Source of the DNA: Myxococcales bacterium
GTDB lineage: Bacteria > Myxococcota_A > Polyangia > Polyangiales > Houyiibacteriaceae
Length of the DNA stretch: 64,000 nt
NCBI GenBank assembly: GCA_029861865.1
Contig: JAOTYL010000006.1
Location: 124,001-188,000 of the forward strand
Direction of reading: 5' to 3'
Shown here: piece by piece, positions 1 to 64,000 of the stretch
Layout of the letters: every line of letters begins with the position of its first letter
How positions within the stretch are numbered: position 1 is the stretch's first letter
Program-made: the position numbers and the translations under genes
Notes under the pieces: model-generated
Databases searched by the model: none
Told to the model about the DNA's origin: nothing
The model's input: the letters and a program-made list of their open reading frames with translations, nothing else

Positions 1-93
1 CCGGCCGAGCCCCGAGCCGAGAACCATCGCTACCTCGGGAGCCTCTACGCGATTGGCAATCGCGGCCTTTGCCTGGTCGAGCTTCCCCATCAT
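1..93 (-). CDS. Purine nucleoside phosphorylase, N-terminal fragment
   Basis: A reading frame on the minus strand starts at a double ATG (93 or 90) and runs off the left edge. Its 31 visible residues end in VLGSGLG, the phosphate-binding loop near the N-terminus of trimeric (PNP/MTAP family) purine nucleoside phosphorylases, which split purine nucleosides with phosphate into a base and ribose-1-phosphate. No in-frame alternative start lies between 93 and the stop at 121-123, so the start is well bounded. It is divergent from the lipoprotein gene at 137, with 43 bases between them. The fragment is short, so the family call rests on one motif. Confidence 0.6.
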   Translation of the reverse strand, partial: MMGKLDQAKAAIANRVEAPEVAMVLGSGLGR

Positions 94-121
94 CGCGTAC
101 GCATTGTACGCCGACCTCCGC

Positions 122-127
122 TATAGT
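122..127 (+). promoter_or_regulatory. Candidate -10 box (TATAGT), near-leaderless
   Basis: TATAGT lies nine bases before the ATG at 137. I see no convincing -35 box at normal spacing and no Shine-Dalgarno sequence. If used, it would give an mRNA with almost no leader. Confidence 0.3.
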
Positions 128-136
128 GCTCACCGG

Positions 137-778
137 ATGACGATAAGGATCGCCATCGGGTGCCTCATACTATCCTTTGGCTGTGCCAGCAGAACCGCCG
201 AGGGACCCGTCAGCGACACGGCACAAGAGGTCTCGGACGAAGAAAAGGTGCTAATCACTGTGGAACCTCCCGTACTGGTGTCGATCGTCCCAGGTGCCAA
301 GGCCGAGGAGATTCCGCGCGACTGCACCAACGCCGTCGAAGAAACCTGCAATGCGCTCGACGATGATTGTGACGGCGTCATCGATGACGAATGCGGCTAT
401 GGCGCCGGACTGATTCAAGTCACGGCAGCGTGGGATACCGGCTCGGACATCGATCTCTACGTGACAGGGCCCCTTGGGGACACCGTGAGCTTCCAGCGAC
501 CTTCGACGCCGATAGGCGCTGAGTTGGATCATTCAGGTCGCGGAGACTGCTCGCCGGACATGCCTAACCCACGGGTGGAGAATGCACGATGGGTGGGCCA
601 GCGTCCGACCGTCGGCGTCTACGAGGTCGAGCTGCACTATTGGGGTGAGTGCATCAGCGGCGGCGGACCGACCGCCACTACCGTCTCCGTCGCAATTGGT
701 CGTCAGATCGCAGGTCAGTTCCGAGCGACCTTGCTCCCTGGCGAGCGCGTACGCGTGGTTCGATTCGTGATTCAATGA
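137..778 (+). CDS. Lipoprotein with MopE-like DCDG motif and YfaP-like C-terminus
   Basis: 213 residues from the ATG at 137. A start at 53 is also open but would put 28 residues ahead of a good lipoprotein signal, so 137 is preferred. The N-terminus is a signal peptide ending in the lipobox LSFGC. Around residues 60-85 there is a Cys/Asp-rich stretch (CNALDDDCDGVIDDEC) matching the calcium/copper-binding-like motif of myxobacterial MopE-like proteins. The C-terminal half (AWDTGSDIDLYVTGP) resembles the beta-sandwich domain of DUF2135/YfaP proteins. It is probably exported and lipid-anchored; ligand and role are unknown. Its stop overlaps the next gene's start (ATGA), so the two are probably co-translated. 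Confidence 0.75.
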   Translation: MTIRIAIGCLILSFGCASRTAEGPVSDTAQEVSDEEKVLITVEPPVLVSIVPGAKAEEIPRDCTNAVEETCNALDDDCDGVIDDECGYGAGLIQVTAAWDTGSDIDLYVTGPLGDTVSFQRPSTPIGAELDHSGRGDCSPDMPNPRVENARWVGQRPTVGVYEVELHYWGECISGGGPTATTVSVAIGRQIAGQFRATLLPGERVRVVRFVIQ

Positions 779-2070
779 CCGTGTTCGGCCTAGGTCGGCA
801 GCAACTATTCGCCGCGTGCTTGTTCGTGCAAGGGTTTCTCGTCTTTGGATTGATGGTCGTCGCGCGCGCGGGGGTCGTTACGTCGACTATCGTGCTCGGC
901 CTTGCGGCCTGCTTCGTGCCCTACGCGATCGCGCTGAAGTTGGCGCCCGACCTCCTCAGTCGGACCAGGTCTGAGCAAATCGCGCTCGCCGCCCTGTTCG
1001 TTTTCGGCTTGGCTTTTGTCTTCGCGCCGCCCGCGTTGTCGGACGACGTGCATAGGTTTCTCTGGGAAGGACGCGTATGGCTCAAGGGGTCCAACCCCTA
1101 CGCGCTTGCGCCGGCCGATCCATCTCTCGCTGATCTGCGAAACGATAGTTGGGCGGCGATCAACAACAAGACCCTGGCAAGCATCTACCCGCCGCTGTCG
1201 CAGTCTCTGTTCGTCTCAATCGCTCTGCTTGGAGGCGGGATCTGGACCGTGAAGCTTCTTGCCCTCATTGCTCACGCGTTCACCACCCTTGCCGTCGCGA
1301 GGATCTCCACCGATTCGCGAGCTCCTCTGGCTCTCGCCCTAAATCCGCTTCTGCTGAGCGAAGGCGCTCTCAACGGCCACCTGGATGTCCTCACAGGCCT
1401 GGCCTTGCTGGTTTCGGCCTGGAGCCTTTCTCGGCACCGCATCGCCAGGGCCGCAATCGCCACCTGCGTTGCGGTGGGTCTCAAGGCGGTAGGTGTGGTC
1501 ATGCTGCCGCTTTTCGCTCGGCGACCGGTTGCGTTCGCCGCTGTTGCTGCAGTAAGCGCCGTCGTGCTGTCCCCACTTGTGGTGTTTCAGCCACTGGCGG
1601 ATGCCGCTTCGGGCCCGGCTCAGTTCGCGGCTCGCTGGCGCGGCAATGAAAGCCTCTATGCGGTCATCGAGTGGATGAGCCTTCAGGTTTTCGAGCAAAG
1701 TGTCGCGATCACTCTGGCTCGCGCGGGCGTGTTCGGTGTCGTGCTCACCATCGGAGCGCTGTTGGTCAAGAAACGCATCCCTCCAGTTCGCGCGACGCGC
1801 ATCCTCTTGTGGACGACTCTGCTCCTATCACCTCAAGTTCACCCTTGGTACCTCGCCTGGCTGCTGCCGATCGAGGTCGTGTCGAGCCGCCTCGCCGGCT
1901 TGGTGTGGAGTGCGAGCGTTCTCTGCGCATACGCTCCTCTCGATCGCTGGCTTGCTGAAGGGGTGTGGGAGATGCCGATCGGGCTTCGGATTGCGGAGTA
2001 CTCGGTGGTGACCGCAGCCTTGGTCCTCGAGGGGCGCCAGTCACACGATCGAGAAGAAATTAGCTCATGA
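775..2070 (+). CDS. Polytopic membrane glycosyltransferase (GT-C / GT87-like)
   Basis: 431 residues with about ten hydrophobic segments. Visible GT-C hallmarks are the acidic first-loop motif LSDDVHRFLWEGR (about residues 80-92), followed by an NPY motif, a YPPLSQ motif, NGHLD and a late LLLSPQVHPWYLAW segment. These match polyprenol-phosphate-mannose dependent mannosyltransferases of the GT87/DUF2029 type, which move a sugar from a lipid carrier to an extracytoplasmic acceptor. The start is set by the ATGA overlap with the preceding lipoprotein gene. The acceptor cannot be deduced. Confidence 0.7.
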   Translation: MTVFGLGRQQLFAACLFVQGFLVFGLMVVARAGVVTSTIVLGLAACFVPYAIALKLAPDLLSRTRSEQIALAALFVFGLAFVFAPPALSDDVHRFLWEGRVWLKGSNPYALAPADPSLADLRNDSWAAINNKTLASIYPPLSQSLFVSIALLGGGIWTVKLLALIAHAFTTLAVARISTDSRAPLALALNPLLLSEGALNGHLDVLTGLALLVSAWSLSRHRIARAAIATCVAVGLKAVGVVMLPLFARRPVAFAAVAAVSAVVLSPLVVFQPLADAASGPAQFAARWRGNESLYAVIEWMSLQVFEQSVAITLARAGVFGVVLTIGALLVKKRIPPVRATRILLWTTLLLSPQVHPWYLAWLLPIEVVSSRLAGLVWSASVLCAYAPLDRWLAEGVWEMPIGLRIAEYSVVTAALVLEGRQSHDREEISS

Positions 2071-2126
2071 TTTCGAGGTATTAGCATCTCCTGCGAGCCA
2101 CAGGTGGCGTGTCCTTGGGTTTCGCC

Positions 2127-2154
2127 TTGCAGGGCAAGCGCAAGTTCCTAGACT
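2127..2154 (+). promoter_or_regulatory. Candidate sigma-70 promoter for rplU-rpmA
   Basis: TTGCAG (2127-2132), a 16-base spacer and TAGACT (2149-2154) lie 37 bases before the rplU start, in the only gap (2071-2190) ahead of this operon. Prediction by eye only. Confidence 0.35.
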
Positions 2155-2190
2155 ACGCGGCCCTGAGAACCAGGGAGTGACGGATCTACC

Positions 2191-2499
2191 ATGTACGCGG
2201 TCATTCAAACGGGCGGAAAACAGTATCGCGTTGCCGAAGGCGACAGGGTTCGCGTCGAGAAGTTACCCGGTGAGGTAGGCTCCAAAGTCGAGTTCAAGGA
2301 CATCTTGATGGTAGGCGGCGACAAAGTCGCGGTGGGCAAGCCCCACGTCGGCGGCGCCAAGGTGGTAGCCGAAATCACGGCGCAAGACCTGGCCAAAAAA
2401 ATCATCGTGTTCAAGATGAAGCGCCGAAAAGGCTACCGCCGTCGACGGGGTCATCGTCAGCCCTATACCGAGCTCCGCATCGACAGCGTGAAAGGATAG
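2191..2499 (+). CDS. rplU: 50S ribosomal protein L21
   Basis: 102 residues, the normal length. It begins [14 protein letters not shown], the invariant L21 N-terminus, and ends in the basic [14 protein letters not shown] region that contacts 23S rRNA. It is followed after nine bases by rpmA, the near-universal rplU-rpmA order. Confidence 0.98.
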
Positions 2500-2508
2500 G
2501 GAAACGCC

Positions 2509-2769
2509 ATGGCACACAAGAAGGGTCAGGGCTCATCCCGAAACGGGCGCGATTCAAAGCCCCAGTACCGAGGCGTCAAGGCTTTCGGTGGGCAGAACGT
2601 GTCCGCGGGCAGCATCTTGGTTCGCCAAGTCGGTCAGACTTTTCACCCGGGCGAGAACGTCGGGGTTGGCAAGGACTACACGCTTTGGGCCAAGGTTGAC
2701 GGCGTCGTGAAATTCGAGCGTCGAGGCCGTTTGGGCAAGCGCGTGAGTGTCTATCCGGTCAACGGCTGA
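2509..2769 (+). CDS. rpmA: 50S ribosomal protein L27
   Basis: 86 residues, full length. It starts [16 protein letters not shown], the flexible N-terminal tail that reaches the peptidyl-transferase centre, and keeps the GxILVRQ and FHPGENVG motifs. There is no Firmicutes-type N-terminal pre-sequence. It forms an operon with rplU, and the nucleotidase gene follows after nine bases. obgE, which often comes next, is absent here. Confidence 0.98.
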
Positions 2770-2778
2770 GCGGCTCCG

Positions 2779-4266
2779 TTGCAGGAGCGGTTCCCGGCGC
2801 CGGAATTCGACTCTCCTGGGGGAAGTGCATTTCCTCCTCCGGCCGGCCGTCGCGTTTACTGCAACCGCAATCTGAGGCTCGACCAAATCAACGTGGTCGG
2901 CTTCGACATGGACTACACGCTGGCGATCTACCGCCAAGCGGAAATGGACCGGCTCAGCATCGAAGCCACGGTCGGCAAGCTGGTCGAACGTGGCTACCCC
3001 GAGGAGCTTCTGTCCATGAGATACCGGACGGACTTTCCAGTCCGGGGGCTGTTGATCGACCGCAAGCTCGGAAACGTGCTCAAGATGGATCGCTACCGCT
3101 ACGTCAAGACCGCGTACCACGGGTTTCGCAAGCTCACGCGCGAAGAGCGTCGCCGCGCGTACCATACTCGACGCCTTCGCTCCGGCACCGTGCGGTATCA
3201 TTGGGTCGATACGCTGTACTCGCTTTCTGAAGTGGCGGTCTACGCGGCGGTCATCGATCACCTCGAAAACCACGGGCGCCGCGTCGAGTACGGCAAGCTT
3301 TTCGCCGACATCCGAAAGTGCGCGGATGTTTCGCATCAGGATGGATCGATCCTCGACGTGGTGCTTTCGGATCTTCCAAAATACGTGGAGGCCGACCCCG
3401 AGCTCGGCGTTTTGTTCCACAGACTTCGGAGCGCCGGCAAACGCCTCTTCGTGCTCACCAACTCGGGGCCCGAATACACCAACGCGATGATGTCGTACCT
3501 GCTCGATGACGCACTCGACGAGTATCGCAGTTGGAGGAATTATTTCGACTACGTCATCACGGCATCCAACAAACCGAATTTCTTCACGGGCAAGTCTCCT
3601 TTCGTGGATTTCGAAACTGCCGTAGAGACGACGAGGCCGGATCGAGGGCGGCTATACACGGGTGGCAACATTGCCGATCTCCGGCGTACGCTCGGGGTGC
3701 CGGGAGACGAAGTGCTCTATGTCGGCGACCACATCTACGGTGATGTTCTGCGGGCCAAGAAAGAATCCGCGTGGCGCACTGCCATGATCATCCAGGAGAT
3801 GGACGACGAGCTCCGGACTTTGCGCGAGCACACGGTCAGCTTCGAACGCCACGATGTCCTCCAGCAGATGCGCACCGCGGTGCAAGACGAGCTCAGAGAG
3901 CACCAGGCGCGCTTGAAGAGGGTCGAGCGATCACTCATCGGTGAAAACCCGAACTCTGGGAGGCCGGCCCTCGAGGCCCAGCGCGTCCGCCACCGCCGTT
4001 CGATCGACCGACTCCGCGCTCAGCTCCGGGAGCTCGACGCCGAAAACTCTGTTCTGAGCGATGCTCTCGACGAGGCCTTCCATCCGTTTTGGGGTTCCAG
4101 CTTCAAAGCGGGTAACGAGGTCTCGAGCTTCGGCAACCAAATCGAACAATACGCCTGCCTATACACCTCGCGTGCAACGAACTTCGCCCAATATTCGCCC
4201 ATGCACTACTTCCAGAGCCCAAGACACCGAATGCCCCACGAGGCGAGCACGACTCCAGGCGCGTAG
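2779..4266 (+). CDS. HAD-superfamily cytosolic 5'-nucleotidase (NT5C2-like)
   Basis: 495 residues from a TTG at 2779. The motif GFDMDYTLAIY (catalytic D43 and D45) is the signature of the HAD-IG purine 5'-nucleotidase family, which removes phosphate from IMP/GMP-type nucleotides. HAD motif II (VLTNSG), and motif IV (YVGDHIYGDVL) are present, followed by a helical, charged C-terminal region of about 150 residues. No ATG precedes the catalytic motif, so the TTG start is the best available but uncertain. It sits nine bases after rpmA and could be cotranscribed with it. The substrate is inferred from family only. Confidence 0.8.
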   Translation: MQERFPAPEFDSPGGSAFPPPAGRRVYCNRNLRLDQINVVGFDMDYTLAIYRQAEMDRLSIEATVGKLVERGYPEELLSMRYRTDFPVRGLLIDRKLGNVLKMDRYRYVKTAYHGFRKLTREERRRAYHTRRLRSGTVRYHWVDTLYSLSEVAVYAAVIDHLENHGRRVEYGKLFADIRKCADVSHQDGSILDVVLSDLPKYVEADPELGVLFHRLRSAGKRLFVLTNSGPEYTNAMMSYLLDDALDEYRSWRNYFDYVITASNKPNFFTGKSPFVDFETAVETTRPDRGRLYTGGNIADLRRTLGVPGDEVLYVGDHIYGDVLRAKKESAWRTAMIIQEMDDELRTLREHTVSFERHDVLQQMRTAVQDELREHQARLKRVERSLIGENPNSGRPALEAQRVRHRRSIDRLRAQLRELDAENSVLSDALDEAFHPFWGSSFKAGNEVSSFGNQIEQYACLYTSRATNFAQYSPMHYFQSPRHRMPHEASTTPGA

Positions 4267-4376
4267 CGGTGCCAGTGCCGGTAGGCCGGGTGGCATCGAG
4301 GGCAGCCGGTGCGTTTTTTGTTCTCAGGAGACCGCAGTTGCCTATACTGCTGTTGCTAACAGAAGGGGAGCGCGTC

Positions 4377-4760
4377 ATGGCCACAGCAAGGAAGAAGCGA
4401 ACGACAAAGAAGCGAACCACCAAGAAGCGGGCAGCGCCGAAGAAGGCGACCAAGAAGCGCGCGGCTCCGAAGAAGGCAGCCAAGAAGCGGGCAGCGCCAA
4501 AGAAGACGGCTAAGAAGCGGGCAACACCCAAGAAAGCCGCGAAAAAGCGGAAGGCTTCGGCGACCAAGCGGGCGAAAGCCGAAGCGGCCGCTCTCAAGAA
4601 GAAGGCGACTCAAGAGGTTGCCGCGTTCAAGAAAAAGATCGGCAAGGCCAAGAGGGACGCAAAAAAGGAAACGGCTGCGCTCAGAAGAAAGTTCGCGTCC
4701 GCCACCAGGCAGCTTCAACAAAGGGGCGCGAAAAGGCGGCCTACCAGCAGGAAGAAGTAA
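4377..4760 (+). CDS. Histone H1-like lysine/alanine-rich DNA-binding protein
   Basis: 127 residues, almost all Lys, Arg, Ala, Thr and Pro. The first 60 residues are imperfect repeats of KKRAAPKKA type, as in histone H1 C-terminal tails and bacterial H1-like proteins (chlamydial Hc1, Pseudomonas AlgP, myxobacterial homologues). Repeats are visible in the DNA as AAGAAGCG units. The start at 4377 has a strong ribosome site (AGAAGGGGAG, 4361-4370); TATACT at 4343-4348 could be its -10 box. It probably binds nucleoid DNA non-specifically. Low complexity prevents assigning a specific orthologue. Confidence 0.75.
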   Translation: MATARKKRTTKKRTTKKRAAPKKATKKRAAPKKAAKKRAAPKKTAKKRATPKKAAKKRKASATKRAKAEAAALKKKATQEVAAFKKKIGKAKRDAKKETAALRRKFASATRQLQQRGAKRRPTSRKK

Positions 4761-4793
4761 AGCCGAGCCGCCAGTCGTCTCGTCTCCAAGGGG

Positions 4794-4866
4794 TGGAGCG
4801 AAGGGGGATCGAACCCCTGACCCCTACACTGCCAGTGTAGTGCTCTCCCAGCTGAGCTACCGCCCC
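4794..4866 (-). tRNA. tRNA-Ala (anticodon GGC)
   Basis: Read on the minus strand, the 73-base sequence folds as a standard cloverleaf: acceptor stem GGGGCGG with the G3-U70 pair that identifies alanine tRNAs, D-loop AGCTGGGA, anticodon loop CTGGCAG with GGC (complement of 4831-4833), and T-arm loop TTCGATC. The 3' end after the discriminator A (4794) reads CCC, so the terminal CCA is not encoded and must be added after transcription. Confidence 0.95.
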
Positions 4867-4945
4867 AAGAGGGAGGCGGATGTAGCATCTGTCTGCTGCC
4901 CCGCAACCAACCTGCAACGCAACGCACACCCTTAACCCCCAGAAT

Positions 4946-4962
4946 AAGGGGACAGTCCCCTT
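4946..4962. repeat. Dispersed palindrome, copy 1 (GGGGACAGTCCCC core)
   Basis: AAGGGGAC, a central A, and GTCCCCTT form a perfect 17-base palindrome followed by six T (4961-4966). The same core occurs at 17701-17717 and 28451-28465. This copy lies between the divergent tRNA-Ala and the gene at 5001, so here it is less clearly a terminator for either gene. Confidence 0.7.
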
Positions 4963-5000
4963 TTTTGACGTTCTCGTGCTGTGGGGGGCAATGGTGAGCC

Positions 5001-6494
5001 ATGCGAGTTGCTGCCGTCCTGTGTGTTCTGTGCCTTGCCGGCTGCAGCGCCTACGACGATCTTCCGCTCCTCGACATCGACGCGATCGAACCGCCGCAGA
5101 TCGAGCCCGGAGGAATGCTCCGTATTCACGGGCAAGGCTTTCCGCTCGGTCGGCCAGCTGTCGTGAGGCTCCACGGAGCTCTCTTTCGACCTGGAGCTCC
5201 CGCGCGACTCGTCGATGCCCGCATTGCGGGCGAGGTCCGAACCGAGACGCTCATCGAAGCTCCTATCGACGCCGAGCTCATGCGCTCGATCGGCGGCCGT
5301 GCCACGTTGGACGGACGACTACGGCTCGCCTTCCGAGCGTCGAACGATCGTCGAGACGTGTTTGCCGAGCAACCGGTCCTCGTCGACTTTCTCCCGGACA
5401 CGTCTGCTCTGCTCCGCAGCGAGCCGGAGCCAAGCGAGCTCGCGCAACCGATCGATGCGCAACACTTTGGTGTGACACTTTCCCGCGAGGAGTCTGGCAT
5501 GGTAGGGGTCCGTGTCGATTCGGTCGATCCGAATAGCTTCGCGGCGACTCAAGGGGTGCGCCGAGGCGACACCGTGGTTGGTCTCGACGGCGTGCGACTC
5601 TACAGTTGGCGGGACTTCCTTCCCGATCCGAGCCAAGCGGAGTCCCGCGTCTTGGTCGTGCGGGAGGGTCTAGCGGGAGTGCATACGCTGCGCTGGCCAC
5701 ATGAAGTAACCGAGCGCCGTGCCGATCCGTTGGCGTTTGGCGTCCTGTTGCTCTTTGGGCTCTTGCTTGGCTGGCTTTCCCCGATCGCACTGTGTCTTGG
5801 CAAAGGACCATCGGCGTCGATCGCGGTCGCGCTGACCCGATCAAGCCTGGTTCTCGTGTTCGTGGCCGCCCTCTTCTGCACGTCCGCCCTTCACTGGACG
5901 ACGATCTGGATCTTGATCCTCGGATTGCTGGCGGCGCTCTATTCGCTTACCGCACCCGAGCATGATGCCACCAAGAGCTTCGTCTTTGCGGTCTTGCCGA
6001 CCCTCACCGTCATGTTGCTGGCGCGTACGGCAAGCATAGAGTCCATCGTCGCCATCCAAGAGGGCGGGGTGCTGAACTGGTACGTGTTCCGGACGCCTGC
6101 ATCGACGCTCGCCTTCGCGGGTTATCTATACGCCCTCGGTGGGCCCGCCGGTCACAAGCGCTTATCGGCCTCGCTCTTTGCGTCCGCCGCCGCGGTTCTC
6201 GGTGCCGCGCTATTTCTCGGTGGATGGGAAGCAGCGGAGCCGATCGCTGGGATCTTGATGTTGGTCGCCAAGGCCGGTGCCGTCTTGGTGGCCGCCCACC
6301 TGTTTCTTATGAGCCGCGAAGTCGCCATCGTAGTGTTGGGGCTCGGGCTCTCGCTCGCCCTGCTCGGTGTGTGGGCCGGTACCGACGCGCTGCTTCCCTA
6401 TTGGAGCGCACTCGCTGCCGGCTCCATCGGCGCACTCGTGATTCGCGTCAGCATTCCGGCCGTTCGACGGCTGTCCGCGCCAGCTATGGCCTAG
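5001..6494 (+). CDS. Lipoprotein with PDZ domain fused to a polytopic membrane domain
   Basis: 497 residues. The N-terminus is a lipoprotein signal with lipobox LAGC. Residues about 25-145 form a beta-rich domain opening with an IPT/TIG-like phrase (GGMLRIHGQGF). Residues about 155-235 look like a PDZ domain (FGVTLS...VDSVDPNSFAATQGVRRGDTVVGLDGV). Residues about 245-490 hold roughly seven to eight hydrophobic segments. An exported lipid-anchored head fused to a multi-pass membrane part is uncommon, and I do not recognise a named family. The ATG follows a GGTGAG. The gene at 6494 is convergent with the next at 6515. Confidence 0.6.
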   Translation: MRVAAVLCVLCLAGCSAYDDLPLLDIDAIEPPQIEPGGMLRIHGQGFPLGRPAVVRLHGALFRPGAPARLVDARIAGEVRTETLIEAPIDAELMRSIGGRATLDGRLRLAFRASNDRRDVFAEQPVLVDFLPDTSALLRSEPEPSELAQPIDAQHFGVTLSREESGMVGVRVDSVDPNSFAATQGVRRGDTVVGLDGVRLYSWRDFLPDPSQAESRVLVVREGLAGVHTLRWPHEVTERRADPLAFGVLLLFGLLLGWLSPIALCLGKGPSASIAVALTRSSLVLVFVAALFCTSALHWTTIWILILGLLAALYSLTAPEHDATKSFVFAVLPTLTVMLLARTASIESIVAIQEGGVLNWYVFRTPASTLAFAGYLYALGGPAGHKRLSASLFASAAAVLGAALFLGGWEAAEPIAGILMLVAKAGAVLVAAHLFLMSREVAIVVLGLGLSLALLGVWAGTDALLPYWSALAAGSIGALVIRVSIPAVRRLSAPAMA

Positions 6495-6514
6495 CCAGCG
6501 GCGGCCCCAGATGG

Positions 6515-7039
6515 CTAAACGTGCGGTCGACGCGCTCGACTCTGGGATCGCACCGCGTCGGCTTCTCCACGTAGCTCGGGATCGTTCGGCCGATCGCGCA
6601 ACAGGTTCGCGTAGATCGCCAGTGAGCGCTTGTAATGACCCTGGTCCGCCAAGATGCGGGCCATCGTGCGTGTCGGAAGCGGCTCATCAAACGCTGAGGG
6701 CGCTACCGAAAAGACCCCGACCGGCGCGCGTGCAGGGGGAGTGGTGCTTGGTGTCTTAGCGGGCGGCGGAGATTCCGAAGGCGTTTCAGAGGGACGCGCG
6801 AAATGCCTCGCCTGATGCTGTTCTTGGTCTTGTGCGGGCGGTGCGGTCGTTTGGAGAGCCCACTTGGCGAATCCCAGCACGCGTCCGAGCAACCCTTCTG
6901 ACGGCTGCCCACCGACCCGATCACGGATCGTGTGGATCAGCTGAGCTCGGCTCAGGGCATAGGTGTCGCTCACGCCCAGCCGCTCAGCTTCTGCGCGAAG
7001 CTCTGGTGTCGTCAGATTGTAGAGCTTCGTCAGATCCAT
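6515..7039 (-). CDS. Rho N-domain-like / SAP-like small protein
   Basis: 174 residues. Residues 1-45 (LYNLTTPELRAEAERLGVS) resemble the helical N-terminal domain of transcription terminator Rho or a SAP domain, both nucleic-acid-binding folds. A low-complexity Pro/Ser linker follows, and residues about 110-165 look like one or two tetratricopeptide-like helices (RILADQGHYKRSLAIYANLL). The start overlaps the 3' end of ribF by ten bases, so it is probably translated with it. No specific function can be named. Confidence 0.55.
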   Translation of the reverse strand: MDLTKLYNLTTPELRAEAERLGVSDTYALSRAQLIHTIRDRVGGQPSEGLLGRVLGFAKWALQTTAPPAQDQEQHQARHFARPSETPSESPPPAKTPSTTPPARAPVGVFSVAPSAFDEPLPTRTMARILADQGHYKRSLAIYANLLRDRPNDPELRGEADAVRSQSRARRPHV

Positions 7040-7959
7040 CGAACCAGCTCCCGGTTGCTCTCTTCTAGCGCGTTCTCGGCCGCCTTGCAGTCCCGATCGA
7101 TCTGGTCTCGCAATTCCTGTAAACCTTCGAACTGGCGCTCACCGCGAATGCGAGAGACGAAGCCTACGCGAACTCTCTTACCGTAAAGGTCCCCCTCGAA
7201 GTCGAAGAAATGCGGCTCGACCGAACGTCCTGCCCTGAACGTCGGGCGCACGCCAAGGTTTGCGACTCCTCGGAGCAACGGGGCGTCGGCCTCATCGAGC
7301 ACCCGACCGAAGACTGAATAGACTCCGTCTTTGGGCAGTTGCAGCGGTTCCACATCGAGATTCGCCGTGGGGAAGCCGATCTTCCGACCACGGTGATCGC
7401 CCCGGACGACTGTCCCCGTCACCTCGTGAAAACGGGTCATCATCAGAGCCGCGTCCTCGACGTTCCCGTCTTCTTTCAATATCCGGCGAATGCGGGTCGA
7501 AGAGACCGATTCGCCCTCGTACGTGACCGGCTCGACCACCTCGACGGTGAATCCCACACGCTGTCCCCACTCGCGCAGCGTGACGATGTTGCCGGAGCGT
7601 TTGTGCCCAAAGTGAAAATCCGGTCCAATCACCACGCCCTTGGCGTGACACGCATCTAGCAAAACGCGCTCGACGAAGGTGTCCGGGCTGGTTTGCGCGA
7701 AGTCCGCGTCGAAGGGCAAAACAACTACATCATCGCACCCCGCCCCCTTCAATAGCTCGACCCTGCGCGGCATGTCGGTGAGCAATACCGGCGCGCGATC
7801 TGGGGCCAGGATCGCGGTTGGATGCGGGTCGAAGCACATCGCCAGGGTTTGCCAACCATGCTCGTCCGCCGCGCGTTTTGCGGCGTCGATCAGCGCCCTG
7901 TGACCAAGGTGCACGCCATCGTGGTTGCCAGGGGTGACGACAGAAGGTGCTCGGCGCAT
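7030..7959 (-). CDS. ribF: Bifunctional riboflavin kinase / FMN adenylyltransferase
   Basis: 309 residues, near the family's usual 300-320. The N-terminal adenylyltransferase domain starts with GNHDGVHLGHR (usually GNFDGVHxGH) and keeps the SSTRIR motif. The C-terminal kinase domain has GxxxGRKIGFPTANLD and ends with the usual E-rich helix. The protein converts riboflavin to FMN and then FAD. The ATG at 7959 leaves only ten residues before the nucleotide loop; the frame stays open to about 8010 but offers no ATG, GTG or TTG, so the true start is uncertain. The Phe-to-His change in the first motif is unusual. Confidence 0.9.
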   Translation of the reverse strand: MRRAPSVVTPGNHDGVHLGHRALIDAAKRAADEHGWQTLAMCFDPHPTAILAPDRAPVLLTDMPRRVELLKGAGCDDVVVLPFDADFAQTSPDTFVERVLLDACHAKGVVIGPDFHFGHKRSGNIVTLREWGQRVGFTVEVVEPVTYEGESVSSTRIRRILKEDGNVEDAALMMTRFHEVTGTVVRGDHRGRKIGFPTANLDVEPLQLPKDGVYSVFGRVLDEADAPLLRGVANLGVRPTFRAGRSVEPHFFDFEGDLYGKRVRVGFVSRIRGERQFEGLQELRDQIDRDCKAAENALEESNRELVRWI

Positions 7960-8095
7960 CTGTGCAAGGGGGGTTTGGAGCGGTGAATGTGCTCCGCCCT
8001 CAATCCCCTACAGCGCGCCAGGGAGCACTTCAACTCGAATGCGGCCGATACAGACGTTGGTGACGTTCGCCTTTCGGTGGGGTATGGTTGAAAAC

Positions 8096-8362
8096 ATGAG
8101 GAATTCGAAGGGGAGGTCGAATCCGGCGGAAGAGGCCCCGTTTGAGGAGGTCATGGAGCGCCTCGAGACCGTCGTGGAGCAGCTCGAAGAAGGAGATTTG
8201 CCTCTCGAGCAGTCTTTGGCGATCTTTGAGGAGGGGGTTCGATTGTCTCGTGCCGGCGCGAAACGACTGGATGAGGCCGAGCGTAGAGTAGAAGAGCTCC
8301 TCGCCGCTGGAGACGAATTGCAAACGAGCCCCCTGGAAGAAAGCGAAGCGGAAGAAGCATGA
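8096..8362 (+). CDS. xseB: Exodeoxyribonuclease VII small subunit
   Basis: 88 residues, the normal size. It contains the family signature FEEVMERLETVVEQLEEGDLPLEQSLAIFEEGV, listed here as its two helices at about residues 16-48, and ends in a Glu-rich tail. XseB binds XseA in the enzyme that cuts single-stranded DNA to oligonucleotides. Starts at 8096 or 8084 are both possible. The stop overlaps the next gene's ATG (ATGA). xseA is not in the window. Confidence 0.9.
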   Translation: MRNSKGRSNPAEEAPFEEVMERLETVVEQLEEGDLPLEQSLAIFEEGVRLSRAGAKRLDEAERRVEELLAAGDELQTSPLEESEAEEA

Positions 8363-9390
8363 GCCAGGTCCTCACGGTACCGACACATTTCAACGATATC
8401 GGAGAGCTCTCCGAAGGCTTTCTGGATCGCGTAGAACACGACACGCTGATCCTCTATGGACCCATCCCTTACGAAGATGGGTCCGACGTCGACTTCCTGG
8501 TTCTGCTCGCCGACGGCACCTCCGCCCTCGAAGGTAGGGCACGAGTCCGCGCTGCGGTCGATGGTGGCGCCGAGCGTGTTCCCGAGACCCGCTACGACGT
8601 CGTGCTCGAAGCGCTCGAGCTAGACGGTCGCTCTGCAGTCGTCTTCGAGCGTCTCGTGATGGCGCGCCAAGCAGTCTCCGATCGCCCTGTCTCTGATAGC
8701 GACGCCCCTGCCACCGCCGCAACGGACGCCGTATCCGCAGAGCGCGAAAACGAACCCGAGGACCCCGAGGTCGAGGTCGCAGCAGAGGAAGTCTTTTCCA
8801 TACGGCCAGACGAAATAGAAGACGTCGAGGTCGCCGAAAACGAGTCGGTCGAGCTTTCGATCGACGCGCAGGCGACACTCGAGAAGTACGCTGGCTCTCA
8901 GGAGGATGAGGGTCCGGCTGAGCGAGCGTACGAAGACGTCATGGCCTCCGAGGAGACATTCGAAGAAGCGTTTCAAGCCGAGGTCGATGAGGACGGTCAG
9001 CCCTTGGTGGCCGCTGAGCCCAATGTGGGCGCTCCGGTTCCAAAGCCTTCGATGGCCGCTCCACCCGACGTTCCGCCGGCACCCGCTGGGCTCAACCTCG
9101 TTCCACCGCCAGAAGGGCTCACACGGCCTTCACGGGCTGGCACAGACGAAGACCTGCTCACCAGCTATGAAGCCGTCGGAGACGAAGAAACCTCGGGTCT
9201 CTTCAAATACGAGGAGGGGCTCCCGATTCCGTCACGGCCGCCGCTTCCCGACTTGGACCCAGCACGGCGGGTCGCCGCGGTTGAAGCAAACGACGTGGAC
9301 GACGTCGAAGACTCGGAGCCACCAGAGCCGAATGACGAGTATGAGGAACTTCGACTCAGCGAGCTCGCTGAGAGCGCCGAAGAGGGATGA
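8359..9390 (+). CDS. Acidic protein with possible PilZ-like N-terminal domain
   Basis: 343 residues. The first 105 residues are ordered and beta-rich (DTLILYGPIPYEDGSDVDFLV and a later LALDGRSAVVFERL-like segment), recalling atypical PilZ domains of myxobacteria, but the arginine motif that binds cyclic-di-GMP is not evident. The rest is strongly acidic, low in complexity and Pro-rich (residues about 110-343), probably disordered. It overlaps xseB by four bases, so translational coupling is likely. Function unknown; no signal peptide is seen. Confidence 0.5.
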   Translation: MSQVLTVPTHFNDIGELSEGFLDRVEHDTLILYGPIPYEDGSDVDFLVLLADGTSALEGRARVRAAVDGGAERVPETRYDVVLEALELDGRSAVVFERLVMARQAVSDRPVSDSDAPATAATDAVSAERENEPEDPEVEVAAEEVFSIRPDEIEDVEVAENESVELSIDAQATLEKYAGSQEDEGPAERAYEDVMASEETFEEAFQAEVDEDGQPLVAAEPNVGAPVPKPSMAAPPDVPPAPAGLNLVPPPEGLTRPSRAGTDEDLLTSYEAVGDEETSGLFKYEEGLPIPSRPPLPDLDPARRVAAVEANDVDDVEDSEPPEPNDEYEELRLSELAESAEEG

Positions 9391-9396
9391 CGTCTC

Positions 9397-9711
9397 ATGA
9401 GACGCGTCGTCGCCACCGTGCTTTGCGCCCTGAGCCTAGTGGTCACCACTCAAGCGAGCGCCGATGCGGTGGTCCGCGTCCGCGTCCGCAACATGAACAA
9501 TGAGCCCGTCGATGGCACGGTCCAGCTCAAGCCCCTCGGAGACGGGAAGAGCTTCGGCTGCTCGACGGTCAAGGGTGCCTGCATGATCAGCTCGGTGCCC
9601 GGCGGTAGCTACATCGTCACATTCCGGCCCAAGGAGGGGAGCTCACCCAACCCGCGGAAGGTCATGATCCCGCCAGACGGCGAAGCAGACCTCCATATCT
9701 CCGCGAAATAG
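9397..9711 (+). CDS. Small secreted protein, carboxypeptidase-regulatory-like fold
   Basis: 104 residues with a clear signal peptide cleaved near TQASA-DA (about residue 24). The mature part (VRVRVRNMNNEPVDGTVQLKP...GGSYIVTF) resembles a single Ig-like carboxypeptidase-regulatory or SpaA-type domain, with two cysteines that could form a disulfide. It starts six bases after the preceding gene, so it is probably in the same operon. Function unknown. Confidence 0.6.
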   Translation: MRRVVATVLCALSLVVTTQASADAVVRVRVRNMNNEPVDGTVQLKPLGDGKSFGCSTVKGACMISSVPGGSYIVTFRPKEGSSPNPRKVMIPPDGEADLHISAK

Positions 9712-9732
9712 CGCCGGAGTTGGACCGGGCCA

Positions 9733-9758
9733 CTCTCAAAATGTAATCATTTTGAGGG
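9733..9758. promoter_or_regulatory. Perfect dyad upstream of the OmpA-family gene
   Basis: CTCAAAATG (9735-9743), four bases TAAT, and CATTTTGAG (9748-9756) form a perfect 9-bp inverted repeat, extendable by a wobble and a G-C pair. It lies 22 bases before the ATG at 9778. There is no T-run, so an operator or an RNA hairpin affecting translation is likelier than a terminator. Confidence 0.5.
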
Positions 9759-9777
9759 GGGGCATCTCGCGAAGGGG

Positions 9778-11793
9778 ATGGGAAGCAGCCGGATACTGTC
9801 CTGCTTGGCAGGCATCGTCGTGTTGGCGTGCGCAGCATCTGCTGGCGCGGATGACGATCCCTCGGGCGACGCCGAAACTCGCGATGACCGGCTGCTTCTC
9901 TCTCAGAACAGCTTCAGCGGCCCGACCGGTGGCATTCGTGTCATCGATGCCTCTTCCGGCCCGAAAGGCACCTTCCGGCTCGCGCTGAATACCGAGTTCT
10001 TCTTCATCCGAGACTATTTCGTCCCAGAGGACAAGGCGCACCACTTTGCCGGCAACCTTTCGCTCACGGTGACTCCAACCGAGTACCTCGAAGTGTTCGC
10101 TTCTGCCGAGGTCACGTCGGCATGGGATGATTCCACCAACCCAATGTTGGTGCAGCGCGTGGCCGACCTTCTGATAGGGCTCAAGGGTTTCCATTGGGTC
10201 AAGCCGTGGGTCGCGCTCGGGGGCGATGTGAGCATCGGGTTTCCAGGCGGCGTCGGTGACATGAAGGAAACCTTTCGAGCAACGAGCGTTGGGCTTCGCG
10301 GGAATGTGAACCTCGACTTCCGCGCGAATCACCGGCGGACAATGCCCCTGATCACGAGGCTCAACGTACAATACTGGTTCGACAACTCCGCGAAGCTCAC
10401 CGAGAGTATCGGAACGGTGGGTCCGCTCATCCCCTTTCAGCGGTTCGCTTATCGGATCAACGAGGCCGACGCGGTCCGGTTCGGTGCGGGGATCGAGGTG
10501 CCTCTCGAAGCCCGTAGAGTCGGTCTACATCCCTTGCTCGACTGGCGTTGGGACATTCCGGTCAATCGACAAGGCTTCCATTGCGAGGCGGCGGCCCTCC
10601 CGGTCGGGGACGAATGTCTCGGCAACGTCGGAGTCAAGGCCTATCCGATGACTCTGACGATCGGCTTTCGCATGTACACCCCTCCCAAGGGGCTGGCGTT
10701 CACGTTTGCCGCCGACATTGGCCTCACCGGAACACGAGATTTCGTACGCGAGCTCGCTCCGAACGCGCCTTACAACGTCATCCTCGGCATCGCGTATACG
10801 GTCGACCCGCGTTCTCGCCATGTCCCCGCGCCCGTGAGCGTGCCGGCGCCTTCGTACGAGCCCGCTCCCGAGGGGCGCATCCATGGCCTGGTGGTCGACG
10901 CGGATCGCGGCAAGCCCGTCCCGAACGCTCGCGTCTCGGTGGTCGGGCAGGAGGCTTCCCCTCAGACCACCGGCGATGATGGGCGATTCGTCACTTATTC
11001 GGTTCCGGCCTCCGAGGTCGCTCTCGAGGTCAGTCATCCCGAATACGAGCCTGGGCAATGCGTCGCATCGTTCGCAGAGATCGACCCATCGAAGAAGGTC
11101 GAGGCCGTCGCCGAGGTGACCTGCACGCTCACGCCGAGCAGTCTCGACGGCCGTCTTCAGATCATGATCGTCGGCAAGAAGGACGGGCCCGTTCCCGCTT
11201 TGGCGGTCACCCTCCGTGGCCCTTCCGACCACAAGCTCGTTTCCGACGACGCCGGGCAGGCTGCCGCCGAGCTGCCTCCGGGACGCTACACTGCGTACAT
11301 CGACGACCCCGCGTATCTCATCGTCGTGAGCGAGGTCGAGGTTGCCCCCCGGGAGGAAACCGCGCTTACGCTTCGAGTCTTGGCGAAGCCGACCCGCCCG
11401 AGGGTCGTGGTGCGTGAGAAACAGATCGTCCTCCGCAGTCAGGTGAGCTTCGCCACCGGAAGCAACGAGATCCTGCCGAACAGTGAGCCGTTGCTATCTG
11501 AAGTGGCCGACGTCCTCCTTCGTGACCCCGCACTCGAGCTGATCGAGATTCAGGGCCACACCGACAATCGCGGCGGGCGTGAGCTCAACATGAAGCTATC
11601 GCAAAGCCGCGCCGAAGCCGTGAGAGAATGGTTGGTTCGGCACGGCGTCGAGCCCGCAAGGCTCATCGCGAAGGGCTATGGCCCGACCCGGCCGCTCGTG
11701 CCAAACATCACCGCGCGCAACCGCGCCCGCAACCGCCGGGTTCAGTTCAGGATCGTTCGTCGCGCGGGGCCGAGCGTCGCCGCAACACCGTGA
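9778..11793 (+). CDS. OmpA-family outer-membrane protein with beta-barrel-like and CarboxypepD-like domains
   Basis: 671 residues with a signal peptide (cleavage near SAGA, residue 23). Residues about 40-330 are alternating, aromatic-rich strands consistent with an outer-membrane beta-barrel. Residues about 360-520 contain two carboxypeptidase-regulatory-like domains (GLVVDADRGKPVPNARVSV). Residues about 550-665 are an OmpA/MotB peptidoglycan-binding domain (IEIQGHTDNRGGRELNMKLSQSRAEAV). The protein probably links outer membrane and cell wall. A strong dyad lies just upstream (9733-9758). Its 3' end overlaps the convergent protease gene by 47 bases. Confidence 0.8.
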   Translation: MGSSRILSCLAGIVVLACAASAGADDDPSGDAETRDDRLLLSQNSFSGPTGGIRVIDASSGPKGTFRLALNTEFFFIRDYFVPEDKAHHFAGNLSLTVTPTEYLEVFASAEVTSAWDDSTNPMLVQRVADLLIGLKGFHWVKPWVALGGDVSIGFPGGVGDMKETFRATSVGLRGNVNLDFRANHRRTMPLITRLNVQYWFDNSAKLTESIGTVGPLIPFQRFAYRINEADAVRFGAGIEVPLEARRVGLHPLLDWRWDIPVNRQGFHCEAAALPVGDECLGNVGVKAYPMTLTIGFRMYTPPKGLAFTFAADIGLTGTRDFVRELAPNAPYNVILGIAYTVDPRSRHVPAPVSVPAPSYEPAPEGRIHGLVVDADRGKPVPNARVSVVGQEASPQTTGDDGRFVTYSVPASEVALEVSHPEYEPGQCVASFAEIDPSKKVEAVAEVTCTLTPSSLDGRLQIMIVGKKDGPVPALAVTLRGPSDHKLVSDDAGQAAAELPPGRYTAYIDDPAYLIVVSEVEVAPREETALTLRVLAKPTRPRVVVREKQIVLRSQVSFATGSNEILPNSEPLLSEVADVLLRDPALELIEIQGHTDNRGGRELNMKLSQSRAEAVREWLVRHGVEPARLIAKGYGPTRPLVPNITARNRARNRRVQFRIVRRAGPSVAATP

Positions 11794-12706
11794 GCGTCAG
11801 CATGGCGATGAGAAGCGCCGACCATGGGGTCTTGCCAGGAGAAGCCTCGACGGCTGAGCAGCCCCCGCTCGAGGGAACGGGCACCCCACCTTCACAATTT
11901 GGGGGGCCATCGTCTTCGCAGTTGAGGTCGAATCCGTTGATGACATAGGGCTCACAGTTATCATCGAGATTGCCTGGGAGATCATAGATCGTGCACACCG
12001 CTTTGATGTCGTCCTGGGCAAGGTCTCGCTTCGACACCTCGGTCCGCGGTGAGGTTGGAAACATCGTTGCGTCCGCTACGTCGGAGTGACCGATACCGAT
12101 GAAGTGGCCGGCCTCGTGCGTGACGATGCTCTGCAAGTCCACCGGCCCCGGATTCGACTGCGTACCGGGCTCGCACCCCAAGTCCGGGTCACACTGCGCG
12201 AAGGGGCCGAGGGCGTCGTTGATCAGCATGTCGGCGTCGAGAATCCGGCCGTTTGAGGAATCGAACATCACGATCGTGACCGCCAGGGCGTTTCTCGAGA
12301 AGGCTCTACCGCATTGGTCTTCCCATGGATCGAGGAATGCGATCGTGTTGACGTTGCCGCCCGGGTTTCGGAACTCCGTGCGCTTACACGTCGAGGATAA
12401 TCGTGGCTTGAAGATCAAATCGACCGGCTCGCCGTCGCAGGTCACGTCTTCCCAAGTTGCAAAGGCCAAGTCGATCGCCTGCTCGACCTCGTCGAAAGCC
12501 ATCGAGCTACTGCCCCGTTCATCGATGGCGTATGGAAGGCAGGCGATGGGCCACTCGAGAAAGTCTCCGTCCTCGACGCAGGCCTGCTCGCCGATTTGTG
12601 TTTCGCCCATAGTCGTCATGCGACAAAATGCCGAAGCATGGTTGGCCGTCAGTGCCGCGACCGACATCACCCCGATGGCGAGCGCGAGGAGAACGCGGCT
12701 ACTCAC
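11747..12706 (-). CDS. Matrixin-type secreted zinc metalloprotease with MYXO-CTERM-like tail
   Basis: 319 residues. Signal peptide of about 26 residues, then a metzincin catalytic domain with the full zinc motif HEAGHFIGIGHS (H197, E198, H201, H207). The C-terminus has the pattern of MYXO-CTERM sorting signals: a GGCSA motif, a hydrophobic segment (WSALLIAMLTLTV) and an Arg cluster (RRR), which in myxobacteria marks proteins for processing and surface attachment. The usual downstream Met-turn is not obvious. It lies directly after, and overlaps by eight bases, the gene at 12699, forming a two-gene operon. Confidence 0.8.
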   Translation of the reverse strand: MSSRVLLALAIGVMSVAALTANHASAFCRMTTMGETQIGEQACVEDGDFLEWPIACLPYAIDERGSSSMAFDEVEQAIDLAFATWEDVTCDGEPVDLIFKPRLSSTCKRTEFRNPGGNVNTIAFLDPWEDQCGRAFSRNALAVTIVMFDSSNGRILDADMLINDALGPFAQCDPDLGCEPGTQSNPGPVDLQSIVTHEAGHFIGIGHSDVADATMFPTSPRTEVSKRDLAQDDIKAVCTIYDLPGNLDDNCEPYVINGFDLNCEDDGPPNCEGGVPVPSSGGCSAVEASPGKTPWSALLIAMLTLTVLRRRSAPRDERS

Positions 12707-13298
12707 CGGCCGCTCCCGCTTGCTCTCGCACGATCGTGCGCACTCTTTCGAGGAAGGCTTCGAGGCGCTCCTTTTGCGGAAGCGCGCCAGGGCTTTGCTT
12801 CAGCAAGCCGTCTGGCCCGCGTCTCACCAGGAGCAGACCCTGGCGGCTCTGGAACACCGTCTCGTCTCCGGCCTCCATGCGAATGCGCATCACACCCTGC
12901 GCCATCCCAACCGGTCGGAACGCGAGCTGCCGGTCTCCCTCCATGAAGATCACCGCGCGCTCGCCGACCGTGAATCTCGGCTCGCCCTCGACGCGCATGC
13001 CGAGATTGCCGACTTGGCCCCCAAGCACCTGGACGATCACCTCGGGCTCCTGATCCCTAGTCGGAGCGTCGCTTCGCAACTCACGCTCAACCTCGATGCG
13101 ATACCAAGTGGCGATGGTGCCGTCGCGGCGCTGAAAGGCTTCGGAGAGCACCACCCGCCCGACGACGATTCGGTCGGACTGCGCGACTAGCTCCGACAGG
13201 TCGAGAGCCTGAACGATGGATCCATGAGCGGAACTCGCCGTAATCAGGGCGACGAGCAATGCTCCGCTCAGCCCCAAGAGCACTCGGAATCTAAGCAT
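12699..13298 (-). CDS. Secreted protein of unknown function, partner of the matrixin gene
   Basis: 199 residues with a signal peptide (AHG-SIVQ, cleavage near residue 27). The mature part starts with LDLSELVAQSDRIVVGRVV, typical of a family found next to matrixin-like genes in myxobacteria, followed by beta-strands (EVIVQVLGGQVGNLGMRVEGEPRFTVG) and a helical C-terminus. No catalytic motif is visible. Its stop overlaps the start of the downstream protease gene, which argues for joint function, perhaps as a substrate, chaperone or inhibitor (inference). Confidence 0.55.
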   Translation of the reverse strand: MLRFRVLLGLSGALLVALITASSAHGSIVQALDLSELVAQSDRIVVGRVVLSEAFQRRDGTIATWYRIEVERELRSDAPTRDQEPEVIVQVLGGQVGNLGMRVEGEPRFTVGERAVIFMEGDRQLAFRPVGMAQGVMRIRMEAGDETVFQSRQGLLLVRRGPDGLLKQSPGALPQKERLEAFLERVRTIVREQAGAAGE

Positions 13299-13358
13299 TT
13301 CCTAACCCTGTAGTCCCTAGCTGGCATCGTCAAGCGATCCGGATCACGACGATCTCGA

Positions 13359-13388
13359 TTGACAATTTTGCCCAGACTTTCGTACACC
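13359..13388 (+). promoter_or_regulatory. Candidate promoter of TatT gene, possibly leaderless
   Basis: A perfect TTGACA (13359-13364) is followed after 18 bases by TACACC (13383-13388), ending seven bases before the ATG at 13396. No ribosome-binding site precedes that ATG. The geometry would put the transcription start at or next to the start codon. Confidence 0.4.
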
Positions 13389-13395
13389 TGCTGGC

Positions 13396-14325
13396 ATGTA
13401 CGAAGCTCTGTTGTCTCGTCGCCTTCGCTGGGCGCCGATGATTTGTTGTGTCCTCGTGGCCGCCACCGGATGCGACCTCACGAAACTCACTGCCGAATCG
13501 ACGGCCGGTCTGTTCGAGCGCGCCGCTCCGGGATTCGAGGAATACTGGGATTACGACCTCGCAGGGGAGGCCGTCCCCGCCACCATCGTCCAGCTCGAGG
13601 GCATCCTCCGCGTCGCGCCCGACAGCGACCCGTTGCTCACTCAGCTGTCACAGGCGTACTTCGGCTATGCGTACGGTTGGATCGACGTCGACGTCGAGGC
13701 GCTCGAGTTCGAGGGGAAGTACGACGAGGCGGACGTCCAGCGCCGCCGTGCGCGCACCATGTACTTGCGCTCCAAAGACTTGACGATGCATCGGATCGCC
13801 CTCGTTCATCCAGGAGTCTACGACGCGTCGAAGGGCAGCATCGAAGAGCTCGAAGCGTGGCTCGAGGAGTCGTTCTCGGAGGAGGCGGACGCACCGATGC
13901 TCCTTTGGGCTGGCCAAGCGTGGGGCGCCTACATCAACGCCGCAAAGGACGACATGGTCGCCGTGGCTGACCTTCCGTATGCCAAGGCTTTCGTGCTGCA
14001 CTCGATCGCGCTCGACCCCGAATACTACCACGCTGCGGGCTATACCTTCATGGGCGTCGCCACTGCGTCGGAATTGGCCGCCGATCTCGACGCTGCGAAG
14101 GCCTACTTTGAGAAGGCTCTGGGCGTGACTGAGCGGCGCGCGCTGATGACCCAGGTCAATATGGCCCGGTACTATGCCGTGCAGGCAGGCGACCGCCCGC
14201 TGTTCGACGAGCTCATCGCCGAAGTCCTCGAAGCGGGGGATGTGCTTCCCGAAGCCCGCCTGAGCAATCGCATGGCCAGAGCACGAGCGGAGCTCTACAC
14301 GGCCAATGTAGACCAACTTTTCTAG
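13396..14325 (+). CDS. TRAP transporter TatT-component lipoprotein
   Basis: 309 residues. The N-terminus is a lipoprotein signal (AATGC lipobox, C about residue 28). The rest is an all-helical repeat protein typical of the TatT (TRAP-associated protein T) family, which forms a trimeric periplasmic ring that can accompany DctP in some bacteria such as Treponema. It sits directly before dctP-dctQ-dctM, which is strong contextual support. A weak hairpin separates it from dctP. Confidence 0.8.
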   Translation: MYEALLSRRLRWAPMICCVLVAATGCDLTKLTAESTAGLFERAAPGFEEYWDYDLAGEAVPATIVQLEGILRVAPDSDPLLTQLSQAYFGYAYGWIDVDVEALEFEGKYDEADVQRRRARTMYLRSKDLTMHRIALVHPGVYDASKGSIEELEAWLEESFSEEADAPMLLWAGQAWGAYINAAKDDMVAVADLPYAKAFVLHSIALDPEYYHAAGYTFMGVATASELAADLDAAKAYFEKALGVTERRALMTQVNMARYYAVQAGDRPLFDELIAEVLEAGDVLPEARLSNRMARARAELYTANVDQLF

Positions 14326-14346
14326 TGATCTCACGGACAAAGTCGG

Positions 14347-14372
14347 CGTTGGCGACAAAGCCAACGGTTTTC
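14347..14372 (+). terminator. Weak hairpin between tatT and dctP
   Basis: CGTTGGC (14347-14353) and GCCAACG (14360-14366) form a 7-bp stem with a 6-base loop, followed by GTTTTC. It may attenuate transcription between the TatT gene and dctP, which would let the two be expressed at different levels. The T-run is short. Confidence 0.4.
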
Positions 14373-14480
14373 GTTGACTAGACGCCTGATCGTAGTGAAT
14401 GTTCGGCTTTCTTCGGCCGTATTGATCGATGGGGGATCGACCCCGACCCCGGCGCCGTCTCCGGCTCGAGCGAGGCAAGA

Positions 14481-15485
14481 ATGAAATACAGATTGGCACT
14501 AACCGTAGCTCTTGCGCTTCTCGCGTCAGCCCTTCCAGGAGGAACCATCAAATCGGCCAATGCGGAGGGCGCCACCGAGCTTCGGATAGCGACCTTGGCG
14601 CCGAGCGGTTCGTCTTGGATGAAGGTATTCAACGCGTGGAACTCGACGCTGCAAAAGGAAACCAACAACACGCTGAAGCTCCGGTTCTATACCGGTGGGA
14701 GCCAGGGGGACGAGCGCGACTTCGTCCGAAAGATGCGTGCCGGCCAGATGGACGGTGCCGCGATCACCACGACGGGCCTCGGCATGCTGGTGCGTTCGAT
14801 TTTGGTGCTATCGCTGCCTGGTGTGTTCACCGAGTACGAAGAGCTCGATCGGGTGCGCGCGGAGCTGAATGCGCAGTTCGAGGAAATGTTCGACAAGGAG
14901 GGCTACACGCTTCTTGGCTGGGGCGATGTCGGCAAGACGCGCATCTTTTCGATGCATGAGTTCGCTCGCCCCTCCGATCTCAAGCAGCTGCGCCCCTGGG
15001 CTTGGAAAGACGATTTGATCTTTACCGAGTTCTTGAAGGTCGTCGGGGCCAACGGGGTTCGTCTCGGAGTGCCTGAGGTATACCCCGCACTTCAGACGAA
15101 GATGGTCGATACCCTTCCGTCTTCCGCGCTCGCGGCGGTTTCGCTTCAGTGGTACACGCGGCTCAAGTACGTCACCGCCGAGAACGACGGCATCATCGTC
15201 GGCGCCACCATCATCCGAAAAGACAAGTTCGATGCCCTCACTGAGGAACAGCAAAAAGTTCTCCTCGACACCGGGATTCGCGCCCACAAGGCGCTCAACA
15301 AGTCGATTCGCCGCGACGACGACACGTCCTACGACACCATTTTGAAGCGTGGAATCACCGCGATCAACACCAGCGCCGCCCAGGCCGAATGGGACAAGGC
15401 AGCCGCGCAGGTTCGCGCCAATCTGACAGGTCGCGTCTACTCTAAGAGCCTGCTCGACGCTGTCCAGAGAGCCGCAGGGAAGTAG
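14481..15485 (+). CDS. dctP: TRAP transporter substrate-binding protein
   Basis: 334 residues with signal peptide (cleavage near KSANAEG, residue 28). The family pattern is visible: an N-terminal LRIATLAPSGSSWMK strand, a central GLG-x-F-like region and the conserved Arg region LKQLRPWAWKD. It captures an organic anion in the periplasm and passes it to DctQM. The ligand cannot be predicted from sequence. It starts after a GAGGCAAGA ribosome site and is followed four bases later by dctQ. Confidence 0.9.
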   Translation: MKYRLALTVALALLASALPGGTIKSANAEGATELRIATLAPSGSSWMKVFNAWNSTLQKETNNTLKLRFYTGGSQGDERDFVRKMRAGQMDGAAITTTGLGMLVRSILVLSLPGVFTEYEELDRVRAELNAQFEEMFDKEGYTLLGWGDVGKTRIFSMHEFARPSDLKQLRPWAWKDDLIFTEFLKVVGANGVRLGVPEVYPALQTKMVDTLPSSALAAVSLQWYTRLKYVTAENDGIIVGATIIRKDKFDALTEEQQKVLLDTGIRAHKALNKSIRRDDDTSYDTILKRGITAINTSAAQAEWDKAAAQVRANLTGRVYSKSLLDAVQRAAGK

Positions 15486-15489
15486 CCCA

Positions 15490-16167
15490 GTGAAATTCGT
15501 TCGGCGCCTGGACCGCCAGCTGGCGCGAGGTGAAGCAGCGATCGCCGCGACGGTCCTCTTGCTCATGATCGTGATCGCGGCTGCGCAGGCCACGCTTCGC
15601 AACCTCACCAACTTCGACCTCGATTTCGCAAACATCGCACTCGAGCGGATGGCCTGGGCGGACTCCTTCCTGCAGAAGGGCACCCTGTGGCTCGCCTTCT
15701 TCGGCGCCTCGCTCTCGACCTACGACGAGAAGCACATCGCGATCGATGTGATTCCGAGGCTCTCTCCACCCCGAATGAAACAGTTCCTTCGGGCCATCGT
15801 GTCCACGTTCGGTGCGGTGACCTGCTTCTACTTGGGGCGCGTGTTCTGGCTTTCGGTCCTCAACAACGCGATGGAGATTCCGCTCGAGTACTCGATCCTG
15901 GGAGCCAACGACGAGATGGTTCACATCTGTCAGGCACCGGCTCAGCTGCTCGCGGATGCGGGCCTTTCGCGACCTGACGTGTTTTGCGGGATTCGCAGCA
16001 TGCTGGAGGTGTTTGGGGTGCAGATGTCGACGCCAGACGTCGTGCTTCAGCTGATCGTCCCGTCGATGTTCATCTTCATGTCGGTGCGCTTCCTCCTGCG
16101 CGCGATCGCCGCTAGCGTCGCCTTCGTCACCAAGAACTACCCCGCCAGCGCTGAAGGCGAGGCCTGA
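15490..16167 (+). CDS. dctQ: TRAP transporter small permease
   Basis: 225 residues from a GTG. Four hydrophobic segments are expected of DctQ; segments are seen near residues 17-37, 55-75, 95-115 and 185-205. The protein is somewhat longer than usual, with a periplasmic loop at residues about 120-165. It partners DctM and sits four bases after dctP and one base before dctM. Confidence 0.85.
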   Translation: MKFVRRLDRQLARGEAAIAATVLLLMIVIAAAQATLRNLTNFDLDFANIALERMAWADSFLQKGTLWLAFFGASLSTYDEKHIAIDVIPRLSPPRMKQFLRAIVSTFGAVTCFYLGRVFWLSVLNNAMEIPLEYSILGANDEMVHICQAPAQLLADAGLSRPDVFCGIRSMLEVFGVQMSTPDVVLQLIVPSMFIFMSVRFLLRAIAASVAFVTKNYPASAEGEA

Positions 16168-16168
16168 G

Positions 16169-17701
16169 ATGGACGGGTTTTGGATCGTCCTCCTCACCGT
16201 CCTCGCAATCCTCGGAGCGCCGTTGTTCGCGATCTTTGGCGCTGCATCGATGCTGCTTTTCGGGGCGCTTCCGGACACCAGCATCACTGGAACCGCAAAC
16301 GACGTCTTCAGCGAGAAGTTCGCCGACTCCCCGCTGCTGGTCACCATTCCGTTGTTCACCTTTGCCGGTTATCTCATGGCGGAGAGCGGGACACCACAGC
16401 GCCTTGTGAAGCTGTCACGCGCCTGGCTTGGGTGGATGCCCGGTGGCTTGGCCATGGTGTGCCTGGTCGCGTCGGCCTTCTTCACGACCTTCACCGGTGG
16501 CAGCGGAATTACCATCGTCGCGATCGGCGGCCTGCTCTACCCGGCGCTACTGGCTGACAAGTACAAAGAGAACTTCTCGCTCGGCTTGGTCACGACTGGC
16601 GGCTCACTGGGGCTCCTGTTCCCCCCGAGCGTCCCGATGATCCTCTACGGCGTCGTCGCCGGCGTCATGATCGAGAAGCTCTTCTTAGCCGGGATGATCC
16701 CAGGGGTCATTAGCGTCGCAGCGCTCGGGATCTACAGCGCGATCACCGGCGTCAAACAGAAGATGCCCCGGACGAGGTTCGATCGGAAAGAGGCGCTGTC
16801 GTCTTTTTGGGAGGCGAAGTGGGAGGTGGCGCTCCCAGTGGGTCTTCTCGGTGGGATGTACACCGGCCTGCTTCGGATTCACGAGGCTGCGGCGTTTACC
16901 GCAATTTACACACTGATCATCGAGGTGTTTATCTACCGCGATGTGAGCTTCCGAAGAGATCTTCCGCGAATCATCAGAGAAGCGATGACTCTCGTGGGCG
17001 CGATCCTCATCATTCTATCGACCGCGATCGGCTTCACAGCGTTCTTGATTCAAGCACGTGTGCCCATGCAGATCCTCGACGGGATGCAGGGCTTCATCAC
17101 TTCGCAACTGATGTTCCTGATCGCCCTCAACTTCTTCTTGATCGGCGTCGGGATGTTGATGGACATCTTCTCGGCGATCGTGGTCGTGGTGCCGCTGATC
17201 GTCCCGATCGCGCTGAGCTTCGGCGTGGACCCCTACCATCTCGGCGTGATCTTCCTGCTCAACCTCGAGATCGGCTACTTGACTCCACCGGTCGGCTTGA
17301 ATCTTTTCATCTCGAGCTTTCGATTCAACAAGCCCATTACTCAGCTCTACAGATCGGTATTGCCCTTCATCGGCTTGCTCGCCATCGCGCTGATCATCGT
17401 CACCTACATCCCATCGCTCTCGACCTGGCTTCCGAGCTTGATCGAAGACCAATCGGTGAGCCTCGATAGCCCAGGCGATGACGAGGACGACGTTGGTTTC
17501 GACCTCAACGCGCTCGAGGAAGCCGGCGACGACTTCGACCTCGACGACCTCGACGGCGACGAAGACGAGCTGGACCTAGACGCGCTCGAAGACGACGACG
17601 AGGCACTAGACCTCGACGCGCTCGAAGAGGAGGGCGGAGCGCTAGACTTGGACGCGCTCGAGGAAGACCCAGACCCAGACCCCGACCCCCAAACCCAATA
17701 A
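16169..17701 (+). CDS. dctM: TRAP transporter large permease with acidic C-terminal repeat tail
   Basis: 510 residues. The first about 430 form the multi-pass DctM membrane domain with typical motifs (LFTFAGYLMAESGTPQRLV, TGGSLGLLFPPSVPMILYG, NLEIGYLTPPVGLNLFISSF). It drives solute uptake together with DctQ and DctP using an ion gradient. The unusual part is residues about 430-510: a strongly acidic tail with four LDLDALEE-type repeats and a final DPDPDP run, absent from ordinary DctM. The DNA of the tail is itself repetitive. The stop codon abuts a palindromic terminator-like repeat. Confidence 0.92.
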   Translation: MDGFWIVLLTVLAILGAPLFAIFGAASMLLFGALPDTSITGTANDVFSEKFADSPLLVTIPLFTFAGYLMAESGTPQRLVKLSRAWLGWMPGGLAMVCLVASAFFTTFTGGSGITIVAIGGLLYPALLADKYKENFSLGLVTTGGSLGLLFPPSVPMILYGVVAGVMIEKLFLAGMIPGVISVAALGIYSAITGVKQKMPRTRFDRKEALSSFWEAKWEVALPVGLLGGMYTGLLRIHEAAAFTAIYTLIIEVFIYRDVSFRRDLPRIIREAMTLVGAILIILSTAIGFTAFLIQARVPMQILDGMQGFITSQLMFLIALNFFLIGVGMLMDIFSAIVVVVPLIVPIALSFGVDPYHLGVIFLLNLEIGYLTPPVGLNLFISSFRFNKPITQLYRSVLPFIGLLAIALIIVTYIPSLSTWLPSLIEDQSVSLDSPGDDEDDVGFDLNALEEAGDDFDLDDLDGDEDELDLDALEDDDEALDLDALEEEGGALDLDALEEDPDPDPDPQTQ

Positions 17702-17720
17702 AGGGGACAGTCCCCTTTTT
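17701..17720. terminator. Palindromic terminator between dctM and exbD (repeat copy 2)
   Basis: AAGGGGAC, A, GTCCCCTT (17701-17717) followed by T (to 17720) forms a stable hairpin with a T-run on the plus strand and an A-run before it. It lies between the convergent dctM and minus-strand exbD, so it can end transcription from either side. Same core as 4946-4962 and 28451-28465. Confidence 0.7.
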
Positions 17721-18324
17721 ACTCGCTCTTTTTGTTGACGACGAAGCGGAGGTTTTTGAACTCGGTTTGGCCGAGGGTGTAGATCACTTCGGAAAGCGTT
17801 CGGTACGGGGTGCGTTTGTCGGCGATGATCTGAACGTTCCCGACAAAAGGCTGGTTCGCGAACCGTTGGGCGGTGCGCTTTTTGCGGTCTCGGATCTCAC
17901 TGAGCCTCTTGTAGAGAGGGGTGATCAGGAACCCGCTGCTGCCACCTTGCTTGAGGCTCGGGTCGACGATCCCGTTTCGAAGCTCCAGGACCGACTTACC
18001 GTCGACGGCCACCTCGCTCCGCGAGATCTGCACCCCGAGGGCGTCACTCAGCTCGACCTTGGAGGTGGAGTAGGGGATCCGAAGCTCGCTGCTCTCTTGG
18101 ACGGCCGCTGCCGTAGACGTGGCGAACATCGCCATCATGTAGACGAGCAGAATCGTGAGCATGTCCATCATCGGATAGATGTTCAGTCCAAAGTGCTCTG
18201 GCTCGGCCCGACGACGGAGCTTGGCCCGGATTACACGGTTCACGTAAGCCATCGACACCGGCTTTTCTTCCACCGGCGGTGCCAAGGAGTTTCGCGTCGG
18301 CGTCCTGCCTTCGTTAGTCGTCAT
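17719..18324 (-). CDS. ExbD/TolR-family protein (module 1, second copy)
   Basis: 201 residues. One transmembrane helix (about residues 47-72) with the conserved Asp of the proton path (NIYPMMDMLTILLVYMM), then a periplasmic domain ending in ADKRTPYRTLSEVIYTLGQTEF, the ExbD peptide-binding fold. It overlaps the preceding exbD by four bases, so the two are co-translated. TolR/ExbD proteins work with TolQ/ExbB to turn proton flow into motion across the periplasm; the target here is unknown. Confidence 0.85.
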   Translation of the reverse strand: MTTNEGRTPTRNSLAPPVEEKPVSMAYVNRVIRAKLRRRAEPEHFGLNIYPMMDMLTILLVYMMAMFATSTAAAVQESSELRIPYSTSKVELSDALGVQISRSEVAVDGKSVLELRNGIVDPSLKQGGSSGFLITPLYKRLSEIRDRKKRTAQRFANQPFVGNVQIIADKRTPYRTLSEVIYTLGQTEFKNLRFVVNKKSE

Positions 18325-18881
18325 CGAATCCCCGCCGAGAGCAAGACGTCGGGAAAGAGCACCTGGTCTTCATCGCCGCGCACCGCATCCATCGCTGCGA
18401 CCAAGTGCTCGTAGGGCACCTCCGGGTCGGCGCTCAGGGTTACACGCGTCTCATCCTCGAACTGCTGCTTGACCCTCGTCACGCAGGTCGTGAGCCCCGT
18501 CCAATCCTGCTCCCCGTTCATCCTGGCTGGGACGGTGAGCACTTTTCCAGGGGCCGTCGTGGCGCATCCGCGGGCCAGCTTGCCGCCCGAGCCGGACACG
18601 ATGACACCAGCGCTCGTCACCGTGACATTGAGGTTCAGGGCCTCGTCCTGCGCGGCTCGGCTTCCGATGCCGCCCTTGCGGTACTGAGGCAGAGCAGCCT
18701 CGACCTGCGAGAAGAACGCGATCGTGGTCAGGCTCATCAGCAGGAACATGATGATGTTCACCACGATGTCCAAGAACGGGACGATATTCAGCTCTTCGCT
18801 GACCTCGGAGGGATCCGCGTCGGGAATGTTGACGCGCTTTCGAACGTAGGCGCGTTGGCGTGGCGTGAGTCGTGCGGGCAT
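18321..18881 (-). CDS. ExbD/TolR-family protein (module 1, first copy)
   Basis: 186 residues. Cytoplasmic N-terminus, then a helix with the key Asp (LNIVPFLDIVVNIIMFLLMSL). The periplasmic part has two cysteines (ARGCATT and LTTCVTRV) that could form a disulfide, and ends with PYEHLVAAMDAVRGDEDQVLFPDVLLS, the ExbD core. It lies 12 bases after the exbB gene (18894) and overlaps the next exbD by four bases. Confidence 0.85.
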   Translation of the reverse strand: MPARLTPRQRAYVRKRVNIPDADPSEVSEELNIVPFLDIVVNIIMFLLMSLTTIAFFSQVEAALPQYRKGGIGSRAAQDEALNLNVTVTSAGVIVSGSGGKLARGCATTAPGKVLTVPARMNGEQDWTGLTTCVTRVKQQFEDETRVTLSADPEVPYEHLVAAMDAVRGDEDQVLFPDVLLSAGIR

Positions 18882-18893
18882 CTTCGGCCCCGA

Positions 18894-19526
18894 TCAACCG
18901 CCCTGGCGACGCAGTGTGAGAAGGTTCTCGAGCTGCATCGTGACCTTTTCCATCTCGTGCTTGTGCCGCTTGGTGAGTCCATGCAGCACGAGGTGGGCGA
19001 TCATGAAGATCACGGCGATCAATAGGCCGAGGAAGGTGTTCCACATCGCCTCGGCGATACCCGCGGACAGAAGCGCCGTCTTCTGAGAAGGGTCGTCGAT
19101 CGTGCCGACCGCCTTGAACGCGCGAATCAAACCACTGATGGTCCCGAGCAGACCGATCAAGGTCGCGATGTTGGCCAGAGTCCAAAGCGAGCCAGTGCGC
19201 TTTTCGAGCGCGGGGATCACCTCGGACATCTTTTCCTCCATGGAGGCGATGACCGCTTCTTCCCCGCGATTGACCTGTGTGAGCCCGGACTTGACGACTT
19301 CGAGCAGTGGGATGGCCTTGGCCTCGCACTGGCGTATCGCGCGATCGATGTTCCCGGCCTGCACGAGCTTGCGAATTCGATTCATGAATTCGGGCGCATC
19401 GACGCTGTAGTTCATCCGGATATACCAGGCGCGGTCGATGATGACGCCGACGCCAAAAGCCAAAACCCCGAGATTGATGAACGAAAACGGAGCACCTTCG
19501 ACTAGTGCCTCCCAGATTTCATGCAT
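18894..19526 (-). CDS. ExbB/TolQ/MotA-family proton channel protein (module 1)
   Basis: 210 residues with three hydrophobic segments (about 15-33, 120-140, 165-190) and the MotA/TolQ core LANIATLIGLLGTISGLIRAFKAVG. It is first in a three-gene operon exbB-exbD-exbD, the arrangement of the Myxococcus AglR-AglQ-AglS gliding motor (one TolQ, two TolR). Equivalence to AglR is an inference from organisation, not shown by sequence. Confidence 0.88.
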   Translation of the reverse strand: MHEIWEALVEGAPFSFINLGVLAFGVGVIIDRAWYIRMNYSVDAPEFMNRIRKLVQAGNIDRAIRQCEAKAIPLLEVVKSGLTQVNRGEEAVIASMEEKMSEVIPALEKRTGSLWTLANIATLIGLLGTISGLIRAFKAVGTIDDPSQKTALLSAGIAEAMWNTFLGLLIAVIFMIAHLVLHGLTKRHKHEMEKVTMQLENLLTLRRQGG

Positions 19527-19955
19527 GCTTGCGGCTCCCTCCAGCTCGCCCGAGATCTCGGCGAGTCACCCCGATTTTTCGCTCCCCTTCAGTCGTGCTG
19601 GAATTCGGACCCATGCGCTGGAATCCATTGAAATCATTACGACTGTCGGGGCAGACCCCTTGTGGACGGGGACGCTACCCCACGCCCCTCAGCGTTGTCA
19701 ACGCGACTACAGCTTTTTCCGTTCTTCTCACCCAAGCTCGCAGCCCGGCGGGTTTCTAAGGAGTTGAACGAGGCACGATATTGACTTGCTGGATCCAACC
19801 GTTATCATCCCTATGTAGTAAGCAAACCACGGGAATGCTTACTGTTCTGGGGGGAACAGCGAGTTTTAGACAGAAGACAGTGATGGGGATTGCACCGTAC
19901 TCACTCGGGGTCCGGATAACACTGTCAAAGTAAAGTTCGCAGGAGGCAGTACAAA
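19527..19955. other. 429-base divergent intergenic region between two ExbB/ExbD modules
   Basis: No gene is supported here. It must hold promoters for both divergent operons. A good plus-strand promoter is at 19781-19808. The stretch 19660-19700 is C-rich (GGACGGGGACGCTACCCCACGCCCC), and the last 140 bases may be a long 5' leader for the exbB gene at 19956. I found no clear terminator or repeat. Confidence 0.6.
19781..19808 (+). promoter_or_regulatory. Candidate sigma-70 promoter for module 2 exbB
   Basis: TTGACT (19781-19786), 16 bases, TATCAT (19803-19808). It would give a leader of about 140 bases before the ATG at 19956, which has a good GCAGGAGGC ribosome site. Confidence 0.45.
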
Positions 19956-20606
19956 ATGGCCAAGTTGGCGTATCACTTTGAAGCGGGCGGATGGGCGATG
20001 TGGCTGATCCTCATTTGTCTCGTGGTTGCGATCGGCTTCACCGTCGAACGCGCGATGTACCTCTACAAGTCGTCGATCGATAAAGACGAGTTCATCGCCA
20101 AGATGCAGAAGTGCATCACCGCCGGAGATGTGGCGGGGGCGATCAAGGTCTGTTCGGCGGAGCACAACCCGCTCGCTCGGATCGTCAAGCAGGGTTTGCT
20201 GAAAGTGAACCGGCCGGATGCCGAGGTTCAAGCGGCCATGGATGAAGCTGCCCTCAAAGAGCTCCCGCAGATCGAGCGTCGTACGCCGTATCTCGGTCTG
20301 CTCGCAAACGTCGGTATGCTTTTTGGTCTGTTCGGAACGGTTGTGGGTCTGATCACGGCGTTCGGCGAGGTGGCCAAGGCTGATGCAGCCAGCAAGGCGA
20401 CCGGCCTCGCAAAGGGCATCGAGGAAGCCATGAACTGTACCGCGTTTGGTCTCATCACGGCGGTCTTCGCGCTCTTGATGCTCGGCATCCTGAACGGCAG
20501 AACGCAGAAGATCATCGATGACATCAATGCGGCGACCGTACAGGTCTTGAACCTGGTGGTCGGCAACCGCTCCAAGGTCGATCTTCAAAACATGCCGGCC
20601 GAGTAG
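19956..20606 (+). CDS. ExbB/TolQ/MotA-family proton channel protein (module 2)
   Basis: 216 residues, three hydrophobic segments (about 10-30, 112-132, 155-178), and the core LLANVGMLFGLFGTVVGLITAFGEVA. The N-terminus (FEAGGWAMWLILICLVVAIGFTVERAMYLY) is typical of ExbB. It leads a four-gene set exbB-exbD-exbD plus a membrane-anchored protein, and is transcribed away from module 1. Confidence 0.92.
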   Translation: MAKLAYHFEAGGWAMWLILICLVVAIGFTVERAMYLYKSSIDKDEFIAKMQKCITAGDVAGAIKVCSAEHNPLARIVKQGLLKVNRPDAEVQAAMDEAALKELPQIERRTPYLGLLANVGMLFGLFGTVVGLITAFGEVAKADAASKATGLAKGIEEAMNCTAFGLITAVFALLMLGILNGRTQKIIDDINAATVQVLNLVVGNRSKVDLQNMPAE

Positions 20607-20624
20607 CGGCGAAAGGGCGTCCAA

Positions 20625-21116
20625 GTGGCATCGATCGAAACAGGCGGGGGCGGCTCTGGGAAGAAACCGGTCAATCAGGAAATCCCCCTGATTCCGTTTA
20701 TCGACCTCCTGCTTTGCTGCGTGATGTTCTTGTTGGCGACGGCGGTTTGGAACCAGCTGGCCGCGATGAACGCCAATCAGCAAGTCCCAGGGCAGGCCTC
20801 GACCGAGGATGCTCCACCCGAAGACGAACAAGTGAAGCTCATCCTACAGGTGCGGAACTCCGGCTATGTGCTCGGGTCCTCGGCTGGGGAGAGTATCGAC
20901 ATCAAGAAGCGGGTCGTGGCTGAGCAACGCGAGTTCGATGTCGACGAGCTCGAAGCCAAGCTGGCGCAGTGGAAACAAGCTTGGGACAAGCGCGAGGACT
21001 TGATCGTCGCGCCGGAGGATGGCGTTCGGTACGAGGACGTGATCGTGGCAATGGATGTGGCGTCAGCGGCGGGGTTCACAACCTTGTCGATGGCCGACGG
21101 AGCAGCGTTCCTGTAA
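20625..21116 (+). CDS. ExbD/TolR-family protein (module 2, first copy)
   Basis: 163 residues from a GTG at 20625 (ribosome site GAAAGGGCG). A single helix carries the conserved Asp (EIPLIPFIDLLLCCVMFLLAT). The periplasmic part ends PEDGVRYEDVIVAMDVASAAGF, the ExbD signature. It is 18 bases after exbB and 13 bases before the second exbD. Confidence 0.88.
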   Translation: MASIETGGGGSGKKPVNQEIPLIPFIDLLLCCVMFLLATAVWNQLAAMNANQQVPGQASTEDAPPEDEQVKLILQVRNSGYVLGSSAGESIDIKKRVVAEQREFDVDELEAKLAQWKQAWDKREDLIVAPEDGVRYEDVIVAMDVASAAGFTTLSMADGAAFL

Positions 21117-21129
21117 GGGGGGAAGAGCC

Positions 21130-21666
21130 ATGGCAATCAAACGGCCACAACCAGAGCTGCTCCACCACATTCCGCTGAGGTTCGTTCGTAACCGCGTTGC
21201 CGGTCACGGGCGAAAGGCGGTCGACCATCAGATCCCGCTGATTCCGTTCATCGACTTCTTGATCGTTCTCGTGATCTTCTTGCTGATGTCCTTCTCGGCA
21301 TCCGGCGAGCTGATCGCCCAACAGCCGACGATCACAATGCCTGCGGCCTCGAACACCGAGCAGATCGAGATCTCGCCGGTCGTGGCGGTCGACGAGCGCG
21401 TGATCACACTCGACGGCACGCGGGTTGCCGACACTCAGACATTGGGTGCGACGGCTCAGGTCGATCGCATCGAGCCGCTCATTCAGGGGCTCGAGGCCGA
21501 AAAGCGCAAGTGGGAGACCATCCATCCTTCGGAGCCGTTTGCAGGGCAGGTCATCGTCCAAGCGGATCGCAACATCGACTTCCGAGTCGTGAAGAAGGTG
21601 ATGTTCTCGGCTGCTGCTGCAGGCTACGGAAACGTCAGCTTCGCGGTCAATCAGCGCGAAAAGTAG
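21130..21666 (+). CDS. ExbD/TolR-family protein (module 2, second copy)
   Basis: 178 residues. The ATG at 21130 has a close GGGGGGAAGAG ribosome site; an upstream in-frame start at 21055 lies inside the preceding gene and is rejected. One helix with the key Asp (QIPLIPFIDFLIVLVIFLLM) and a C-terminal QADRNIDFRVVKKVMFSAAAAGYGN, which is the ExbD fold. The two ExbD copies differ in length and in the linker. Confidence 0.88.
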   Translation: MAIKRPQPELLHHIPLRFVRNRVAGHGRKAVDHQIPLIPFIDFLIVLVIFLLMSFSASGELIAQQPTITMPAASNTEQIEISPVVAVDERVITLDGTRVADTQTLGATAQVDRIEPLIQGLEAEKRKWETIHPSEPFAGQVIVQADRNIDFRVVKKVMFSAAAAGYGNVSFAVNQREK

Positions 21667-21679
21667 TACTGTTCTCACC

Positions 21680-22546
21680 ATGGAGCCTTCGGAGCTCACT
21701 CCTGCCGAGTTCGAAGGCGTTCGCAAGAACCGATACCGGCCCCCACTGCCATGGAAGCGCATCGGTTTGTTGCTCGCGTTTGTGGCGCTGGTCGTCGGTG
21801 GCTACTTTTGGCGACAAAAGGTTCGTGCCGACGAGCTCCGAGAGCGGATGTTCGCCCAGCACGCCAACCAGGTGGCTCCAACCCTCGACGCGCTCGAAGA
21901 AACCCGCATCGACCTTTTCCAAAAGGCGCTAGATGCGAAAGTCGGAGCCGCCAATCGACTGGTCGAAGCCGAGGTCCCGCTTTCGGCGCTCCACGATAAG
22001 AGGGTCATCTATCTGAAGGTGCTCGCAACCGACCTCGTCTCCGAAGAGGCGCTCCAAACCGCGATCGACGCGGGCGAGGAGGACGCGGTTGGCGCTTGTT
22101 TGGGCCTCGAGCTGATCGAGCTGTCAGCGCTTTCGGATGTGCCCGAGGTGCTGACTGCAAAATGGCTGGCCAGCGCCGAGGAAATCAACGACATGATGCG
22201 GCTCAGCGTTCGCGAAGAACAGCTCACCCGGGCGATCGAGCGAGAGCTTCCGGCGCTCGACGAGGTGGTACCCGCTGAGTACTTCCTACTGTTGGTCGTT
22301 CAGGGGCAGAGTCGCCTTCGGGACCCGGTCGATGTCTTTCTGTGGGATCTCGGCGAAGACCAGTTGCTGCTTCGATCACGAACCGAGAATCGCGGGAGGC
22401 TGATCACCGTGCTCAGTCGGATCGGACCGAAGACCGATGGAGCGCGCGGCAATGGCGATCCGATCGTCACGGCGGACTGCTCGATCGCGGCGCACATCAA
22501 GGCCCAGCTTGGAGAGCCGACGATGGACCTGGCATCGTCGGACTGA
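21680..22546 (+). CDS. Single-pass membrane protein of unknown function in ExbB/ExbD module 2
   Basis: 288 residues. An N-terminal cytoplasmic segment of about 25 residues, one hydrophobic helix (GLLLAFVALVVGGYFW, about 29-45), then a helical and mixed periplasmic domain. No known family is recognised. It starts 13 bases after the second exbD, so it is likely the fourth gene of the operon and perhaps the module's adaptor (inference). Its last 50 bases overlap the convergent gene 22497-24785. Confidence 0.55.
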   Translation: MEPSELTPAEFEGVRKNRYRPPLPWKRIGLLLAFVALVVGGYFWRQKVRADELRERMFAQHANQVAPTLDALEETRIDLFQKALDAKVGAANRLVEAEVPLSALHDKRVIYLKVLATDLVSEEALQTAIDAGEEDAVGACLGLELIELSALSDVPEVLTAKWLASAEEINDMMRLSVREEQLTRAIERELPALDEVVPAEYFLLLVVQGQSRLRDPVDVFLWDLGEDQLLLRSRTENRGRLITVLSRIGPKTDGARGNGDPIVTADCSIAAHIKAQLGEPTMDLASSD

Positions 22547-24785
22547 CCTGCCCGCTCTGAGCGTACTCGATCCGCTCTATCCAGCGCTGCGCATCGGCGG
22601 CTGCCGCCGGGCTGATCGACTTGCGCCGCTGCCAAGCCTCTCGCGACGCCTGATAGATGCCCTCGGCGAAATAGGCGACTCCGAGCATGCGTGCGAGCTC
22701 GCGCTCCAGACGTTCGGTCGGAACCCCGCGCGCTTCGGCTTCCTCGAGCAACGGAAGCGCCAAGTTGTATCGCCCCTGGAACAACAACTGCCTTCCCTCG
22801 AGATACTGCCCTAGGCCATCCGTTCTGACGTCGGCCAACGCCTGCGCGATGTGGACCGCGACCGGTGGCGACGGCGGCTCGATCAGCATCTCGTACACTA
22901 GCGCCTGCTCCTCCGCGGTTCCGGCAAGGGCGAGTTTCTTCACTTCGCTTTGCCTCGCAGGGCCGTCGGTCCGGGGAATCGAAAGAAGCTCGTCGTAGAG
23001 TGCGGCTGCCTCCTCGAGACCGCCGAGCGTCCAGCTCGCATCCGCGAATTGCTCGAGCGCCGTCGCCACGATTGGCTTCGGTGCATTCATCGCCGCGCGT
23101 AAGGCATCGAGCTCGATGCGCGCTTGTGCTTCATTGCCGGTTCTCGCCAGCGCGCCCACCAGGGCGGCGTGCGCTTGAGGGTCGTTAGCGTCCACGTCTA
23201 GAATCGCACGGCAGGTCTCGAGGGTGCGCGTGTCATCGCGCGCAGCAGCGTCGCCAGCCAGATCTGCTCGGAGCTTGGCCAAACGGTGCGGGCACACTGC
23301 GGTAAAAATACTCGGCTCCGCGAGGGCGACTTCGGCGATTCCACGCTCGTTATCGGTCACCTGCACCTTGGAAAGGTAGGCCCGCCACTCCGTTTCGAGG
23401 GTGTCGAGGTTGTCGATCGCGCCGCCGCGGTAATCACGCAGGAATGCGTCTGTGCCACGGGTCACGATCGAAAACCGCGCGAGCGAACCGGCAGCCATGT
23501 AGGCGCGCCTGGGCGGCAGTGCGCTGAATCGAAGACTCATCAAGCTGCGGGCCGGCGGCAGCTCATCGCGATCAAGCATGATCCGCGACCACTGATCGGG
23601 GTCCATGTCGTCGCGTAAGTCCCAGGCGAGCGCCACGGCTGCCCCTTCGGTGACGCCGGGGTTCGGGAGCAGGCCCCCGAAGCGCCCGGCGATCGAGAAT
23701 GGGCCGAGGGCCGCCTCTTTGAGCACGGCGTGGGCGACTTCGTGTCCGAGCACGGGGTGCGGCCAGCCACCAGCCTGCAGATAGACCTCGCTGCGCCAGG
23801 GCTTGGCGATAAGAGTTCGGCCCACGCCGATCAGCGCCTTCTTCTCGTCCCGATTTCGGAAGAAATATGCTGTCACCGGCTCCGTCGATTCGAGGCCGAG
23901 CAGATTCCGCGCGCGCGCGACCTGAAAGTCGCAGTCTTCTACCAGGCGCTTCGCGTTTGGTGGGGGCGTCTCTCGCGGCATGTGGACCACGCAGTGCCTT
24001 CCCGACTCGCGCTTGCCCAGCTGCTCGGAGAGATAGTCCGTAGTGATCCAGAATCCGAGGTGATCGCCGACCGCATAGGAGCCCGCCACGAGGCCCAGCA
24101 TGACGAGGCTCACGACGATGGCCCCCAGTCGGTAACGCCAGCCGCGTCCGAAATGGAGAAGCTCGGAGACACGGTCCCAGAGTGCGTCGAAGAGAAGCAC
24201 CAAGGCGGCGATCCCGACCAGGGTGACCCCTCTGTAGACGAGGTAGCGCTCTGGGATGGGAACGAAGTCATCGTAGATCGCGCCTGGGAAATATCCTGCG
24301 AATGCCCCGAAGAGATAAACCGTCGGTGTCGTGTAGAAGGCCCACAGGCCCCATAGAAGGCCGACAATGGGCAGCATGGCCGCCACCCATGGAGACCAAC
24401 GTGAGCTCGCCAACAGGGCGGCGGTCCAGACGCCGACGACCGCCGCCAGCGCGCAGCCGATCGCTGGGCCAAGGACCATGAAAGCCAAGCCCTCCCAAGG
24501 CGCACATTGTCGCACCCGGAGGGAGTTCAAAGCGAGAATCAACACGGGGATGGACCAAATGACGAGCCCTCCGCCTATCGCGCGAGACATCAGGTCGATG
24601 CCACGCACCGCGCCCTCTCGGCGCTGGTAGCTCGCTGCGGTGGCCGCGATCCAGGGTGGCAAGACGATGCCCAAGGCGAGCGCGCTTTCGACGCCATGGA
24701 TGCCGAGCAGTGGATTGAGGGCCAGCGCGGAGCCAGCCACGACTCCAACCAAAGCGGACAACCAAAACGTGAGTGATCGCGTCAC
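22497..24785 (-). CDS. Multi-pass membrane protein with gluzincin-like peptidase site and TPR-like C-terminus
   Basis: 762 residues from a GTG at 24785. Residues about 1-255 hold seven or more hydrophobic segments. Residues about 270-470 form an extracytoplasmic domain with the zinc motif GHEVAHAV (HExxH) and a downstream GVTEGAAVAL that supplies the third ligand, as in peptidase MA-like/gluzincin domains. The C-terminal 250 residues are alpha-helical repeats (TPR-like). The substrate is unknown. It begins four bases after the lon stop codon on the same strand and so may be cotranscribed with lon. Its 3' end overlaps the gene at 21680 by 50 bases. Confidence 0.6.
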   Translation of the reverse strand: MTRSLTFWLSALVGVVAGSALALNPLLGIHGVESALALGIVLPPWIAATAASYQRREGAVRGIDLMSRAIGGGLVIWSIPVLILALNSLRVRQCAPWEGLAFMVLGPAIGCALAAVVGVWTAALLASSRWSPWVAAMLPIVGLLWGLWAFYTTPTVYLFGAFAGYFPGAIYDDFVPIPERYLVYRGVTLVGIAALVLLFDALWDRVSELLHFGRGWRYRLGAIVVSLVMLGLVAGSYAVGDHLGFWITTDYLSEQLGKRESGRHCVVHMPRETPPPNAKRLVEDCDFQVARARNLLGLESTEPVTAYFFRNRDEKKALIGVGRTLIAKPWRSEVYLQAGGWPHPVLGHEVAHAVLKEAALGPFSIAGRFGGLLPNPGVTEGAAVALAWDLRDDMDPDQWSRIMLDRDELPPARSLMSLRFSALPPRRAYMAAGSLARFSIVTRGTDAFLRDYRGGAIDNLDTLETEWRAYLSKVQVTDNERGIAEVALAEPSIFTAVCPHRLAKLRADLAGDAAARDDTRTLETCRAILDVDANDPQAHAALVGALARTGNEAQARIELDALRAAMNAPKPIVATALEQFADASWTLGGLEEAAALYDELLSIPRTDGPARQSEVKKLALAGTAEEQALVYEMLIEPPSPPVAVHIAQALADVRTDGLGQYLEGRQLLFQGRYNLALPLLEEAEARGVPTERLERELARMLGVAYFAEGIYQASREAWQRRKSISPAAAADAQRWIERIEYAQSGQVSPTMPGPSSALQAGP

Positions 24786-24788
24786 GGA

Positions 24789-27152
24789 CTATTCGGCGGC
24801 CGCCGGCGCGGACGTGGGGTCGGGCACCGAAACCAGCCCGAGTATCTCGTCGACTCGGGACACGAGGCAGATCTCGATGCCTTCGCGGATCTCCTCGGGA
24901 ACTTCTTCGAGGTCTGGCTCGTTGCGCTTCGGCAATAAGATGCGCTTCACGCCTGCGCGATAGGCAGCGAGGCACTTTTCTTTGATCCCCCCGACCTTGA
25001 GCACGTTGCCGCGCAGGGTGATCTCGCCGCTCATCGCCACGTCGGGTCGCACCTTGAGCTCGGTGAGCAGTGAGGCAAGTGCCACGTAGAGCGGGACCCC
25101 TGCCGAGGCGCCGTCTTTGGGAGTTGCACCAGCCGGCAGATGGATGTGAATGTCGATGTGGCTGACGAAGTCCTCTGCGAGGCCGAGGTCCACGGCCCGC
25201 GCGCGGACGAAAGTGAACGCCGCGGCAGCCGATTCTTTGAGGACGTCTCCCATGTTCCCGGTCAGGTGAAGCTTGCCCGTACCGGGCATTCGGGTGGCTT
25301 CGACGAAGAGCAGATCGCCTCCAGCCGGCGTCCACGCCAAACCCGTTGCGACTCCCGGGCGAGCCGCCCGCTCGGGTTTTTGCCTCTTTGCCTTGGCGGC
25401 GCCCAAGACCTCGGCGACGAACGGCGGATCGGCCATGATCGACACGTCTTCTCCGTTCGCGAGGCGCACCGCCACGGCGCGGCACACCGCCGCGGCCTGT
25501 TGCTCCAGCTTTCGAACCCCCGCTTCGTGTGTGTACGACTCGATCATGACGTCGATCGCTTCGTCCGAAAAGTCGAGCCGCTCGATCGACAGGCCGTGCT
25601 CGTGAAGTTGCCTCGGAACCAGAAAATCGCGCGCGATCGAGCGCTTCTCCCGGGGTGTGTAGCCGGGAATTTCGATCACTTCCATGCGATCGAGCAGTGG
25701 GCTCGGAATCGTGCTCCGTTGATTCGCCGTCGCGATGAACATCACCTTGCTGAGATCGAAGGGCGCGTCGATGTAATGATCGGTGAACTGATTGTTCTGC
25801 TCTGGGTCGAGCACTTCGAGGAGCGCGCTCGACGGATCACCGCGCGGGTCTCGGCCGAGCTTATCGATCTCGTCGAGGATCATCACCGGGTTGTTCGAAC
25901 TTGCCTTTTTGAGGCCGGAGATGATGCGTCCGGGGAAAGCGCCCACGTACGTGCGTCGGTGCCCACGGATCTCGGCTTCGTCGTAAACGCCACCGAGCGA
26001 CACGCGAACGAACTGTCTGCCGGCGGCTCGTGCGATCGATCGTGCAAGAGACGTCTTGCCGACCCCGGGAGGACCGACGAAACAGAGAATCGGAGCGCGA
26101 CCGTCCCGCCGAAGCTTTCGGACTGCGATGTACTCGACGATGCGCTTCTTAGGCTTCTCGAGGCCGAAGTGGTCTTCGTCGAGCACGGTCCGAGCCTGCG
26201 TCACATCGAGGCGGTCGGGCGTCGATTTCTTCCATGGAAGGTCCGCAAGCCATTCGACGTAGGATCGGGCAACTTGGTACTCGCTGCTCGCGGTATTCAT
26301 ATTGCTCATCCGTCGTAGCTCTCGCTTGGCCGATTGCTCCGCGTCCGAAGGGAGGCCTGACAGTGCAATGCGTTCGCGAAGGGCCTCGATTTCGTCCTCG
26401 TCCACATCGGTTTCGCCAAGCTCGCGTCGAATGGCCTTGACCTGCTGTCTGAGCAAATACTCCCTTTGAGAGCTCGACATTTCTTCTTCGACCATCGTCG
26501 ATATCTCTTGCTTCACCCGCAAGACTTCGTTCTGGCGTTGCACCTGGTCGAGCACTTTTCGGATGCGGTCGCGAACATCGAGGGTCTCGAGCACCTCTTG
26601 CTTGGACTCGTTCGACACTGGGAGGTTCGACTCGATCAGGTCTGCGAGGGCACCGGGTTCTCGCACGTTGTCCAGGATGTGAAGCGACTCACGCGACGCG
26701 GTGGGCAGGTCGTTCAAAAGCTTGCGCGCGGATTCGCGCAAGTGCGCCGAAAGCGCCTCGATTTCGACATCGACGGTGGGAGCCTCTCGGAATCGCTGCA
26801 CTCGTGCTCGCATCGTGGGGTGGCGGCCAAGGGGTTCCTCGATGCGCATCCGGCTGACGCCCTGGAGCACGACGCTGTACTGGCCCGAGTTCAACCGGAT
26901 CACTTTCAGGACGCGTGCGATCGTGCCGGTCTGATATACTTGCTCGAACGTGGGATCCTCCACTTCGGGCTTGTGCTGGGTAACCACTCCAATCGCAGGT
27001 CGCTCGCGGCCGCACGCCTCTTCGATCAGGCGGACCGAACGTGCACGACCCACGTTGACCGGCACCACCGTAGCCGGAAACAGCACTGAGTTCCGAAGCG
27101 GCAGGATCGGCAATATCGGTTCGGCGCCTGCGGGAAAAATCGAATCAGACAT
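24789..27152 (-). CDS. lon: ATP-dependent protease Lon
   Basis: 787 residues, normal length. N-terminal substrate-binding domain (LPILPLRNSVLFPATVVPVNVGR), central AAA+ module with Walker A GPPGVGKT and a DEIDKLG Walker B, and the C-terminal serine protease domain with the Ser-Lys dyad: PKDGASAGV (Ser) and GGIKEKCLAA (Lys). The family usually reads PKDGPSAG; the Pro-to-Ala change is conservative. Myxobacteria often carry two Lon paralogues; which this is cannot be told here. Confidence 0.97.
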   Translation of the reverse strand: MSDSIFPAGAEPILPILPLRNSVLFPATVVPVNVGRARSVRLIEEACGRERPAIGVVTQHKPEVEDPTFEQVYQTGTIARVLKVIRLNSGQYSVVLQGVSRMRIEEPLGRHPTMRARVQRFREAPTVDVEIEALSAHLRESARKLLNDLPTASRESLHILDNVREPGALADLIESNLPVSNESKQEVLETLDVRDRIRKVLDQVQRQNEVLRVKQEISTMVEEEMSSSQREYLLRQQVKAIRRELGETDVDEDEIEALRERIALSGLPSDAEQSAKRELRRMSNMNTASSEYQVARSYVEWLADLPWKKSTPDRLDVTQARTVLDEDHFGLEKPKKRIVEYIAVRKLRRDGRAPILCFVGPPGVGKTSLARSIARAAGRQFVRVSLGGVYDEAEIRGHRRTYVGAFPGRIISGLKKASSNNPVMILDEIDKLGRDPRGDPSSALLEVLDPEQNNQFTDHYIDAPFDLSKVMFIATANQRSTIPSPLLDRMEVIEIPGYTPREKRSIARDFLVPRQLHEHGLSIERLDFSDEAIDVMIESYTHEAGVRKLEQQAAAVCRAVAVRLANGEDVSIMADPPFVAEVLGAAKAKRQKPERAARPGVATGLAWTPAGGDLLFVEATRMPGTGKLHLTGNMGDVLKESAAAAFTFVRARAVDLGLAEDFVSHIDIHIHLPAGATPKDGASAGVPLYVALASLLTELKVRPDVAMSGEITLRGNVLKVGGIKEKCLAAYRAGVKRILLPKRNEPDLEEVPEEIREGIEICLVSRVDEILGLVSVPDPTSAPAAAE

Positions 27153-27271
27153 TGGATTTGCCTAACGATATTCGAGATGTACGGCGCCAGCAACGTGGCG
27201 CCGAGGTCGGGTAGCGCGGCGAGCCGAGGGCTGGTATCAATCGGGCGCCCGAGATGCTGGAAAGGAAGCTA

Positions 27272-27400
27272 ATGAGGGGTGTGGGTGTGCTCGGTTTGGC
27301 GGCGCTTTGCGGCTGCCACGGCGGGATCACGCTTCATACGATTGTACTGCTGATCTCGCTCGGTATCTTTGTGGGCACGATCTTGCTGGATCGATCCTAG
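27272..27400 (+). CDS. Mini-lipoprotein, 42 residues
   Basis: A short frame ATG 27272 to TAG 27398-27400, preceded by a good ribosome site (GGAAAGGAAGCT). It encodes a hydrophobic N-terminus with a possible lipobox LCGC, a short polar stretch (HGGITLHT) and a second hydrophobic segment (IVLLISLGIFVGTILL), ending in RS. An in-frame ATG at 27254 is also possible. It ends two bases before the GTG of the next gene, which supports a translated operon. Function unknown. Confidence 0.45.
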   Translation: MRGVGVLGLAALCGCHGGITLHTIVLLISLGIFVGTILLDRS

Positions 27401-27402
27401 CC

Positions 27403-28452
27403 GTGGCTGCGCCCGAACTTCGCAAGCTGAGTGACTTCACGTTGGCGGACCTCGAGGGTATCCGCGTGCTCTTGCGGGGTGGGTCCGTAGTCGACTGGCA
27501 TCGGCTCAACTTTGCCGCCGAAGCCGAGGCTCGAAGATTCATTGCCGTACAAGAGATCGACCTCGACGATCCCAGAGACCGAGCTCGGGTCGAACAGATC
27601 AAAGAAGCTGCGATCGACTACCTTCGACGCCACTTCGACTTTCCCGTCCCCAAGCCGGTTGCAAAGAGGGACCTGGTGGGGCTCTTGATGCTGGCCTCGT
27701 CGAAGGGACATCGGCAGATTTGTGCGTGCGCGATTTTGAAGGTGATGCACATCATTCATCACCTCGAGGCGCGCGAGCTGTTGTTCTTGTTGCCGGTCGC
27801 CGATGAAGAGATCTTCCACCTCGTCGAGCGCAAGGTCTACCAAGTCATGGGGGCTGCGCTCGCAAACGATTTTCCGATCTTGGAGTTCATCGGAGGCCGA
27901 AAGAACAAGGACTCGCTCTACACCAAGCTCCTTTCGAAGCCTGACGTGAGCGCGTCCCAGATCTACGACAAGGTCCGGTTTCGCATCGTCACGCGCTCCG
28001 CGAAAGACATCTTCCCGGTGCTCAATTTCATTCAACGGAGCGTCGTGCCTTTCAACTTCATCATCCCGGGGCAGTCGACGAACACTCTCTTACGATTTCA
28101 CGAGTACTGTCGCTCCGAGCCCACCCTCGACGAGCTCGCGGCGTCTTTGCAGCTCCCGCTCGACGTCGAAGACGGGCTGTCGCCCATCGACAACCGATTT
28201 ACCGCACCGAGCTATCGCGTGGTGCACTTCGTCGCTGACGTTCCGGTTCTCGTGCCGCAGCACGTGCTCGATGCAGCGGCGTCGGCCACGGCGAATCTCG
28301 GACGGATCATATTCGTCCAGGCTGAGTTCCAGGTGATCGATAGGGCAACCGACCAGGTCAACGAATCGGGCGATGCCAGCCACGAAAACTACAAAGAGCG
28401 GCAAAAGCTCGCCGTCATGCACCGACTCAAAGTAGGCGGCCTCTTGAAATAG
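27403..28452 (+). CDS. Conserved myxobacterial protein of unknown function
   Basis: 349 residues from the GTG at 27403 (an upstream start at 27307 overlaps the mini-lipoprotein and is rejected). It is soluble, without signal peptide. It has a mixed alpha/beta composition with a recognisable mid-region (RNKDSLYTKLLSKPDVSASQIYDKVRFRIVTR), recalling a nucleotidyltransferase/RelA-like segment, but no full motif is visible. I recall homologous proteins mainly from Myxococcota (annotated TIGR04552), not verified. Function unknown. Confidence 0.55.
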   Translation: MAAPELRKLSDFTLADLEGIRVLLRGGSVVDWHRLNFAAEAEARRFIAVQEIDLDDPRDRARVEQIKEAAIDYLRRHFDFPVPKPVAKRDLVGLLMLASSKGHRQICACAILKVMHIIHHLEARELLFLLPVADEEIFHLVERKVYQVMGAALANDFPILEFIGGRKNKDSLYTKLLSKPDVSASQIYDKVRFRIVTRSAKDIFPVLNFIQRSVVPFNFIIPGQSTNTLLRFHEYCRSEPTLDELAASLQLPLDVEDGLSPIDNRFTAPSYRVVHFVADVPVLVPQHVLDAAASATANLGRIIFVQAEFQVIDRATDQVNESGDASHENYKERQKLAVMHRLKVGGLLK

Positions 28453-28466
28453 GGGACAGTCCCCTT
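28451..28466. terminator. Palindromic terminator between convergent genes (repeat copy 3)
   Basis: AGGGGAC, A, GTCCCCT (28451-28465) between the convergent gene ends at 28452 and 28470. Same core as at 4946 and 17701. The T-run is short (TTCTCC). Confidence 0.6.
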
Positions 28467-28469
28467 CTC

Positions 28470-30512
28470 CTATTTGCGGGTCTTGATTGTGATCTCTTGA
28501 TTGGCTTGGTTGCCCGCTGCATCGAACGCGCGGATGGCGACGATGTGACTCTTGCCGGGCAGAGCTCCTAAGTCGAGCTCGAACTCTTTGCTCCGGCTAT
28601 CGAGCAACAAGTCCTTGGGAAAGACGTCACGCCATACGCCTGCGTCGATTGAAGCCTGAATGCGCGCAATCGGTCCGAGCGAATCGACGACTCGACCTTC
28701 GACACGCCGGTTGCGATACCCAAGCTTCTCGATGCGAGGTGGATGGTTGTCGATGAGAATGGGCTCCGATACCGCTTCCGAGTCAAGCATGAGGTTGGCC
28801 GGGTTGGCTTCTTCGTCGGACGCCTCGACCCTCACCACGTAGTACCCGTCGGGAATGCTACCCGTGTCCCAGGTGTACTTTGGTTCGTTGACCACCCGAT
28901 CTTCGAGGAACATCGGTCGCCATACCGGCTGCCCCTCCTGCTGATACGAAAGGCGATAGCGCAATACGTCGCCGTCCGGGTTGTCGACAGCCCAAGTGAG
29001 ATTCAACAACGTGCTTGGCGCTGGCGGCCGTTGGGCCGGCGCGCCAGGCTTCGGTGGAGGTGGTGTGCCTGCGATCGACGAAACTCGCGCTCTTTGGTTT
29101 TGGGGTAGGTAGTAGAGCTCGACAGCACGAAGCTCTGCGGACGCGTCGGTTGGAAAGAGGGCGCGCACCTGCGCAAACCGTCCAGGTGGGCTCCCGACAC
29201 GACCCGGCTCCCTGAGCCTCTTCGACCAAGAGCTCCAGGTATCGTCCGGTTCCTTCGTGTTGCCGGAGCGGGTCTGAAAGGTCAGCTTGCCGCGGCCCCG
29301 CCAGGTCAGCCGCCCCCACTGTGATCCGAACCCGGTGTCGAGGGAATCGCTGGTCCACACCGGTTTACGAGGCGTACCTCGCTCGACCCAATAGATCGAT
29401 GCCCCGTCGCCCGTGACGAAGACCGGCGTCTTCGAGCGTAGTGAGAGGCCGAGCACTTGCCGCTCTTCGACGTCTGCCCAAATCGCGTACTTGGCATCGG
29501 GCTCGACTCGAAAGACCTGACCTTGAGTTGCGCCGCCGGCGAAAATCGCTCCGTCGGTTCCCCACTCGACCGCGGTAAAGTGCGTATCCTGGCGATCGAG
29601 CAGACGCTCGACGCGACCGTCGTTGGAAACACGCCAGAGCTGGCCCTTGCCTGGGCGAGGGCGGCCTATGCGGCTCGCGGCGGCCGCAGCAGAGGGCGCC
29701 GGCACTGGTGCCGGAGCGCCCGCCGTGAACCTAGCGCCGGGCTGCGTCTTGAACTCGTTTGCGGCGACTGCAAGTTGGCCGTCGTAGTAGTCGATCGCCG
29801 TCACTTCATTGCCTGGAAAGTCGTGGACGACCGTCACCTTGTCATCCGACGCGACCTTCATCACCAGGGCGCTGTCACTGGTGCCCGCATAGATCGTGCC
29901 CTTGCCGTCGCCCGCGAGCGACATGACGTGCGAGGAGTCGCCCTTGTGCAGAATCTTGGCTGCGCCAACCGGATTGATCGAGAAGATCGCTCCTTCCGGC
30001 CCCGTGCCGGCGATCAGGCGCCGGCGCTTCGAGTCGTAGTGCAGCGCCCAGATGTGCTTCGCGCCCTCGGGCTTCGAAAAATGTTCGATCTTGCCGGACT
30101 TGGGGTTGATCTTGAAGATCCGACCGTTGGGCAGCGTGCCGGCGTAGAGCGTTCCGTCGGTGGCAAACGCCAACGAAGATACCAACAGCTCACCTGTCGC
30201 GTATTTCTTGGTCGGCTTCATCTTGTCAAAGCGGTAGACCATCCCGCTCGTGCCCGTGCCGACGTACACGACGTTGCCACGCTCCGCGACGCTGTACGCG
30301 ATGGGCACGTTCTCGAGCTCCGTACGCTTTTTCGATGCCCCGAGCCGTACGGCGCCGTCGGAGTGCACCGCCGTCCCTTCGAGCTCACCGGTCGAGAAGC
30401 TCTCGGCGCTGTCGATCGTGAAGTGTTGAGTCGTAACCGCGGCCACAGTGACACTCGAAGCGATCATGAGGCCGGCGAGCGCGATTGGGATTGTCGTTCT
30501 TGAGATGTTCAT
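28470..30512 (-). CDS. Secreted beta-propeller-like protein with C-terminal Fn3/Ig-like domains
   Basis: 680 residues. Signal peptide of about 24 residues. Residues about 60-400 contain repeated beta-blade motifs (GTGTSGMVYRF, LPNGRIFKINPKSGKI, GPEGAIFSINPVG, GKGQLWRVSNDG), a propeller-like sensor or binding domain. Residues about 400-680 look like fibronectin/Ig-like domains (YTWDTGSIPDGYYVVRVEASDEEANPAN). It is probably surface-exposed. The gene starts five bases before the end of the S55 peptidase gene, a likely operon. Confidence 0.6.
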   Translation of the reverse strand: MNISRTTIPIALAGLMIASSVTVAAVTTQHFTIDSAESFSTGELEGTAVHSDGAVRLGASKKRTELENVPIAYSVAERGNVVYVGTGTSGMVYRFDKMKPTKKYATGELLVSSLAFATDGTLYAGTLPNGRIFKINPKSGKIEHFSKPEGAKHIWALHYDSKRRRLIAGTGPEGAIFSINPVGAAKILHKGDSSHVMSLAGDGKGTIYAGTSDSALVMKVASDDKVTVVHDFPGNEVTAIDYYDGQLAVAANEFKTQPGARFTAGAPAPVPAPSAAAAASRIGRPRPGKGQLWRVSNDGRVERLLDRQDTHFTAVEWGTDGAIFAGGATQGQVFRVEPDAKYAIWADVEERQVLGLSLRSKTPVFVTGDGASIYWVERGTPRKPVWTSDSLDTGFGSQWGRLTWRGRGKLTFQTRSGNTKEPDDTWSSWSKRLREPGRVGSPPGRFAQVRALFPTDASAELRAVELYYLPQNQRARVSSIAGTPPPPKPGAPAQRPPAPSTLLNLTWAVDNPDGDVLRYRLSYQQEGQPVWRPMFLEDRVVNEPKYTWDTGSIPDGYYVVRVEASDEEANPANLMLDSEAVSEPILIDNHPPRIEKLGYRNRRVEGRVVDSLGPIARIQASIDAGVWRDVFPKDLLLDSRSKEFELDLGALPGKSHIVAIRAFDAAGNQANQEITIKTRK

Positions 30513-30517
30513 GTGTG

Positions 30518-32389
30518 CTATTTGCCCAGAAACTGGTCTCGGGCGATCTCGCGCACCCGCAGACGAAGGTTAGCCCCTCCAGTCACGACTTGCGGCATCT
30601 TCACTTCGGTGTGCGACCTGGTGACGAACGGTCGGCTGTTTTCGGTGGTGCTTACCAGTTGGAGCGAATTCAGTGCAGAGGCGGGAAGCGAGTCGACGAC
30701 ATGGCCCTCGAACCGAAGACCTCGGCTGGGCATCCGCAAAGAGACGACCATCGACGTCGCGGGGTATCGCTCGGTGGCCTGTTCGATCAAGTCATCGAGG
30801 GAGCCCGGGCGAGGGCGCTCGATCTGAACCCTGTTCCCGGCGGAGATCGAGACGTTGACCGTCTGGCCGGCGGCGGCCTCGGGGATTCGGATCTTGACGG
30901 CCCGCGTCGTTTCGCCCGTTCCTACCTGTCGAAGACGAACGTAGATAGTGACCTCTTGGCCCGGGTCGACTTCGTCGAACGCGATCGAGGCATCCGAGAT
31001 TTGGAAGACATCTCGGCTGAACTCGAGGTCGAGGTCGAGCTCGACCGAGGTGATGCGAGAGACCACGAAAGGATTGGCGAACGCCACCTCCATCAACGAG
31101 AACATTCGGAGCTGTGACAATGCAAGCGGGCTCGCCGCACCCATCGGCGAAAACCCCTGCTCATCGAGCTCAACAACCCCGTGGCCTTCGATCCCGACCT
31201 TGCTGCGCGCGCGAAAAATCACATCGTCGACGTCCCCTGCTGTCGATTTGAGGGCGTTGGCGATCACGGCGAATGCGATCGCCGGGGTGAGCGCCCGATG
31301 GCTCGCGACCCCGACGTTCCATTCGGTTTTTCGGGCGCCCTCTGCACCGCGAACCCGAATGCGCACCGGAATGCGGGCGGCTTGGATCTCGGGGTCCACG
31401 ACGATCGCAGCCTGCCGGTCCTGGACGAGGGTACCCAAGGGTCGTGCCGCCTCGGCGATCTTGAAGGAACGAAACTCACTCACCAGCACGTGAAGGACAC
31501 GTGCCGTTGCCGTCGGAAGCCCTACCGCCCCAGCGTCCATCATGGGGTGCCCAAACGCCAGCGCGCGATCTCCTGATGCGACGTAAGTGACGGTGCCAAC
31601 GCCGACCATTGAAACATCTCCTTGAGCGAGCTCGACTGCTATGGCTCCGCCATTTTCGAAGTCGGTTGGCCCGCCCCTGCCGGAGCCGCTCGAGCCGGCC
31701 TGGGTCGCTTCGAAACCGAGTGGGCGGAGCTCGTCAGCCACCATCTTCGCCACTGAGTCGGTGAGGCCGCCAAGCATCACAGGGGTGGTCGCGGCTTTCA
31801 TGCCTACCGGACCGTCGGAGCCAACCCGCCTCTTGGCTACCGCGCGGACCACGGAGAACGCGTCGACCTCTTGACCGCCGGCGAATGGGGGGAGACCCGC
31901 GAATCGTTGGTTCGAAGGTCGAGCTCTCGTCCGGCTCGCGCGCGGGTTCTTCCCTGGCAGAGGTTTCGCGCCGGGGAACATCTCGAGTCGCACCGGCCGC
32001 TTGAGCTCGGCCAGCATGTTGGCGATTGGTGTTACCCCGACGACAGGGTCGGTCCCGTACGGCCAACCGTACGCATAGGCGCCGGCGAGCCGTCCATCGA
32101 AATAGACCGGGCTCCCGCTCATGCCGGCCACCCCGCGTGCCCGATCGAGCAGCGGATGTGGGGTGCGGACCAAGATCAAGTCCTGAGAGGGGCGAAAATT
32201 CCGAAGGACATCGATGACTTCGACGTCGAAGCGCTCCGGCTCGGTGCCCTTCAGCACCGTGAGACCATACCCCTTCATTCCAGGTCGAATCTCATCGACC
32301 CCGATGAAGCCCGGTGACGACTGCGCGATAGCGGCCCCCACGAGGGACGCGCTCAGCACGAAGCACAAGCCAGACAGCAGCCGTTTCAC
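30518..32389 (-). CDS. Secreted SpoIVB-type (S55) peptidase
   Basis: 623 residues from the GTG at 32389. This start gives a normal signal peptide (LLSGLCFVLSASLVGAAIAQ) while the longer TTG start at 32431 lies inside the upstream gene's end. The S55 domain is clear: FIGVDEIRPGMKGYGLTVLKG, then GVAGMSGSPVYFDGRLAGA with the catalytic Ser of MSGSP. Bacillus SpoIVB is the founding member, cleaving to activate sigma factor processing in sporulation; myxobacterial homologues are usually uncharacterised. Context with a propeller protein suggests a cell-surface role. Confidence 0.8.
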   Translation of the reverse strand: MKRLLSGLCFVLSASLVGAAIAQSSPGFIGVDEIRPGMKGYGLTVLKGTEPERFDVEVIDVLRNFRPSQDLILVRTPHPLLDRARGVAGMSGSPVYFDGRLAGAYAYGWPYGTDPVVGVTPIANMLAELKRPVRLEMFPGAKPLPGKNPRASRTRARPSNQRFAGLPPFAGGQEVDAFSVVRAVAKRRVGSDGPVGMKAATTPVMLGGLTDSVAKMVADELRPLGFEATQAGSSGSGRGGPTDFENGGAIAVELAQGDVSMVGVGTVTYVASGDRALAFGHPMMDAGAVGLPTATARVLHVLVSEFRSFKIAEAARPLGTLVQDRQAAIVVDPEIQAARIPVRIRVRGAEGARKTEWNVGVASHRALTPAIAFAVIANALKSTAGDVDDVIFRARSKVGIEGHGVVELDEQGFSPMGAASPLALSQLRMFSLMEVAFANPFVVSRITSVELDLDLEFSRDVFQISDASIAFDEVDPGQEVTIYVRLRQVGTGETTRAVKIRIPEAAAGQTVNVSISAGNRVQIERPRPGSLDDLIEQATERYPATSMVVSLRMPSRGLRFEGHVVDSLPASALNSLQLVSTTENSRPFVTRSHTEVKMPQVVTGGANLRLRVREIARDQFLGK

Positions 32390-32408
32390 CGCCGACCAGC
32401 CTAGCAGG

Positions 32409-32885
32409 TTACTCCGCGGGAGCCGGCGCAAGTTGAAGTGATTCGATCAGCGCTCGGAGCGCATCGAACCGGAATGGCTTGGCAAGATAGGCAGCTATGT
32501 GGGGGGACGCGGTCTTTCGGATGGGCTCAGCGACCTCCTCCCCCATCAGGATCACCACGAGGTTCGGGTTGTGGGCACGAAGCCTCCTCGCCACCTCGAG
32601 GCCGCTCATGCCGGGCAGGCGTGCCGCGACTAGAGCAAGGTCTGCACGCCACTCCGAGATCACTGTGAGCGCCCCATCCCCCGAGCCCGTCCCAACGACT
32701 CGGTTGCCGTCTACCGTCAACATGCGGGCGAGGTGCCACTGGAGATCCGGATCGCTCTCGACGACGAGCACGCTCCGATGCCGCGGACGGCTCTCCGCGA
32801 TCGATTTCGCGGCACTTTCGAGCATATCTGAGCTTGGTTCGATCCCCATGACTCCGTGCCAATCGCTTGCAGCGTCGGCTCTCAT
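32409..32885 (-). CDS. Degenerate receiver-domain protein (pseudo-REC)
   Basis: 158 residues from ATG 32885 (a GTG at 32900 is also possible). The receiver fold is recognisable from SVLVVESDPDLQWHLARML through LPGMSGLEVARRLRAH to AAYLAKPFRFDALRALI. The phospho-accepting Asp should precede LPGMSG, but the sequence is ADLALVAARLPGMSG, with Ala87 in its place; the Thr/Ser switch is Met114. The acidic pocket residue (E43/D45) and the Lys (K136) remain. There is no effector domain. It cannot work by ordinary phosphorelay and may be constitutive or ligand-bound. Confidence 0.75.
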   Translation of the reverse strand: MRADAASDWHGVMGIEPSSDMLESAAKSIAESRPRHRSVLVVESDPDLQWHLARMLTVDGNRVVGTGSGDGALTVISEWRADLALVAARLPGMSGLEVARRLRAHNPNLVVILMGEEVAEPIRKTASPHIAAYLAKPFRFDALRALIESLQLAPAPAE

Positions 32886-32995
32886 TTGAACAGGGAGCAC
32901 CCCTCATTTGTTCCGGCTCCCAGCTCGGGAGTCAGTGTAGAGATCTCCGGAGGTCGATGCAATCGATCCGGACGGAACCCCGTCATTTCCGGAGG

Positions 32996-35215
32996 TTAGG
33001 CCGTTGCTCGCGCCGCCGGGCCTCCTGGGTGGGCACCCGCGGTCCCGGGCTGGACGGCATCTGGGCCATGGAAAGTCTGGCCCGTCCGCGCGATCTGTTC
33101 GAGAATCGGCGCGGGCGAGAATCGAGGCCCGAGCTTCTTCTCGAGCTCTCTCAGTCGGCCGAGGATCTCTTTGGCACCTACCTGGTCGACGAATCGGAAT
33201 GGGCCGCCTCGGAAAGGTGGAAAGCCAAGGCCGAACACCGCCCCCACATCGCCGTCACGCGCGCTCCGAAGAATCCCCTCGCCGAAGCAGCGGCACGCCT
33301 CGTCGACCAACCGAAGGGCGCACCGCCACGCGATGTCCTCGGCTGAGACGTTCTTATTGTCGGGGGTGACTCCGAGGACGTCGTAGACGCTCTCGTCGAC
33401 CCCCTTCTTTTTTCCGCCGTACAGGTAGAATCCGCGGCCGTTCTTGCGCCCCAAGCGGTTGTCTTTGATCAAGTTTTCCATGCCCTCGGGCCCGCTCATC
33501 CGTTCGCCGAACGCTTCGAGCATGATCACGCCAACTTTCGCGCCGACATCGATGCCGACTTCATCGGTGAGCTTGATCGGGCCGACTGGAAATCCCCAAT
33601 CGAGCATTGCCGTGTCGATCTTTTCGATCGGCACGCCTTCGGCAACCAAGTGCGCTGCCTCGTTCATCAAAGGCGAAAGAATGCGGCTGGTGTAGAACCC
33701 AACCCCGTCGTGGACGACGATGACGTGTTTGCCTTGGCGTTTTCCGAGGTCGACGCAGGTTGCAGTCACCCAATCGGCGGTCTTGTCGGTCACGATGATC
33801 TCGAGCAGAGGCATTTTGTGGACCGGCGAGAAGTAGTGCATGCCGATCACGGTTTCCGGATGCTTGCTGGCCTCGGCGATCTTGGTGATCGGCAGCGACG
33901 ATGTGTTGGACGCAAAGATCACATCGTCTTTGCCGACCTCTTCGATGTCTCGAACGATGGTCTGCTTGAGAGGAAGATCTTCGAACACGGCCTCGATGAC
34001 TACGTCAGCGTCTTGAAACCCCTCGTACCCGGTCGTAGCGGTGGTTTGCAGCGTCAATTGATCGGCTTGTCGCTCGGTGAGTCGCTTTCGTTTCACCTGG
34101 CCATCGATGATTCGACGGATGTAGCGAAGGCCCGCCAGCACGCCGTCTCTGTCGCGGTCTTTGAGTCGGACCGGGATTTTGGCCGAGGCGGTGGTGACAT
34201 ATGCGATGCCTGCGCCCATCAATCCAGCACCGAGCATTCCGACTTTGTCGATTGGGCGTGGCTTCACGCTCGGGTCGTCTACGCCGGAATCCTTCTTGAG
34301 CGCCGTCGTGGCGAAGAAGACACTCATCAGGTTTGCGGCTTCGGGTGTCGTGAGTAGCTTGCCGAAACCACGCGCTTCGGCGTCGAGCCCCGCCTCAAAT
34401 CCGCGTTCGAGCCCTGTTCTTACGATGTCGATGATGAGATCTTGCGCCGGGTAGTTCCCGCGCGTTTGCTTGTGGAGGTTCTTGCGCGCCTGGTCGAAGA
34501 GGATCTTGCGCCCCACCGGGTTCTTTGCGAGGGCGAACTCGGTGATGGCGTCTTTGTCCTTGAGTTGATCGATGAAACTGTCGCGCTTCGGCTTCTTCCC
34601 GATGCGCGCGAGCGCGAGCTCGGCAGCCGTCTCGATCAGGATCGATCGGGGCACGACGTCGTCGACCAGGCCGAGCTTGAGCGCCTTTACCGCCGGAACC
34701 TGTTTGCCGGTCAGCATCATCTCGAGCGCGGGCTGGACTCCGATCAACCGTGGCAGTCGCTGTGTGCCACCCCCGCCGGGGAGCAAGCCGAGCTGCGACT
34801 CGGGTAGCCCGAGCTTGGTCTTCGAGCTGTCGGTCGCGACCCGGGCATGACAGGCCAAGGCCACCTCGAGGCCTCCGCCGAGGGCGACGCCGTGAATCGC
34901 CGCAACCACCGGTTTCGAGAACTTCTCGATCCGGTCCATCGCGCCGTGGCCGGCCTTTGAGACGCGCTCCCCATCCTCGGCTGTCTTCACAGACTGAAGC
35001 ATGGTGATGTCCGCGCCCGCTATGAAGCTGTCCTTCTTCCCGGAGGTGAATACGACGGCCTTCACGTCGGCGTCGTTCTCGAGGGTGGTGAACACCTCGT
35101 CGAAGGTGTCTACGAAATCGCGCTTCAGCGTGTTCATCGACTCGCCGGGAAGGTCCATGCGAACCACCGCGACTCCATCGCTTCGCTTGTCGATCGTCAA
35201 TCCTTCGTGCGTCAT
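32996..35215 (-). CDS. fadJ: Fatty-acid oxidation complex alpha subunit (hydratase/dehydrogenase)
   Basis: 739 residues from ATG 35215; a longer frame starting at 35272 lies inside fadI and is rejected. The N-terminal crotonase domain has the oxyanion loop (IHGVALGGGLEVALACHARVA) and the C-terminal 3-hydroxyacyl-CoA dehydrogenase has the NAD motif GAGLMGAGIAYV and catalytic HYFSP region. It carries out enoyl-CoA hydration and 3-hydroxyacyl-CoA oxidation in beta-oxidation. The start overlaps the fadI stop by one base (TAATG), so the pair is co-translated. FadB-type isomerase extra residues are not evident. Confidence 0.93.
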   Translation of the reverse strand: MTHEGLTIDKRSDGVAVVRMDLPGESMNTLKRDFVDTFDEVFTTLENDADVKAVVFTSGKKDSFIAGADITMLQSVKTAEDGERVSKAGHGAMDRIEKFSKPVVAAIHGVALGGGLEVALACHARVATDSSKTKLGLPESQLGLLPGGGGTQRLPRLIGVQPALEMMLTGKQVPAVKALKLGLVDDVVPRSILIETAAELALARIGKKPKRDSFIDQLKDKDAITEFALAKNPVGRKILFDQARKNLHKQTRGNYPAQDLIIDIVRTGLERGFEAGLDAEARGFGKLLTTPEAANLMSVFFATTALKKDSGVDDPSVKPRPIDKVGMLGAGLMGAGIAYVTTASAKIPVRLKDRDRDGVLAGLRYIRRIIDGQVKRKRLTERQADQLTLQTTATTGYEGFQDADVVIEAVFEDLPLKQTIVRDIEEVGKDDVIFASNTSSLPITKIAEASKHPETVIGMHYFSPVHKMPLLEIIVTDKTADWVTATCVDLGKRQGKHVIVVHDGVGFYTSRILSPLMNEAAHLVAEGVPIEKIDTAMLDWGFPVGPIKLTDEVGIDVGAKVGVIMLEAFGERMSGPEGMENLIKDNRLGRKNGRGFYLYGGKKKGVDESVYDVLGVTPDNKNVSAEDIAWRCALRLVDEACRCFGEGILRSARDGDVGAVFGLGFPPFRGGPFRFVDQVGAKEILGRLRELEKKLGPRFSPAPILEQIARTGQTFHGPDAVQPGTAGAHPGGPAARATA

Positions 35216-36507
35216 TACTCTGCCTCCAAGACCATAGCTGCGCCCAAGCCACCGGCCGCGCAGGCGGTGCAAAGGGCCAGGTCTCCACCGCGTCGCTTGA
35301 GCTCACGAAGGGTCTGTGTGATCTGACGCGCGCCCGTCGCTGCAAACGGATGGCCGATCGAGATCGAGCCGCCCGTGACATTGAACTTGTCCCAATCGAT
35401 GGCGCCAATCTTTTCGGAACGCCCAAGGTGCTTTTCGGCCCATTCTTTGGATTCGAAAGCCTGGGTGTTCGAGAGGATCTGCGCCGCGAACGCCTCGTGC
35501 ATGTCGATCAGGTCGAGGTCAGATGCCTTCACCCCAGCACGATCGAGCGCGATCGGGGTTGCATAGGAAGGCCCCATCAAGAGTTGGCCCGCCGGGTCGA
35601 GCGCCGCAAAGGCGTAACTCCGAATAAAGCCGAGCACGTCGAAGCCGTGCGCTTTGGCCTTGTCCTCCCGCATCAGAACCAACGCGCTCGCGCCATCGGT
35701 GAGGGGCGAGCTATTGCCGGCCGTGACGGTGCCGTGCTTACGGTCGAAGGCGGGCTTGAGCTTGGCGTATTTGTCGATCGCCGTGTCCTTACGGATGAGG
35801 TTGTCTTCGCGAATCTCTTCTTGGAAGCGGTTTGGTACGAACACCTCCATCACCTCGTCGTCGAACTTGCCCGCGGCCCAGGCCTTGGCAGCCAGCGAGT
35901 GGCTCCGATGCGCGAACTCGTCTTGGGCTTCCCGCGTGATGTGGTTCTCCTTCGCCATCTTCTCGGCGCTCTCACCCATGGTGAGCCCCGTCGAGTACTC
36001 CTTGATGGCAGGCGGCACCGGTGCGAGGTCACGCGGCCGAAGCCCAGCAAAGGCCTGCATCCGCTCACCGATGCTACGGGCTTTCGTGGCGGCGACCAGC
36101 GCGTCGGCCAAGGGCTTCGAGACGGTGATCGGAACGTTGCTCGCGCTGTCTGCACCGCCCGCAACGCCCGTGTCGATGGCGCCGGCCATGATCGCCTCGG
36201 CGACATTGACGGTCGACTGGTAGCTCGTCGCGCATGCACGCGACACACTGTAGGCTTCGATCTCTCTCGGCATCCCGGTCGCGAGGACCACCTCTCGCGC
36301 GATGTTCGGCGCTTCGACCGAAGGGACGACCTGGCCGTAGACGACCTGTTGAATCTCGTGCGGGTCGAGGTCGATCCGTTGCAGCATTTCCGCGACGACG
36401 ATGTTGGCGAGGTCGAGGGCGCTGACCTCCCGGTAGGCGGTCCATTGCTTTGCGAACGGCGTTCGCAAGCCTGCAACGATCGCTACGCGCTTTCCATTTG
36501 ATTGCAT
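35215..36507 (-). CDS. fadI: Acetyl-CoA acyltransferase (3-ketoacyl-CoA thiolase)
   Basis: 430 residues. Thiolase catalytic residues are present: nucleophilic Cys92 in [18 protein letters not shown], the His in [16 protein letters not shown] and the second Cys in [10 protein letters not shown]. It cleaves 3-ketoacyl-CoA with CoA in beta-oxidation, with FadJ. The gene leads a fadI-fadJ operon and is divergent from moaA. The typical fadIJ order supports the assignment. Confidence 0.93.
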
Positions 36508-36591
36508 GCGCTGAGCTCCTGAAATGAATGGGGATTCAGTCGAGCCGTGAGCGTGGATCGACCCCCGACGATGTCAAGGCGCACGGCCTCG

Positions 36592-36619
36592 TTGACCCGC
36601 TCGGAACCATCTCTACACT
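36592..36619 (+). promoter_or_regulatory. Candidate promoter of moaA, possibly leaderless
   Basis: TTGACC (36592-36597), 16 bases, TACACT (36614-36619). The -10 box ends seven bases before the ATG at 36627 and no ribosome site is visible, so transcription could begin at the start codon. Confidence 0.4.
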
Positions 36620-36626
36620 CTGCTCG

Positions 36627-37700
36627 ATGCGCCGACTGCCACTCGTAGAGAGCCGCTCTGCGGTCTATGATGACTGGCCGCCGCGTCCCGACGATTTCGA
36701 GGCGATGCCTCTCCTCCGAGACTCGCGCGACAGGCGTTACACGTATCTTCGCCTGAGCGTCACCGACCGCTGCGATCTTGCATGCGTCTACTGCATGCCC
36801 CCGAGCGGTGAGGAGGATCATGCGCTCCGGCTTGAGTTGATGACGTTCGAGGAGGCAGCCCGATTGGTCTCGGTGTTTGCGGCTGCCGGCATTCGGCGCG
36901 TTCGACTGACCGGTGGTGAGCCCCTGGTGCGCAAAGACATCGTTCGCCTGGTCGAACTCATCGACCGGCGCACCGAAGTCGAGCAACTGGTGATGACCAC
37001 CAATGCGACACGGCTCTCGGAGCTCGCGCGGCCGCTTCGCGACGCCGGGTTGTTCGGGGTGAACATTTCGATCGACACCCTCGACGCGGAGCGCTTCCAC
37101 GAGATCACGCGTGGTGGTGATTTGGGACGCGTCCTTGCGGGCATCCATGCGGCCCTCGATGTGGGCCTCGAGGTCAAGCTCAACACGGTGCCGCTTCGGG
37201 GTCGCAATGATGACGAGCTCGTCCGGATCGTGGAGTTCGCCTGGTCCCTCGGTGTGACGCCTCGTTTCATCGAGCTGATGCCGCTCGGCGAGGGCGCGAA
37301 GCTGCCGTCGAGCATGCGGATGAACGCTGATGCCGTGATCACGGCGCTTGGCGACCGGCTGTACAAAGCCACTGCGACCGGGGTCGAGGGGCACGGGCCG
37401 GCCCGCTACCTCTCGGCGAGCGACGGCTCGGGTCATCGGGTCGGGTTCATTACGCCGATCAGCAACGAGTTTTGCGACACCTGTAATCGAGTACGTGTGA
37501 CGGCACGCGGCGACATTCGCGCCTGTCTCGCTTCGAGGCGTGCGATCAACTTGAGGAACATCATGCGCGCTGGGGGGAGCGACCTGGATCTCGCATGGGC
37601 GATGGTGTGGTCGCTTTCCGGCAAGGACCGCGGGCACTACTTTCTCGATGCCGACGCGCATGAGCACGAGCACGTCGGAATGAGCTTGATCGGCGGATAG
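36627..37700 (+). CDS. moaA: GTP 3',8-cyclase (molybdenum cofactor biosynthesis)
   Basis: 357 residues from ATG 36627; an upstream in-frame start at 36528 would add a non-conserved tail and precedes the candidate promoter. Radical-SAM motif CDLACVYC (C49, C53, C56), and the C-terminal iron-sulfur set FCDTCNRVRVTARGDIRACL, plus the terminal GG needed for activity. It makes the first molybdopterin precursor from GTP with MoaC. No other moa gene is in the window. Confidence 0.95.
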   Translation: MRRLPLVESRSAVYDDWPPRPDDFEAMPLLRDSRDRRYTYLRLSVTDRCDLACVYCMPPSGEEDHALRLELMTFEEAARLVSVFAAAGIRRVRLTGGEPLVRKDIVRLVELIDRRTEVEQLVMTTNATRLSELARPLRDAGLFGVNISIDTLDAERFHEITRGGDLGRVLAGIHAALDVGLEVKLNTVPLRGRNDDELVRIVEFAWSLGVTPRFIELMPLGEGAKLPSSMRMNADAVITALGDRLYKATATGVEGHGPARYLSASDGSGHRVGFITPISNEFCDTCNRVRVTARGDIRACLASRRAINLRNIMRAGGSDLDLAWAMVWSLSGKDRGHYFLDADAHEHEHVGMSLIGG

Positions 37701-37714
37701 GCTACGGGGGGCGA

Positions 37715-38125
37715 GTGTTGAAAAGTGTGATCCTCGTATGGGCGCTGCTGTCGGCGTGCTTCGTGGCTGCCTGTTCCACCGACCCGGAACCACTACGGGT
37801 GTGGACCGCCGCCGACCACGCCCACCCTCCCGAAAATCTGGTCGACCCCACCCGCGTCCCTCAACAAGAACGACCCGATCTCACAGTCGGTGAGCTCCTC
37901 TGGCAAGGCAAGTGCGCGCGATGCCACGGGCCGACGGGGCAGGGCGGCAGAGAGGCATCGGTGAACTTCACCAGCGCAGACTGGCAGGCAAGCATGGACG
38001 ACCGCAGGATCGCCCAAACGATCGCTGCCGGGAAACCCCCCAACATGCCGTCTTTCGCCGATCTATTGAGCGGGACGCAGATCGAAGAGCTGGTCAAGCA
38101 CATCCGGGCGTTTGGGCGCAACTAG
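37715..38125 (+). CDS. c-type cytochrome lipoprotein
   Basis: 136 residues from GTG 37715. Lipoprotein signal with lipobox AAC (C20). One haem-binding motif CARCHG (C67, C70, H71) and a candidate axial Met in PNMPSF. Length and shape match small class I cytochromes. It follows moaA by 14 bases, so it may share its promoter. Its partner is unknown. Downstream of it is a 346-base non-coding, repeat-filled stretch. Confidence 0.85.
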   Translation: MLKSVILVWALLSACFVAACSTDPEPLRVWTAADHAHPPENLVDPTRVPQQERPDLTVGELLWQGKCARCHGPTGQGGREASVNFTSADWQASMDDRRIAQTIAAGKPPNMPSFADLLSGTQIEELVKHIRAFGRN

Positions 38126-38147
38126 CGCGCAACACTCTGCATCAACC

Positions 38148-38313
38148 GGTGACCGGGGCCGGGCCGCCGGCACGCCCTCGCCCGCTCAAACATCCTCGGC
38201 GGGGATGTTTAGCAGCGCTGTCGAGTCCCTGCAGCAGTCGTGGGTCGGAGAGATGGGTTGGCGCCTGCGGAACTCGCGCTCGAGGACATGCCGGCGGCCC
38301 GGCCCCGGTCACC
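38148..38313. repeat. 166-bp element with perfect 25-bp terminal inverted repeats
   Basis: The arms 38148-38172 and 38289-38313 are exact reverse complements over 25 bases (both GC-rich, beginning GGTGACCGGG on the outside). Inside, AAACATCC (38188-38195) and GGATGTTT (38203-38210) form a second perfect 8-bp hairpin. No ORF of note is inside. No target-site duplication flanks it. It could be a MITE-like miniature element or a large structured RNA. Confidence 0.7.
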
Positions 38314-38326
38314 TACTCCTCGAAGA

Positions 38327-38456
38327 CAGTGCCAGTGCTAGTGTCAGTGTGCGCGCCAGCGTCCGTGCCAGCGCCAGCGCCAGTGTCAGTGCCAGTGTCA
38401 GTGCCAGTGCCAGTGTCAGTGTCAGTGTCAGTGCCGGTGTCAGTGCCAGTGCCAGC
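38327..38456. repeat. Degenerate hexanucleotide minisatellite, locus 1
   Basis: About 21 tandem units of a six-base motif (consensus CAGTGY, with GCC, GTC and GCG variants) run from 38327 to 38456, ending just before the minus-strand gene end at 38472. Unit length is two codons, so one frame would read as Val-Pro/Ser repeats, but no gene is supported. Confidence 0.85.
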
Positions 38457-38471
38457 GAGCCTCGGTGAGGT

Positions 38472-38828
38472 CTAAACGTCCGCGGCCTGCTGGCACTCTA
38501 GGCAAAACGGTGCCTCGGGTTTGGCGCACAGGCGCCGGTAGCCGATCGGTTCTTCGCACTTGCGGCATAGACCATACTCACCGCGGTCGAAGATGGAGAG
38601 GGCGACCTTGCATTGGGTCAGGCGAAGTTGGGCTTTTTCGCGCGTGGCTTTTGCCATGGCTTGTTGCTGCATCGCGTCCATGCGCGATAGCCGGCCCACC
38701 GTGCTCTGATCGAGCACCACCGGATCTGCCGAGTCCGCGTTGGCGCGCAGGGTGTTTTCGAGCTCGGCGACCAGCTCGACCAGCTGCTCCCGCAAGGTTT
38801 CGGCTTGCTTGTCGGAAAGTTCTTCCAT
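38472..38828 (-). CDS. DksA/TraR-family zinc-finger protein
   Basis: 118 residues. Coiled-coil N-terminal helices (residues about 5-70), then a C4 zinc finger: [26 protein letters not shown], given here only as its first 20 residues' pattern CxxC...CxxC. Such proteins bind the RNA polymerase secondary channel and alter promoter response, with or without ppGpp. The acidic tip pair DxxDA typical of DksA proper is present as [10 protein letters not shown], which is less clear, so TraR-like is safer. It ends next to the repeat at 38456. Confidence 0.8.
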
Positions 38829-38957
38829 GCCGCAAGGCCGATAGTAACTTAGGCGTAGGAAACGCGCGTCGGCTGTTTTCAGCGTCTCGTCAAAGTGCCG
38901 GGCATTCGTCGAGCGAAATTTAGGGACAAACGAGGCTTGTCTGTGTAGGTTTCGCTT

Positions 38958-39956
38958 ATGACGCGCACGAAGAGCTGTCTATTAGTCGTTAGCCTCCTCG
39001 TCTCAGCGTGCGGTGATACCAACACGACCCTCGTCGAGTCGGATGTCGAATGCGGCGCCGGCACCCATCTCGAAGGTCAGCTTTGTGTGCCCGACGAATC
39101 GCTCACTTGTGGCGAAGGCACCCGACAAGTGGGGGACGAATGCGTTCCAGATGAGCGGGAGGCGCCGCAAAGCCGTTACGAAGTTCGGGTCGCCGCCACG
39201 GAGATCTCTTCGGACGGGTATTCGAAGCTGCCTGTGTTTGCGATCGGTACCCTCGCCGACGGGACACCGTCTCAAGAGAACGTTCTGTTCGGCGTGTCGA
39301 GTCCAGGGTTCGGTACGTTTACCGACTCCGTCCGGAAGCTTTCCAACACGGGGGCGACGACCTTCTACACCGCTTGCAACTCGGCCATCTTCCCGGGATG
39401 CGATGGGCCGTTTCAGATCACGCTCGCCCTCGCCAACGCTCCTGAGAGCGTCGTCGCGATGTCTCAGGAGATTCGTCTCGTCGCGCCCGAAGGCGTCGGG
39501 TCCATGGCCGGCTGCGCGGGTGGAGGCAGCGTCCTTTTCCTCGACGGCGATGAGGGAGATTGGGTTCACCCGTGGATCGACACGATCGTCGACACGACTT
39601 GGTCGGTCACCGTGAACCCTGAAGGCGAGCCGGACTTGATCGACTTCTTCTTACGGCCCACCGACCCAGACCAGGGCTCCTCGTGGAACCTGGAGTTCTC
39701 CTCTCAAGAGCTGGGGCAGCCACTGCAGCCTCAGGTCTACGGCGACGCGCAACGCTTTCCATTCGAGGACTTAGGCCGTCCCGGTTTCAACATGTCTGGT
39801 GACGGTCGTGGCTGCAATCAGCTCTGCGCCCGCTATCAGATCCACGAGCTCGAAGTGAATGGCGCTCAGCTCCAGCGATTCGCGGCCACATTCGAGCAGA
39901 ATTGCGAGTGTGGGTCTTCGACGCTTCGTGGTTGCGTCTACTACGAAGCGCTCTAG
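38958..39956 (+). CDS. Lipoprotein with EGF-like Cys cluster
   Basis: 332 residues. Lipobox VSAC (C about 18). Residues about 25-65 hold six cysteines in a pattern such as [33 protein letters not shown], an EGF/TIL-like pair (shown here as 20-residue excerpts only). The rest is beta-rich, with more Cys near the end (GCNQLC, NCECGSS, GC). It looks like an exported structural or binding protein. No family is recognised. It ends by overlapping the convergent oxidase pseudogene by four bases. Confidence 0.5.
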
Positions 39957-40780
39957 CGCAACTTCGATGCGATCAGGTCGGCGCTGATGTCGGCAATCGT
40001 CGGGCAGCCTGCTAGGGCCATGGCGAGGTCGGAGTTTCGTCGCCGACCTCGCTGGCAACGTCGGGCGTCGTCGGCCCGGACGATGCCTTTGACCAGCACC
40101 GGCATGGGAGAGATCGAGCGCAGCCAATCCAAGTCTTTCCAGGAGAGGGAGGCGTCGAGCAGTCGCGCAAAATAGGCCGCCAGACCCGAGTCGCCCTCGG
40201 CGGCGTCCACCCGTGCATAGCCGTCGGCAAGCATGTTCTCGATCCCCATCCCCTCCGGCAACGCGAAACCAGTCTGGATATCTCGCTCCCGACGACCGAG
40301 CAGCGGCGCGTCGACCGTGAGCACCAGAGCCTTGCAGCCCGCCGCGTGCACGCGCTGCACCAGCGCCTCGGTCGCACCACGGTCTCGGTAGACGTAGAGT
40401 TGAAACCAGATGTCGCGCTCGGCCGCGGACACGACCTCTTCGACTCCGGTCGTGCTCAGGGTGCTCAGGACCATCGTCGTTCCGGCCGTGGTTGCGGCGC
40501 GAGCGGTGGCGACTTCGCCGTCCAAATGCGCGAGCTTGTGAAAGGCGGTCGGCGCAACCAACACCGGGAGCTCGAGCTCGCTGCCCAACACGGTCGTCGA
40601 GAGGTTGCGCCGACTGACGTCGACGAGCACTCGGTAGCGGAGGGCGATGTCCTGATACGCGTTCCGGTTGCGGCGCAAGGTGACCTCGTCGTCGGCCCCA
40701 CCGTAGTAGTAACCCCAGGTCATCTCCGACAGCTCACGCTTGGCAAGCGTCTCGAGCGCCATCAGGTTGAGCGCATCCAC
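39953..40780 (-). pseudogene. FMN-dependent alpha-hydroxy-acid oxidase with internal deletion
   Basis: The 275-residue frame matches glycolate oxidase/lactate 2-monooxygenase-type enzymes from residue 1 to about 240 (MTWGYYYGGADDEVTLRRNR, PVLVAPTAFHKLAHLDGE, FQLYVYRDRG, LTVDAPLLGRRERDIQTGF, MPVLVKGIVRADDARR). It then jumps to the family's C-terminal end (DLAMALAGCPTIADI). About 80-95 residues that should lie between, including the catalytic His (SNHGGRQLD) and the FMN-phosphate loop (GGIRxGTDxxKALALGAxAV), are missing. A perfect 10-bp inverted repeat with a 10-base loop (40023-40052) sits exactly at the junction. The gene is in frame but cannot be an active oxidase. Confidence 0.8.
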
Positions 40781-40825
40781 GGGAGGCGAGTCTAGACCAC
40801 CCTCCCGGGGGTGACTAGCGACCTC

Positions 40826-40854
40826 ACACTGACACTGGCACTGACACTGGCACT
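40826..40854. repeat. Degenerate hexanucleotide minisatellite, locus 2 (reverse orientation)
   Basis: Five units of the same six-base motif in reverse orientation (ACTGACACTGGCACTGACAC) end at 40854, touching the stop of the minus-strand gene 40853-41245. Confidence 0.8.
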
Positions 40855-41245
40855 ACGGTGCTTCGTCGATCATGCCGTCGCAGTCTTCGTCGACTGGGGT
40901 TTGTCCCGGCGGCGTATCAACCTCGGGGGTTGGCACGACTTCTCCGATACACGCGCCCCAGTCCGTGCCCTCTGCGTTGCAGGTTTCTGAGCCGATTGTG
41001 CAAGCGCCCATGGTTTCGGTACCAGCTGGACCCGTGTAGCAATCGCGCATCGAACCCGGGTCGCAATCGGTGGTTGAGCTACCACCGACACCACCGTTTC
41101 CGCCGCCGTCGACACCACCGCTTCCGCCGTCGACGCCACCATTTCCACCGGGGCCGCCACCCTGACCGTCAGTCCCGCCACCACCTTTACAGGCCAAGGC
41201 CAGGATGCACAGGCACAAGCAGCATAGTCGAGGCAATTGTCGCAT
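40853..41245 (-). CDS. Gly-rich lipoprotein with MopE-like motif
   Basis: 130 residues. Lipobox LALAC near residue 19. A Gly-rich linker of about 40 residues (GGNGGVDGGSGGVDGGGNGG) follows. The C-terminal half has four Cys in a MopE-like metal-binding arrangement, ending DEDCDGMIDEAP. The same DCDG motif is in the lipoprotein at 137-778. It is probably an exported, metal-binding or structural protein. The gene is separated from the pseudogene by the hexanucleotide repeat. Confidence 0.6.
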   Translation of the reverse strand: MRQLPRLCCLCLCILALACKGGGGTDGQGGGPGGNGGVDGGSGGVDGGGNGGVGGSSTTDCDPGSMRDCYTGPAGTETMGACTIGSETCNAEGTDWGACIGEVVPTPEVDTPPGQTPVDEDCDGMIDEAP

Positions 41246-41326
41246 GGCAGGACTATAGGTGGAGACCTTGTCTGCGCCTGAAAAGTTGGGTACTCGCCGC
41301 GGTCGAGCGAACCTCGCGGGCCCGGG

Positions 41327-41473
41327 CTATTCGGCGGCTTCGCCGCAGGTGCACCCATCGTGGCCGCAGGATTGGCCTTGGGCACACTCCGTACTGCAGT
41401 AGCGTTTGCCGTCCTGCTCGACGTAGTTTTCCGAGACGTCGCAGTGGCATCCCTCGTGAGCACACGTGTCCAT
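41327..41473 (-). CDS. Bacterial metallothionein
   Basis: 48 residues: nine Cys in 48 with the pattern CAHEGCHCDV...YCSTECAQG...CGHDGCTCG, matching prokaryotic metallothioneins of the SmtA/BmtA type that bind zinc, cadmium or copper. ATG at 41471-41473 is preceded by a perfect AAGGAGG ribosome site. It is shorter than 60 residues and easily missed. The start codon shares bases with the possible ATG of the divergent methyltransferase, so the two promoters must overlap. Confidence 0.85.
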   Translation of the reverse strand: MDTCAHEGCHCDVSENYVEQDGKRYCSTECAQGQSCGHDGCTCGEAAE

Positions 41474-41519
41474 GGAAACCTCCTTGGCCGCGCAATCGCG
41501 CTGGACGTACTATGTGCCG

Positions 41520-42383
41520 ATGCGAGAAGGTTTGCCAAGCGGTACGTCGTTCGTGGTTTCGTTTGCACGCGGGCTCGGGGTGGGCGACGAGGTCCTCGAT
41601 CCGGTAGCGAGAGATCTCTTGCCGCCCTGGCTCGGGAGAATGGCCGATGCACCGCGTCGCCTTGGGGGTGCTGCTCCCTTCTATCGCAATGCCTTGCGCC
41701 TGACTTCGCTCGGGCTCATCGATCACGCAGTGCTTCGGACCCAAGCGATCGATACGCACCTCGCCGCGGCGCTTCGATCGGGAGTCGATCAGGTCGTGAT
41801 TCTAGGAGCGGGGCTCGATGCGCGCGCGTGGCGTTTGCCCGCGTTGGAGAGCACCACCGTGTTTGAGGTCGATCATCCAGCGACCCAGCAATACAAGCGG
41901 AGACGCATTGGTAGACGCACACCGCGCGCCGAGGTTCGCTACGTGGCGGTCGACTTCGAAAGAGAGCGGTTTTCAGAACGCCTCGAACGGGCAGGGTTTC
42001 GTTCGGCCGCTCCGAGCATGTGGATCTGGGAGGGCGTCGCAATGTACCTCCCGCTCAGCGCGATTCGCGACACGCTCGAGCAGCTGACCCGGCTTTCGGC
42101 TGCCGGGAGCGAGCTGGCGATGACGTACCGCGTGCCCGGCATGCTTCCGTTCGGCGCTCTCGGACGCGCGGCGATTCCAGCTCTCTTCCAGGCCGCTGGT
42201 GAGCCACTCAAGGGCACCCTCGAGCCAGACCATCTGGCGAGTACCGTCGCGCCTGAGTGGAAAGTCGTTTACGATGATGATGCGCGTGGGTGGCAGAAGC
42301 TCACGGGCTCTGTCGCCGACCCCGCCCGCAGCTTTCTCGGCGAGCGGCTGGCGATCGCGAGGAAGAACATGAAAAAGGCTTAG
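41520..42383 (+). CDS. SAM-dependent methyltransferase (TIGR00027/LCMT-like)
   Basis: 287 residues from ATG 41520. The class I SAM fold is shown by DQVVILGAGLDARAWRL (SAM loop) and the motif VFEVDHPATQQYKR. The start MREGLPSGTSFVV matches the usual N-terminus, whereas 41466 (GTG) and 41472 (ATG) would add 16-18 residues and overlap the divergent metallothionein gene. The methyl acceptor is unknown; several homologues modify carboxylates. It ends overlapping the convergent TPR gene by four bases. Confidence 0.7.
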   Translation: MREGLPSGTSFVVSFARGLGVGDEVLDPVARDLLPPWLGRMADAPRRLGGAAPFYRNALRLTSLGLIDHAVLRTQAIDTHLAAALRSGVDQVVILGAGLDARAWRLPALESTTVFEVDHPATQQYKRRRIGRRTPRAEVRYVAVDFERERFSERLERAGFRSAAPSMWIWEGVAMYLPLSAIRDTLEQLTRLSAAGSELAMTYRVPGMLPFGALGRAAIPALFQAAGEPLKGTLEPDHLASTVAPEWKVVYDDDARGWQKLTGSVADPARSFLGERLAIARKNMKKA

Positions 42384-44119
42384 CGAGACGGGTAGAATCG
42401 CTTCTCGGTCTCGCAGGCTTTCTGGTTTCCGAGACGGCAGGCTGCGCTGACGTCGCGCTTGGCAAGCTCGCTCTCCCCCTTGCGATGGTAGGTCCCGCTT
42501 CTTTCGTAGAGCGCCGTCGCGTCCTTGGGCCGCAGTTTGAGATAGCGAGTCCAATATTCGACGATCTCGTCGAGGCGCTTCTGCTGAAAGAGCACGTGAT
42601 CCAGCCCGCGATATCCCTCGACATTGGTCGGCTCCAGCTCAATCGCCTTCAAATAGTCTTGTTCTGCGAGCTCCAACTCGCCTTCTCGGTCGTACGCCAG
42701 GCCCCTGTACAGGAATGCATGCGCGTAGCGTGGGTGCATCTGAAGCACGCGTGTGTATTCGACGATCGCCTCGTCGATCTTGCCGGCCTCCCCTTTTTCG
42801 TAGGCAGCTCTCACCAGCATGGCGAGGATGTGGTGAAGGTTCCTTTCGGCGTGTCCATTGACCGGGTCGAGCCGCGTGGCGAGCACGTAGTCTCGGGCTG
42901 CTTCGTCGTAGCGTTCGGCTTTGAAGAACGCATAGCCCCGACCGTTCAGGGACCTCACGCTTTGCGGAAGGATGTCGAGGGCTTGGCTGAACATGTCGAC
43001 AGCGTCGTCGTAGCGTTCGAGCTCGGTTAACGCGACACCTTTCGCCGATAAGAAGGCCGCATGAGCACCGTGGTCGAGCGCCCGGTTGCAGTAGCCCAGC
43101 GCCTTGTGAGGCTTCTTCTCCGCAAGAAGTTGGCATCGGTCGAGGTCCGCGAAACCGAGCAGCTGCCGGAGTTTCGGATTCTTATCGGTATACTGCCAGT
43201 CCGCTGCTTTGCGCTCCATGAGTTCGTACGAGCCGCCCCAACGAGGTTCGATCTTCATGAGATACGTGCCCCGGATGCCGAAACAGTATGGACAGTGGCG
43301 AAGACCGTCCTCGAGGATCTTGGTTTTCGTGACGACGTCCGCATTGAAGCCCGTCGCCAACCTGAGCCGCGTGCTCCATGCTTCCACTAGATCCGGGTGT
43401 AGCTCGAGCGCGCGGTCCACGTCGGCGGCGGCGGGCTGCAAGATCTTTCGCATCTTCTTAAATCGCTTCTTGGAGGTCAGATAGCCCCATTTTCCGCCGC
43501 GGTAGTGCCAGGCAAGCGAGATCTTGTGCTCCGCTCGGGCGAGGTATGGGGCGAAGGAGTTGGGAGTCGCTTCCACCCAGTGGTCGATCGCATTGCCGAT
43601 GTCTCGGTCAGCGGTCGAGAAAGCCCCCATGGCCACCGCGATCCACCACTCATTTCGAAAATCTTCCTCGAATGCTGACTGAAACGACTCGATGTGCGCG
43701 GACAGCTCTTCGAAGCGCTTCTCGCGCAGGAGGCTCAGGAGCGTGAGCTTATCCGGAAGATCCTTCGGGTATCCGTACTCGTCGGTTCCCTTGCGTCCGA
43801 GCATGATCGTCCCTTTGTGTCCGAGGATGCCTGGTAACGCAGCGACGACTTGACCGACCTCCGGCTCCGTAGGGCCGTCTGCTTCGATGCGGGCCTGCAG
43901 TCGGTCAAAGTAGACATAGATCCCTCCCACGAGGCCGCCTAGCACCAGGACCGACAGGGACATCACGAGTGCGACGGTCGCTTTGGACGGCAATCCATTC
44001 GCTGTTGGCTCAGACGGCGTTTGGCCGCGTCGGCAAACGATGCATCCCGAGTCAACAGTCGGATCGTAGATCAGCCCGTGCTCCTCACATCGGACGCGGT
44101 TTGTCGGACCATCGCTCAT
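42380..44119 (-). CDS. Membrane-anchored TPR protein
   Basis: 579 residues from ATG 44119 (GGGGGAC ribosome site), after a possible longer start at 44173. N-terminus has CxxH/CIVC-type zinc-ribbon-like pairs (CEEHGLIYDPTVDSGCIVC), then one helix near residues 48-70, then about a dozen helical repeats of TPR type (AFLSAKGVALTELERYDDAVDMF, YAHAFLYRGLAYDREGELELAEQDYLKAI). It probably assembles a protein complex at the membrane. Convergent with the methyltransferase. Confidence 0.65.
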   Translation of the reverse strand: MSDGPTNRVRCEEHGLIYDPTVDSGCIVCRRGQTPSEPTANGLPSKATVALVMSLSVLVLGGLVGGIYVYFDRLQARIEADGPTEPEVGQVVAALPGILGHKGTIMLGRKGTDEYGYPKDLPDKLTLLSLLREKRFEELSAHIESFQSAFEEDFRNEWWIAVAMGAFSTADRDIGNAIDHWVEATPNSFAPYLARAEHKISLAWHYRGGKWGYLTSKKRFKKMRKILQPAAADVDRALELHPDLVEAWSTRLRLATGFNADVVTKTKILEDGLRHCPYCFGIRGTYLMKIEPRWGGSYELMERKAADWQYTDKNPKLRQLLGFADLDRCQLLAEKKPHKALGYCNRALDHGAHAAFLSAKGVALTELERYDDAVDMFSQALDILPQSVRSLNGRGYAFFKAERYDEAARDYVLATRLDPVNGHAERNLHHILAMLVRAAYEKGEAGKIDEAIVEYTRVLQMHPRYAHAFLYRGLAYDREGELELAEQDYLKAIELEPTNVEGYRGLDHVLFQQKRLDEIVEYWTRYLKLRPKDATALYERSGTYHRKGESELAKRDVSAACRLGNQKACETEKRFYPSR

Positions 44120-44216
44120 CGTCGTCCCCCAATTTATCCACTTCAGGATCGAGCAATGGGAACGGCGAGGCAAATTTGGACCAGGCCTACAAGGCCGCCC
44201 TGCTGTACCGTCGGCG

Positions 44217-44244
44217 TTGCCACCTGACCGGCAGGCCCTATACC
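44217..44244 (+). promoter_or_regulatory. Candidate promoter of the alcohol dehydrogenase gene
   Basis: TTGCCA (44217-44222), 16 bases, TATACC (44239-44244), giving a leader of about 15 bases with a GAGGAGG ribosome site at 44252-44258. Confidence 0.4.
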
Positions 44245-44265
44245 GATCGCCGAGGAGGCGTCGTC

Positions 44266-45273
44266 ATGAAGGCAATGGTCGTGCGAGAGGCTGGTGGCCC
44301 GTTTGAGCTCGATGAGCGAGAGATCCCCGAGCCCGGGCCAGGTGAGATTCGAATCAAAGTCGAGGCCTGCGGCATTTGTCACAGTGACGCTTTCGTGAAG
44401 TTCGGTCAGTTTCCCGGCCTCGAGCTCCCGAGGGTCCCAGGACATGAAGTTGCCGGAGCGGTAGACGCGCTTGGCGACGGCGTCGACTTGTTCTCCGTCG
44501 GCGACCGAGTCGGTGTGGGTTGGCATGGCGGCCACTGCTTCAAGTGCGATCCTTGCCGCCGCGGTGATTTCCTCAACTGCAAGAGCCCCAAGGTTTGCGG
44601 CATCAGTTATGATGGGGGTTACCAGGAGTACTTGGTCTGTCCGTGGGAGGCGGTGGCACGGATTCCGGATGCGCTCAGTGCGGTCGATGCAGCTCCTCTC
44701 CTGTGCGCCGGGATCACCACGTACAACGCGCTTCGAAACAGCGGCGCCCGGCCGGGCGATGTCGTTGCCGTACAAGGCGTCGGTGGGCTCGGCCATCTGG
44801 CGCTGCAATATGCGAATCGCATGGGCTTTCACACGGTGGCCCTCTCCCGCGGCAAAGACAAAGAAGCACTCGCCCGAAAGCTCGGCGCGCACCAATATAT
44901 CGATGCGACTGCGCAAGACGAAGTGAAGGAGCTTCAAAAACTCGGGGGTGCCGACGTGATCTTGGCGACCGCCCCGAGTGGCAAGGCGATCGAAGGCGTG
45001 GTCAACGGCCTGAGCGGTCGTGGCAAGCTCATGCTCGTGGCCGCGGCGCCCGATCCTTTTTCCGTCAACGCCTTCGGCATGCTTTCGGGCAAGATGATCC
45101 ACGGCTGGCCGAGCGGTTCGGCGATCGATAGCGAAGACACGATGCGCTTTTCTGCACTCACCGATGTGCGCCCCCAGGTCGAGCGCTTCCCTCTCGAGGG
45201 TGCCGACGAAGCGTTCGCGAAAGTCATGCAAAACACGATCCGCTTTCGCGCCGTCCTGGAGATCGCGAGCTAG
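44266..45273 (+). CDS. Zinc-dependent alcohol dehydrogenase
   Basis: 335 residues from ATG 44266 (GAGGAGG at 44252). Catalytic zinc site CGICHSD and HGGH, structural zinc cluster CFKCDPCRRGDFLNC, and the NAD(P) loop VQGVGGLGHLALQYANRMG. It belongs to the medium-chain MDR family and would oxidise or reduce small alcohols or aldehydes; substrate unknown. It is divergent from the TPR gene. Confidence 0.9.
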   Translation: MKAMVVREAGGPFELDEREIPEPGPGEIRIKVEACGICHSDAFVKFGQFPGLELPRVPGHEVAGAVDALGDGVDLFSVGDRVGVGWHGGHCFKCDPCRRGDFLNCKSPKVCGISYDGGYQEYLVCPWEAVARIPDALSAVDAAPLLCAGITTYNALRNSGARPGDVVAVQGVGGLGHLALQYANRMGFHTVALSRGKDKEALARKLGAHQYIDATAQDEVKELQKLGGADVILATAPSGKAIEGVVNGLSGRGKLMLVAAAPDPFSVNAFGMLSGKMIHGWPSGSAIDSEDTMRFSALTDVRPQVERFPLEGADEAFAKVMQNTIRFRAVLEIAS

Positions 45274-45333
45274 AAGTCGAGGTACTGGGGATGGTCCCGT
45301 GCTCGATAGTCGTCCCGAAGAGGCTCAGGAACC

Positions 45334-46053
45334 TCAGCGGGCGACCTTGAAATCTGCCTGTTCGGTCTTGAGGGCGATCCAGGTGGCGCGGCCTATCGCG
45401 CAGGGATTTCCATCTTGGTCGAAAACTGCGCTCCCGGACCAGAGCTTTCGTCCTTCGCCGCCGAGCTTCCAACCGATGGCGACATACCGCTCCCCGACCC
45501 GCGCCTCGCGGAGAAGCTTGCCGTGGAGGCGCCCGAGGACGGCAGGAGTCCCGGCGTGAGGAAAATAGCTCGTGCAATCGAGGGCGGCCCAGACGATTCT
45601 ATCGTCGATGCGTTTGTTGTCGTTGGGCATCGAGGAATCGGGTGTCCATGGAGACGCGACTAGATCGCGCTCGTTGATCCGACCAGGAAAGATGTTCATG
45701 CCATCGTTGGCGGATCGGCCCGGACCGCAGACGAAGCAGGTTGGAAAGACGTGCGTTTCGTACCCCGGGAACCTCTTGGATGCTTCGACCGCCTCGTCGA
45801 ACGACGGTGGCTTTGGAAGATCAAGCTCGAGCTGCTCGGCAATTGCTTCGCCGATCACGGTTTCGCCGTCCCGCAAAACAGCCTGGCCGCCGCCTTCTGT
45901 CGCCAAGACGAGCTCCCGCTCGAGCGGTGGCGGCTTTCGCAACGTCACGACCGAAGGCCCTTCGATAGCACTGGCGACAACCCCGCAGCTGTAGCCACCG
46001 TTTCCGGAATCAGGAGGGCCATTGAACCGACTCTCGATGATGACTCGCGGCAT
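45334..46053 (-). CDS. Hotdog-fold-like conserved protein
   Basis: 239 residues from ATG 46053 (a GTG at 46080 is possible). The strands and motifs GNGGYSCGVVA, PTCFVCGPGR, DCTSYFPH and LHGKLLREARVGERYVAIGWKL resemble the double-hotdog thioesterase family found in actinobacteria and myxobacteria, without a named function. There are two conserved cysteines in FVCGPGR. The gene starts just ahead of the hexanucleotide repeat at 46103. Confidence 0.5.
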   Translation of the reverse strand: MPRVIIESRFNGPPDSGNGGYSCGVVASAIEGPSVVTLRKPPPLERELVLATEGGGQAVLRDGETVIGEAIAEQLELDLPKPPSFDEAVEASKRFPGYETHVFPTCFVCGPGRSANDGMNIFPGRINERDLVASPWTPDSSMPNDNKRIDDRIVWAALDCTSYFPHAGTPAVLGRLHGKLLREARVGERYVAIGWKLGGEGRKLWSGSAVFDQDGNPCAIGRATWIALKTEQADFKVAR

Positions 46054-46102
46054 AGGCAGAAAGCGTATCGCCGCCACCACGTCTTCCGCAAGCCCCTGCT
46101 AC

Positions 46103-46202
46103 CAGTGTCAGCGTCAGTGCCAGTGTCAGTGACAGTGCCAGTGTCAGCGTCAGTGACAGTGTCAGCGTCGGTGCCGGTGATAGCGCCGGTGTCAGCGTCA
46201 GT
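46103..46202. repeat. Degenerate hexanucleotide minisatellite, locus 3
   Basis: About 17 units of CAGTGY-type motif (GTGTCA, GCGTCA, GTGACA variants) between the hotdog-like gene start and the prs stop (46221). The repeat occupies most of this 167-base spacer. Confidence 0.85.
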
Positions 46203-46220
46203 CACGGTCCGCGTAGCGCC

Positions 46221-47147
46221 TCAGACGCTTTCCTCGAGAAACTGCGCGATCAGCCCTGCCACGGAGTACACCCGCAGAAAATCCCCGTCTGCGAGCGCCT
46301 GCACATGAGGCCTCGTGTTGGTGCAGGCGATTCCCTTCAATACGCCGCTCGCCCGGAGCTTGCTGAGTGACTCCTTCGCAAACACACCGTGGGTGCAAAC
46401 CGCGTAGACTTCGCCTGCCCCGGCTTCTTGGTAAGATCGCGCGGCCGAGAGCAGCGAGCCACCGGTGCGGATCATGTCGTCGTAGATCACCACCGAGCGG
46501 CCTTCTACGTCGGCGGCCAGTGCGGTGATGTCGGTTTCGGTGTCGGACAATCTGCGCTTGAAGACGAATCCCGCGTCGACCTGGAGGTCGTTTGCGAGCC
46601 GCTCGACCCACTTGGCCCGGCCTGCATCGGTGGCACCAAGGACGAAGTCCTCTCCGCCGAAGTCGCGAATCGCTTGAAGCACCACGGAGCGAGCCTGAAG
46701 GTGCACGGGTCGAATGTCGCCGCTGAAATAGTGGGGGATGCCTTCGGAGTGAAGGTCTATCAGCACTGTGCGGTTGCCCGAACCGGCTGTGGGAATCGAG
46801 GATAGTAGTCGCGCCCGGTTCTTTGCGGCGACGATCTCGCCGCGCTTCGAGGCTCGTTCCATCGTTTGATAGCCAAACCAAGGCAGCACGAGCGTCAGCG
46901 TATGGACCCCCTGCTGTACGAGACCGGACGCGAGGTCATAGATCTCCAGGGTGTCGGCGTCATCTATGGTGCCGCCTACCACGGTCACATCACGTCTTGC
47001 TACGTCGGTTTCGATCCGGCGGTACCGCTCCCCGTCGGGGAAAATCTTGCGCTCGACGACGCCGAGGTCGAAACTTCCCGCTCCGGAGATGTCGTCGCCA
47101 AGCTCTTGGTAGCGTTCGGTCGCAAAGAGGAGCATGGGCTGTTTCAT
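46221..47147 (-). CDS. prs: Ribose-phosphate pyrophosphokinase (PRPP synthetase)
   Basis: 308 residues, normal length. Two domain halves with the binding loop YDDMIRTGGSLLSAA near the C-terminus and the IFPDGERY strand near the start. It makes PRPP for purine, pyrimidine and histidine synthesis. Several key spots differ from the E. coli enzyme (for example a shorter KRR region), fitting class III/archaeal-like or divergent Prs. Next gene upstream on the strand is the glycerophosphodiesterase at 47186. Confidence 0.85.
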   Translation of the reverse strand: MKQPMLLFATERYQELGDDISGAGSFDLGVVERKIFPDGERYRRIETDVARRDVTVVGGTIDDADTLEIYDLASGLVQQGVHTLTLVLPWFGYQTMERASKRGEIVAAKNRARLLSSIPTAGSGNRTVLIDLHSEGIPHYFSGDIRPVHLQARSVVLQAIRDFGGEDFVLGATDAGRAKWVERLANDLQVDAGFVFKRRLSDTETDITALAADVEGRSVVIYDDMIRTGGSLLSAARSYQEAGAGEVYAVCTHGVFAKESLSKLRASGVLKGIACTNTRPHVQALADGDFLRVYSVAGLIAQFLEESV

Positions 47148-47185
47148 CGTCGTGACCCCATCACAACACAGGATCGTTTCGATGG

Positions 47186-47977
47186 CTAGCGTTTGGCGAG
47201 CACCTCAAGGAGAACATCGGGCAGGTCGGTAATGATGGCATCGACCCCCGCGTCTAACAGCTCACGCATCCGTGCGGGGTCGTCGATCGTCCAAACGTGC
47301 ACTTGGATCCCGTGATGGTGCGCGGCATCTACGAAACGCGGCGTGGTGATGCGAAGATTGTGGTACGTCGGCGGAATCTGGAGCGCATCGAAGGCGAACG
47401 AGGCTCTTCTAGCCGTTCCCGAAAGAAACCGCAGCCAAAAGCCAAGCGCGCCACGACGCCCTGCCGACGTCGCGACCAGGCCCTTGCTGAGCTTGCGGAA
47501 AGCGTCGCCGACTTCGTCATGCTCGGAGGCGACGAGGACTCGATCGTGAATTCGGTGGTGGGAGATGAATTCCCAAAGCCGCCGCGCCCCTGTCGGGTCT
47601 TTCGCCTTGAGGTCGAGATTGTAGTGGAGGTCAGCGTCGAGCGAGAGCGCCTCTTCGAGAGACGGAATCCGAACGCCCTGATCGCGATAGGGGTAGCTAC
47701 CGCCGCGCTCGAACCGATGGGCGGCGTCGAGCTGCTGAAGCTCGCTCAGTGTGTAGTCACGAACGAAGCCGCGGCCGTTCGTGATCCGCTCGACCGTGTC
47801 GTCGTGGAAGCAGACGAAATGACCGTCCGCCGTTTCGCGTAGGTCGGTTTCGATGTGTCGAATGCCGAGGTCCGCCGACGAGCGAAACGCGAGGAGCGTG
47901 TTCTCTGGCCATCTCTTTGCGCCGCCGCGGTGTGCGAACGGAAAGGGCGTAGTCGGGCCGAAATAGGGACGAGGCAT
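47186..47977 (-). CDS. Glycerophosphoryl diester phosphodiesterase
   Basis: 263 residues from ATG 47977; the longer frame from 48301 is inside the upstream gene. TIM-barrel GDPD motifs: HRGGAKRWPENT (His16), ETDLRETADGHFVCFHDD, NLDLK and VHVWTIDD. It cuts glycerophosphodiesters to glycerol-3-phosphate and an alcohol. Its start lies two bases after the stop of the lipid-kinase gene, suggesting a phospholipid-turnover operon. No signal peptide is seen. Confidence 0.9.
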   Translation of the reverse strand: MPRPYFGPTTPFPFAHRGGAKRWPENTLLAFRSSADLGIRHIETDLRETADGHFVCFHDDTVERITNGRGFVRDYTLSELQQLDAAHRFERGGSYPYRDQGVRIPSLEEALSLDADLHYNLDLKAKDPTGARRLWEFISHHRIHDRVLVASEHDEVGDAFRKLSKGLVATSAGRRGALGFWLRFLSGTARRASFAFDALQIPPTYHNLRITTPRFVDAAHHHGIQVHVWTIDDPARMRELLDAGVDAIITDLPDVLLEVLAKR

Positions 47978-47979
47978 GC

Positions 47980-48924
47980 TCAAAGGAACTCTTGCCCGAT
48001 CCCGAACACGCCGATCGCGGCCTTGTGAATCCGGAACTCTGCAGGCCCCGTGCCCGGGGCTTCGCCATCGATGTCCATGTAAGCGGTGTTTGCGGCGACA
48101 TCGACCTCGACATGCTTGCCGCGGAACGTGCTGACCGTCGATGATTCGGTGTGTGTGCCTCGATAAAGGCCTGCCATGACGGGAAGGCCTCGCAGCGTGG
48201 AAGTGGCCCGCATCACGATGATGTCGAATTCGCCGTCGTTCACCCGTGCCTTTGGTGCGAACATCATGCCGCCCCCAGCCCAGCGCCCGTTGCATACGCA
48301 CACGACGCTGACATCGTGCTCGCCTTGGTCTTCTCCGTCCACCCGCAGACGTATCCGGGCCGGTTTATACTCGAGTTGCGCGCGAAGCGTTGCCAGAAAG
48401 TACTTCGCCTTACCGCTCCGGCGCGATCGCGATGCTGCGACATAGCGGTCGACCAGTCCGCTCATTCCCATCGATGCAATATTGAGAAAGTGGCGACTCG
48501 CCCGGTGTCCATCGTCCTGCGCATATTCGACCCAACCGATGTCGATCGGAAGCGGCTCTCCGTCACGAATGATTGCGCATCCGCGTTCGAGCTCGTCTGC
48601 CCCCTCGATCATCTTCCGAAAGTCACCGCCGGTGCCGGCGTGCAAGATCCCGAGTGCTACGTCGCGATTGCGCCCCGATCGCATGATGCCATCGACGACC
48701 TCACTGTGGGTGCCGTCGCCGCCAAACGAGACTATGGTCCGGGCGCCTCCTGTTACCGCGTCCCGTGCGATCTCGGTCGCGTGCCCCACCGATTCGGTCA
48801 GCCGCAAACGGACGGGGCCGAGCACCTCTTGAACCTTGGCGCCGAGAGTCGGCCAGTTGTCTCCGACAAAACCGTGACCCGCCGCTGGGTTTGCGATGAC
48901 AACGGTCTTTTCGGGCTTGAACAT
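47980..48924 (-). CDS. Diacylglycerol/sphingosine kinase-like lipid kinase
   Basis: 314 residues from ATG 48924 (GAGG site). DAGK catalytic motif VSFGGDGTHSEVVDGIM with GGDGT, GTGGDFRKM and NPAAGHG, and a C-terminal domain with RPEGPGTGPAEFR-like region. It phosphorylates a lipid (DAG-type) using ATP. Upstream alternative starts at 48945 and 49158 overlap the divergent gene's promoter. It pairs with the following phosphodiesterase. Confidence 0.85.
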   Translation of the reverse strand: MFKPEKTVVIANPAAGHGFVGDNWPTLGAKVQEVLGPVRLRLTESVGHATEIARDAVTGGARTIVSFGGDGTHSEVVDGIMRSGRNRDVALGILHAGTGGDFRKMIEGADELERGCAIIRDGEPLPIDIGWVEYAQDDGHRASRHFLNIASMGMSGLVDRYVAASRSRRSGKAKYFLATLRAQLEYKPARIRLRVDGEDQGEHDVSVVCVCNGRWAGGGMMFAPKARVNDGEFDIIVMRATSTLRGLPVMAGLYRGTHTESSTVSTFRGKHVEVDVAANTAYMDIDGEAPGTGPAEFRIHKAAIGVFGIGQEFL

Positions 48925-48972
48925 CGTTGAAGCCTCGTACCGCATTTCGTCTGTTTCCGGTAGAGTTACCGG

Positions 48973-49884
48973 ATGGATTTGAAGATCTTTGGCGCGGTTT
49001 TGATCGGAGCGCTTGTAGGGTGCGGCGGAAGCGCAGTGGACGGGACCGATGGAGGCGTCCCGGATGGCTCGCTTCCCGACGGTGGCTCGCCGGCAGCGTC
49101 TTCGCTGGTCGTCGATGTGGACTGGTTGAAGGCGAACCTCGGCGACCCGAATCTGCAACCCGTCGACACGCGCGGCGCGCCCGCATTCGCAGCGGGTCGA
49201 ATCCCGGGCGCGATCCGTCTCAGGCCGGAGCAGCTCGCGATGAGCGACGGAGACGTCCCCTCGCAGGTGGCCTCCCCAGTGCTTGCCGAGCCAGTGCTAG
49301 GGGACGCCGGCCTTCGCAACGGATCGACTGCCGTGGTGTACGGCGAGTTCCCCGAATACGACCCCGCACGCGTCGTGTGGACGCTCGAGTATTACCGACA
49401 CGGGGATGTTCGCTATCTCGACGGAGGATATGCTGCGTGGCTGGACGCGGGCGGAACGGTAGACAACGAGCCCTCCAACGTGGAAGCTACCGATTACACG
49501 ATCATGGATCTAAACGAGAACGTTCGAGTAACCGGGGATTGGGTGCTTTCGCAGCTCGGTGACGCGCCCTACGACATGCCGTCGATTCAGCTGGTCGACG
49601 CGCGGTCTCTCGCCGAATACGAAGCGGGTCGAATTCCTACCGCTCGCCACGTGCAATGGACCGCCAATCTAGAGGCGGGTCTCCTTCGACCGGTGGCCGA
49701 GATCGAAGCGCTTTATGCGGGCCTGGATCCCTCCGCGCCTACGGTGACCTATTGTCAGACTGGATGGAGGGGTTCGTTCGCTTGGTTGGCGCTTACCTAT
49801 ATTGGCTACGAAGACGTGCGGCTCTACGACGGATCCTGGGCGGAGTGGGGCAATGGCAATGGGACATTCCCGGTAGAGCAGTGA
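48973..49884 (+). CDS. Lipoprotein tandem rhodanese (sulfurtransferase)
   Basis: 303 residues. Lipobox ALVGC. Two rhodanese domains: the first (about 50-160) keeps VDTRGAPAFAAGRIPGAI but has no Cys in the active loop (VVYGEFPEY); the second (about 195-300) has the active Cys in TYCQTGWRGS. It would move sulfur from a donor to a thiol acceptor in the periplasm. TAGAGT at 48961-48966, six bases before the ATG, may be a leaderless -10 box. The stop lies within the first unit of the downstream hexanucleotide repeat. Confidence 0.85.
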   Translation: MDLKIFGAVLIGALVGCGGSAVDGTDGGVPDGSLPDGGSPAASSLVVDVDWLKANLGDPNLQPVDTRGAPAFAAGRIPGAIRLRPEQLAMSDGDVPSQVASPVLAEPVLGDAGLRNGSTAVVYGEFPEYDPARVVWTLEYYRHGDVRYLDGGYAAWLDAGGTVDNEPSNVEATDYTIMDLNENVRVTGDWVLSQLGDAPYDMPSIQLVDARSLAEYEAGRIPTARHVQWTANLEAGLLRPVAEIEALYAGLDPSAPTVTYCQTGWRGSFAWLALTYIGYEDVRLYDGSWAEWGNGNGTFPVEQ

Positions 49885-49973
49885 CAGGGGCAGTGGCAGG
49901 GTCAGGGACAGCGTCAGTGCCAGTGTCAGTGACAGTGTCGGTGTCAGGGCCAGTGCCGGTGCCAGCGACGGTG
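49879..49973. repeat. Degenerate hexanucleotide minisatellite, locus 4, filling an intergenic spacer
   Basis: About 15-16 units of the CAGTGY-type motif run from the last codons of the rhodanese gene (CAG TGA is the first unit) to the GTGATG that holds the next ATG. The entire spacer is repeat. Confidence 0.85.
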
Positions 49974-52900
49974 ATGCTGGTGGGTGCCTTGTTGTTGGGG
50001 TTTCCTGCCTCCACTGCCGCTCATTCGGCAGATGCCGTGGGCGGTGGTTTCGCCGATTCTGGGGTTCTCGGGGCCTATTACGCCAACACCGAGCTCGAGG
50101 GCGCGCCGGCGTTTACGCGGCGTGATGTTCGGATCGATTTCGATTGGGGCGACACGCTGCCCGTCGGGGGTTCGTCGGCGGAGCCCTTTCGATCATTTCC
50201 AACCGATCGGTTTTCGGTGCGTTGGACCGGTCGCATTCTGGCGCGGTTTGGTGAGCCGTACACGTTCGTGGGCGAGGCCGACGATGGGATTCGCATCAAG
50301 CTGAAAAAGCCCGACGACTCCGAGTGGACAATCCTTGTCGACCGTTGGAGCGAACCGGGAGCGTTCGAGTCGATACCGGCTCAGCTGGTAGCGGGGCAGC
50401 CCTACGACATCGAGGTCGAGTACCGCGAAACCAAAGGCAACGCCCGTTGCATTGTGTCGTGGCAGAGCCCGAGCACCCCGCGCGAGGTGATCGATCCCGT
50501 CACTCAGCAGGCGCTCAATGCGGCGTCGTTCGTCAGCTATATCTGGGCGGACCTGATGAAGACGGCACGCTACGGTGCGCAGCGGGAATCGGTCGACGAT
50601 CATGGCTGGCCCACACGGAACGGGACCGAGCTCATCATGATGGAGATGAGCTCGGAAGACCGTGAGCTCAGCGGAACCTATTTGATACGCTTCAAGGGCC
50701 AGGCCCAACTGCGCCAGGCCTGTTGTGGCAACCCGCCTCTTTTCCGGGCGGGGGGCGCTCAGTTCGAACGTACGCTTCCAGCGGGCGCCGGTTACGATTC
50801 TTCGAGCAATACGACTTCAGCAACCATGAAGGCCCGCGGGTCCCGAACGATGCTGTTCTTCGAGAACGCTTCGCGCGGCGGAGAGAGTCGGCGAGCGGGA
50901 GTCACCCAAATAAAGCTCATGAGGCCGTTGGCGCCCGGCAGCGATCAACATCATGCGTCCGACGAAATCGTGTACCGACCTTTCAAGGCGATCGTGCAAG
51001 ACAACTTCACGGCCGTACGCTGGCTCGAAGGCGCTAACGAGAAGACCGAAAAAGAATGGTCCGGTCGAGCTCTTCCAGGCGACGCCTTCTTTCAAAGCAG
51101 CCTCGGCCAGGAGAATTGGGAGTACCTGGTCATGCTCGCCAACGAGACCGGAGAGGACCTGTACCTCACGACTCCCATTGCAGCCGACGATGCGTACTTC
51201 GAGAAGCTCGCGCTCCTGTTGCGCTACGGGTCCGACGGCAAGGAGCCTTATCGTGAGTCTACGCCGAATCCGATCTATCCTCCCTTGAACCCAAACCTAC
51301 GAGTCTATGTCGAAGTCGGAAACGAGATCTGGAATTGGGTATTCGGCTCTACGAGCCTGGCGCAGAGTCTAGCGGCGGGTGAAGCCGAACGAGATTCGTC
51401 GACCTGGGCGGCAATGAGCTATGACGGAGATGTAGGAGAAGCCAATGGGATCCGTGCCGTTCGCCGTTGGCACGCATTGCGCACCGTGGCCTGTAGCAAT
51501 GCGTTTCGTCGGGTGTGGGGTGACGAGGCGATGGGCCCCCGCGTCCGGATGCTCCTCGAGTACCAGTACGACAACTTTCAGAGAACGGCGAGCTCGTCAC
51601 TGCATTTTCTAGACGAGTACTTCGGCAATCGCACCAAAGCCAATGTGATCGACCCTCACCCGCCGAGCTACTATCTGTGGGGCGCCGGGGGCGCGACATA
51701 CTACGGCCTGGCGAACAAGACCGGGGTCCAGACGCACACGGTCGTCCGCGACCCTAGCTTCGAGGCGCCGGCCATCGCATCCAAGTCGCGGGTGCTCACT
51801 CCGTCGGGCTCGGCATGGGCCTTCAAGGGCACCGCCGGCGTCGTTCGGCCCACCGGAGATGGCCGTATCAAGGAGCTCGACGAGCCCGCGAAGCCGAAAA
51901 GCGGGCGGCAGGCTGCTTTCATCTTGGGCAACGGCTCGATCGCACAACGCATCCGATTTGCCAAGCCGGGAAACTACGCGATCGCGTTCAACGCCGCGGG
52001 GTCCGGGGATGGATGGCCCGGTCATCTGCGCTTCGACATCTACGTCGATGAGGTCAAGGTCAGCCCACGAAGTCAGAGCGACATTCGTATCGCCGAAGAT
52101 AGATGGAATTTGAGGGGGTGGACCCGTGAGATCGACAGCCTTGAGGAGGAGTGGGGTAGTGCTGTGTTTCGCATCGATCGACCGGGTGAACGAACCATTC
52201 GGTTCGTCGGCCGGGGCGGCAAAGACTACGTTTTGCTCGACGACATCCGGATCTCGAGCGCCGATGCGATCCTAGAGAGCGGGTTTGATGCGGGCGAGGC
52301 GGAAGGCCAAGTCGGTGACTCCAACCTCGCCAAGCAGTTCCGGCAGCAGTCCAAGTATGCGCGAACCTTCGGGCTTCAGGTCGTTGCCTATGAAGCCGGC
52401 TGGTCTGTAGGAGGAGACTTCCACCAGATTCCGCTCCAGAACTGGTGCAAGCTCAAAGATGACCGAGCGCGAAAGATCAACGATCGCATGATCGATCTCT
52501 GGGACGAGTCCGGCAGTTTCATGAACGTGTGGGGCGTCTATCGATACTGGCCCAACTACGACCTCGCGCATGCGGCCACCTATCCGATCATGCGGAGCCT
52601 CAACGCCGCTTCACGGAGCCTTCGTCGGGAGGCGACCTATGGTCAGACGTTGCCCGCTACGCTCCGCACCAAGGATGCCGACTGGAAGCATGTTTCCAAG
52701 GGCGCCGGGAACGCGTCGTGGTGGCTTCGCTACTTGCCGTGGGCCGATAAGAGCGGCGGAAGCGAATGGTTCAGCTGGATGTTGATTGCGCCGTCGACTC
52801 GAGAGTACTCGATCCAAGTCCGTGCCGAGGGCGAAGGATCCCTCGTCGTCGAAGTCGATGGAGAAGCGGCGATGCGCTTTGAGCCGGTTAGTCCGCCGCT

Positions 52901-52997
52901 CGCGCCCCTCAGATTGCGCCTAACGAAAGGGGCGCATGCCATCCGGGTGGTCATCACGGGAGATGTCGAGCTTCAAAGCGTCGACATCTCCCCTTGA
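49974..52997 (+). CDS. Secreted PA14-domain, glycosidase-like protein
   Basis: 1007 residues from ATG 49974, giving a signal peptide (LVGALLLGFPASTAAHS); a longer frame reads into the repeat and is rejected. Residues about 25-170 form a PA14 carbohydrate-binding domain (GVLGAYYANTELEG, FRSFPTDRFSVRWTGRI). The middle has a TIM-barrel glycosidase-like core with candidate acid/base E451 (YVEVGNEIWNW) and nucleophile E807 (VVAYEAGWS), as in clan GH-A. C-terminal beta domains (VEVDGEAAM) may bind sugar. The glycan target is unknown. Confidence 0.7.
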   Translation: MLVGALLLGFPASTAAHSADAVGGGFADSGVLGAYYANTELEGAPAFTRRDVRIDFDWGDTLPVGGSSAEPFRSFPTDRFSVRWTGRILARFGEPYTFVGEADDGIRIKLKKPDDSEWTILVDRWSEPGAFESIPAQLVAGQPYDIEVEYRETKGNARCIVSWQSPSTPREVIDPVTQQALNAASFVSYIWADLMKTARYGAQRESVDDHGWPTRNGTELIMMEMSSEDRELSGTYLIRFKGQAQLRQACCGNPPLFRAGGAQFERTLPAGAGYDSSSNTTSATMKARGSRTMLFFENASRGGESRRAGVTQIKLMRPLAPGSDQHHASDEIVYRPFKAIVQDNFTAVRWLEGANEKTEKEWSGRALPGDAFFQSSLGQENWEYLVMLANETGEDLYLTTPIAADDAYFEKLALLLRYGSDGKEPYRESTPNPIYPPLNPNLRVYVEVGNEIWNWVFGSTSLAQSLAAGEAERDSSTWAAMSYDGDVGEANGIRAVRRWHALRTVACSNAFRRVWGDEAMGPRVRMLLEYQYDNFQRTASSSLHFLDEYFGNRTKANVIDPHPPSYYLWGAGGATYYGLANKTGVQTHTVVRDPSFEAPAIASKSRVLTPSGSAWAFKGTAGVVRPTGDGRIKELDEPAKPKSGRQAAFILGNGSIAQRIRFAKPGNYAIAFNAAGSGDGWPGHLRFDIYVDEVKVSPRSQSDIRIAEDRWNLRGWTREIDSLEEEWGSAVFRIDRPGERTIRFVGRGGKDYVLLDDIRISSADAILESGFDAGEAEGQVGDSNLAKQFRQQSKYARTFGLQVVAYEAGWSVGGDFHQIPLQNWCKLKDDRARKINDRMIDLWDESGSFMNVWGVYRYWPNYDLAHAATYPIMRSLNAASRSLRREATYGQTLPATLRTKDADWKHVSKGAGNASWWLRYLPWADKSGGSEWFSWMLIAPSTREYSIQVRAEGEGSLVVEVDGEAAMRFEPVSPPLAPLRLRLTKGAHAIRVVITGDVELQSVDISP

Positions 52998-53035
52998 AGC
53001 GACTGCATCGCCACGGGGTGGGCCCGTCAGAGCGA

Positions 53036-53674
53036 CTACTTGTTGGGCTGCGGCGTCATCCGCAGGTAGGGCCTGAGCTCGCGATGCCCCTTCGGGAACT
53101 TCTTCGCGATCTCATCCGGGTCGGTGATCGAAGGCACAATCACCACTTCGTCGCCATCTTTCCAGTTGCCCGGTGTGGCGACCTGGTGGCTGTCGGTCAG
53201 CTGAAGCCCGTCGAGCACGCGCAAGACCTCGTCGAAATTGCGGCCGGTAGCGGGCGGGTAGGTGATGGTCGCACGAACCTTTTTGTTGGGATCGATGAAG
53301 AAAACCGATCGAACGGTCACCTTTGCGTCAGCCTCCGGGTGGATCATGTCGTAAAGCGTCGCGACTTTTTGGTCCGGGTCGGCGACGATCGGGAAGTTCA
53401 TCCGCACATCCTGCGTTTCTTCGATGTCCTTGATCCACTCTTTGTGTGAGTCGAGCGGATCGACGCTAATCGCGAGTGCCTTGGCGCGGCGTTTTGCGAG
53501 GTTGTTCTTCAGCTTGGCGACGAGGCCAAGCTCGGTCGTGCAGACGGGAGTGAAGTCGGCGGGGTGCGAGAAGAAGATCACCCAGTCGTCACCAGCCCAA
53601 TCGTGAAAGCGAATCCTGCCTTCCGTGGTGTCTGCCTCGAAATCCGGTGCGGTGGTTCCTAGCCTCAGGCTCAT
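53036..53674 (-). CDS. 1-Cys peroxiredoxin (Prx6-type)
   Basis: 212 residues from ATG 53674 (AAGGAG site). Peroxidatic Cys45 in HPADFTPVCTTELG; no resolving Cys is evident. The C-terminal domain (PSITDPDEIAKKFPKG) is the Prx6 extension. It reduces peroxides using a thiol donor such as thioredoxin or glutathione. It starts divergently from the acyl-CoA synthetase at 53780. Confidence 0.93.
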   Translation of the reverse strand: MSLRLGTTAPDFEADTTEGRIRFHDWAGDDWVIFFSHPADFTPVCTTELGLVAKLKNNLAKRRAKALAISVDPLDSHKEWIKDIEETQDVRMNFPIVADPDQKVATLYDMIHPEADAKVTVRSVFFIDPNKKVRATITYPPATGRNFDEVLRVLDGLQLTDSHQVATPGNWKDGDEVVIVPSITDPDEIAKKFPKGHRELRPYLRMTPQPNK

Positions 53675-53779
53675 TGCTTGCTCCTTTGAATTTGGTGGGA
53701 CCCAATAGCAGGCCCCCATTAGTAAGCGGCGTCAAGGGGTATTCGAGACAATCGGGCGACAAGCTGGTATCGAATCCCG

Positions 53780-55246
53780 GTGCTCGAGCTCTTCCCACGA
53801 TTGGTGTCTCCCGGGTCACGTCTCGCACTCGTCGTGGGTGACGAATCGTGGACTTACCAAGAGCTCGCGGGTGCGGCACTTCGTCACGCGAGCGCAATCG
53901 AGGGTTTGGGAGCGGGACCGGGTGACAGGGTCGCCATCTGGGCGCACCCGACCCCCAGCACCGCTGCGGCCATCCTAGGCAACATGAACGCGGGCGCCAT
54001 CACGGTGCTCCTCAGCCCGAAGCTCGGGCCACACGAGCTCGCCCACATCGTGAACGACGCTACCCCTCAACTGGCATTTTCCGATTTCGGCCATCCGACG
54101 CCCCCTGACATTGACGGGATGATCTGTCTTCGGGAGCGCTACGACGCTTCGGCGGGATCGCTACGGTCCCTGGCGGTCGACGACAATCCCGCGCTAATCC
54201 TCTACACGTCGGGCACCACCGGCGCTCCCAAGGGCGCCATCATCACGCGTCGAAACATCGCCGCGAACCTCGACGCCTTGAAAGAGGCATGGGACTGGAC
54301 CGATCGCGATACCGTCGTTCACTCGCTTCCATGGGTTCACGTGCACGGTCTGGTCCTCGGCCTCCTCGGGAGCCTACGAGTGGGGGGTGCGCTCCACCAC
54401 GTGCCGCGCTTTACCCCCAAAGGGATCGCCGCAGCGTTGAGGGACTCGCGTCACGAGCAGACGGTCTTCTTTGCGGTACCAACGATGTACCACCGGCTTG
54501 CGGAAGCAGCAGAGTCCGACGCGGCCCTCGTCGAAGCATTGAGGCGCCCACGGCTGCTCATATCCGGATCCGCGGCTCTTTCTGTGCGCGACCACGAACG
54601 GATCCGTGAGTTGACCGGCCGAGGTGTGCATGAACGCTACGGTCTGACCGAGACCCTCATCAACTGCGGGGTGCCTGCGTCACTCGCGCCGATGCCCGGA
54701 TTCGTGGGTCCTCCGCTGCCCGGCGTCGAGCTCGTCTTGGTAGACGACCAGCGCCGTCGCATCGATGCATGTGACGACGAAACGATGGGGGAGGTCGCGG
54801 TGCGAAGTCCCTCCGTATTTGCGGGATACCTCAATCGGCCTGATGCCACTGCCGAGGTATTGGGCAACGATGGTTGGTTCTACACCGGCGATCTCGCAAC
54901 CCGGGCCCAAGACGGCTCGATTCGGATCCTCGGCCGGCGAAGTACCGACCTGATCAAAACCGGAGGGTATCGCGTGGGGGCCGGTGAGATCGAAGCGTGC
55001 CTGCTGGATCATCCCGCGGTTGCAGAAGTCGCCGTGGTGGGCGCACCCGACGACGATCTCGGGCAACGGATCGTAGCGTTCGTCGTCATTCGGTCTGGCA
55101 GCGAAATTCACGAGGCGAAATCTCTCGTCGACTTCGTCGCGGAGCGTCTTAGCCCGCACAAGAGGCCACGCGATATCCGGTTCGTCGGCCAGTTGCCCCG
55201 GAACGCAATGGGCAAGGTTAAAAAGAAGCAGCTTCTGGGCGTTTAG
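53780..55246 (+). CDS. AMP-binding acyl-CoA synthetase (malonyl-CoA synthetase-like)
   Basis: 488 residues from GTG 53780. P-loop LYTSGTTGAPKGA, the gate/A5 motif ERYGLTETL and C-terminal hinge GRRSTDLIKTGGYRVGAGEIE with the catalytic Lys at PRNAMGKVKKKQL. Size and the LPWVHVHGL motif recall MatB/ACSF3 malonyl-CoA synthetases, which make malonyl-CoA from malonate. The specificity is inferred. The stop is close to the convergent gene end at 55250. Confidence 0.8.
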   Translation: MLELFPRLVSPGSRLALVVGDESWTYQELAGAALRHASAIEGLGAGPGDRVAIWAHPTPSTAAAILGNMNAGAITVLLSPKLGPHELAHIVNDATPQLAFSDFGHPTPPDIDGMICLRERYDASAGSLRSLAVDDNPALILYTSGTTGAPKGAIITRRNIAANLDALKEAWDWTDRDTVVHSLPWVHVHGLVLGLLGSLRVGGALHHVPRFTPKGIAAALRDSRHEQTVFFAVPTMYHRLAEAAESDAALVEALRRPRLLISGSAALSVRDHERIRELTGRGVHERYGLTETLINCGVPASLAPMPGFVGPPLPGVELVLVDDQRRRIDACDDETMGEVAVRSPSVFAGYLNRPDATAEVLGNDGWFYTGDLATRAQDGSIRILGRRSTDLIKTGGYRVGAGEIEACLLDHPAVAEVAVVGAPDDDLGQRIVAFVVIRSGSEIHEAKSLVDFVAERLSPHKRPRDIRFVGQLPRNAMGKVKKKQLLGV

Positions 55247-55249
55247 CCC

Positions 55250-56086
55250 CTAGGCTGTGAGCGATAAGGTCTTGCGGGTTACTCCGCAGGCCAGTGCAAC
55301 CGCATCTCGGTATGCCCGCCACGCTCTTACGGCCTGTGCCATGACTTCGACGACCGCCGTTCGCTCACCGATCGGCACGTGATCGAGCATCGCTTTCCAC
55401 GCTGCTTTTCGATGCTCTCCTTCGACTGCCCGGTGCGCCTTGGTGAGCGCGAGGCATTCCAAGGGGAGACCGTAGTGTTTCACCAGTGGGTGTTCCTCGA
55501 GCGGTGCCGTCGGCCGGGCGGGCGCCAAATCATCGAGCTCATGCCTCTCGTAGGCGGTGCCTTCGATGAAAAGGGTCGCGACCGCGGCCGCAACGGCCCA
55601 TCCTCGAGCGGTGGTCGCATCGTCGAGGAAGCTTCGATATTGGTCTGCCCCGGGCAAGAGCTCGACACGCGCAAAACGCTCCATGTTCATTTTGAGACCG
55701 CGTGGGTACTCGAGGAAGAGCTCTGGATGCGGCTTTCCCGCCACAATCCCGCCTGTCTCTTCTTCGTAGATGTTCTCGGCAAGCTCGCGCCGAACCTCGG
55801 GGACGGGGCACTGTACGTAGGCCCGCCCGACGAGTACCGGAAAGTCGCGGACATACACTTCCCACTCTTGCTCGAGGTGGATGTGGAGTTTGTCTTTGCC
55901 TACGAGGCCCTCAGTGAAGGCTGGCCAAGCCCAGTGTGTCTTTCGCTCCATTTGCTGAAGAAGCGCCTCTTGAAACTCGGAGCGATCCACTGGTTTCAAG
56001 GTAGGCGTTTGAACCTCTGGTGTCGAAAATCGGCCGAAAGCGCAGCGTTTTACGTCGGTTCTCGACGAGCAGGTGCCGGCGCCCAT
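55250..56086 (-). CDS. Iron-containing redox enzyme, haem-oxygenase-like fold
   Basis: 278 residues. Helical protein with paired metal-ligand motifs: LHIHLEQEWEVYV, EEETGGIVAGKPHPELFLEY and AVEGEHRKAAW. These fit the haem-oxygenase-like di-iron (HDO/PqqC/TenA-related) enzymes such as UndA and CADD, which use O2 on small molecules. It lies six bases after speA on the same strand, so arginine decarboxylase and this enzyme are co-transcribed. Its substrate is unknown; a polyamine-related role is inference. Confidence 0.7.
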   Translation of the reverse strand: MGAGTCSSRTDVKRCAFGRFSTPEVQTPTLKPVDRSEFQEALLQQMERKTHWAWPAFTEGLVGKDKLHIHLEQEWEVYVRDFPVLVGRAYVQCPVPEVRRELAENIYEEETGGIVAGKPHPELFLEYPRGLKMNMERFARVELLPGADQYRSFLDDATTARGWAVAAAVATLFIEGTAYERHELDDLAPARPTAPLEEHPLVKHYGLPLECLALTKAHRAVEGEHRKAAWKAMLDHVPIGERTAVVEVMAQAVRAWRAYRDAVALACGVTRKTLSLTA

Positions 56087-56092
56087 TGCAGG

Positions 56093-58009
56093 TTAGGCGT
56101 CGCCTTTGAGATACGTGTAGCCCCGTAAGCTTTCTTCGTAGTGCTGCATGAAGGTCCGGAGCTGCGGAAGAGTCATGCGGCCGTGGTTGAGCGCGCGTTC
56201 TGCCTGTTTGCGTACTCGCTCGACCATCTCGTCGGGGTCGTATTGGAGATAACGCAATACATTGTCGATGGCATCGCCCTTGATGACGTTGGCGACGCTG
56301 TAGCCGTAGTCTTCGACTCGCACGTGAACGGCATTGGTGTCGCCGAATAGATTGTGAAGGTCGCCGAGGATCTCTTGGTACGCCCCGCCGAGGAACATGG
56401 CGAGGAGATAGGGCTCACCTTCACGCACCTGGTGAAGGTCGATACCGCGTTGGACTTCCTCGACATCGATGAAGTGGTCCACGATCCCGTCCGAGTCGCA
56501 GGTCAAATCCGCGAGCCTTGCGCGAACGGTCGGCTCCTCGTCCAGTCGGTGAATGGGCATGAAAGGAAACAGGTGGTCCATGGCCCAGATGTCCGGCGCA
56601 GATTGGAACAGTGAGAAGTTACAGTAGTAGATGGCGCCTAAGAGCTCCTCTACGATGTTGAGCTCCTCGGGAATGTACTTCAGGCGTTGCATGCTCTGGC
56701 TGATCTTCGCGCAGCAGCTCCAAAACAAGTGTTCGGCGCGCGCGAGCTCGCGAATCCCAAGGTAGCCGAACTTGAAAAGGCTCCGGGCTTCTTCGAGGGC
56801 TTGTTGTGCATCGTGCCAGGATTCCTGCACGTTTTTCGGCTGCACCCCTTTCCATGTCTCGTAGAACTCATCGAGGATGCGGTGGTCTTCGGGGCTGGGC
56901 GGTGTCGGGTCTTCGAATCGGACGGAATCGACGCCGAGCGCATCGAAGATCAACACCGACTGATAGGCTGCGATCGAACGGCCGCTTTCGCTGACGATGG
57001 TAGGTGGCTCGACGCTCGCCTTTTCGCAAGCTTCTTGGACTGCGAACACGACATCGTACGCGTATTCCTGAAGGTCGTAGTTCATCGAGCCCCGGAAGTC
57101 GGTTTTCGACCCATCGTAGTCGACAGCGAGCCCACCGCCGACATCGAGGAAACCCATCGTGCAGCCCATCTTCACGAGCTCGACGTAGATCTGAGCGGCT
57201 TCGCGCATCGCATTCTTGACCGGGATTATGCTCGAGACCTGGCTTCCGAGGTGGAAGTGCAGGAGCTTGAGACAGTCGCCCAAGTCTCGCTTTTCGAGCT
57301 CGTCGACGACTTGGACGATCTCCGACATGGTCAGACCAAACTTCGCTCGGTCGCCCGCCGACTCCGCCCAGCGTCCGATCCCCTTGCTGCTGAGCTTGGC
57401 TCGCAAGCCGAGGCAGGGGCGTATGCCCAGCTTTTCGGAAGCTCGAAAGGCGAGGTCCAGCTCTTCGATGCGTTCGAGCACGACCACCACCGTGTTGTCG
57501 AATCGTTGCGCGACCAGCGCGGTCTCTAAATAAGCCAGGTCTTTGTACCCATTGCAGATGATCAAACCGTCTTCGTCGTCCATCGCCGCAAGGGCGATCA
57601 AGAGCTCTGGCTTTGAGCCCGCCTCTAAACCGAAACGCCACGGCTGACCCGATTCGACGATCTCTTCGACGACGTGTCTTTGCTGGTTGACCTTGATCGG
57701 AAAGACGCCTCGATACCGGCCCTTGTACCCATACTCCGCGATTGCACGCTCGAAGCACTGGTTGAGTAGCCGAATCCGGTCTTGAATGATGTTCGGAAAC
57801 CGGATCAGAAGCGGGAGATCAATCCCACGTTCACCAAGCTGTTTGGTAAGGTCATACAGATCGATCGCCTTGTCGACAGTTGGATCGGGACGCACTTCCA
57901 CGTGGCCGCGCTGGTTGATTCGGAAGTAGGGCTCACCCCAGCCCTTGACCTGATAGAGCTTCGCGCTCTTCTTCACGCTCCATTCCCGCGGCTGCCCGTT
58001 ACCGTCCAT
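56093..58009 (-). CDS. speA: Biosynthetic arginine decarboxylase
   Basis: 638 residues, normal for the PLP fold III enzyme. PLP-binding Lys106 in GVFPIKVNQQ, the LLHFHLGSQ motif, GGGLAVDYDGS and the C-terminal SESGRSIAAY region. It makes agmatine from arginine for polyamine synthesis. No speB agmatinase is near. The gene is followed after six bases by a haem-oxygenase-fold enzyme gene. Its start lies 100 bases from the divergent gene at 58109. Confidence 0.94.
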   Translation of the reverse strand: MDGNGQPREWSVKKSAKLYQVKGWGEPYFRINQRGHVEVRPDPTVDKAIDLYDLTKQLGERGIDLPLLIRFPNIIQDRIRLLNQCFERAIAEYGYKGRYRGVFPIKVNQQRHVVEEIVESGQPWRFGLEAGSKPELLIALAAMDDEDGLIICNGYKDLAYLETALVAQRFDNTVVVVLERIEELDLAFRASEKLGIRPCLGLRAKLSSKGIGRWAESAGDRAKFGLTMSEIVQVVDELEKRDLGDCLKLLHFHLGSQVSSIIPVKNAMREAAQIYVELVKMGCTMGFLDVGGGLAVDYDGSKTDFRGSMNYDLQEYAYDVVFAVQEACEKASVEPPTIVSESGRSIAAYQSVLIFDALGVDSVRFEDPTPPSPEDHRILDEFYETWKGVQPKNVQESWHDAQQALEEARSLFKFGYLGIRELARAEHLFWSCCAKISQSMQRLKYIPEELNIVEELLGAIYYCNFSLFQSAPDIWAMDHLFPFMPIHRLDEEPTVRARLADLTCDSDGIVDHFIDVEEVQRGIDLHQVREGEPYLLAMFLGGAYQEILGDLHNLFGDTNAVHVRVEDYGYSVANVIKGDAIDNVLRYLQYDPDEMVERVRKQAERALNHGRMTLPQLRTFMQHYEESLRGYTYLKGDA

Positions 58010-58108
58010 GAGGACCGAGACTTAGCACACCACGACAAGGAGGGGATGGCACCGGCTCCGTTGCTCCACCGCCCTGACCGTGGTAGCCGAACGCGTAGGG
58101 GGAAGCCC

Positions 58109-60469
58109 ATGAAGAGCCGCTTGGCGCTGTTTCTTGTCTTTGTCGTGTCGGGACCTGGATGCTCGGAGGCCGCCGGGAACTCGGAGTCGCCACCCGGGGA
58201 GGCTGTCCAAGAGGAGGTGCACGCAGAGGCTCGAGTGGAGCTGCCGGTTTCGGCAGCCCCACCGCCCGCCGCCGCAGCCACGGGCACGTCGATCTACATG
58301 GACTTGCTGGCGCTCGCTCATCTCGCCGATGTCTACGATCCGGCCGGTCTATTGATCGACTTCGGAACCGCCTCGCGCCTGAAGTACACCAACGGCAACT
58401 GGAACAGCGGTTGGCAGGGCGAGCTCGAAGAGGGGGGCAGCCCCGTGTCGACGTTTGGAAAAACGGCCCGGCTCTACCTGCCCATAGAAGACACACAGCC
58501 GATGCAACTCCGAATTCGGGCAAAAGCGTACGCCTCCGGGCCGCTGATCACATACCTCAACGGCAAGACGCTCAAGGAAGTGCGTGCATCTCCAAACGAG
58601 GGCTTCGTCGAGCTCGTCGTCCCTCTGCCGAGTAAGAACGTCCAGCCTGGGGAAAACGCGATCCTGTTTCGCGCCACCAAGACCCGTCAGGTTCGCGGCA
58701 AGGCCCGTTCGTTTGCCGTCGATTGGGTACGCCTCGAAGCGGTCGCGCCACAGGGGGAAGCTCCCGTCCCGCCCGTAAGAATCGCCGTTGAGGAGCTCTC
58801 GGTCGGCGGTCTGAGCCGACGTTCCGTTCGCCTTGCACCCCGGGCGCAGGCCGACTGGTTCATCGAGGTGCCGGAGGACGCGTCGTTGGTGTTCGGCACG
58901 GCGGCAACGACCGAGGGCGTAGGCACGCTCGAGATCGCGACGAACACCGACCGAAAGGTCACCCGCCAGGAATTGCCAGTGCGGGGCGTCTGGTCCGATC
59001 ACCGAGTTTCGTTGAGCAGCCTCACCGGCGATGTCGTCCGCGTTCGGTTTCGCAACGCGGGTTCGGCGGAGGTTGCGCTGAGCGACGTCCGAATCACGAA
59101 GAAGTCAGGCCAACCGCTTACGATCGACAAGCCCGCCCGCAACGTCATCGTCCTCCTCATCGACACCCTGAGGGCGAGCAAGCTCTCGATCTACAACCCA
59201 AAGACGCGTGTGAAAACGCCTGCGCTCGATGCGTTTGCAGCGGAGGGGGTCGTCTTCGAGCGGCCTCAATCTCCCGAGAACTGGACCAAACCTTCGGTCG
59301 CCAGCGTGCTGACCTCGCTCCATCCAGCGACGCACAACACCAAGGAAGACGCATCGAAGCTCCCGAAGTCGGCGCTCATGTTGAGTGAGGTTTATCAAAA
59401 GGCCGGCTTCGAGACGGCAAGCTTCATCGCCAACGGATACGTGTCGAACGCGTTCGGGTTCGACCAGGGATGGGACCACTACACAAACTACATTCGAGAG
59501 CGTCGCAACACCAATGCCTCCAACGTATTCGGTGAAGCGGCTTCGTGGATCGAGAAGAACAAGGGCAAGCGCTTCTTCGCATACATCCAGACGATCGATC
59601 CACATGTCCCCTACGACCCACCGGACAAATTCTTGAAGATGTACGACCCCGCGCCATACAAGGGTCAGGTTCAGAATCGCCGGACCCACTTGATGCTCGA
59701 CGAGGCTAAGAAGAACCCGAAGAAATACTCCTTTACCAAGCGCGACAGGGCGCGCATCGAAGCGTTGCACGACGGCGAGATCAGCTATCACGACGAGCAC
59801 TTCGGAAGGTTTCTCGTCAAGCTTCAGGAGCTCGGTCTCGATGACAACACTCTCGTCGTGATCACCTCCGACCACGGTGAGGAGTTTCAGGAGCATGGCT
59901 CATGGGGCCACGGCCATTCGGTCTACCAAGAGCTTCTCAGCGTTCCGCTACTGTTTCGCTGGCCCGGGGTCATTCCAGCGGGCGCGCGGGTCGGGCCTGT
60001 CGTCAGCACGACGGACATCGGGCCCACCGTTCTCGAAGCCACCGGCGTTCCGATCCCCCAAGAGTTCGAAGGCCACAGCTTGATGGGTTTCATTCGAGGC
60101 GATTGGCCGATGGGGCCCTACGTCGCGTTCAGCGATTTCCTCGACCATCGCCGCGTGATCCGCGGCGGCGACTGGAAGCTGATCATCCGCGGCAATCTTT
60201 CGCAGGTGATCTTTGATTTGCAAAATGATCCCTGGGAGCAGAAGGAACTCGATGGTCGCGCCAATCCCATCGCGCAACGCTACCTTCGAACGCTTCACGG
60301 ACAGTTCCTCGGCGCACGAGACCGGGGGAAGTGGCTGGCCGCTACGGCGGGCAGGTCCGCGGCGAAGCGCTTGAGCCAAGAGAAGCAGCCGATGACTCCT
60401 GAGCTCTGCCGACAGCTCGTTGCGCTCGGCTATATCAGCGCGGAATGCGACGAGATGCTCAGCAATTGA
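58109..60469 (+). CDS. Sulfatase-fold (alkaline phosphatase superfamily) protein, Thr-type active site
   Basis: 786 residues from ATG 58109. N-terminal signal with possible lipobox GPGC. Residues about 65-320 are beta-rich, then a sulfatase/LtaS-like catalytic domain (NVIVLLIDTLRAS, SDHGEEFQEHGSWGHGHSVYQELLSVPL). Where sulfatases have Cys/Ser-x-Pro-Ser-Arg, this has TKPSV (Thr393 in NWTKPSVAS), like phosphatidyl- or phosphoethanolamine transferases that use a Thr nucleophile. It probably acts as a phospho-transferase or hydrolase on an extracytoplasmic substrate, not a formylglycine sulfatase. Start excludes an overlap with speA. Confidence 0.75.
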   Translation: MKSRLALFLVFVVSGPGCSEAAGNSESPPGEAVQEEVHAEARVELPVSAAPPPAAAATGTSIYMDLLALAHLADVYDPAGLLIDFGTASRLKYTNGNWNSGWQGELEEGGSPVSTFGKTARLYLPIEDTQPMQLRIRAKAYASGPLITYLNGKTLKEVRASPNEGFVELVVPLPSKNVQPGENAILFRATKTRQVRGKARSFAVDWVRLEAVAPQGEAPVPPVRIAVEELSVGGLSRRSVRLAPRAQADWFIEVPEDASLVFGTAATTEGVGTLEIATNTDRKVTRQELPVRGVWSDHRVSLSSLTGDVVRVRFRNAGSAEVALSDVRITKKSGQPLTIDKPARNVIVLLIDTLRASKLSIYNPKTRVKTPALDAFAAEGVVFERPQSPENWTKPSVASVLTSLHPATHNTKEDASKLPKSALMLSEVYQKAGFETASFIANGYVSNAFGFDQGWDHYTNYIRERRNTNASNVFGEAASWIEKNKGKRFFAYIQTIDPHVPYDPPDKFLKMYDPAPYKGQVQNRRTHLMLDEAKKNPKKYSFTKRDRARIEALHDGEISYHDEHFGRFLVKLQELGLDDNTLVVITSDHGEEFQEHGSWGHGHSVYQELLSVPLLFRWPGVIPAGARVGPVVSTTDIGPTVLEATGVPIPQEFEGHSLMGFIRGDWPMGPYVAFSDFLDHRRVIRGGDWKLIIRGNLSQVIFDLQNDPWEQKELDGRANPIAQRYLRTLHGQFLGARDRGKWLAATAGRSAAKRLSQEKQPMTPELCRQLVALGYISAECDEMLSN

Positions 60470-60472
60470 ACT

Positions 60473-61474
60473 CTAGTTGCGTTGGCGGGGAGTGGCACCG
60501 CCGATCCGCGCCACGAGCGTCGTGAGCAGATACCCGAGTCCAACCAAACCCAGAGCGGTCATGACCTCGCTGAAAGACGGTGCGTAGAACACCGTGGGGT
60601 ATTTGTCGGGTGCGAGCTCGGCGAGCCGCTCCACGGTGAGCACTTCCCCTTTGAACACTTCGCCGACCTCTGGCGCCACGCCTTCTTGGAACGGCCAGAG
60701 ACCGAAGACCGCGCCAACCAACAGCCCCATCAATACGCCGAGGGTCGGTTGTTCATAGCGCTGGAGCACGAGCTTGACGAAGTTGCTGATCACCAGGACT
60801 CCCACCGCGACCCCGATGCCGACAGGCAACACGACGTTCAGGATGGGGTCAGATGCGCTCTCTAGCGCGTTGGCCTTGACGGCCTCTTTGAGGGCGTCGA
60901 TGGCGCTCAGCACGGGCACATACACGCCGAGCACCAGGAGAAGATATCCTCCACTCACCCCCGGGAGGATCATCGCGCTCGCCCCCGCAACCCCCGCGAC
61001 GAACATCAGCAACGCCCCTTCGCGGTGGCCTCCTTCGCCCGAGCCTGCGACCTGCAGCCACGCAAGCGCCGCCATGGCGATGAGACCCACCACCGCGCCC
61101 ACCCAAAATCTACCGGTCGGAGGTCGCGCCATGTCCCACAGGACCGGAACTCCGCCCAAGGTGAGACCGATGAAGAGGCTATACATCGCCCAGCGATGCT
61201 CGACGACGGCCTCCTTGACCGGCCCGGCGCCAACGAGGATTGCCACCGCGGCAGCGCCGCCAACCAACCCCAACACCGCCAACGCGCCCCGTCGAAAGCG
61301 AAGGCTGCTCAGGTCGGCCAGAGCCTCGATGAACCGCGGATAGACCCCGGCTGCGAGCAGCATGGTACCGCCGCTGATACCCGGCACCAGGTTCGCCAGA
61401 CCCATGAGCACGCCGCCCAGAACACATCGAAGGCCCCACTTCGGGCTCATCGTGGCACTCGGTTCTCCGCTCAT
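60473..61474 (-). CDS. DUF368 membrane protein (PopT-type undecaprenyl-phosphate translocase)
   Basis: 333 residues, about nine hydrophobic segments. Signature loops ANLVPGISGGTMLLAAG and AMILPGVSGGYLLLVLG are the paired re-entrant motifs of the DUF368 family, whose members (PopT) return undecaprenyl phosphate across the membrane for cell-wall synthesis. An earlier ATG at 61474 is used. It is convergent with the sulfatase-fold gene and divergent from fxsA. Confidence 0.85.
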   Translation of the reverse strand: MSGEPSATMSPKWGLRCVLGGVLMGLANLVPGISGGTMLLAAGVYPRFIEALADLSSLRFRRGALAVLGLVGGAAAVAILVGAGPVKEAVVEHRWAMYSLFIGLTLGGVPVLWDMARPPTGRFWVGAVVGLIAMAALAWLQVAGSGEGGHREGALLMFVAGVAGASAMILPGVSGGYLLLVLGVYVPVLSAIDALKEAVKANALESASDPILNVVLPVGIGVAVGVLVISNFVKLVLQRYEQPTLGVLMGLLVGAVFGLWPFQEGVAPEVGEVFKGEVLTVERLAELAPDKYPTVFYAPSFSEVMTALGLVGLGYLLTTLVARIGGATPRQRN

Positions 61475-61562
61475 TGCGCGGGTTTACGGCAAATAGGGCC
61501 CCTGTCCAAAGAAAAGGACCCATCCGGTGGCTGGCGGCGCCCCAAGGACTTAGGTTCTGTCG

Positions 61563-62063
61563 GTGGGTCGCCTCTTCCTCTTGTTCACCGTCGTTCCCTT
61601 GGTGGAGCTCTATCTGCTGATCGCGATCGGGCGGGTCCTCGGGCCGGTGACGACCATCGGATTGGTGCTGGTAACGGGTGCGCTCGGTGCCTGGTTTGCA
61701 CGACTCGAGGGGGCGCGGGTGATCCGTCGTTGGCAAGAGGCCCTCGCCCGGCAGGAGCTCCCGAAGGACGGGGTGATCGATGGGCTGCTGATTTTCGTGG
61801 GTGGGCTGATGCTGATCACCCCCGGAATTCTGACCGACATTGCGGGGCTTTCGATGGTCATGCCGCCGACGCGGCGTGTCATCGCCCGATTCGTGCGCGC
61901 CTGGTTTGAGCGCCAAATCGCGGCGGGTCGGGTGCACGTGTATGCCCCGCGCTACGCCTCCTCGCGAAGCCGATCTGGTGACGTCATCGATGTCGAGGGT
62001 GAAGTGATCGAGGTGGTCGAGGTGCGGGAAGCAACCGATGTCCCGCCACAGCTTGAGAAGTAG
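61563..62063 (+). CDS. fxsA: FxsA-family membrane protein
   Basis: 166 residues from GTG 61563. Hydrophobic segments near residues 3-22, 28-45 and 70-92 with the FxsA motif GGLMLITPGILTDIAGL, and an acidic tail with GEVIEVVEV. In E. coli, FxsA overproduction relieves exclusion of phage T7 by the F plasmid; its normal function is unclear. It stands 33 bases before the FKBP gene. Confidence 0.85.
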   Translation: MGRLFLLFTVVPLVELYLLIAIGRVLGPVTTIGLVLVTGALGAWFARLEGARVIRRWQEALARQELPKDGVIDGLLIFVGGLMLITPGILTDIAGLSMVMPPTRRVIARFVRAWFERQIAAGRVHVYAPRYASSRSRSGDVIDVEGEVIEVVEVREATDVPPQLEK

Positions 62064-62096
62064 ACACGTGGCGTCCCGTCGGCTAGGACGCCCTCC

Positions 62097-63044
62097 ATGA
62101 AGTCACTCTGGACCCTCCTGTGCTGCGTGGTGCTCGCCGCCACGCTTACCGCCTGCAAGAGCAGCGCCCCCGCCCCAACCGAGGGCGAGTCCGAAGCCGA
62201 GTCGACTGCCGCGACCGACGAGGCCGCCAAGACCGAAGCCGCGGCCGCGTCGGCCGAGAAACCGGAGGCAAAGCCCGACATCCCCGCACCGCCCGATGTT
62301 GCCGCGCCCCCCAAGGACGCCAAGCGGAGCGAGTCTGGCCTCGCGTGGACGGTCTTGACGAAGGGTGACGGTGACAAGAGCCCCGGGGAGTTCGACATCG
62401 TTACGGTGAACTACACCGGATGGACCACCGAGGGCCGGATGTTCGACAGCTCGGTAAAGCGGGGCAAGCCAGCCGAGTTTCCGCTGAATCGAGTCATCCC
62501 CGGTTGGACCGAGGGGGTGCAAATGATGGTGGCCGGTGAGAAGCGCCGGTTCTGGATCCCCGGCAAGCTCGCCTACGGCGAAGCCCAGGCCAACGACCCT
62601 CATGCGCAGTTCGGCCCGCCGCGTGGCACCCTAGTCTTCGATGTCGAGCTACTCAGCTTCAAGGAAGCTCCCAAGCCTCCCGACGCCCCCAAGGACGTCG
62701 CCAAGATTCCAAAGAATGCCAAGAAGACCGATTCCGGCCTTGCCTCCCGTGTGCTCGAGAAGGGCGATGGCGAGCAGCACCCGACGGCGACCAGCACCGT
62801 GACCGTCAACTACTCGGGCTGGACGACCGACGGCAAGATGTTCGACAGCTCGATCGTTCGGGGCAAACCAGCGACCTTTGGGTTGAATCAGGTGATCCCG
62901 GGCTGGACTGAGGGCCTTCAGCTGATGGTGGTCGGTGAGAAGCGGCGCCTCTGGATCCCGGAGAACTTGGCCTATGCCGGCCGGCCTGGGCGCCCTCAGG
63001 GCATGCTCGTCTTCGACGTCGAGCTGCTCGAGATCAAGAACTGA
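62097..63044 (+). CDS. Tandem FKBP peptidyl-prolyl isomerase lipoprotein
   Basis: 315 residues. Lipobox LTAC (C20), a linker rich in Ala, Glu and Pro to about residue 75, then two FKBP domains (about 80-190 and 205-315). Both have the core VTVNY(T/S)GWTT(E/D)G(R/K)MFDSS and GEKRR(F/L)WIP...LAY, so both may be catalytic. It would assist periplasmic folding of exported proteins at the membrane. It is unusual for an outer-membrane-style lipoprotein to carry two FKBPs. Confidence 0.9.
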   Translation: MKSLWTLLCCVVLAATLTACKSSAPAPTEGESEAESTAATDEAAKTEAAAASAEKPEAKPDIPAPPDVAAPPKDAKRSESGLAWTVLTKGDGDKSPGEFDIVTVNYTGWTTEGRMFDSSVKRGKPAEFPLNRVIPGWTEGVQMMVAGEKRRFWIPGKLAYGEAQANDPHAQFGPPRGTLVFDVELLSFKEAPKPPDAPKDVAKIPKNAKKTDSGLASRVLEKGDGEQHPTATSTVTVNYSGWTTDGKMFDSSIVRGKPATFGLNQVIPGWTEGLQLMVVGEKRRLWIPENLAYAGRPGRPQGMLVFDVELLEIKN

Positions 63045-63114
63045 AGCCGCCTCCCAACGGACGATAGATCCAAAGCTCCCCTCGCGCGTCTACCCGAGGA
63101 GTGAGGAGCAAAGC

Positions 63115-64000
63115 ATGAAGCAAACAATCGCTGTTTTAGGTCTGTGCGCGGCCATGGCTTGGCCGACGACGTCGCGCGCGTTTTGTGGCTTTTACGTGAG
63201 CGGGGCGGATGCGTCGCTCTACAACAACGCGACCATGGTCGTCATGATGCGAGAGGGCACCCGAACGGTGCTCTCGATGCAGAATAACTACCAAGGGCCT
63301 CCGGAAGACTTCGCGATGGTCGTTCCGGTCCCGGTCGTCCTGCAAGAAGAGAACGTGAAGACGCTGCCTCGGCAGATCTTCTCGAGGGTGGACAAGCTCG
63401 CCGCTCCGCGCCTGGTCGAGTATTGGGAGCAAGACCCTTGTCGTCCGATGGTGATGGAGGAGATGGCGGTGCCCAGGTCGGCAAAGGCCCGTCGCAGCAT
63501 GGGGGCCGCTGCCGACAGCGCCGAGGACTACGGCGTCACGATCGAGGCACAGTTCAAGGTCGCCGAGTACGACATCGTCATTTTGAGCGCGAAGGACTCG
63601 GGCGGCCTCGACAAGTGGCTCCGAAAGAACAAATACAACATTCCCAAGGGCGCCAACAAGGTGCTTCGTCCGTACGTCGAGCAGAACACCAAGTTCTTCG
63701 TCGCCAAGGTCGATGCCGAGAAAGTGAAGTTTCAGGATGGGAAGGCCGTGCTGTCTCCGCTTCGGTTTCACTATGATGCGCCGACGTTCACGCTCCCCGT
63801 TCGCCTCGGGCTACTCAATAGCGGCGGCCAGCAAGACCTGATCGTCCACATCCTCGCCAAGGGCCAGCGCTACGAGGTGGCGAACTACAAGAACACTTCT
63901 ATCCCGACCAACATCCGGGTCGACGACAGCGTTCGACAGACCTTCGGGGGCTTTTACAACGCGTTGTTCGAGCGCACGGTCGAAAAGAACCCCGGCGCCG
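63115..64000 (+). CDS. DUF2330 secreted protein, partial
   Basis: The gene starts at ATG 63115 (GAGGAG ribosome site) and runs off the right edge (295 residues seen). Signal peptide ends at SRA-FCGFYV. The FCGFYVSGADASLYNNATMVVMMR start and NYQGPPEDFAMVVPVPVV segment are the DUF2330 signature, common in myxobacterial exported proteins. There is a Cys pair typical of the family. Function unknown. Confidence 0.8.
   Translation, partial: MKQTIAVLGLCAAMAWPTTSRAFCGFYVSGADASLYNNATMVVMMREGTRTVLSMQNNYQGPPEDFAMVVPVPVVLQEENVKTLPRQIFSRVDKLAAPRLVEYWEQDPCRPMVMEEMAVPRSAKARRSMGAAADSAEDYGVTIEAQFKVAEYDIVILSAKDSGGLDKWLRKNKYNIPKGANKVLRPYVEQNTKFFVAKVDAEKVKFQDGKAVLSPLRFHYDAPTFTLPVRLGLLNSGGQQDLIVHILAKGQRYEVANYKNTSIPTNIRVDDSVRQTFGGFYNALFERTVEKNPGA

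Follow-up and report, generated by a model that had tools for sequence, protein, structure and literature searches.

What is the 166-bp palindrome that lies between a cytochrome c-like gene and a DksA/TraR-type gene in the window, the 64,000-nucleotide stretch of myxobacterial DNA analysed here, and how did it come to stand there? The preliminary description had reported perfect 25-bp arms, an inner 8-bp hairpin, a placement between these two genes and a hexanucleotide repeat next to the element, and all of these observations hold. The arms at 38148-38172 and 38289-38313 are exact reverse complements bounding the palindrome at 38148-38313, and they reach 33 bp when two mismatches are allowed. 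The repeat tract (38327 to 38455 or 38458) abuts the element and separates it from the convergent DksA/TraR-type gene. In a scan of the whole 64 kb for inverted repeats with a span of up to 420, the palindrome scored 27 and the runner-up 12, which excludes a chance origin; the inverted repeat is confirmed as real. The earlier statement that the element holds no ORF was loose, since mechanical ORFs of 187 and 118 aa cross it, but neither looks genic. No target duplication was seen by eye at junctions without a left-side tract, and within the 6-bp tandem repeat of the element's right flank a duplication would be indistinguishable. The repeated unit also includes short feet beyond the arms, which had been omitted before (Table 1). 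The predicted RNA fold of the element has an energy of -115.3 kcal/mol (z -7.4) on the + strand and -118.5 kcal/mol (z -8.5) on the - strand, and Rfam scans gave sub-threshold matches only, with no family above threshold.

Table 1 Features of the window element and its surroundings, with the loci of related elements and compared sites (G000, genome of the window; G018, sister species).
Feature	Position or loci	Strand	Remark
Upstream gene, cytochrome c-like (PF13442/PF00034)	37715-38125	+	stop codon TAG at 38123-38125
Left foot CTCTGCATCAACC (consensus CTCTGCGTCAACC)	38135-38147	+	CATC here; CGTC tetranucleotide in many copies
Left arm	38148-38180	+	no mismatch over 38148-38172, two in the innermost 8 bp
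Type A core with inner hairpin 38188-38210	38181-38280	+	two conserved blocks flanking a variable middle
Right arm	38281-38313	+	
Right foot TACTCCTCGAAGACA	38314-38328	+	opposite strand reads GTAG at 38313-38316
CAGTGY hexamer tract, about 22 units	38327-38458	+	presumed type of target for insertion
DksA/TraR-type zinc finger gene (PF01258)	38472-38828	-	convergent
Family feet consensus	CTCTGCGTCAACC ... TACTCCTCGARAACA		
Family end pair	CTCTGCGTCAACC / TACTCCTCGAGAACA		
Sites with the same element or feet only (G000/G018)	L012/L046, L128/L177, L126/L199, L127/L212, L134/L210, L132/L205, L036/L200, L137/L216		L036/L200 least sure
Site with A vs B core (G000/G018)	L122/L181		matching feet
Sites with B vs C core (G000/G018)	L124/L185, L140/L055, L038/L206		matching feet
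Ferredoxin-site elements	L264, L266, L267, L268, L270, L273		
PF05635 element copies	G000 C6 419937-420783, 465492-466339, 495560-496393, 735528-736355; L036, L148		

The element is not a single-copy structure. A search of its own genome (G000; 4.23 Mb in 23 contigs) with the window element found 12 copies of its core, here called type A, as the preliminary description had envisaged for a mobile element; its alternative of a single, unconserved copy fails. The 15 matches consisted of 11 full or near-full copies, two matches belonging to one internally deleted copy and two in which arms cross-matched. Copies are 166-168 bp long with arms of 25-33 bp. The arms had been expected to be identical among copies; they vary from copy to copy, yet remain complementary. 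When the 11 copies were aligned, two core blocks were nearly constant, and the outer arms and the middle were variable. Of 330 cells (30 arm pairs in 11 copies), 94.8% were standard pairs, compared with just 32-40% in slid controls of the arms. Double-sided changes occurred in 12 of the 30 pairs, and none of 500 shuffles reached the covariation score; because kinship of the sequences can inflate the shuffle test, the claim of covariation is based jointly on the slide control and the pairs changed on both sides. Such covariation is expected for a DNA hairpin as much as for RNA. The window copy alone among the 11 has 25 unbroken arm pairs, by an ungapped count that underestimates L003 and L011, each of which carries an arm indel. 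CTAC adjoins the right arm in 8 of the 11 aligned copies, with variants in L007, L008 and L011.

The feet extend the family beyond type A. The right-foot pattern with up to three mismatches gave 33 matches in G000, and its reversed control gave 14; on visual inspection, a hairpin or remnant stood at 23 of the 33, two were feet only, five were unrelated and three were left unread. At least two further cores carry the same outer arms and feet as type A: type B, with the core GGGACGGGCGTGCTC...GCTGCCCATCCC, and type C, with the core GATGGGGGCTTCGTCGG..., found in the sister species G018. The host lineage is an uncultured myxobacterium-like genus. Among the 37 genomes searched, type A was present in G000, G018 (one full copy) and G009 (one near-full copy), which makes 3 of the 19 genomes of the genus; short type A matches in G008, G019, G021 and G022 were judged by eye to be chance look-alikes. 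Type C was full in G018 only, partial in G009 and a remnant in G000. The B query matched 12 of the 17 other genus genomes, G018 aside. Among the matches listed outside G018, only the inner part of the query was covered (about 25-131), except in G009 (the feet, 1-26) and for one match in G005 (3-66), and identity was mostly 70-77% over the full length of that inner part. Twenty B copies from six relatives bear different arms and feet, for example ACCGGAGAACGGCTCG...CGAGCCGTTCTCCT in G014; the core can therefore be separated from the module of arms and feet. Several relatives are represented by fragmented assemblies, and contig ends coincide with some elements. At L172 of G009, the contig starts with about 40 C residues right before the element end, probably a palindrome assembly artefact.

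Elements of the family are closely associated with the hexamer tracts and with gene ends. A tract lay within 80 nt of the right foot in 24 of 26 G000 elements, compared with 37 of 5000 random 80-mers; the two elements without one are L007 and L141. Likewise, the start of 19 of the 26 lies no more than 45 nt past the stop codon of a same-strand ORF (156 of 4000 random positions), as tested with ORFs of at least 100 codons that show codon-position bias. The tracts themselves favour gene ends, with a gene end within 30 nt for 19 of 37 tracts and for 290 of 3000 random positions, so the position of the elements is possibly inherited from their target. Foot and tract correspond in orientation: among 12 inspected type A copies, six have a TACTCCTCGA-type right foot pointing at a CAGTG-reading tract, five have a TACTTCGCGA-type right foot pointing at a CACTG-reading one, and L007 has no tract. 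CAGTGY tracts occur in 18 of the 19 genus genomes, a far wider spread than that of type A, which indicates that the tracts are independent of the hairpin. Under the strict pattern, G018 had 4 tracts in 309 kb and G000 had 33 in 736 kb. Tract numbers are very uneven among species (665 pattern matches in G000, 5 in G018 and 0 in G010), and many tracts genus-wide stand behind genes. Besides the tract at the element, the window holds three more, at 40826-40849, 46103-46204 and 49879-49974, and contig C6 of G000 has 33.

We compared 19 sites whose flanks could be aligned between G000 and G018; these flanks are mostly 82-95% identical. The set omits L141/L207 (positions differ), L081/L211 (single flank), L002/L057 (different sites) and further G018 loci to which no G000 counterpart could be aligned in the DNA examined. 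At eight sites, the two species share recognisably the same elements, intact or part-deleted, or have feet only. At four, a hairpin in one species faces a foot or feet only in the other: the hairpin is missing in G018 at the window site (L189) and at L121/L202 and L147/L204, and in G000 at L087/L220. Four more sites carry differing cores at matching feet, among them L124 and L140, which are paralogous neighbours and possibly not independent. Two sites are a bare tract in G018, where G000 has a remnant (L129/L298) or a full B (the B of L130/L299). At the last site, L007/L173, type A stands beside an inverted B in G000 and B stands alone in G018. The B core of the L173 region has older genus-type arms and lies beside a tRNA gene. 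Most of the compared G018 sites retain feet. At L132/L205, B, tract and A' were once present in both species, and the one of these that has mostly gone differs between the two; an apparent core swap can thus arise by differential loss.

The window site itself reads CTAGCGCTCGGCACTCTG followed by GGTCACCTACTCCTCGAGAACAGG in G018, that is, the feet are kept and the hairpin is absent. It is an eroded allele and not an empty one, and because the feet are kept, the window element most likely predates the split of the two species and would then have been lost in G018. Empty sites had been proposed as a mark of mobility, and this expectation was borne out in part: G018 has the two tract-only sites, both at type B members, and none for a type A copy. 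Insertion is supported by these two sites, which may alternatively be precise losses that left a bare tract. At the cytochrome c site, the outgroup sequence stops 23 nt past the stop codon. A search with the DksA gene missed the G018 counterpart of the window site, where gene order is broken, and the foot pattern located it. When the window segment 38140-41490 is compared with L098/L217, the order of the cytochrome c, DksA-like and lipoprotein/FMN-dehydrogenase genes is found to be rearranged between G000 and G018, and one break of the rearrangement falls at the window's element and tract.

We consider it likely that the 166-bp palindrome is one type A copy of a dispersed, non-autonomous palindromic family that inserts into tracts, then erodes and exchanges or loses its cores. 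What was observed is the copies, their covariation, the association with tracts and stop codons, and the differences between sites; transposition would be the cause of the dispersal. The elements would insert in a fixed orientation into pre-existing CAGTGY tracts behind stop codons, with the GTAG-bearing foot pointing toward the bulk of the tract. An enzyme acting in trans would read the folded hairpin, and our guess is a single-strand, HUH/Y1-like mechanism. After insertion, the palindrome would be unstable: the hairpin may be lost partly or wholly, perhaps by slippage between short repeats, and the feet would remain. GTCA stands at the stem base on the left and right sides alike, and a deletion between these copies could yield the minimal form GCGTCACCTACTCC or something near it, as in L202 and L204. 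At a given pair of feet, one core (A, B or C) would be exchanged for another or lost differentially, either through conversion or through differential loss of adjacent or nested copies.

Two rival readings appear unlikely to a similar degree. As the preliminary description had also suggested, the palindrome could be a structured RNA, here a 3'-UTR RNA under selection, such as an mRNA stabiliser, a terminator or a processing site, which would suit its position directly behind stop codons, the covarying arms and the strong predicted RNA folding. However, comparison of two species with flanks as similar as those above often shows a hairpin deleted or exchanged for another, no T-run follows the window hairpin, no Rfam family was above threshold, and the tracts also stand behind genes, so that the position may come from the target. 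Alternatively, the copies could be immobile today, that is, ancestral repeats homogenised by gene conversion, with palindromes perfected via template switching. The limitation of type A to three genomes, the two tract-only sites and the A copy beside an inverted B at a site where G018 has B alone all argue against this account, even though it would explain the feet kept at most compared G018 sites, the differing cores on the same feet and the 25 unbroken pairs found only in the window copy. Slightly less probable still is a modular docking system, in which the tract-fixed feet would serve as an attachment site and the hairpin cassettes A, B and C would be put in, taken out and swapped by a dedicated enzyme that recognises single-stranded DNA in folded form; the PF05635 element described below might supply this enzyme.

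A further possibility, held tentatively and at better odds than the three alternatives just given, is a special case of the insertion reading: the family may be a REP/REPIN or TIR-kind element moved by a RAYT/TIRYT (Y1) transposase that has since been lost from both hairpin-rich genomes. The GTAG of the right foot, the CGTC of many left feet and the extragenic location near gene 3' ends point in this direction, as do the Y1 genes present in 13 of the 19 genus genomes at E ≤ 0.001 (12 above the curated cut-off). Six of these genes (L151, L153, L154, L155, L157 and L162) are flanked by GGGGACACTCTCC-kind inverted repeats or a variant, and ends of the same kind bound a short palindromic element that immediately follows the stop codon of the ferredoxin gene in six relatives (G014, G005, G011, G006, G002 and G017). 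A ferredoxin match was present in 16 of the 19 genus genomes, and at this 3' site G000 has a B element, G018 has feet and G009 has a remnant and a tract. The GGGGACACTCTCC-ended Y1 genes and the ferredoxin-site elements exemplify, within this one genus and at a site of the same kind, a TIR-type parent with its miniature. This pair does not show that the window family was moved by Y1 enzymes. Neither G000 nor G018 has a match to the Y1 profile (PF01797), none of 20 Y1 loci of relatives contains the family's right-foot or core words, and a check of Y1 loci for hairpins was negative. Stem and loop also far exceed those of REP families as outlined in PMC3733652 (20-40 bp). A 9-base likeness of the A' right foot to the inverted repeat of some Y1 loci (CGCGAAAAC) was dropped, the orientation being opposite.

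Among known systems, the family is both MITE-like and REP-like, and we file it as a member of neither. Like bacterial MITEs, its members are short, non-coding, multi-copy and intergenic with inverted termini, and the MITE-like reading of the preliminary description is upheld by the 12 dispersed copies, the related cores with the same ends and the tract-only sites in a relative. That reading lacks its parent: no transposon or transposase with the same ends was found in a search that covered the Y1 profile PF01797, and every right end inspected in G000 had a nearby left end or was itself a remnant. The family further differs from bacterial MITEs in its varying but covarying arms, its exchangeable cores and its hexamer-tract target. 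REPs are outlined as GTAG-tagged palindromic units of 20-40 bp, mostly near gene 3' ends (Di Nocera 2013, PMC3733652). The window family resembles REPs and REPINs in its palindromic form, in the GTAG at one foot and in its location mostly near gene 3' ends; it differs from that outline in its 166-168-bp length and 25-33-bp arms, as against a unit of 20-40 bp with a 5-13-bp stem, in the many copies that carry GTAG and CGTC at opposite ends of one palindrome, and in that G000 has no RAYT. As for the TIR families with TIRYT sketched in the same source, the GGGGACACTCTCC-ended elements fit their GGGGWSAS motif and use the ferredoxin 3' site, whereas the feet of the window family are unrelated and no Y1 gene is associated with it. 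The microsatellite-targeting MITEs of pineapple, as summarised in PMC8449440, are likewise related-end families that enter simple repeats and cluster, but they are plant, Mutator-like elements with a (TA)n target, and the window family is bacterial with a hexamer target. BrickBuilt of Porphyromonas gingivalis, by the summary in PMC4596501, is another bacterial MITE tied to a tandem repeat; its repeat is internal, whereas the tract of the window family is external and also exists alone. No description of the hairpin family was found in the literature by title or abstract start, which does not prove its absence.

If the insertion reading is right, the family would offer a bacterial case of small palindromic elements landing in simple-sequence tracts behind genes, with two species showing the same sites in states that run from an unoccupied tract through a complete hairpin to feet alone. 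How palindromic repeats arise, exchange their cores and decay, long debated for REPs, could then be read at single sites, and the family would provide a clear example of arms that covary around a constant core.

A second kind of element occupies the same tracts. Within CAGTGY tracts we observed an element of about 830 bp that carries two PF05635 genes (23S rRNA intervening-sequence protein) in convergent orientation, each preceded by a hairpin. It shares its target with the hairpins; a role in supplying their enzyme is speculative. None was seen in the 400 kb of G018 examined, and the G000 DNA examined holds six distinct copies and a fragment near a contig end. The element does not lie within rRNA, and its two PF05635 genes are 53% identical to each other.

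Follow-up and report, generated by a model that had tools for sequence, protein, structure and literature searches.

Illegitimate recombination has been proposed as a major source of the small variable segments of bacterial genomes, about 10% of which are flanked by direct repeats (PMC2884548). Bacterial pseudogenes formed by deletion between short direct repeats share several features with the locus described here, namely an 8-bp repeat at one deletion (D1), deletions of around a hundred base pairs, and an accessory gene as the target. The locus differs from them in that two neighbouring deletions jointly restore the reading frame. Another related system is quasipalindrome template switching, known in Escherichia coli (PMC7202029). 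Mutations of this type resemble the present case in combining a perfect short inverted repeat and a short loop at the junction, whereas here the arms are native sequence and an inserted inverted copy is unnecessary. As for the protein itself, its first ~240 and last 25 residues align readily with the PF01070 family (e.g., spinach glycolate oxidase, 1gox, and bacterial lactate oxidases), but residues ~242-335 are missing except for a frame-shifted island, together with the catalytic His/Arg pair and the FMN-phosphate loops.

In the window (the whole stretch of DNA analysed, 64 kb), the truncated FMN-dependent alpha-hydroxy-acid oxidase ORF lies at 39953-40780 on the minus strand, begins with GTG, and encodes 275 amino acids. 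The initial annotation had described a shortened oxidase with a frame open through the junction, and this description holds, as the 275 codons run without interruption to the family C-terminal tail. In a profile search, the PF01070 match covers only positions 1-236 of 350, and the full (beta/alpha)8 FMN_dh domain is thus absent, while alignment with relatives identifies the final 25 residues as the family tail. The N-terminal motifs YY, FQLYVY, LTVDAP, GRRERD, and LVKGI are all present (29-sequence alignment). The ORF stop codon overlaps by four bases (39953-39956) that of a convergent 332-aa lipoprotein-like ORF (38958-39956, plus strand).

A full-length orthologue is found in the congeneric genome G018 (listed as L002; L007 is the same record, so that the close orthologue amounts to n=1). 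It lies in the same orientation, shares its upstream flank with the truncated copy, and aligns over its full length with the PF01070 family. The comparison with an orthologue, which the initial annotation had called for, therefore allowed the loss to be measured base by base: the orthologue has 360 codons (1083-bp CDS, against 828 bp here), and the total loss is 255 bp (85 codons). Protein identity over the retained 5′ part is 92%. Since a close copy is present in only 1 of the 18 other genomes of the genus, the oxidase gene is accessory in this group. The locus is probably a gene for an FMN enzyme of the glycolate/lactate oxidase type that was inactivated recently, when two small illegitimate deletions removed these 255 bp from its last third.

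Three blocks, not two, make up the alignment with the orthologue: a 5′ part, then a short island, then the tail. The retained 5′ part (40059-40780, minus strand) comprises codons 1-240 and two bases of codon 241, shows 86-88% DNA identity with the orthologue, and covers the barrel from beta strand 1 to about strand 5. It ends at D1, a 95-bp deletion. The orthologue carries an 8-bp direct repeat, GCCCGACG, at CDS positions 715 and 810, and a single copy is left here, at the junction (40059-40066, minus strand), as found for deletions between short direct repeats. A direct repeat of at least 8 bp occurs at 0.07% (0.0007) of random breakpoint pairs located 60-200 bp apart. This repeat, absent from the initial annotation, says more about the origin of the loss than the hairpin does. 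The second deletion, D2, removed ~160 bp (orthologue CDS ~846-1005), with its junction at 40030/40031 on the minus strand. This position was set against one orthologue rather than the immediate ancestor, and because the ancestral sequence around D2 is unavailable, the breakpoint is uncertain by ~6 nt; against this single orthologue, which is not the true parent, D2 shows no clear direct repeat. The sequence resumes at orthologue CDS position 1006 with the retained 3′ tail (39953-40030, minus strand; DLAMALAGC..., 25 codons and the stop), which has 82% DNA identity with the orthologue.

Between the two deletions, a native island of ~28-36 nt survives (TTGCCAGCGAGGTCGGCGACGAAACTCC, 40031-40058, minus strand). 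It corresponds to orthologue CDS ~818-845, where it forms the codons of VAAEVGDE, and it is now translated in a shifted frame as residues 242-250, CQRGRRRNS. Its first 22 nt match the segment lost from the gene at 18 positions, a score equalled by 2 of 20,000 random 22-mers. The claim of a clean internal deletion joining residue ~240 to the final 25 residues must therefore be revised: both ends and the open frame are as claimed, but the congeneric full-length gene reveals two deletions (95 and ~160 bp) and, between them, the native island read out of frame. A single deletion accompanied by an inverted copy was considered and rejected, as the identity of the island with the lost segment continues beyond both edges of the hairpin arm discussed below. 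A three-deletion reading near D2, invoking 11 additional nt between CGA repeats, looked less simple by eye and was dropped.

Each deletion length, 95 or 160, shifts the frame, while their sum is a multiple of three and restores that of the tail, which is a one-in-three chance. When the deletions are applied singly to the orthologue, the frame left by D1 continues beyond the usual end and that left by D2 meets a stop at codon 301, which says nothing of the order of the deletions. In the proposed scenario, D1 would have fused the two GCCCGACG copies, as replication slippage or short-homology end joining would do. D2 would have taken out most of the rest, leaving ~28 nt of native island, and the compensating lengths would have put the original tail back in frame by chance. 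The gaps may have arisen together or one after the other.

The inverted repeat reported in the initial annotation is present and perfect: two 10-bp arms, GCGAGGTCGG and CCGACCTCGC, separated by a 10-nt loop within 40023-40052. The first arm (40043-40052, minus strand) lies inside the native island. The second (40023-40032, minus strand) consists of two bases beside the D2 junction, followed by GACCTCGC from the native tail (codons D-L-A). As one arm is part of the island and the other is mostly native tail, the hairpin is best read as a product of the deletions; it would have arisen when D2 placed island and tail 10 nt apart, and it appears to be a by-product rather than a demonstrated cause. 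What had been interpreted as a hairpin marking the junction is thus the retained island of the gene itself. Palindrome-mediated deletion, also put forward initially, would require the parent sequence to carry an inverted repeat where the deletions end; the arms are native sequence and the pair is absent from the G018 orthologue (one orthologue, not the true parent), so that this mechanism finds no support as far as that orthologue can tell. For a whole gene, such a hairpin is unremarkable: 3% of Markov-1 surrogates of the gene contain at least one (perfect 10-bp arms, loop of 3-20 nt), and comparable hairpins recur at a few separate sites across the window. Finding one in the 60 bp at the junction is less expected (0.06% of 60-nt surrogates, or ~0.4% for 60 bp at the junction by a hand estimate from the window's own density), these figures applying to a position noticed after the fact. 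The locus is a useful reminder that a hairpin seen where a deletion was joined may have been created by the deletion itself.

Alignment with 27 relatives places SNHGGRQLD, DGGIRRGTD, and GRP in the lost part. The first, present in the orthologue and the relatives and deleted here, contains the His that serves catalysis in the glycolate oxidase family and its substrate Arg; DGGIRRGTD and GRP, the FMN-phosphate loops (DGGxRRGTD and GRP), are likewise present in the orthologue and deleted here. The loss of the catalytic His and of the FMN-phosphate site, which had been predicted from this sequence, is thereby confirmed. A search for the missing bases, also suggested at that stage, was carried out at the protein and DNA levels, and in the rest of the genome it returned only distant matches to the lost segment (best E 7e-7, 38% identity). 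Judging from the alignment, a protein made from this ORF would be missing strands 6-8 of the barrel as well as the catalytic His/Arg motif and the FMN-phosphate loops. With about five barrel strands and a tail helix, it would be expected to have no activity and probably to be unstable. An intact frame is no guarantee of a working gene, nor of a cleanly deleted one.

The retained codons have a dN/dS of 0.108 (pairwise, against the G018 orthologue), and the branch length over the retained columns is 0.041 here, against 0.059 for the intact orthologue; relaxed selection on the truncated copy, looked for as excess branch length, was not detected in these columns. The low dN/dS mostly reflects the time before the loss, although it could also fit a constrained short product. 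As the intact orthologue has evolved at least as fast as the retained part, the loss looks recent, or else an artefact.

The last of these possibilities, an assembly or library artefact in which the gene is full length in the organism and the join in the contig is chimeric, would account for the retained part showing no decay and for the junction not being found in a second genome (18 congeners and viral contigs searched). Nevertheless, it is quite improbable. The D1 join relies on just 8 bp of identity in unique sequence, and in both k-mer and overlap assembly, such an identity is far too short for the assembler to collapse, which makes a misjoin at the repeat unlikely. Two separate joins in one gene would also be needed, the missing part is on no other contig, and assembly quality is good (4.2 Mb in 23 contigs, with completeness 100 and contamination 0.14). 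The shortness of the identity, the need for two joins, and the assembly quality therefore favour a real loss. A real loss might still have been a single complex replication event, in which serial template switching moved from the repeat first to the island and from there to the tail, possibly aided by the hairpin and perhaps homogenising both arms. Both gaps lie within ~30 nt of each other in the truncated copy, the hairpin spans the D2 junction, and quasipalindrome template switching is known in E. coli (PMC7202029). Moreover, one tail Leu codon is two bases off the orthologue (CTC here, TTG in the orthologue), as arm copying would give. However, CTC accounts for 13 of the 32 Leu codons in the truncated gene, more than any other, and the relatives L010 and L011 have it at that residue too, so that arm copying is unnecessary; furthermore, the island identity extends outside the arm, and the orthologue has no inverted repeat. 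The template switch proposed in the initial annotation is thus not needed to explain the arms, for which native sequence suffices, and is possible but unlikely as the origin of the whole rearrangement.

It is even conceivable that the two compensating deletions yielded a shorter protein that selection maintains for a new function, such as a partial barrel serving as partner or regulator, given that the ORF is open and that the pairwise comparison shows constraint on the retained codons. This is very improbable: three barrel strands were lost along with the residues for catalysis and the cofactor, the short form occurs in no relative examined, and the frame would survive in one case out of three without selection. 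We therefore infer an ordinary recent pseudogene, generated by two small deletions. Such a single case matters little, as an accessory metabolic gene would have lost its active site through ordinary short deletions.

The locus lies in what appears to be a rearranging stretch (38.1-53.0 kb), since several other gene-order breaks relative to G018 are found there; the 38 kb to the left are colinear, and in the other sequence aligned to G018 (~57 kb), the largest indel is 40 bp. A putative DksA/TraR-like zinc-finger gene, named from its sequence (38472-38828, minus strand; L057, 2149-2502), is downstream of the oxidase here and upstream in G018, where it adjoins a shortened lipoprotein-like gene and itself seems frameshifted. 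The corresponding position in G018 contains no DNA match to the lipoprotein-like gene at 38958-39956 (plus strand), and a tetratricopeptide-like repeat protein gene (42394-44120; ORF 42380-44173) is missing at the corresponding place. The same is true of ~3 kb at 49885-53032, with a long ORF (within 49656-52997) that passes through an array of the hexamer CAGTGY. Arrays of this hexamer, mostly intergenic, occur at 38327-38455, 40827-40854, 46102-46202, and 49879-49973. Three arrays are located at gene-order breaks relative to G018 (38139/38472, 46096/46221, and 49885/53032). The present genome has 295 occurrences of three consecutive CAGTGY copies, and four congeners have 8, 28, 74, and 167; these frequently lie at contig ends.
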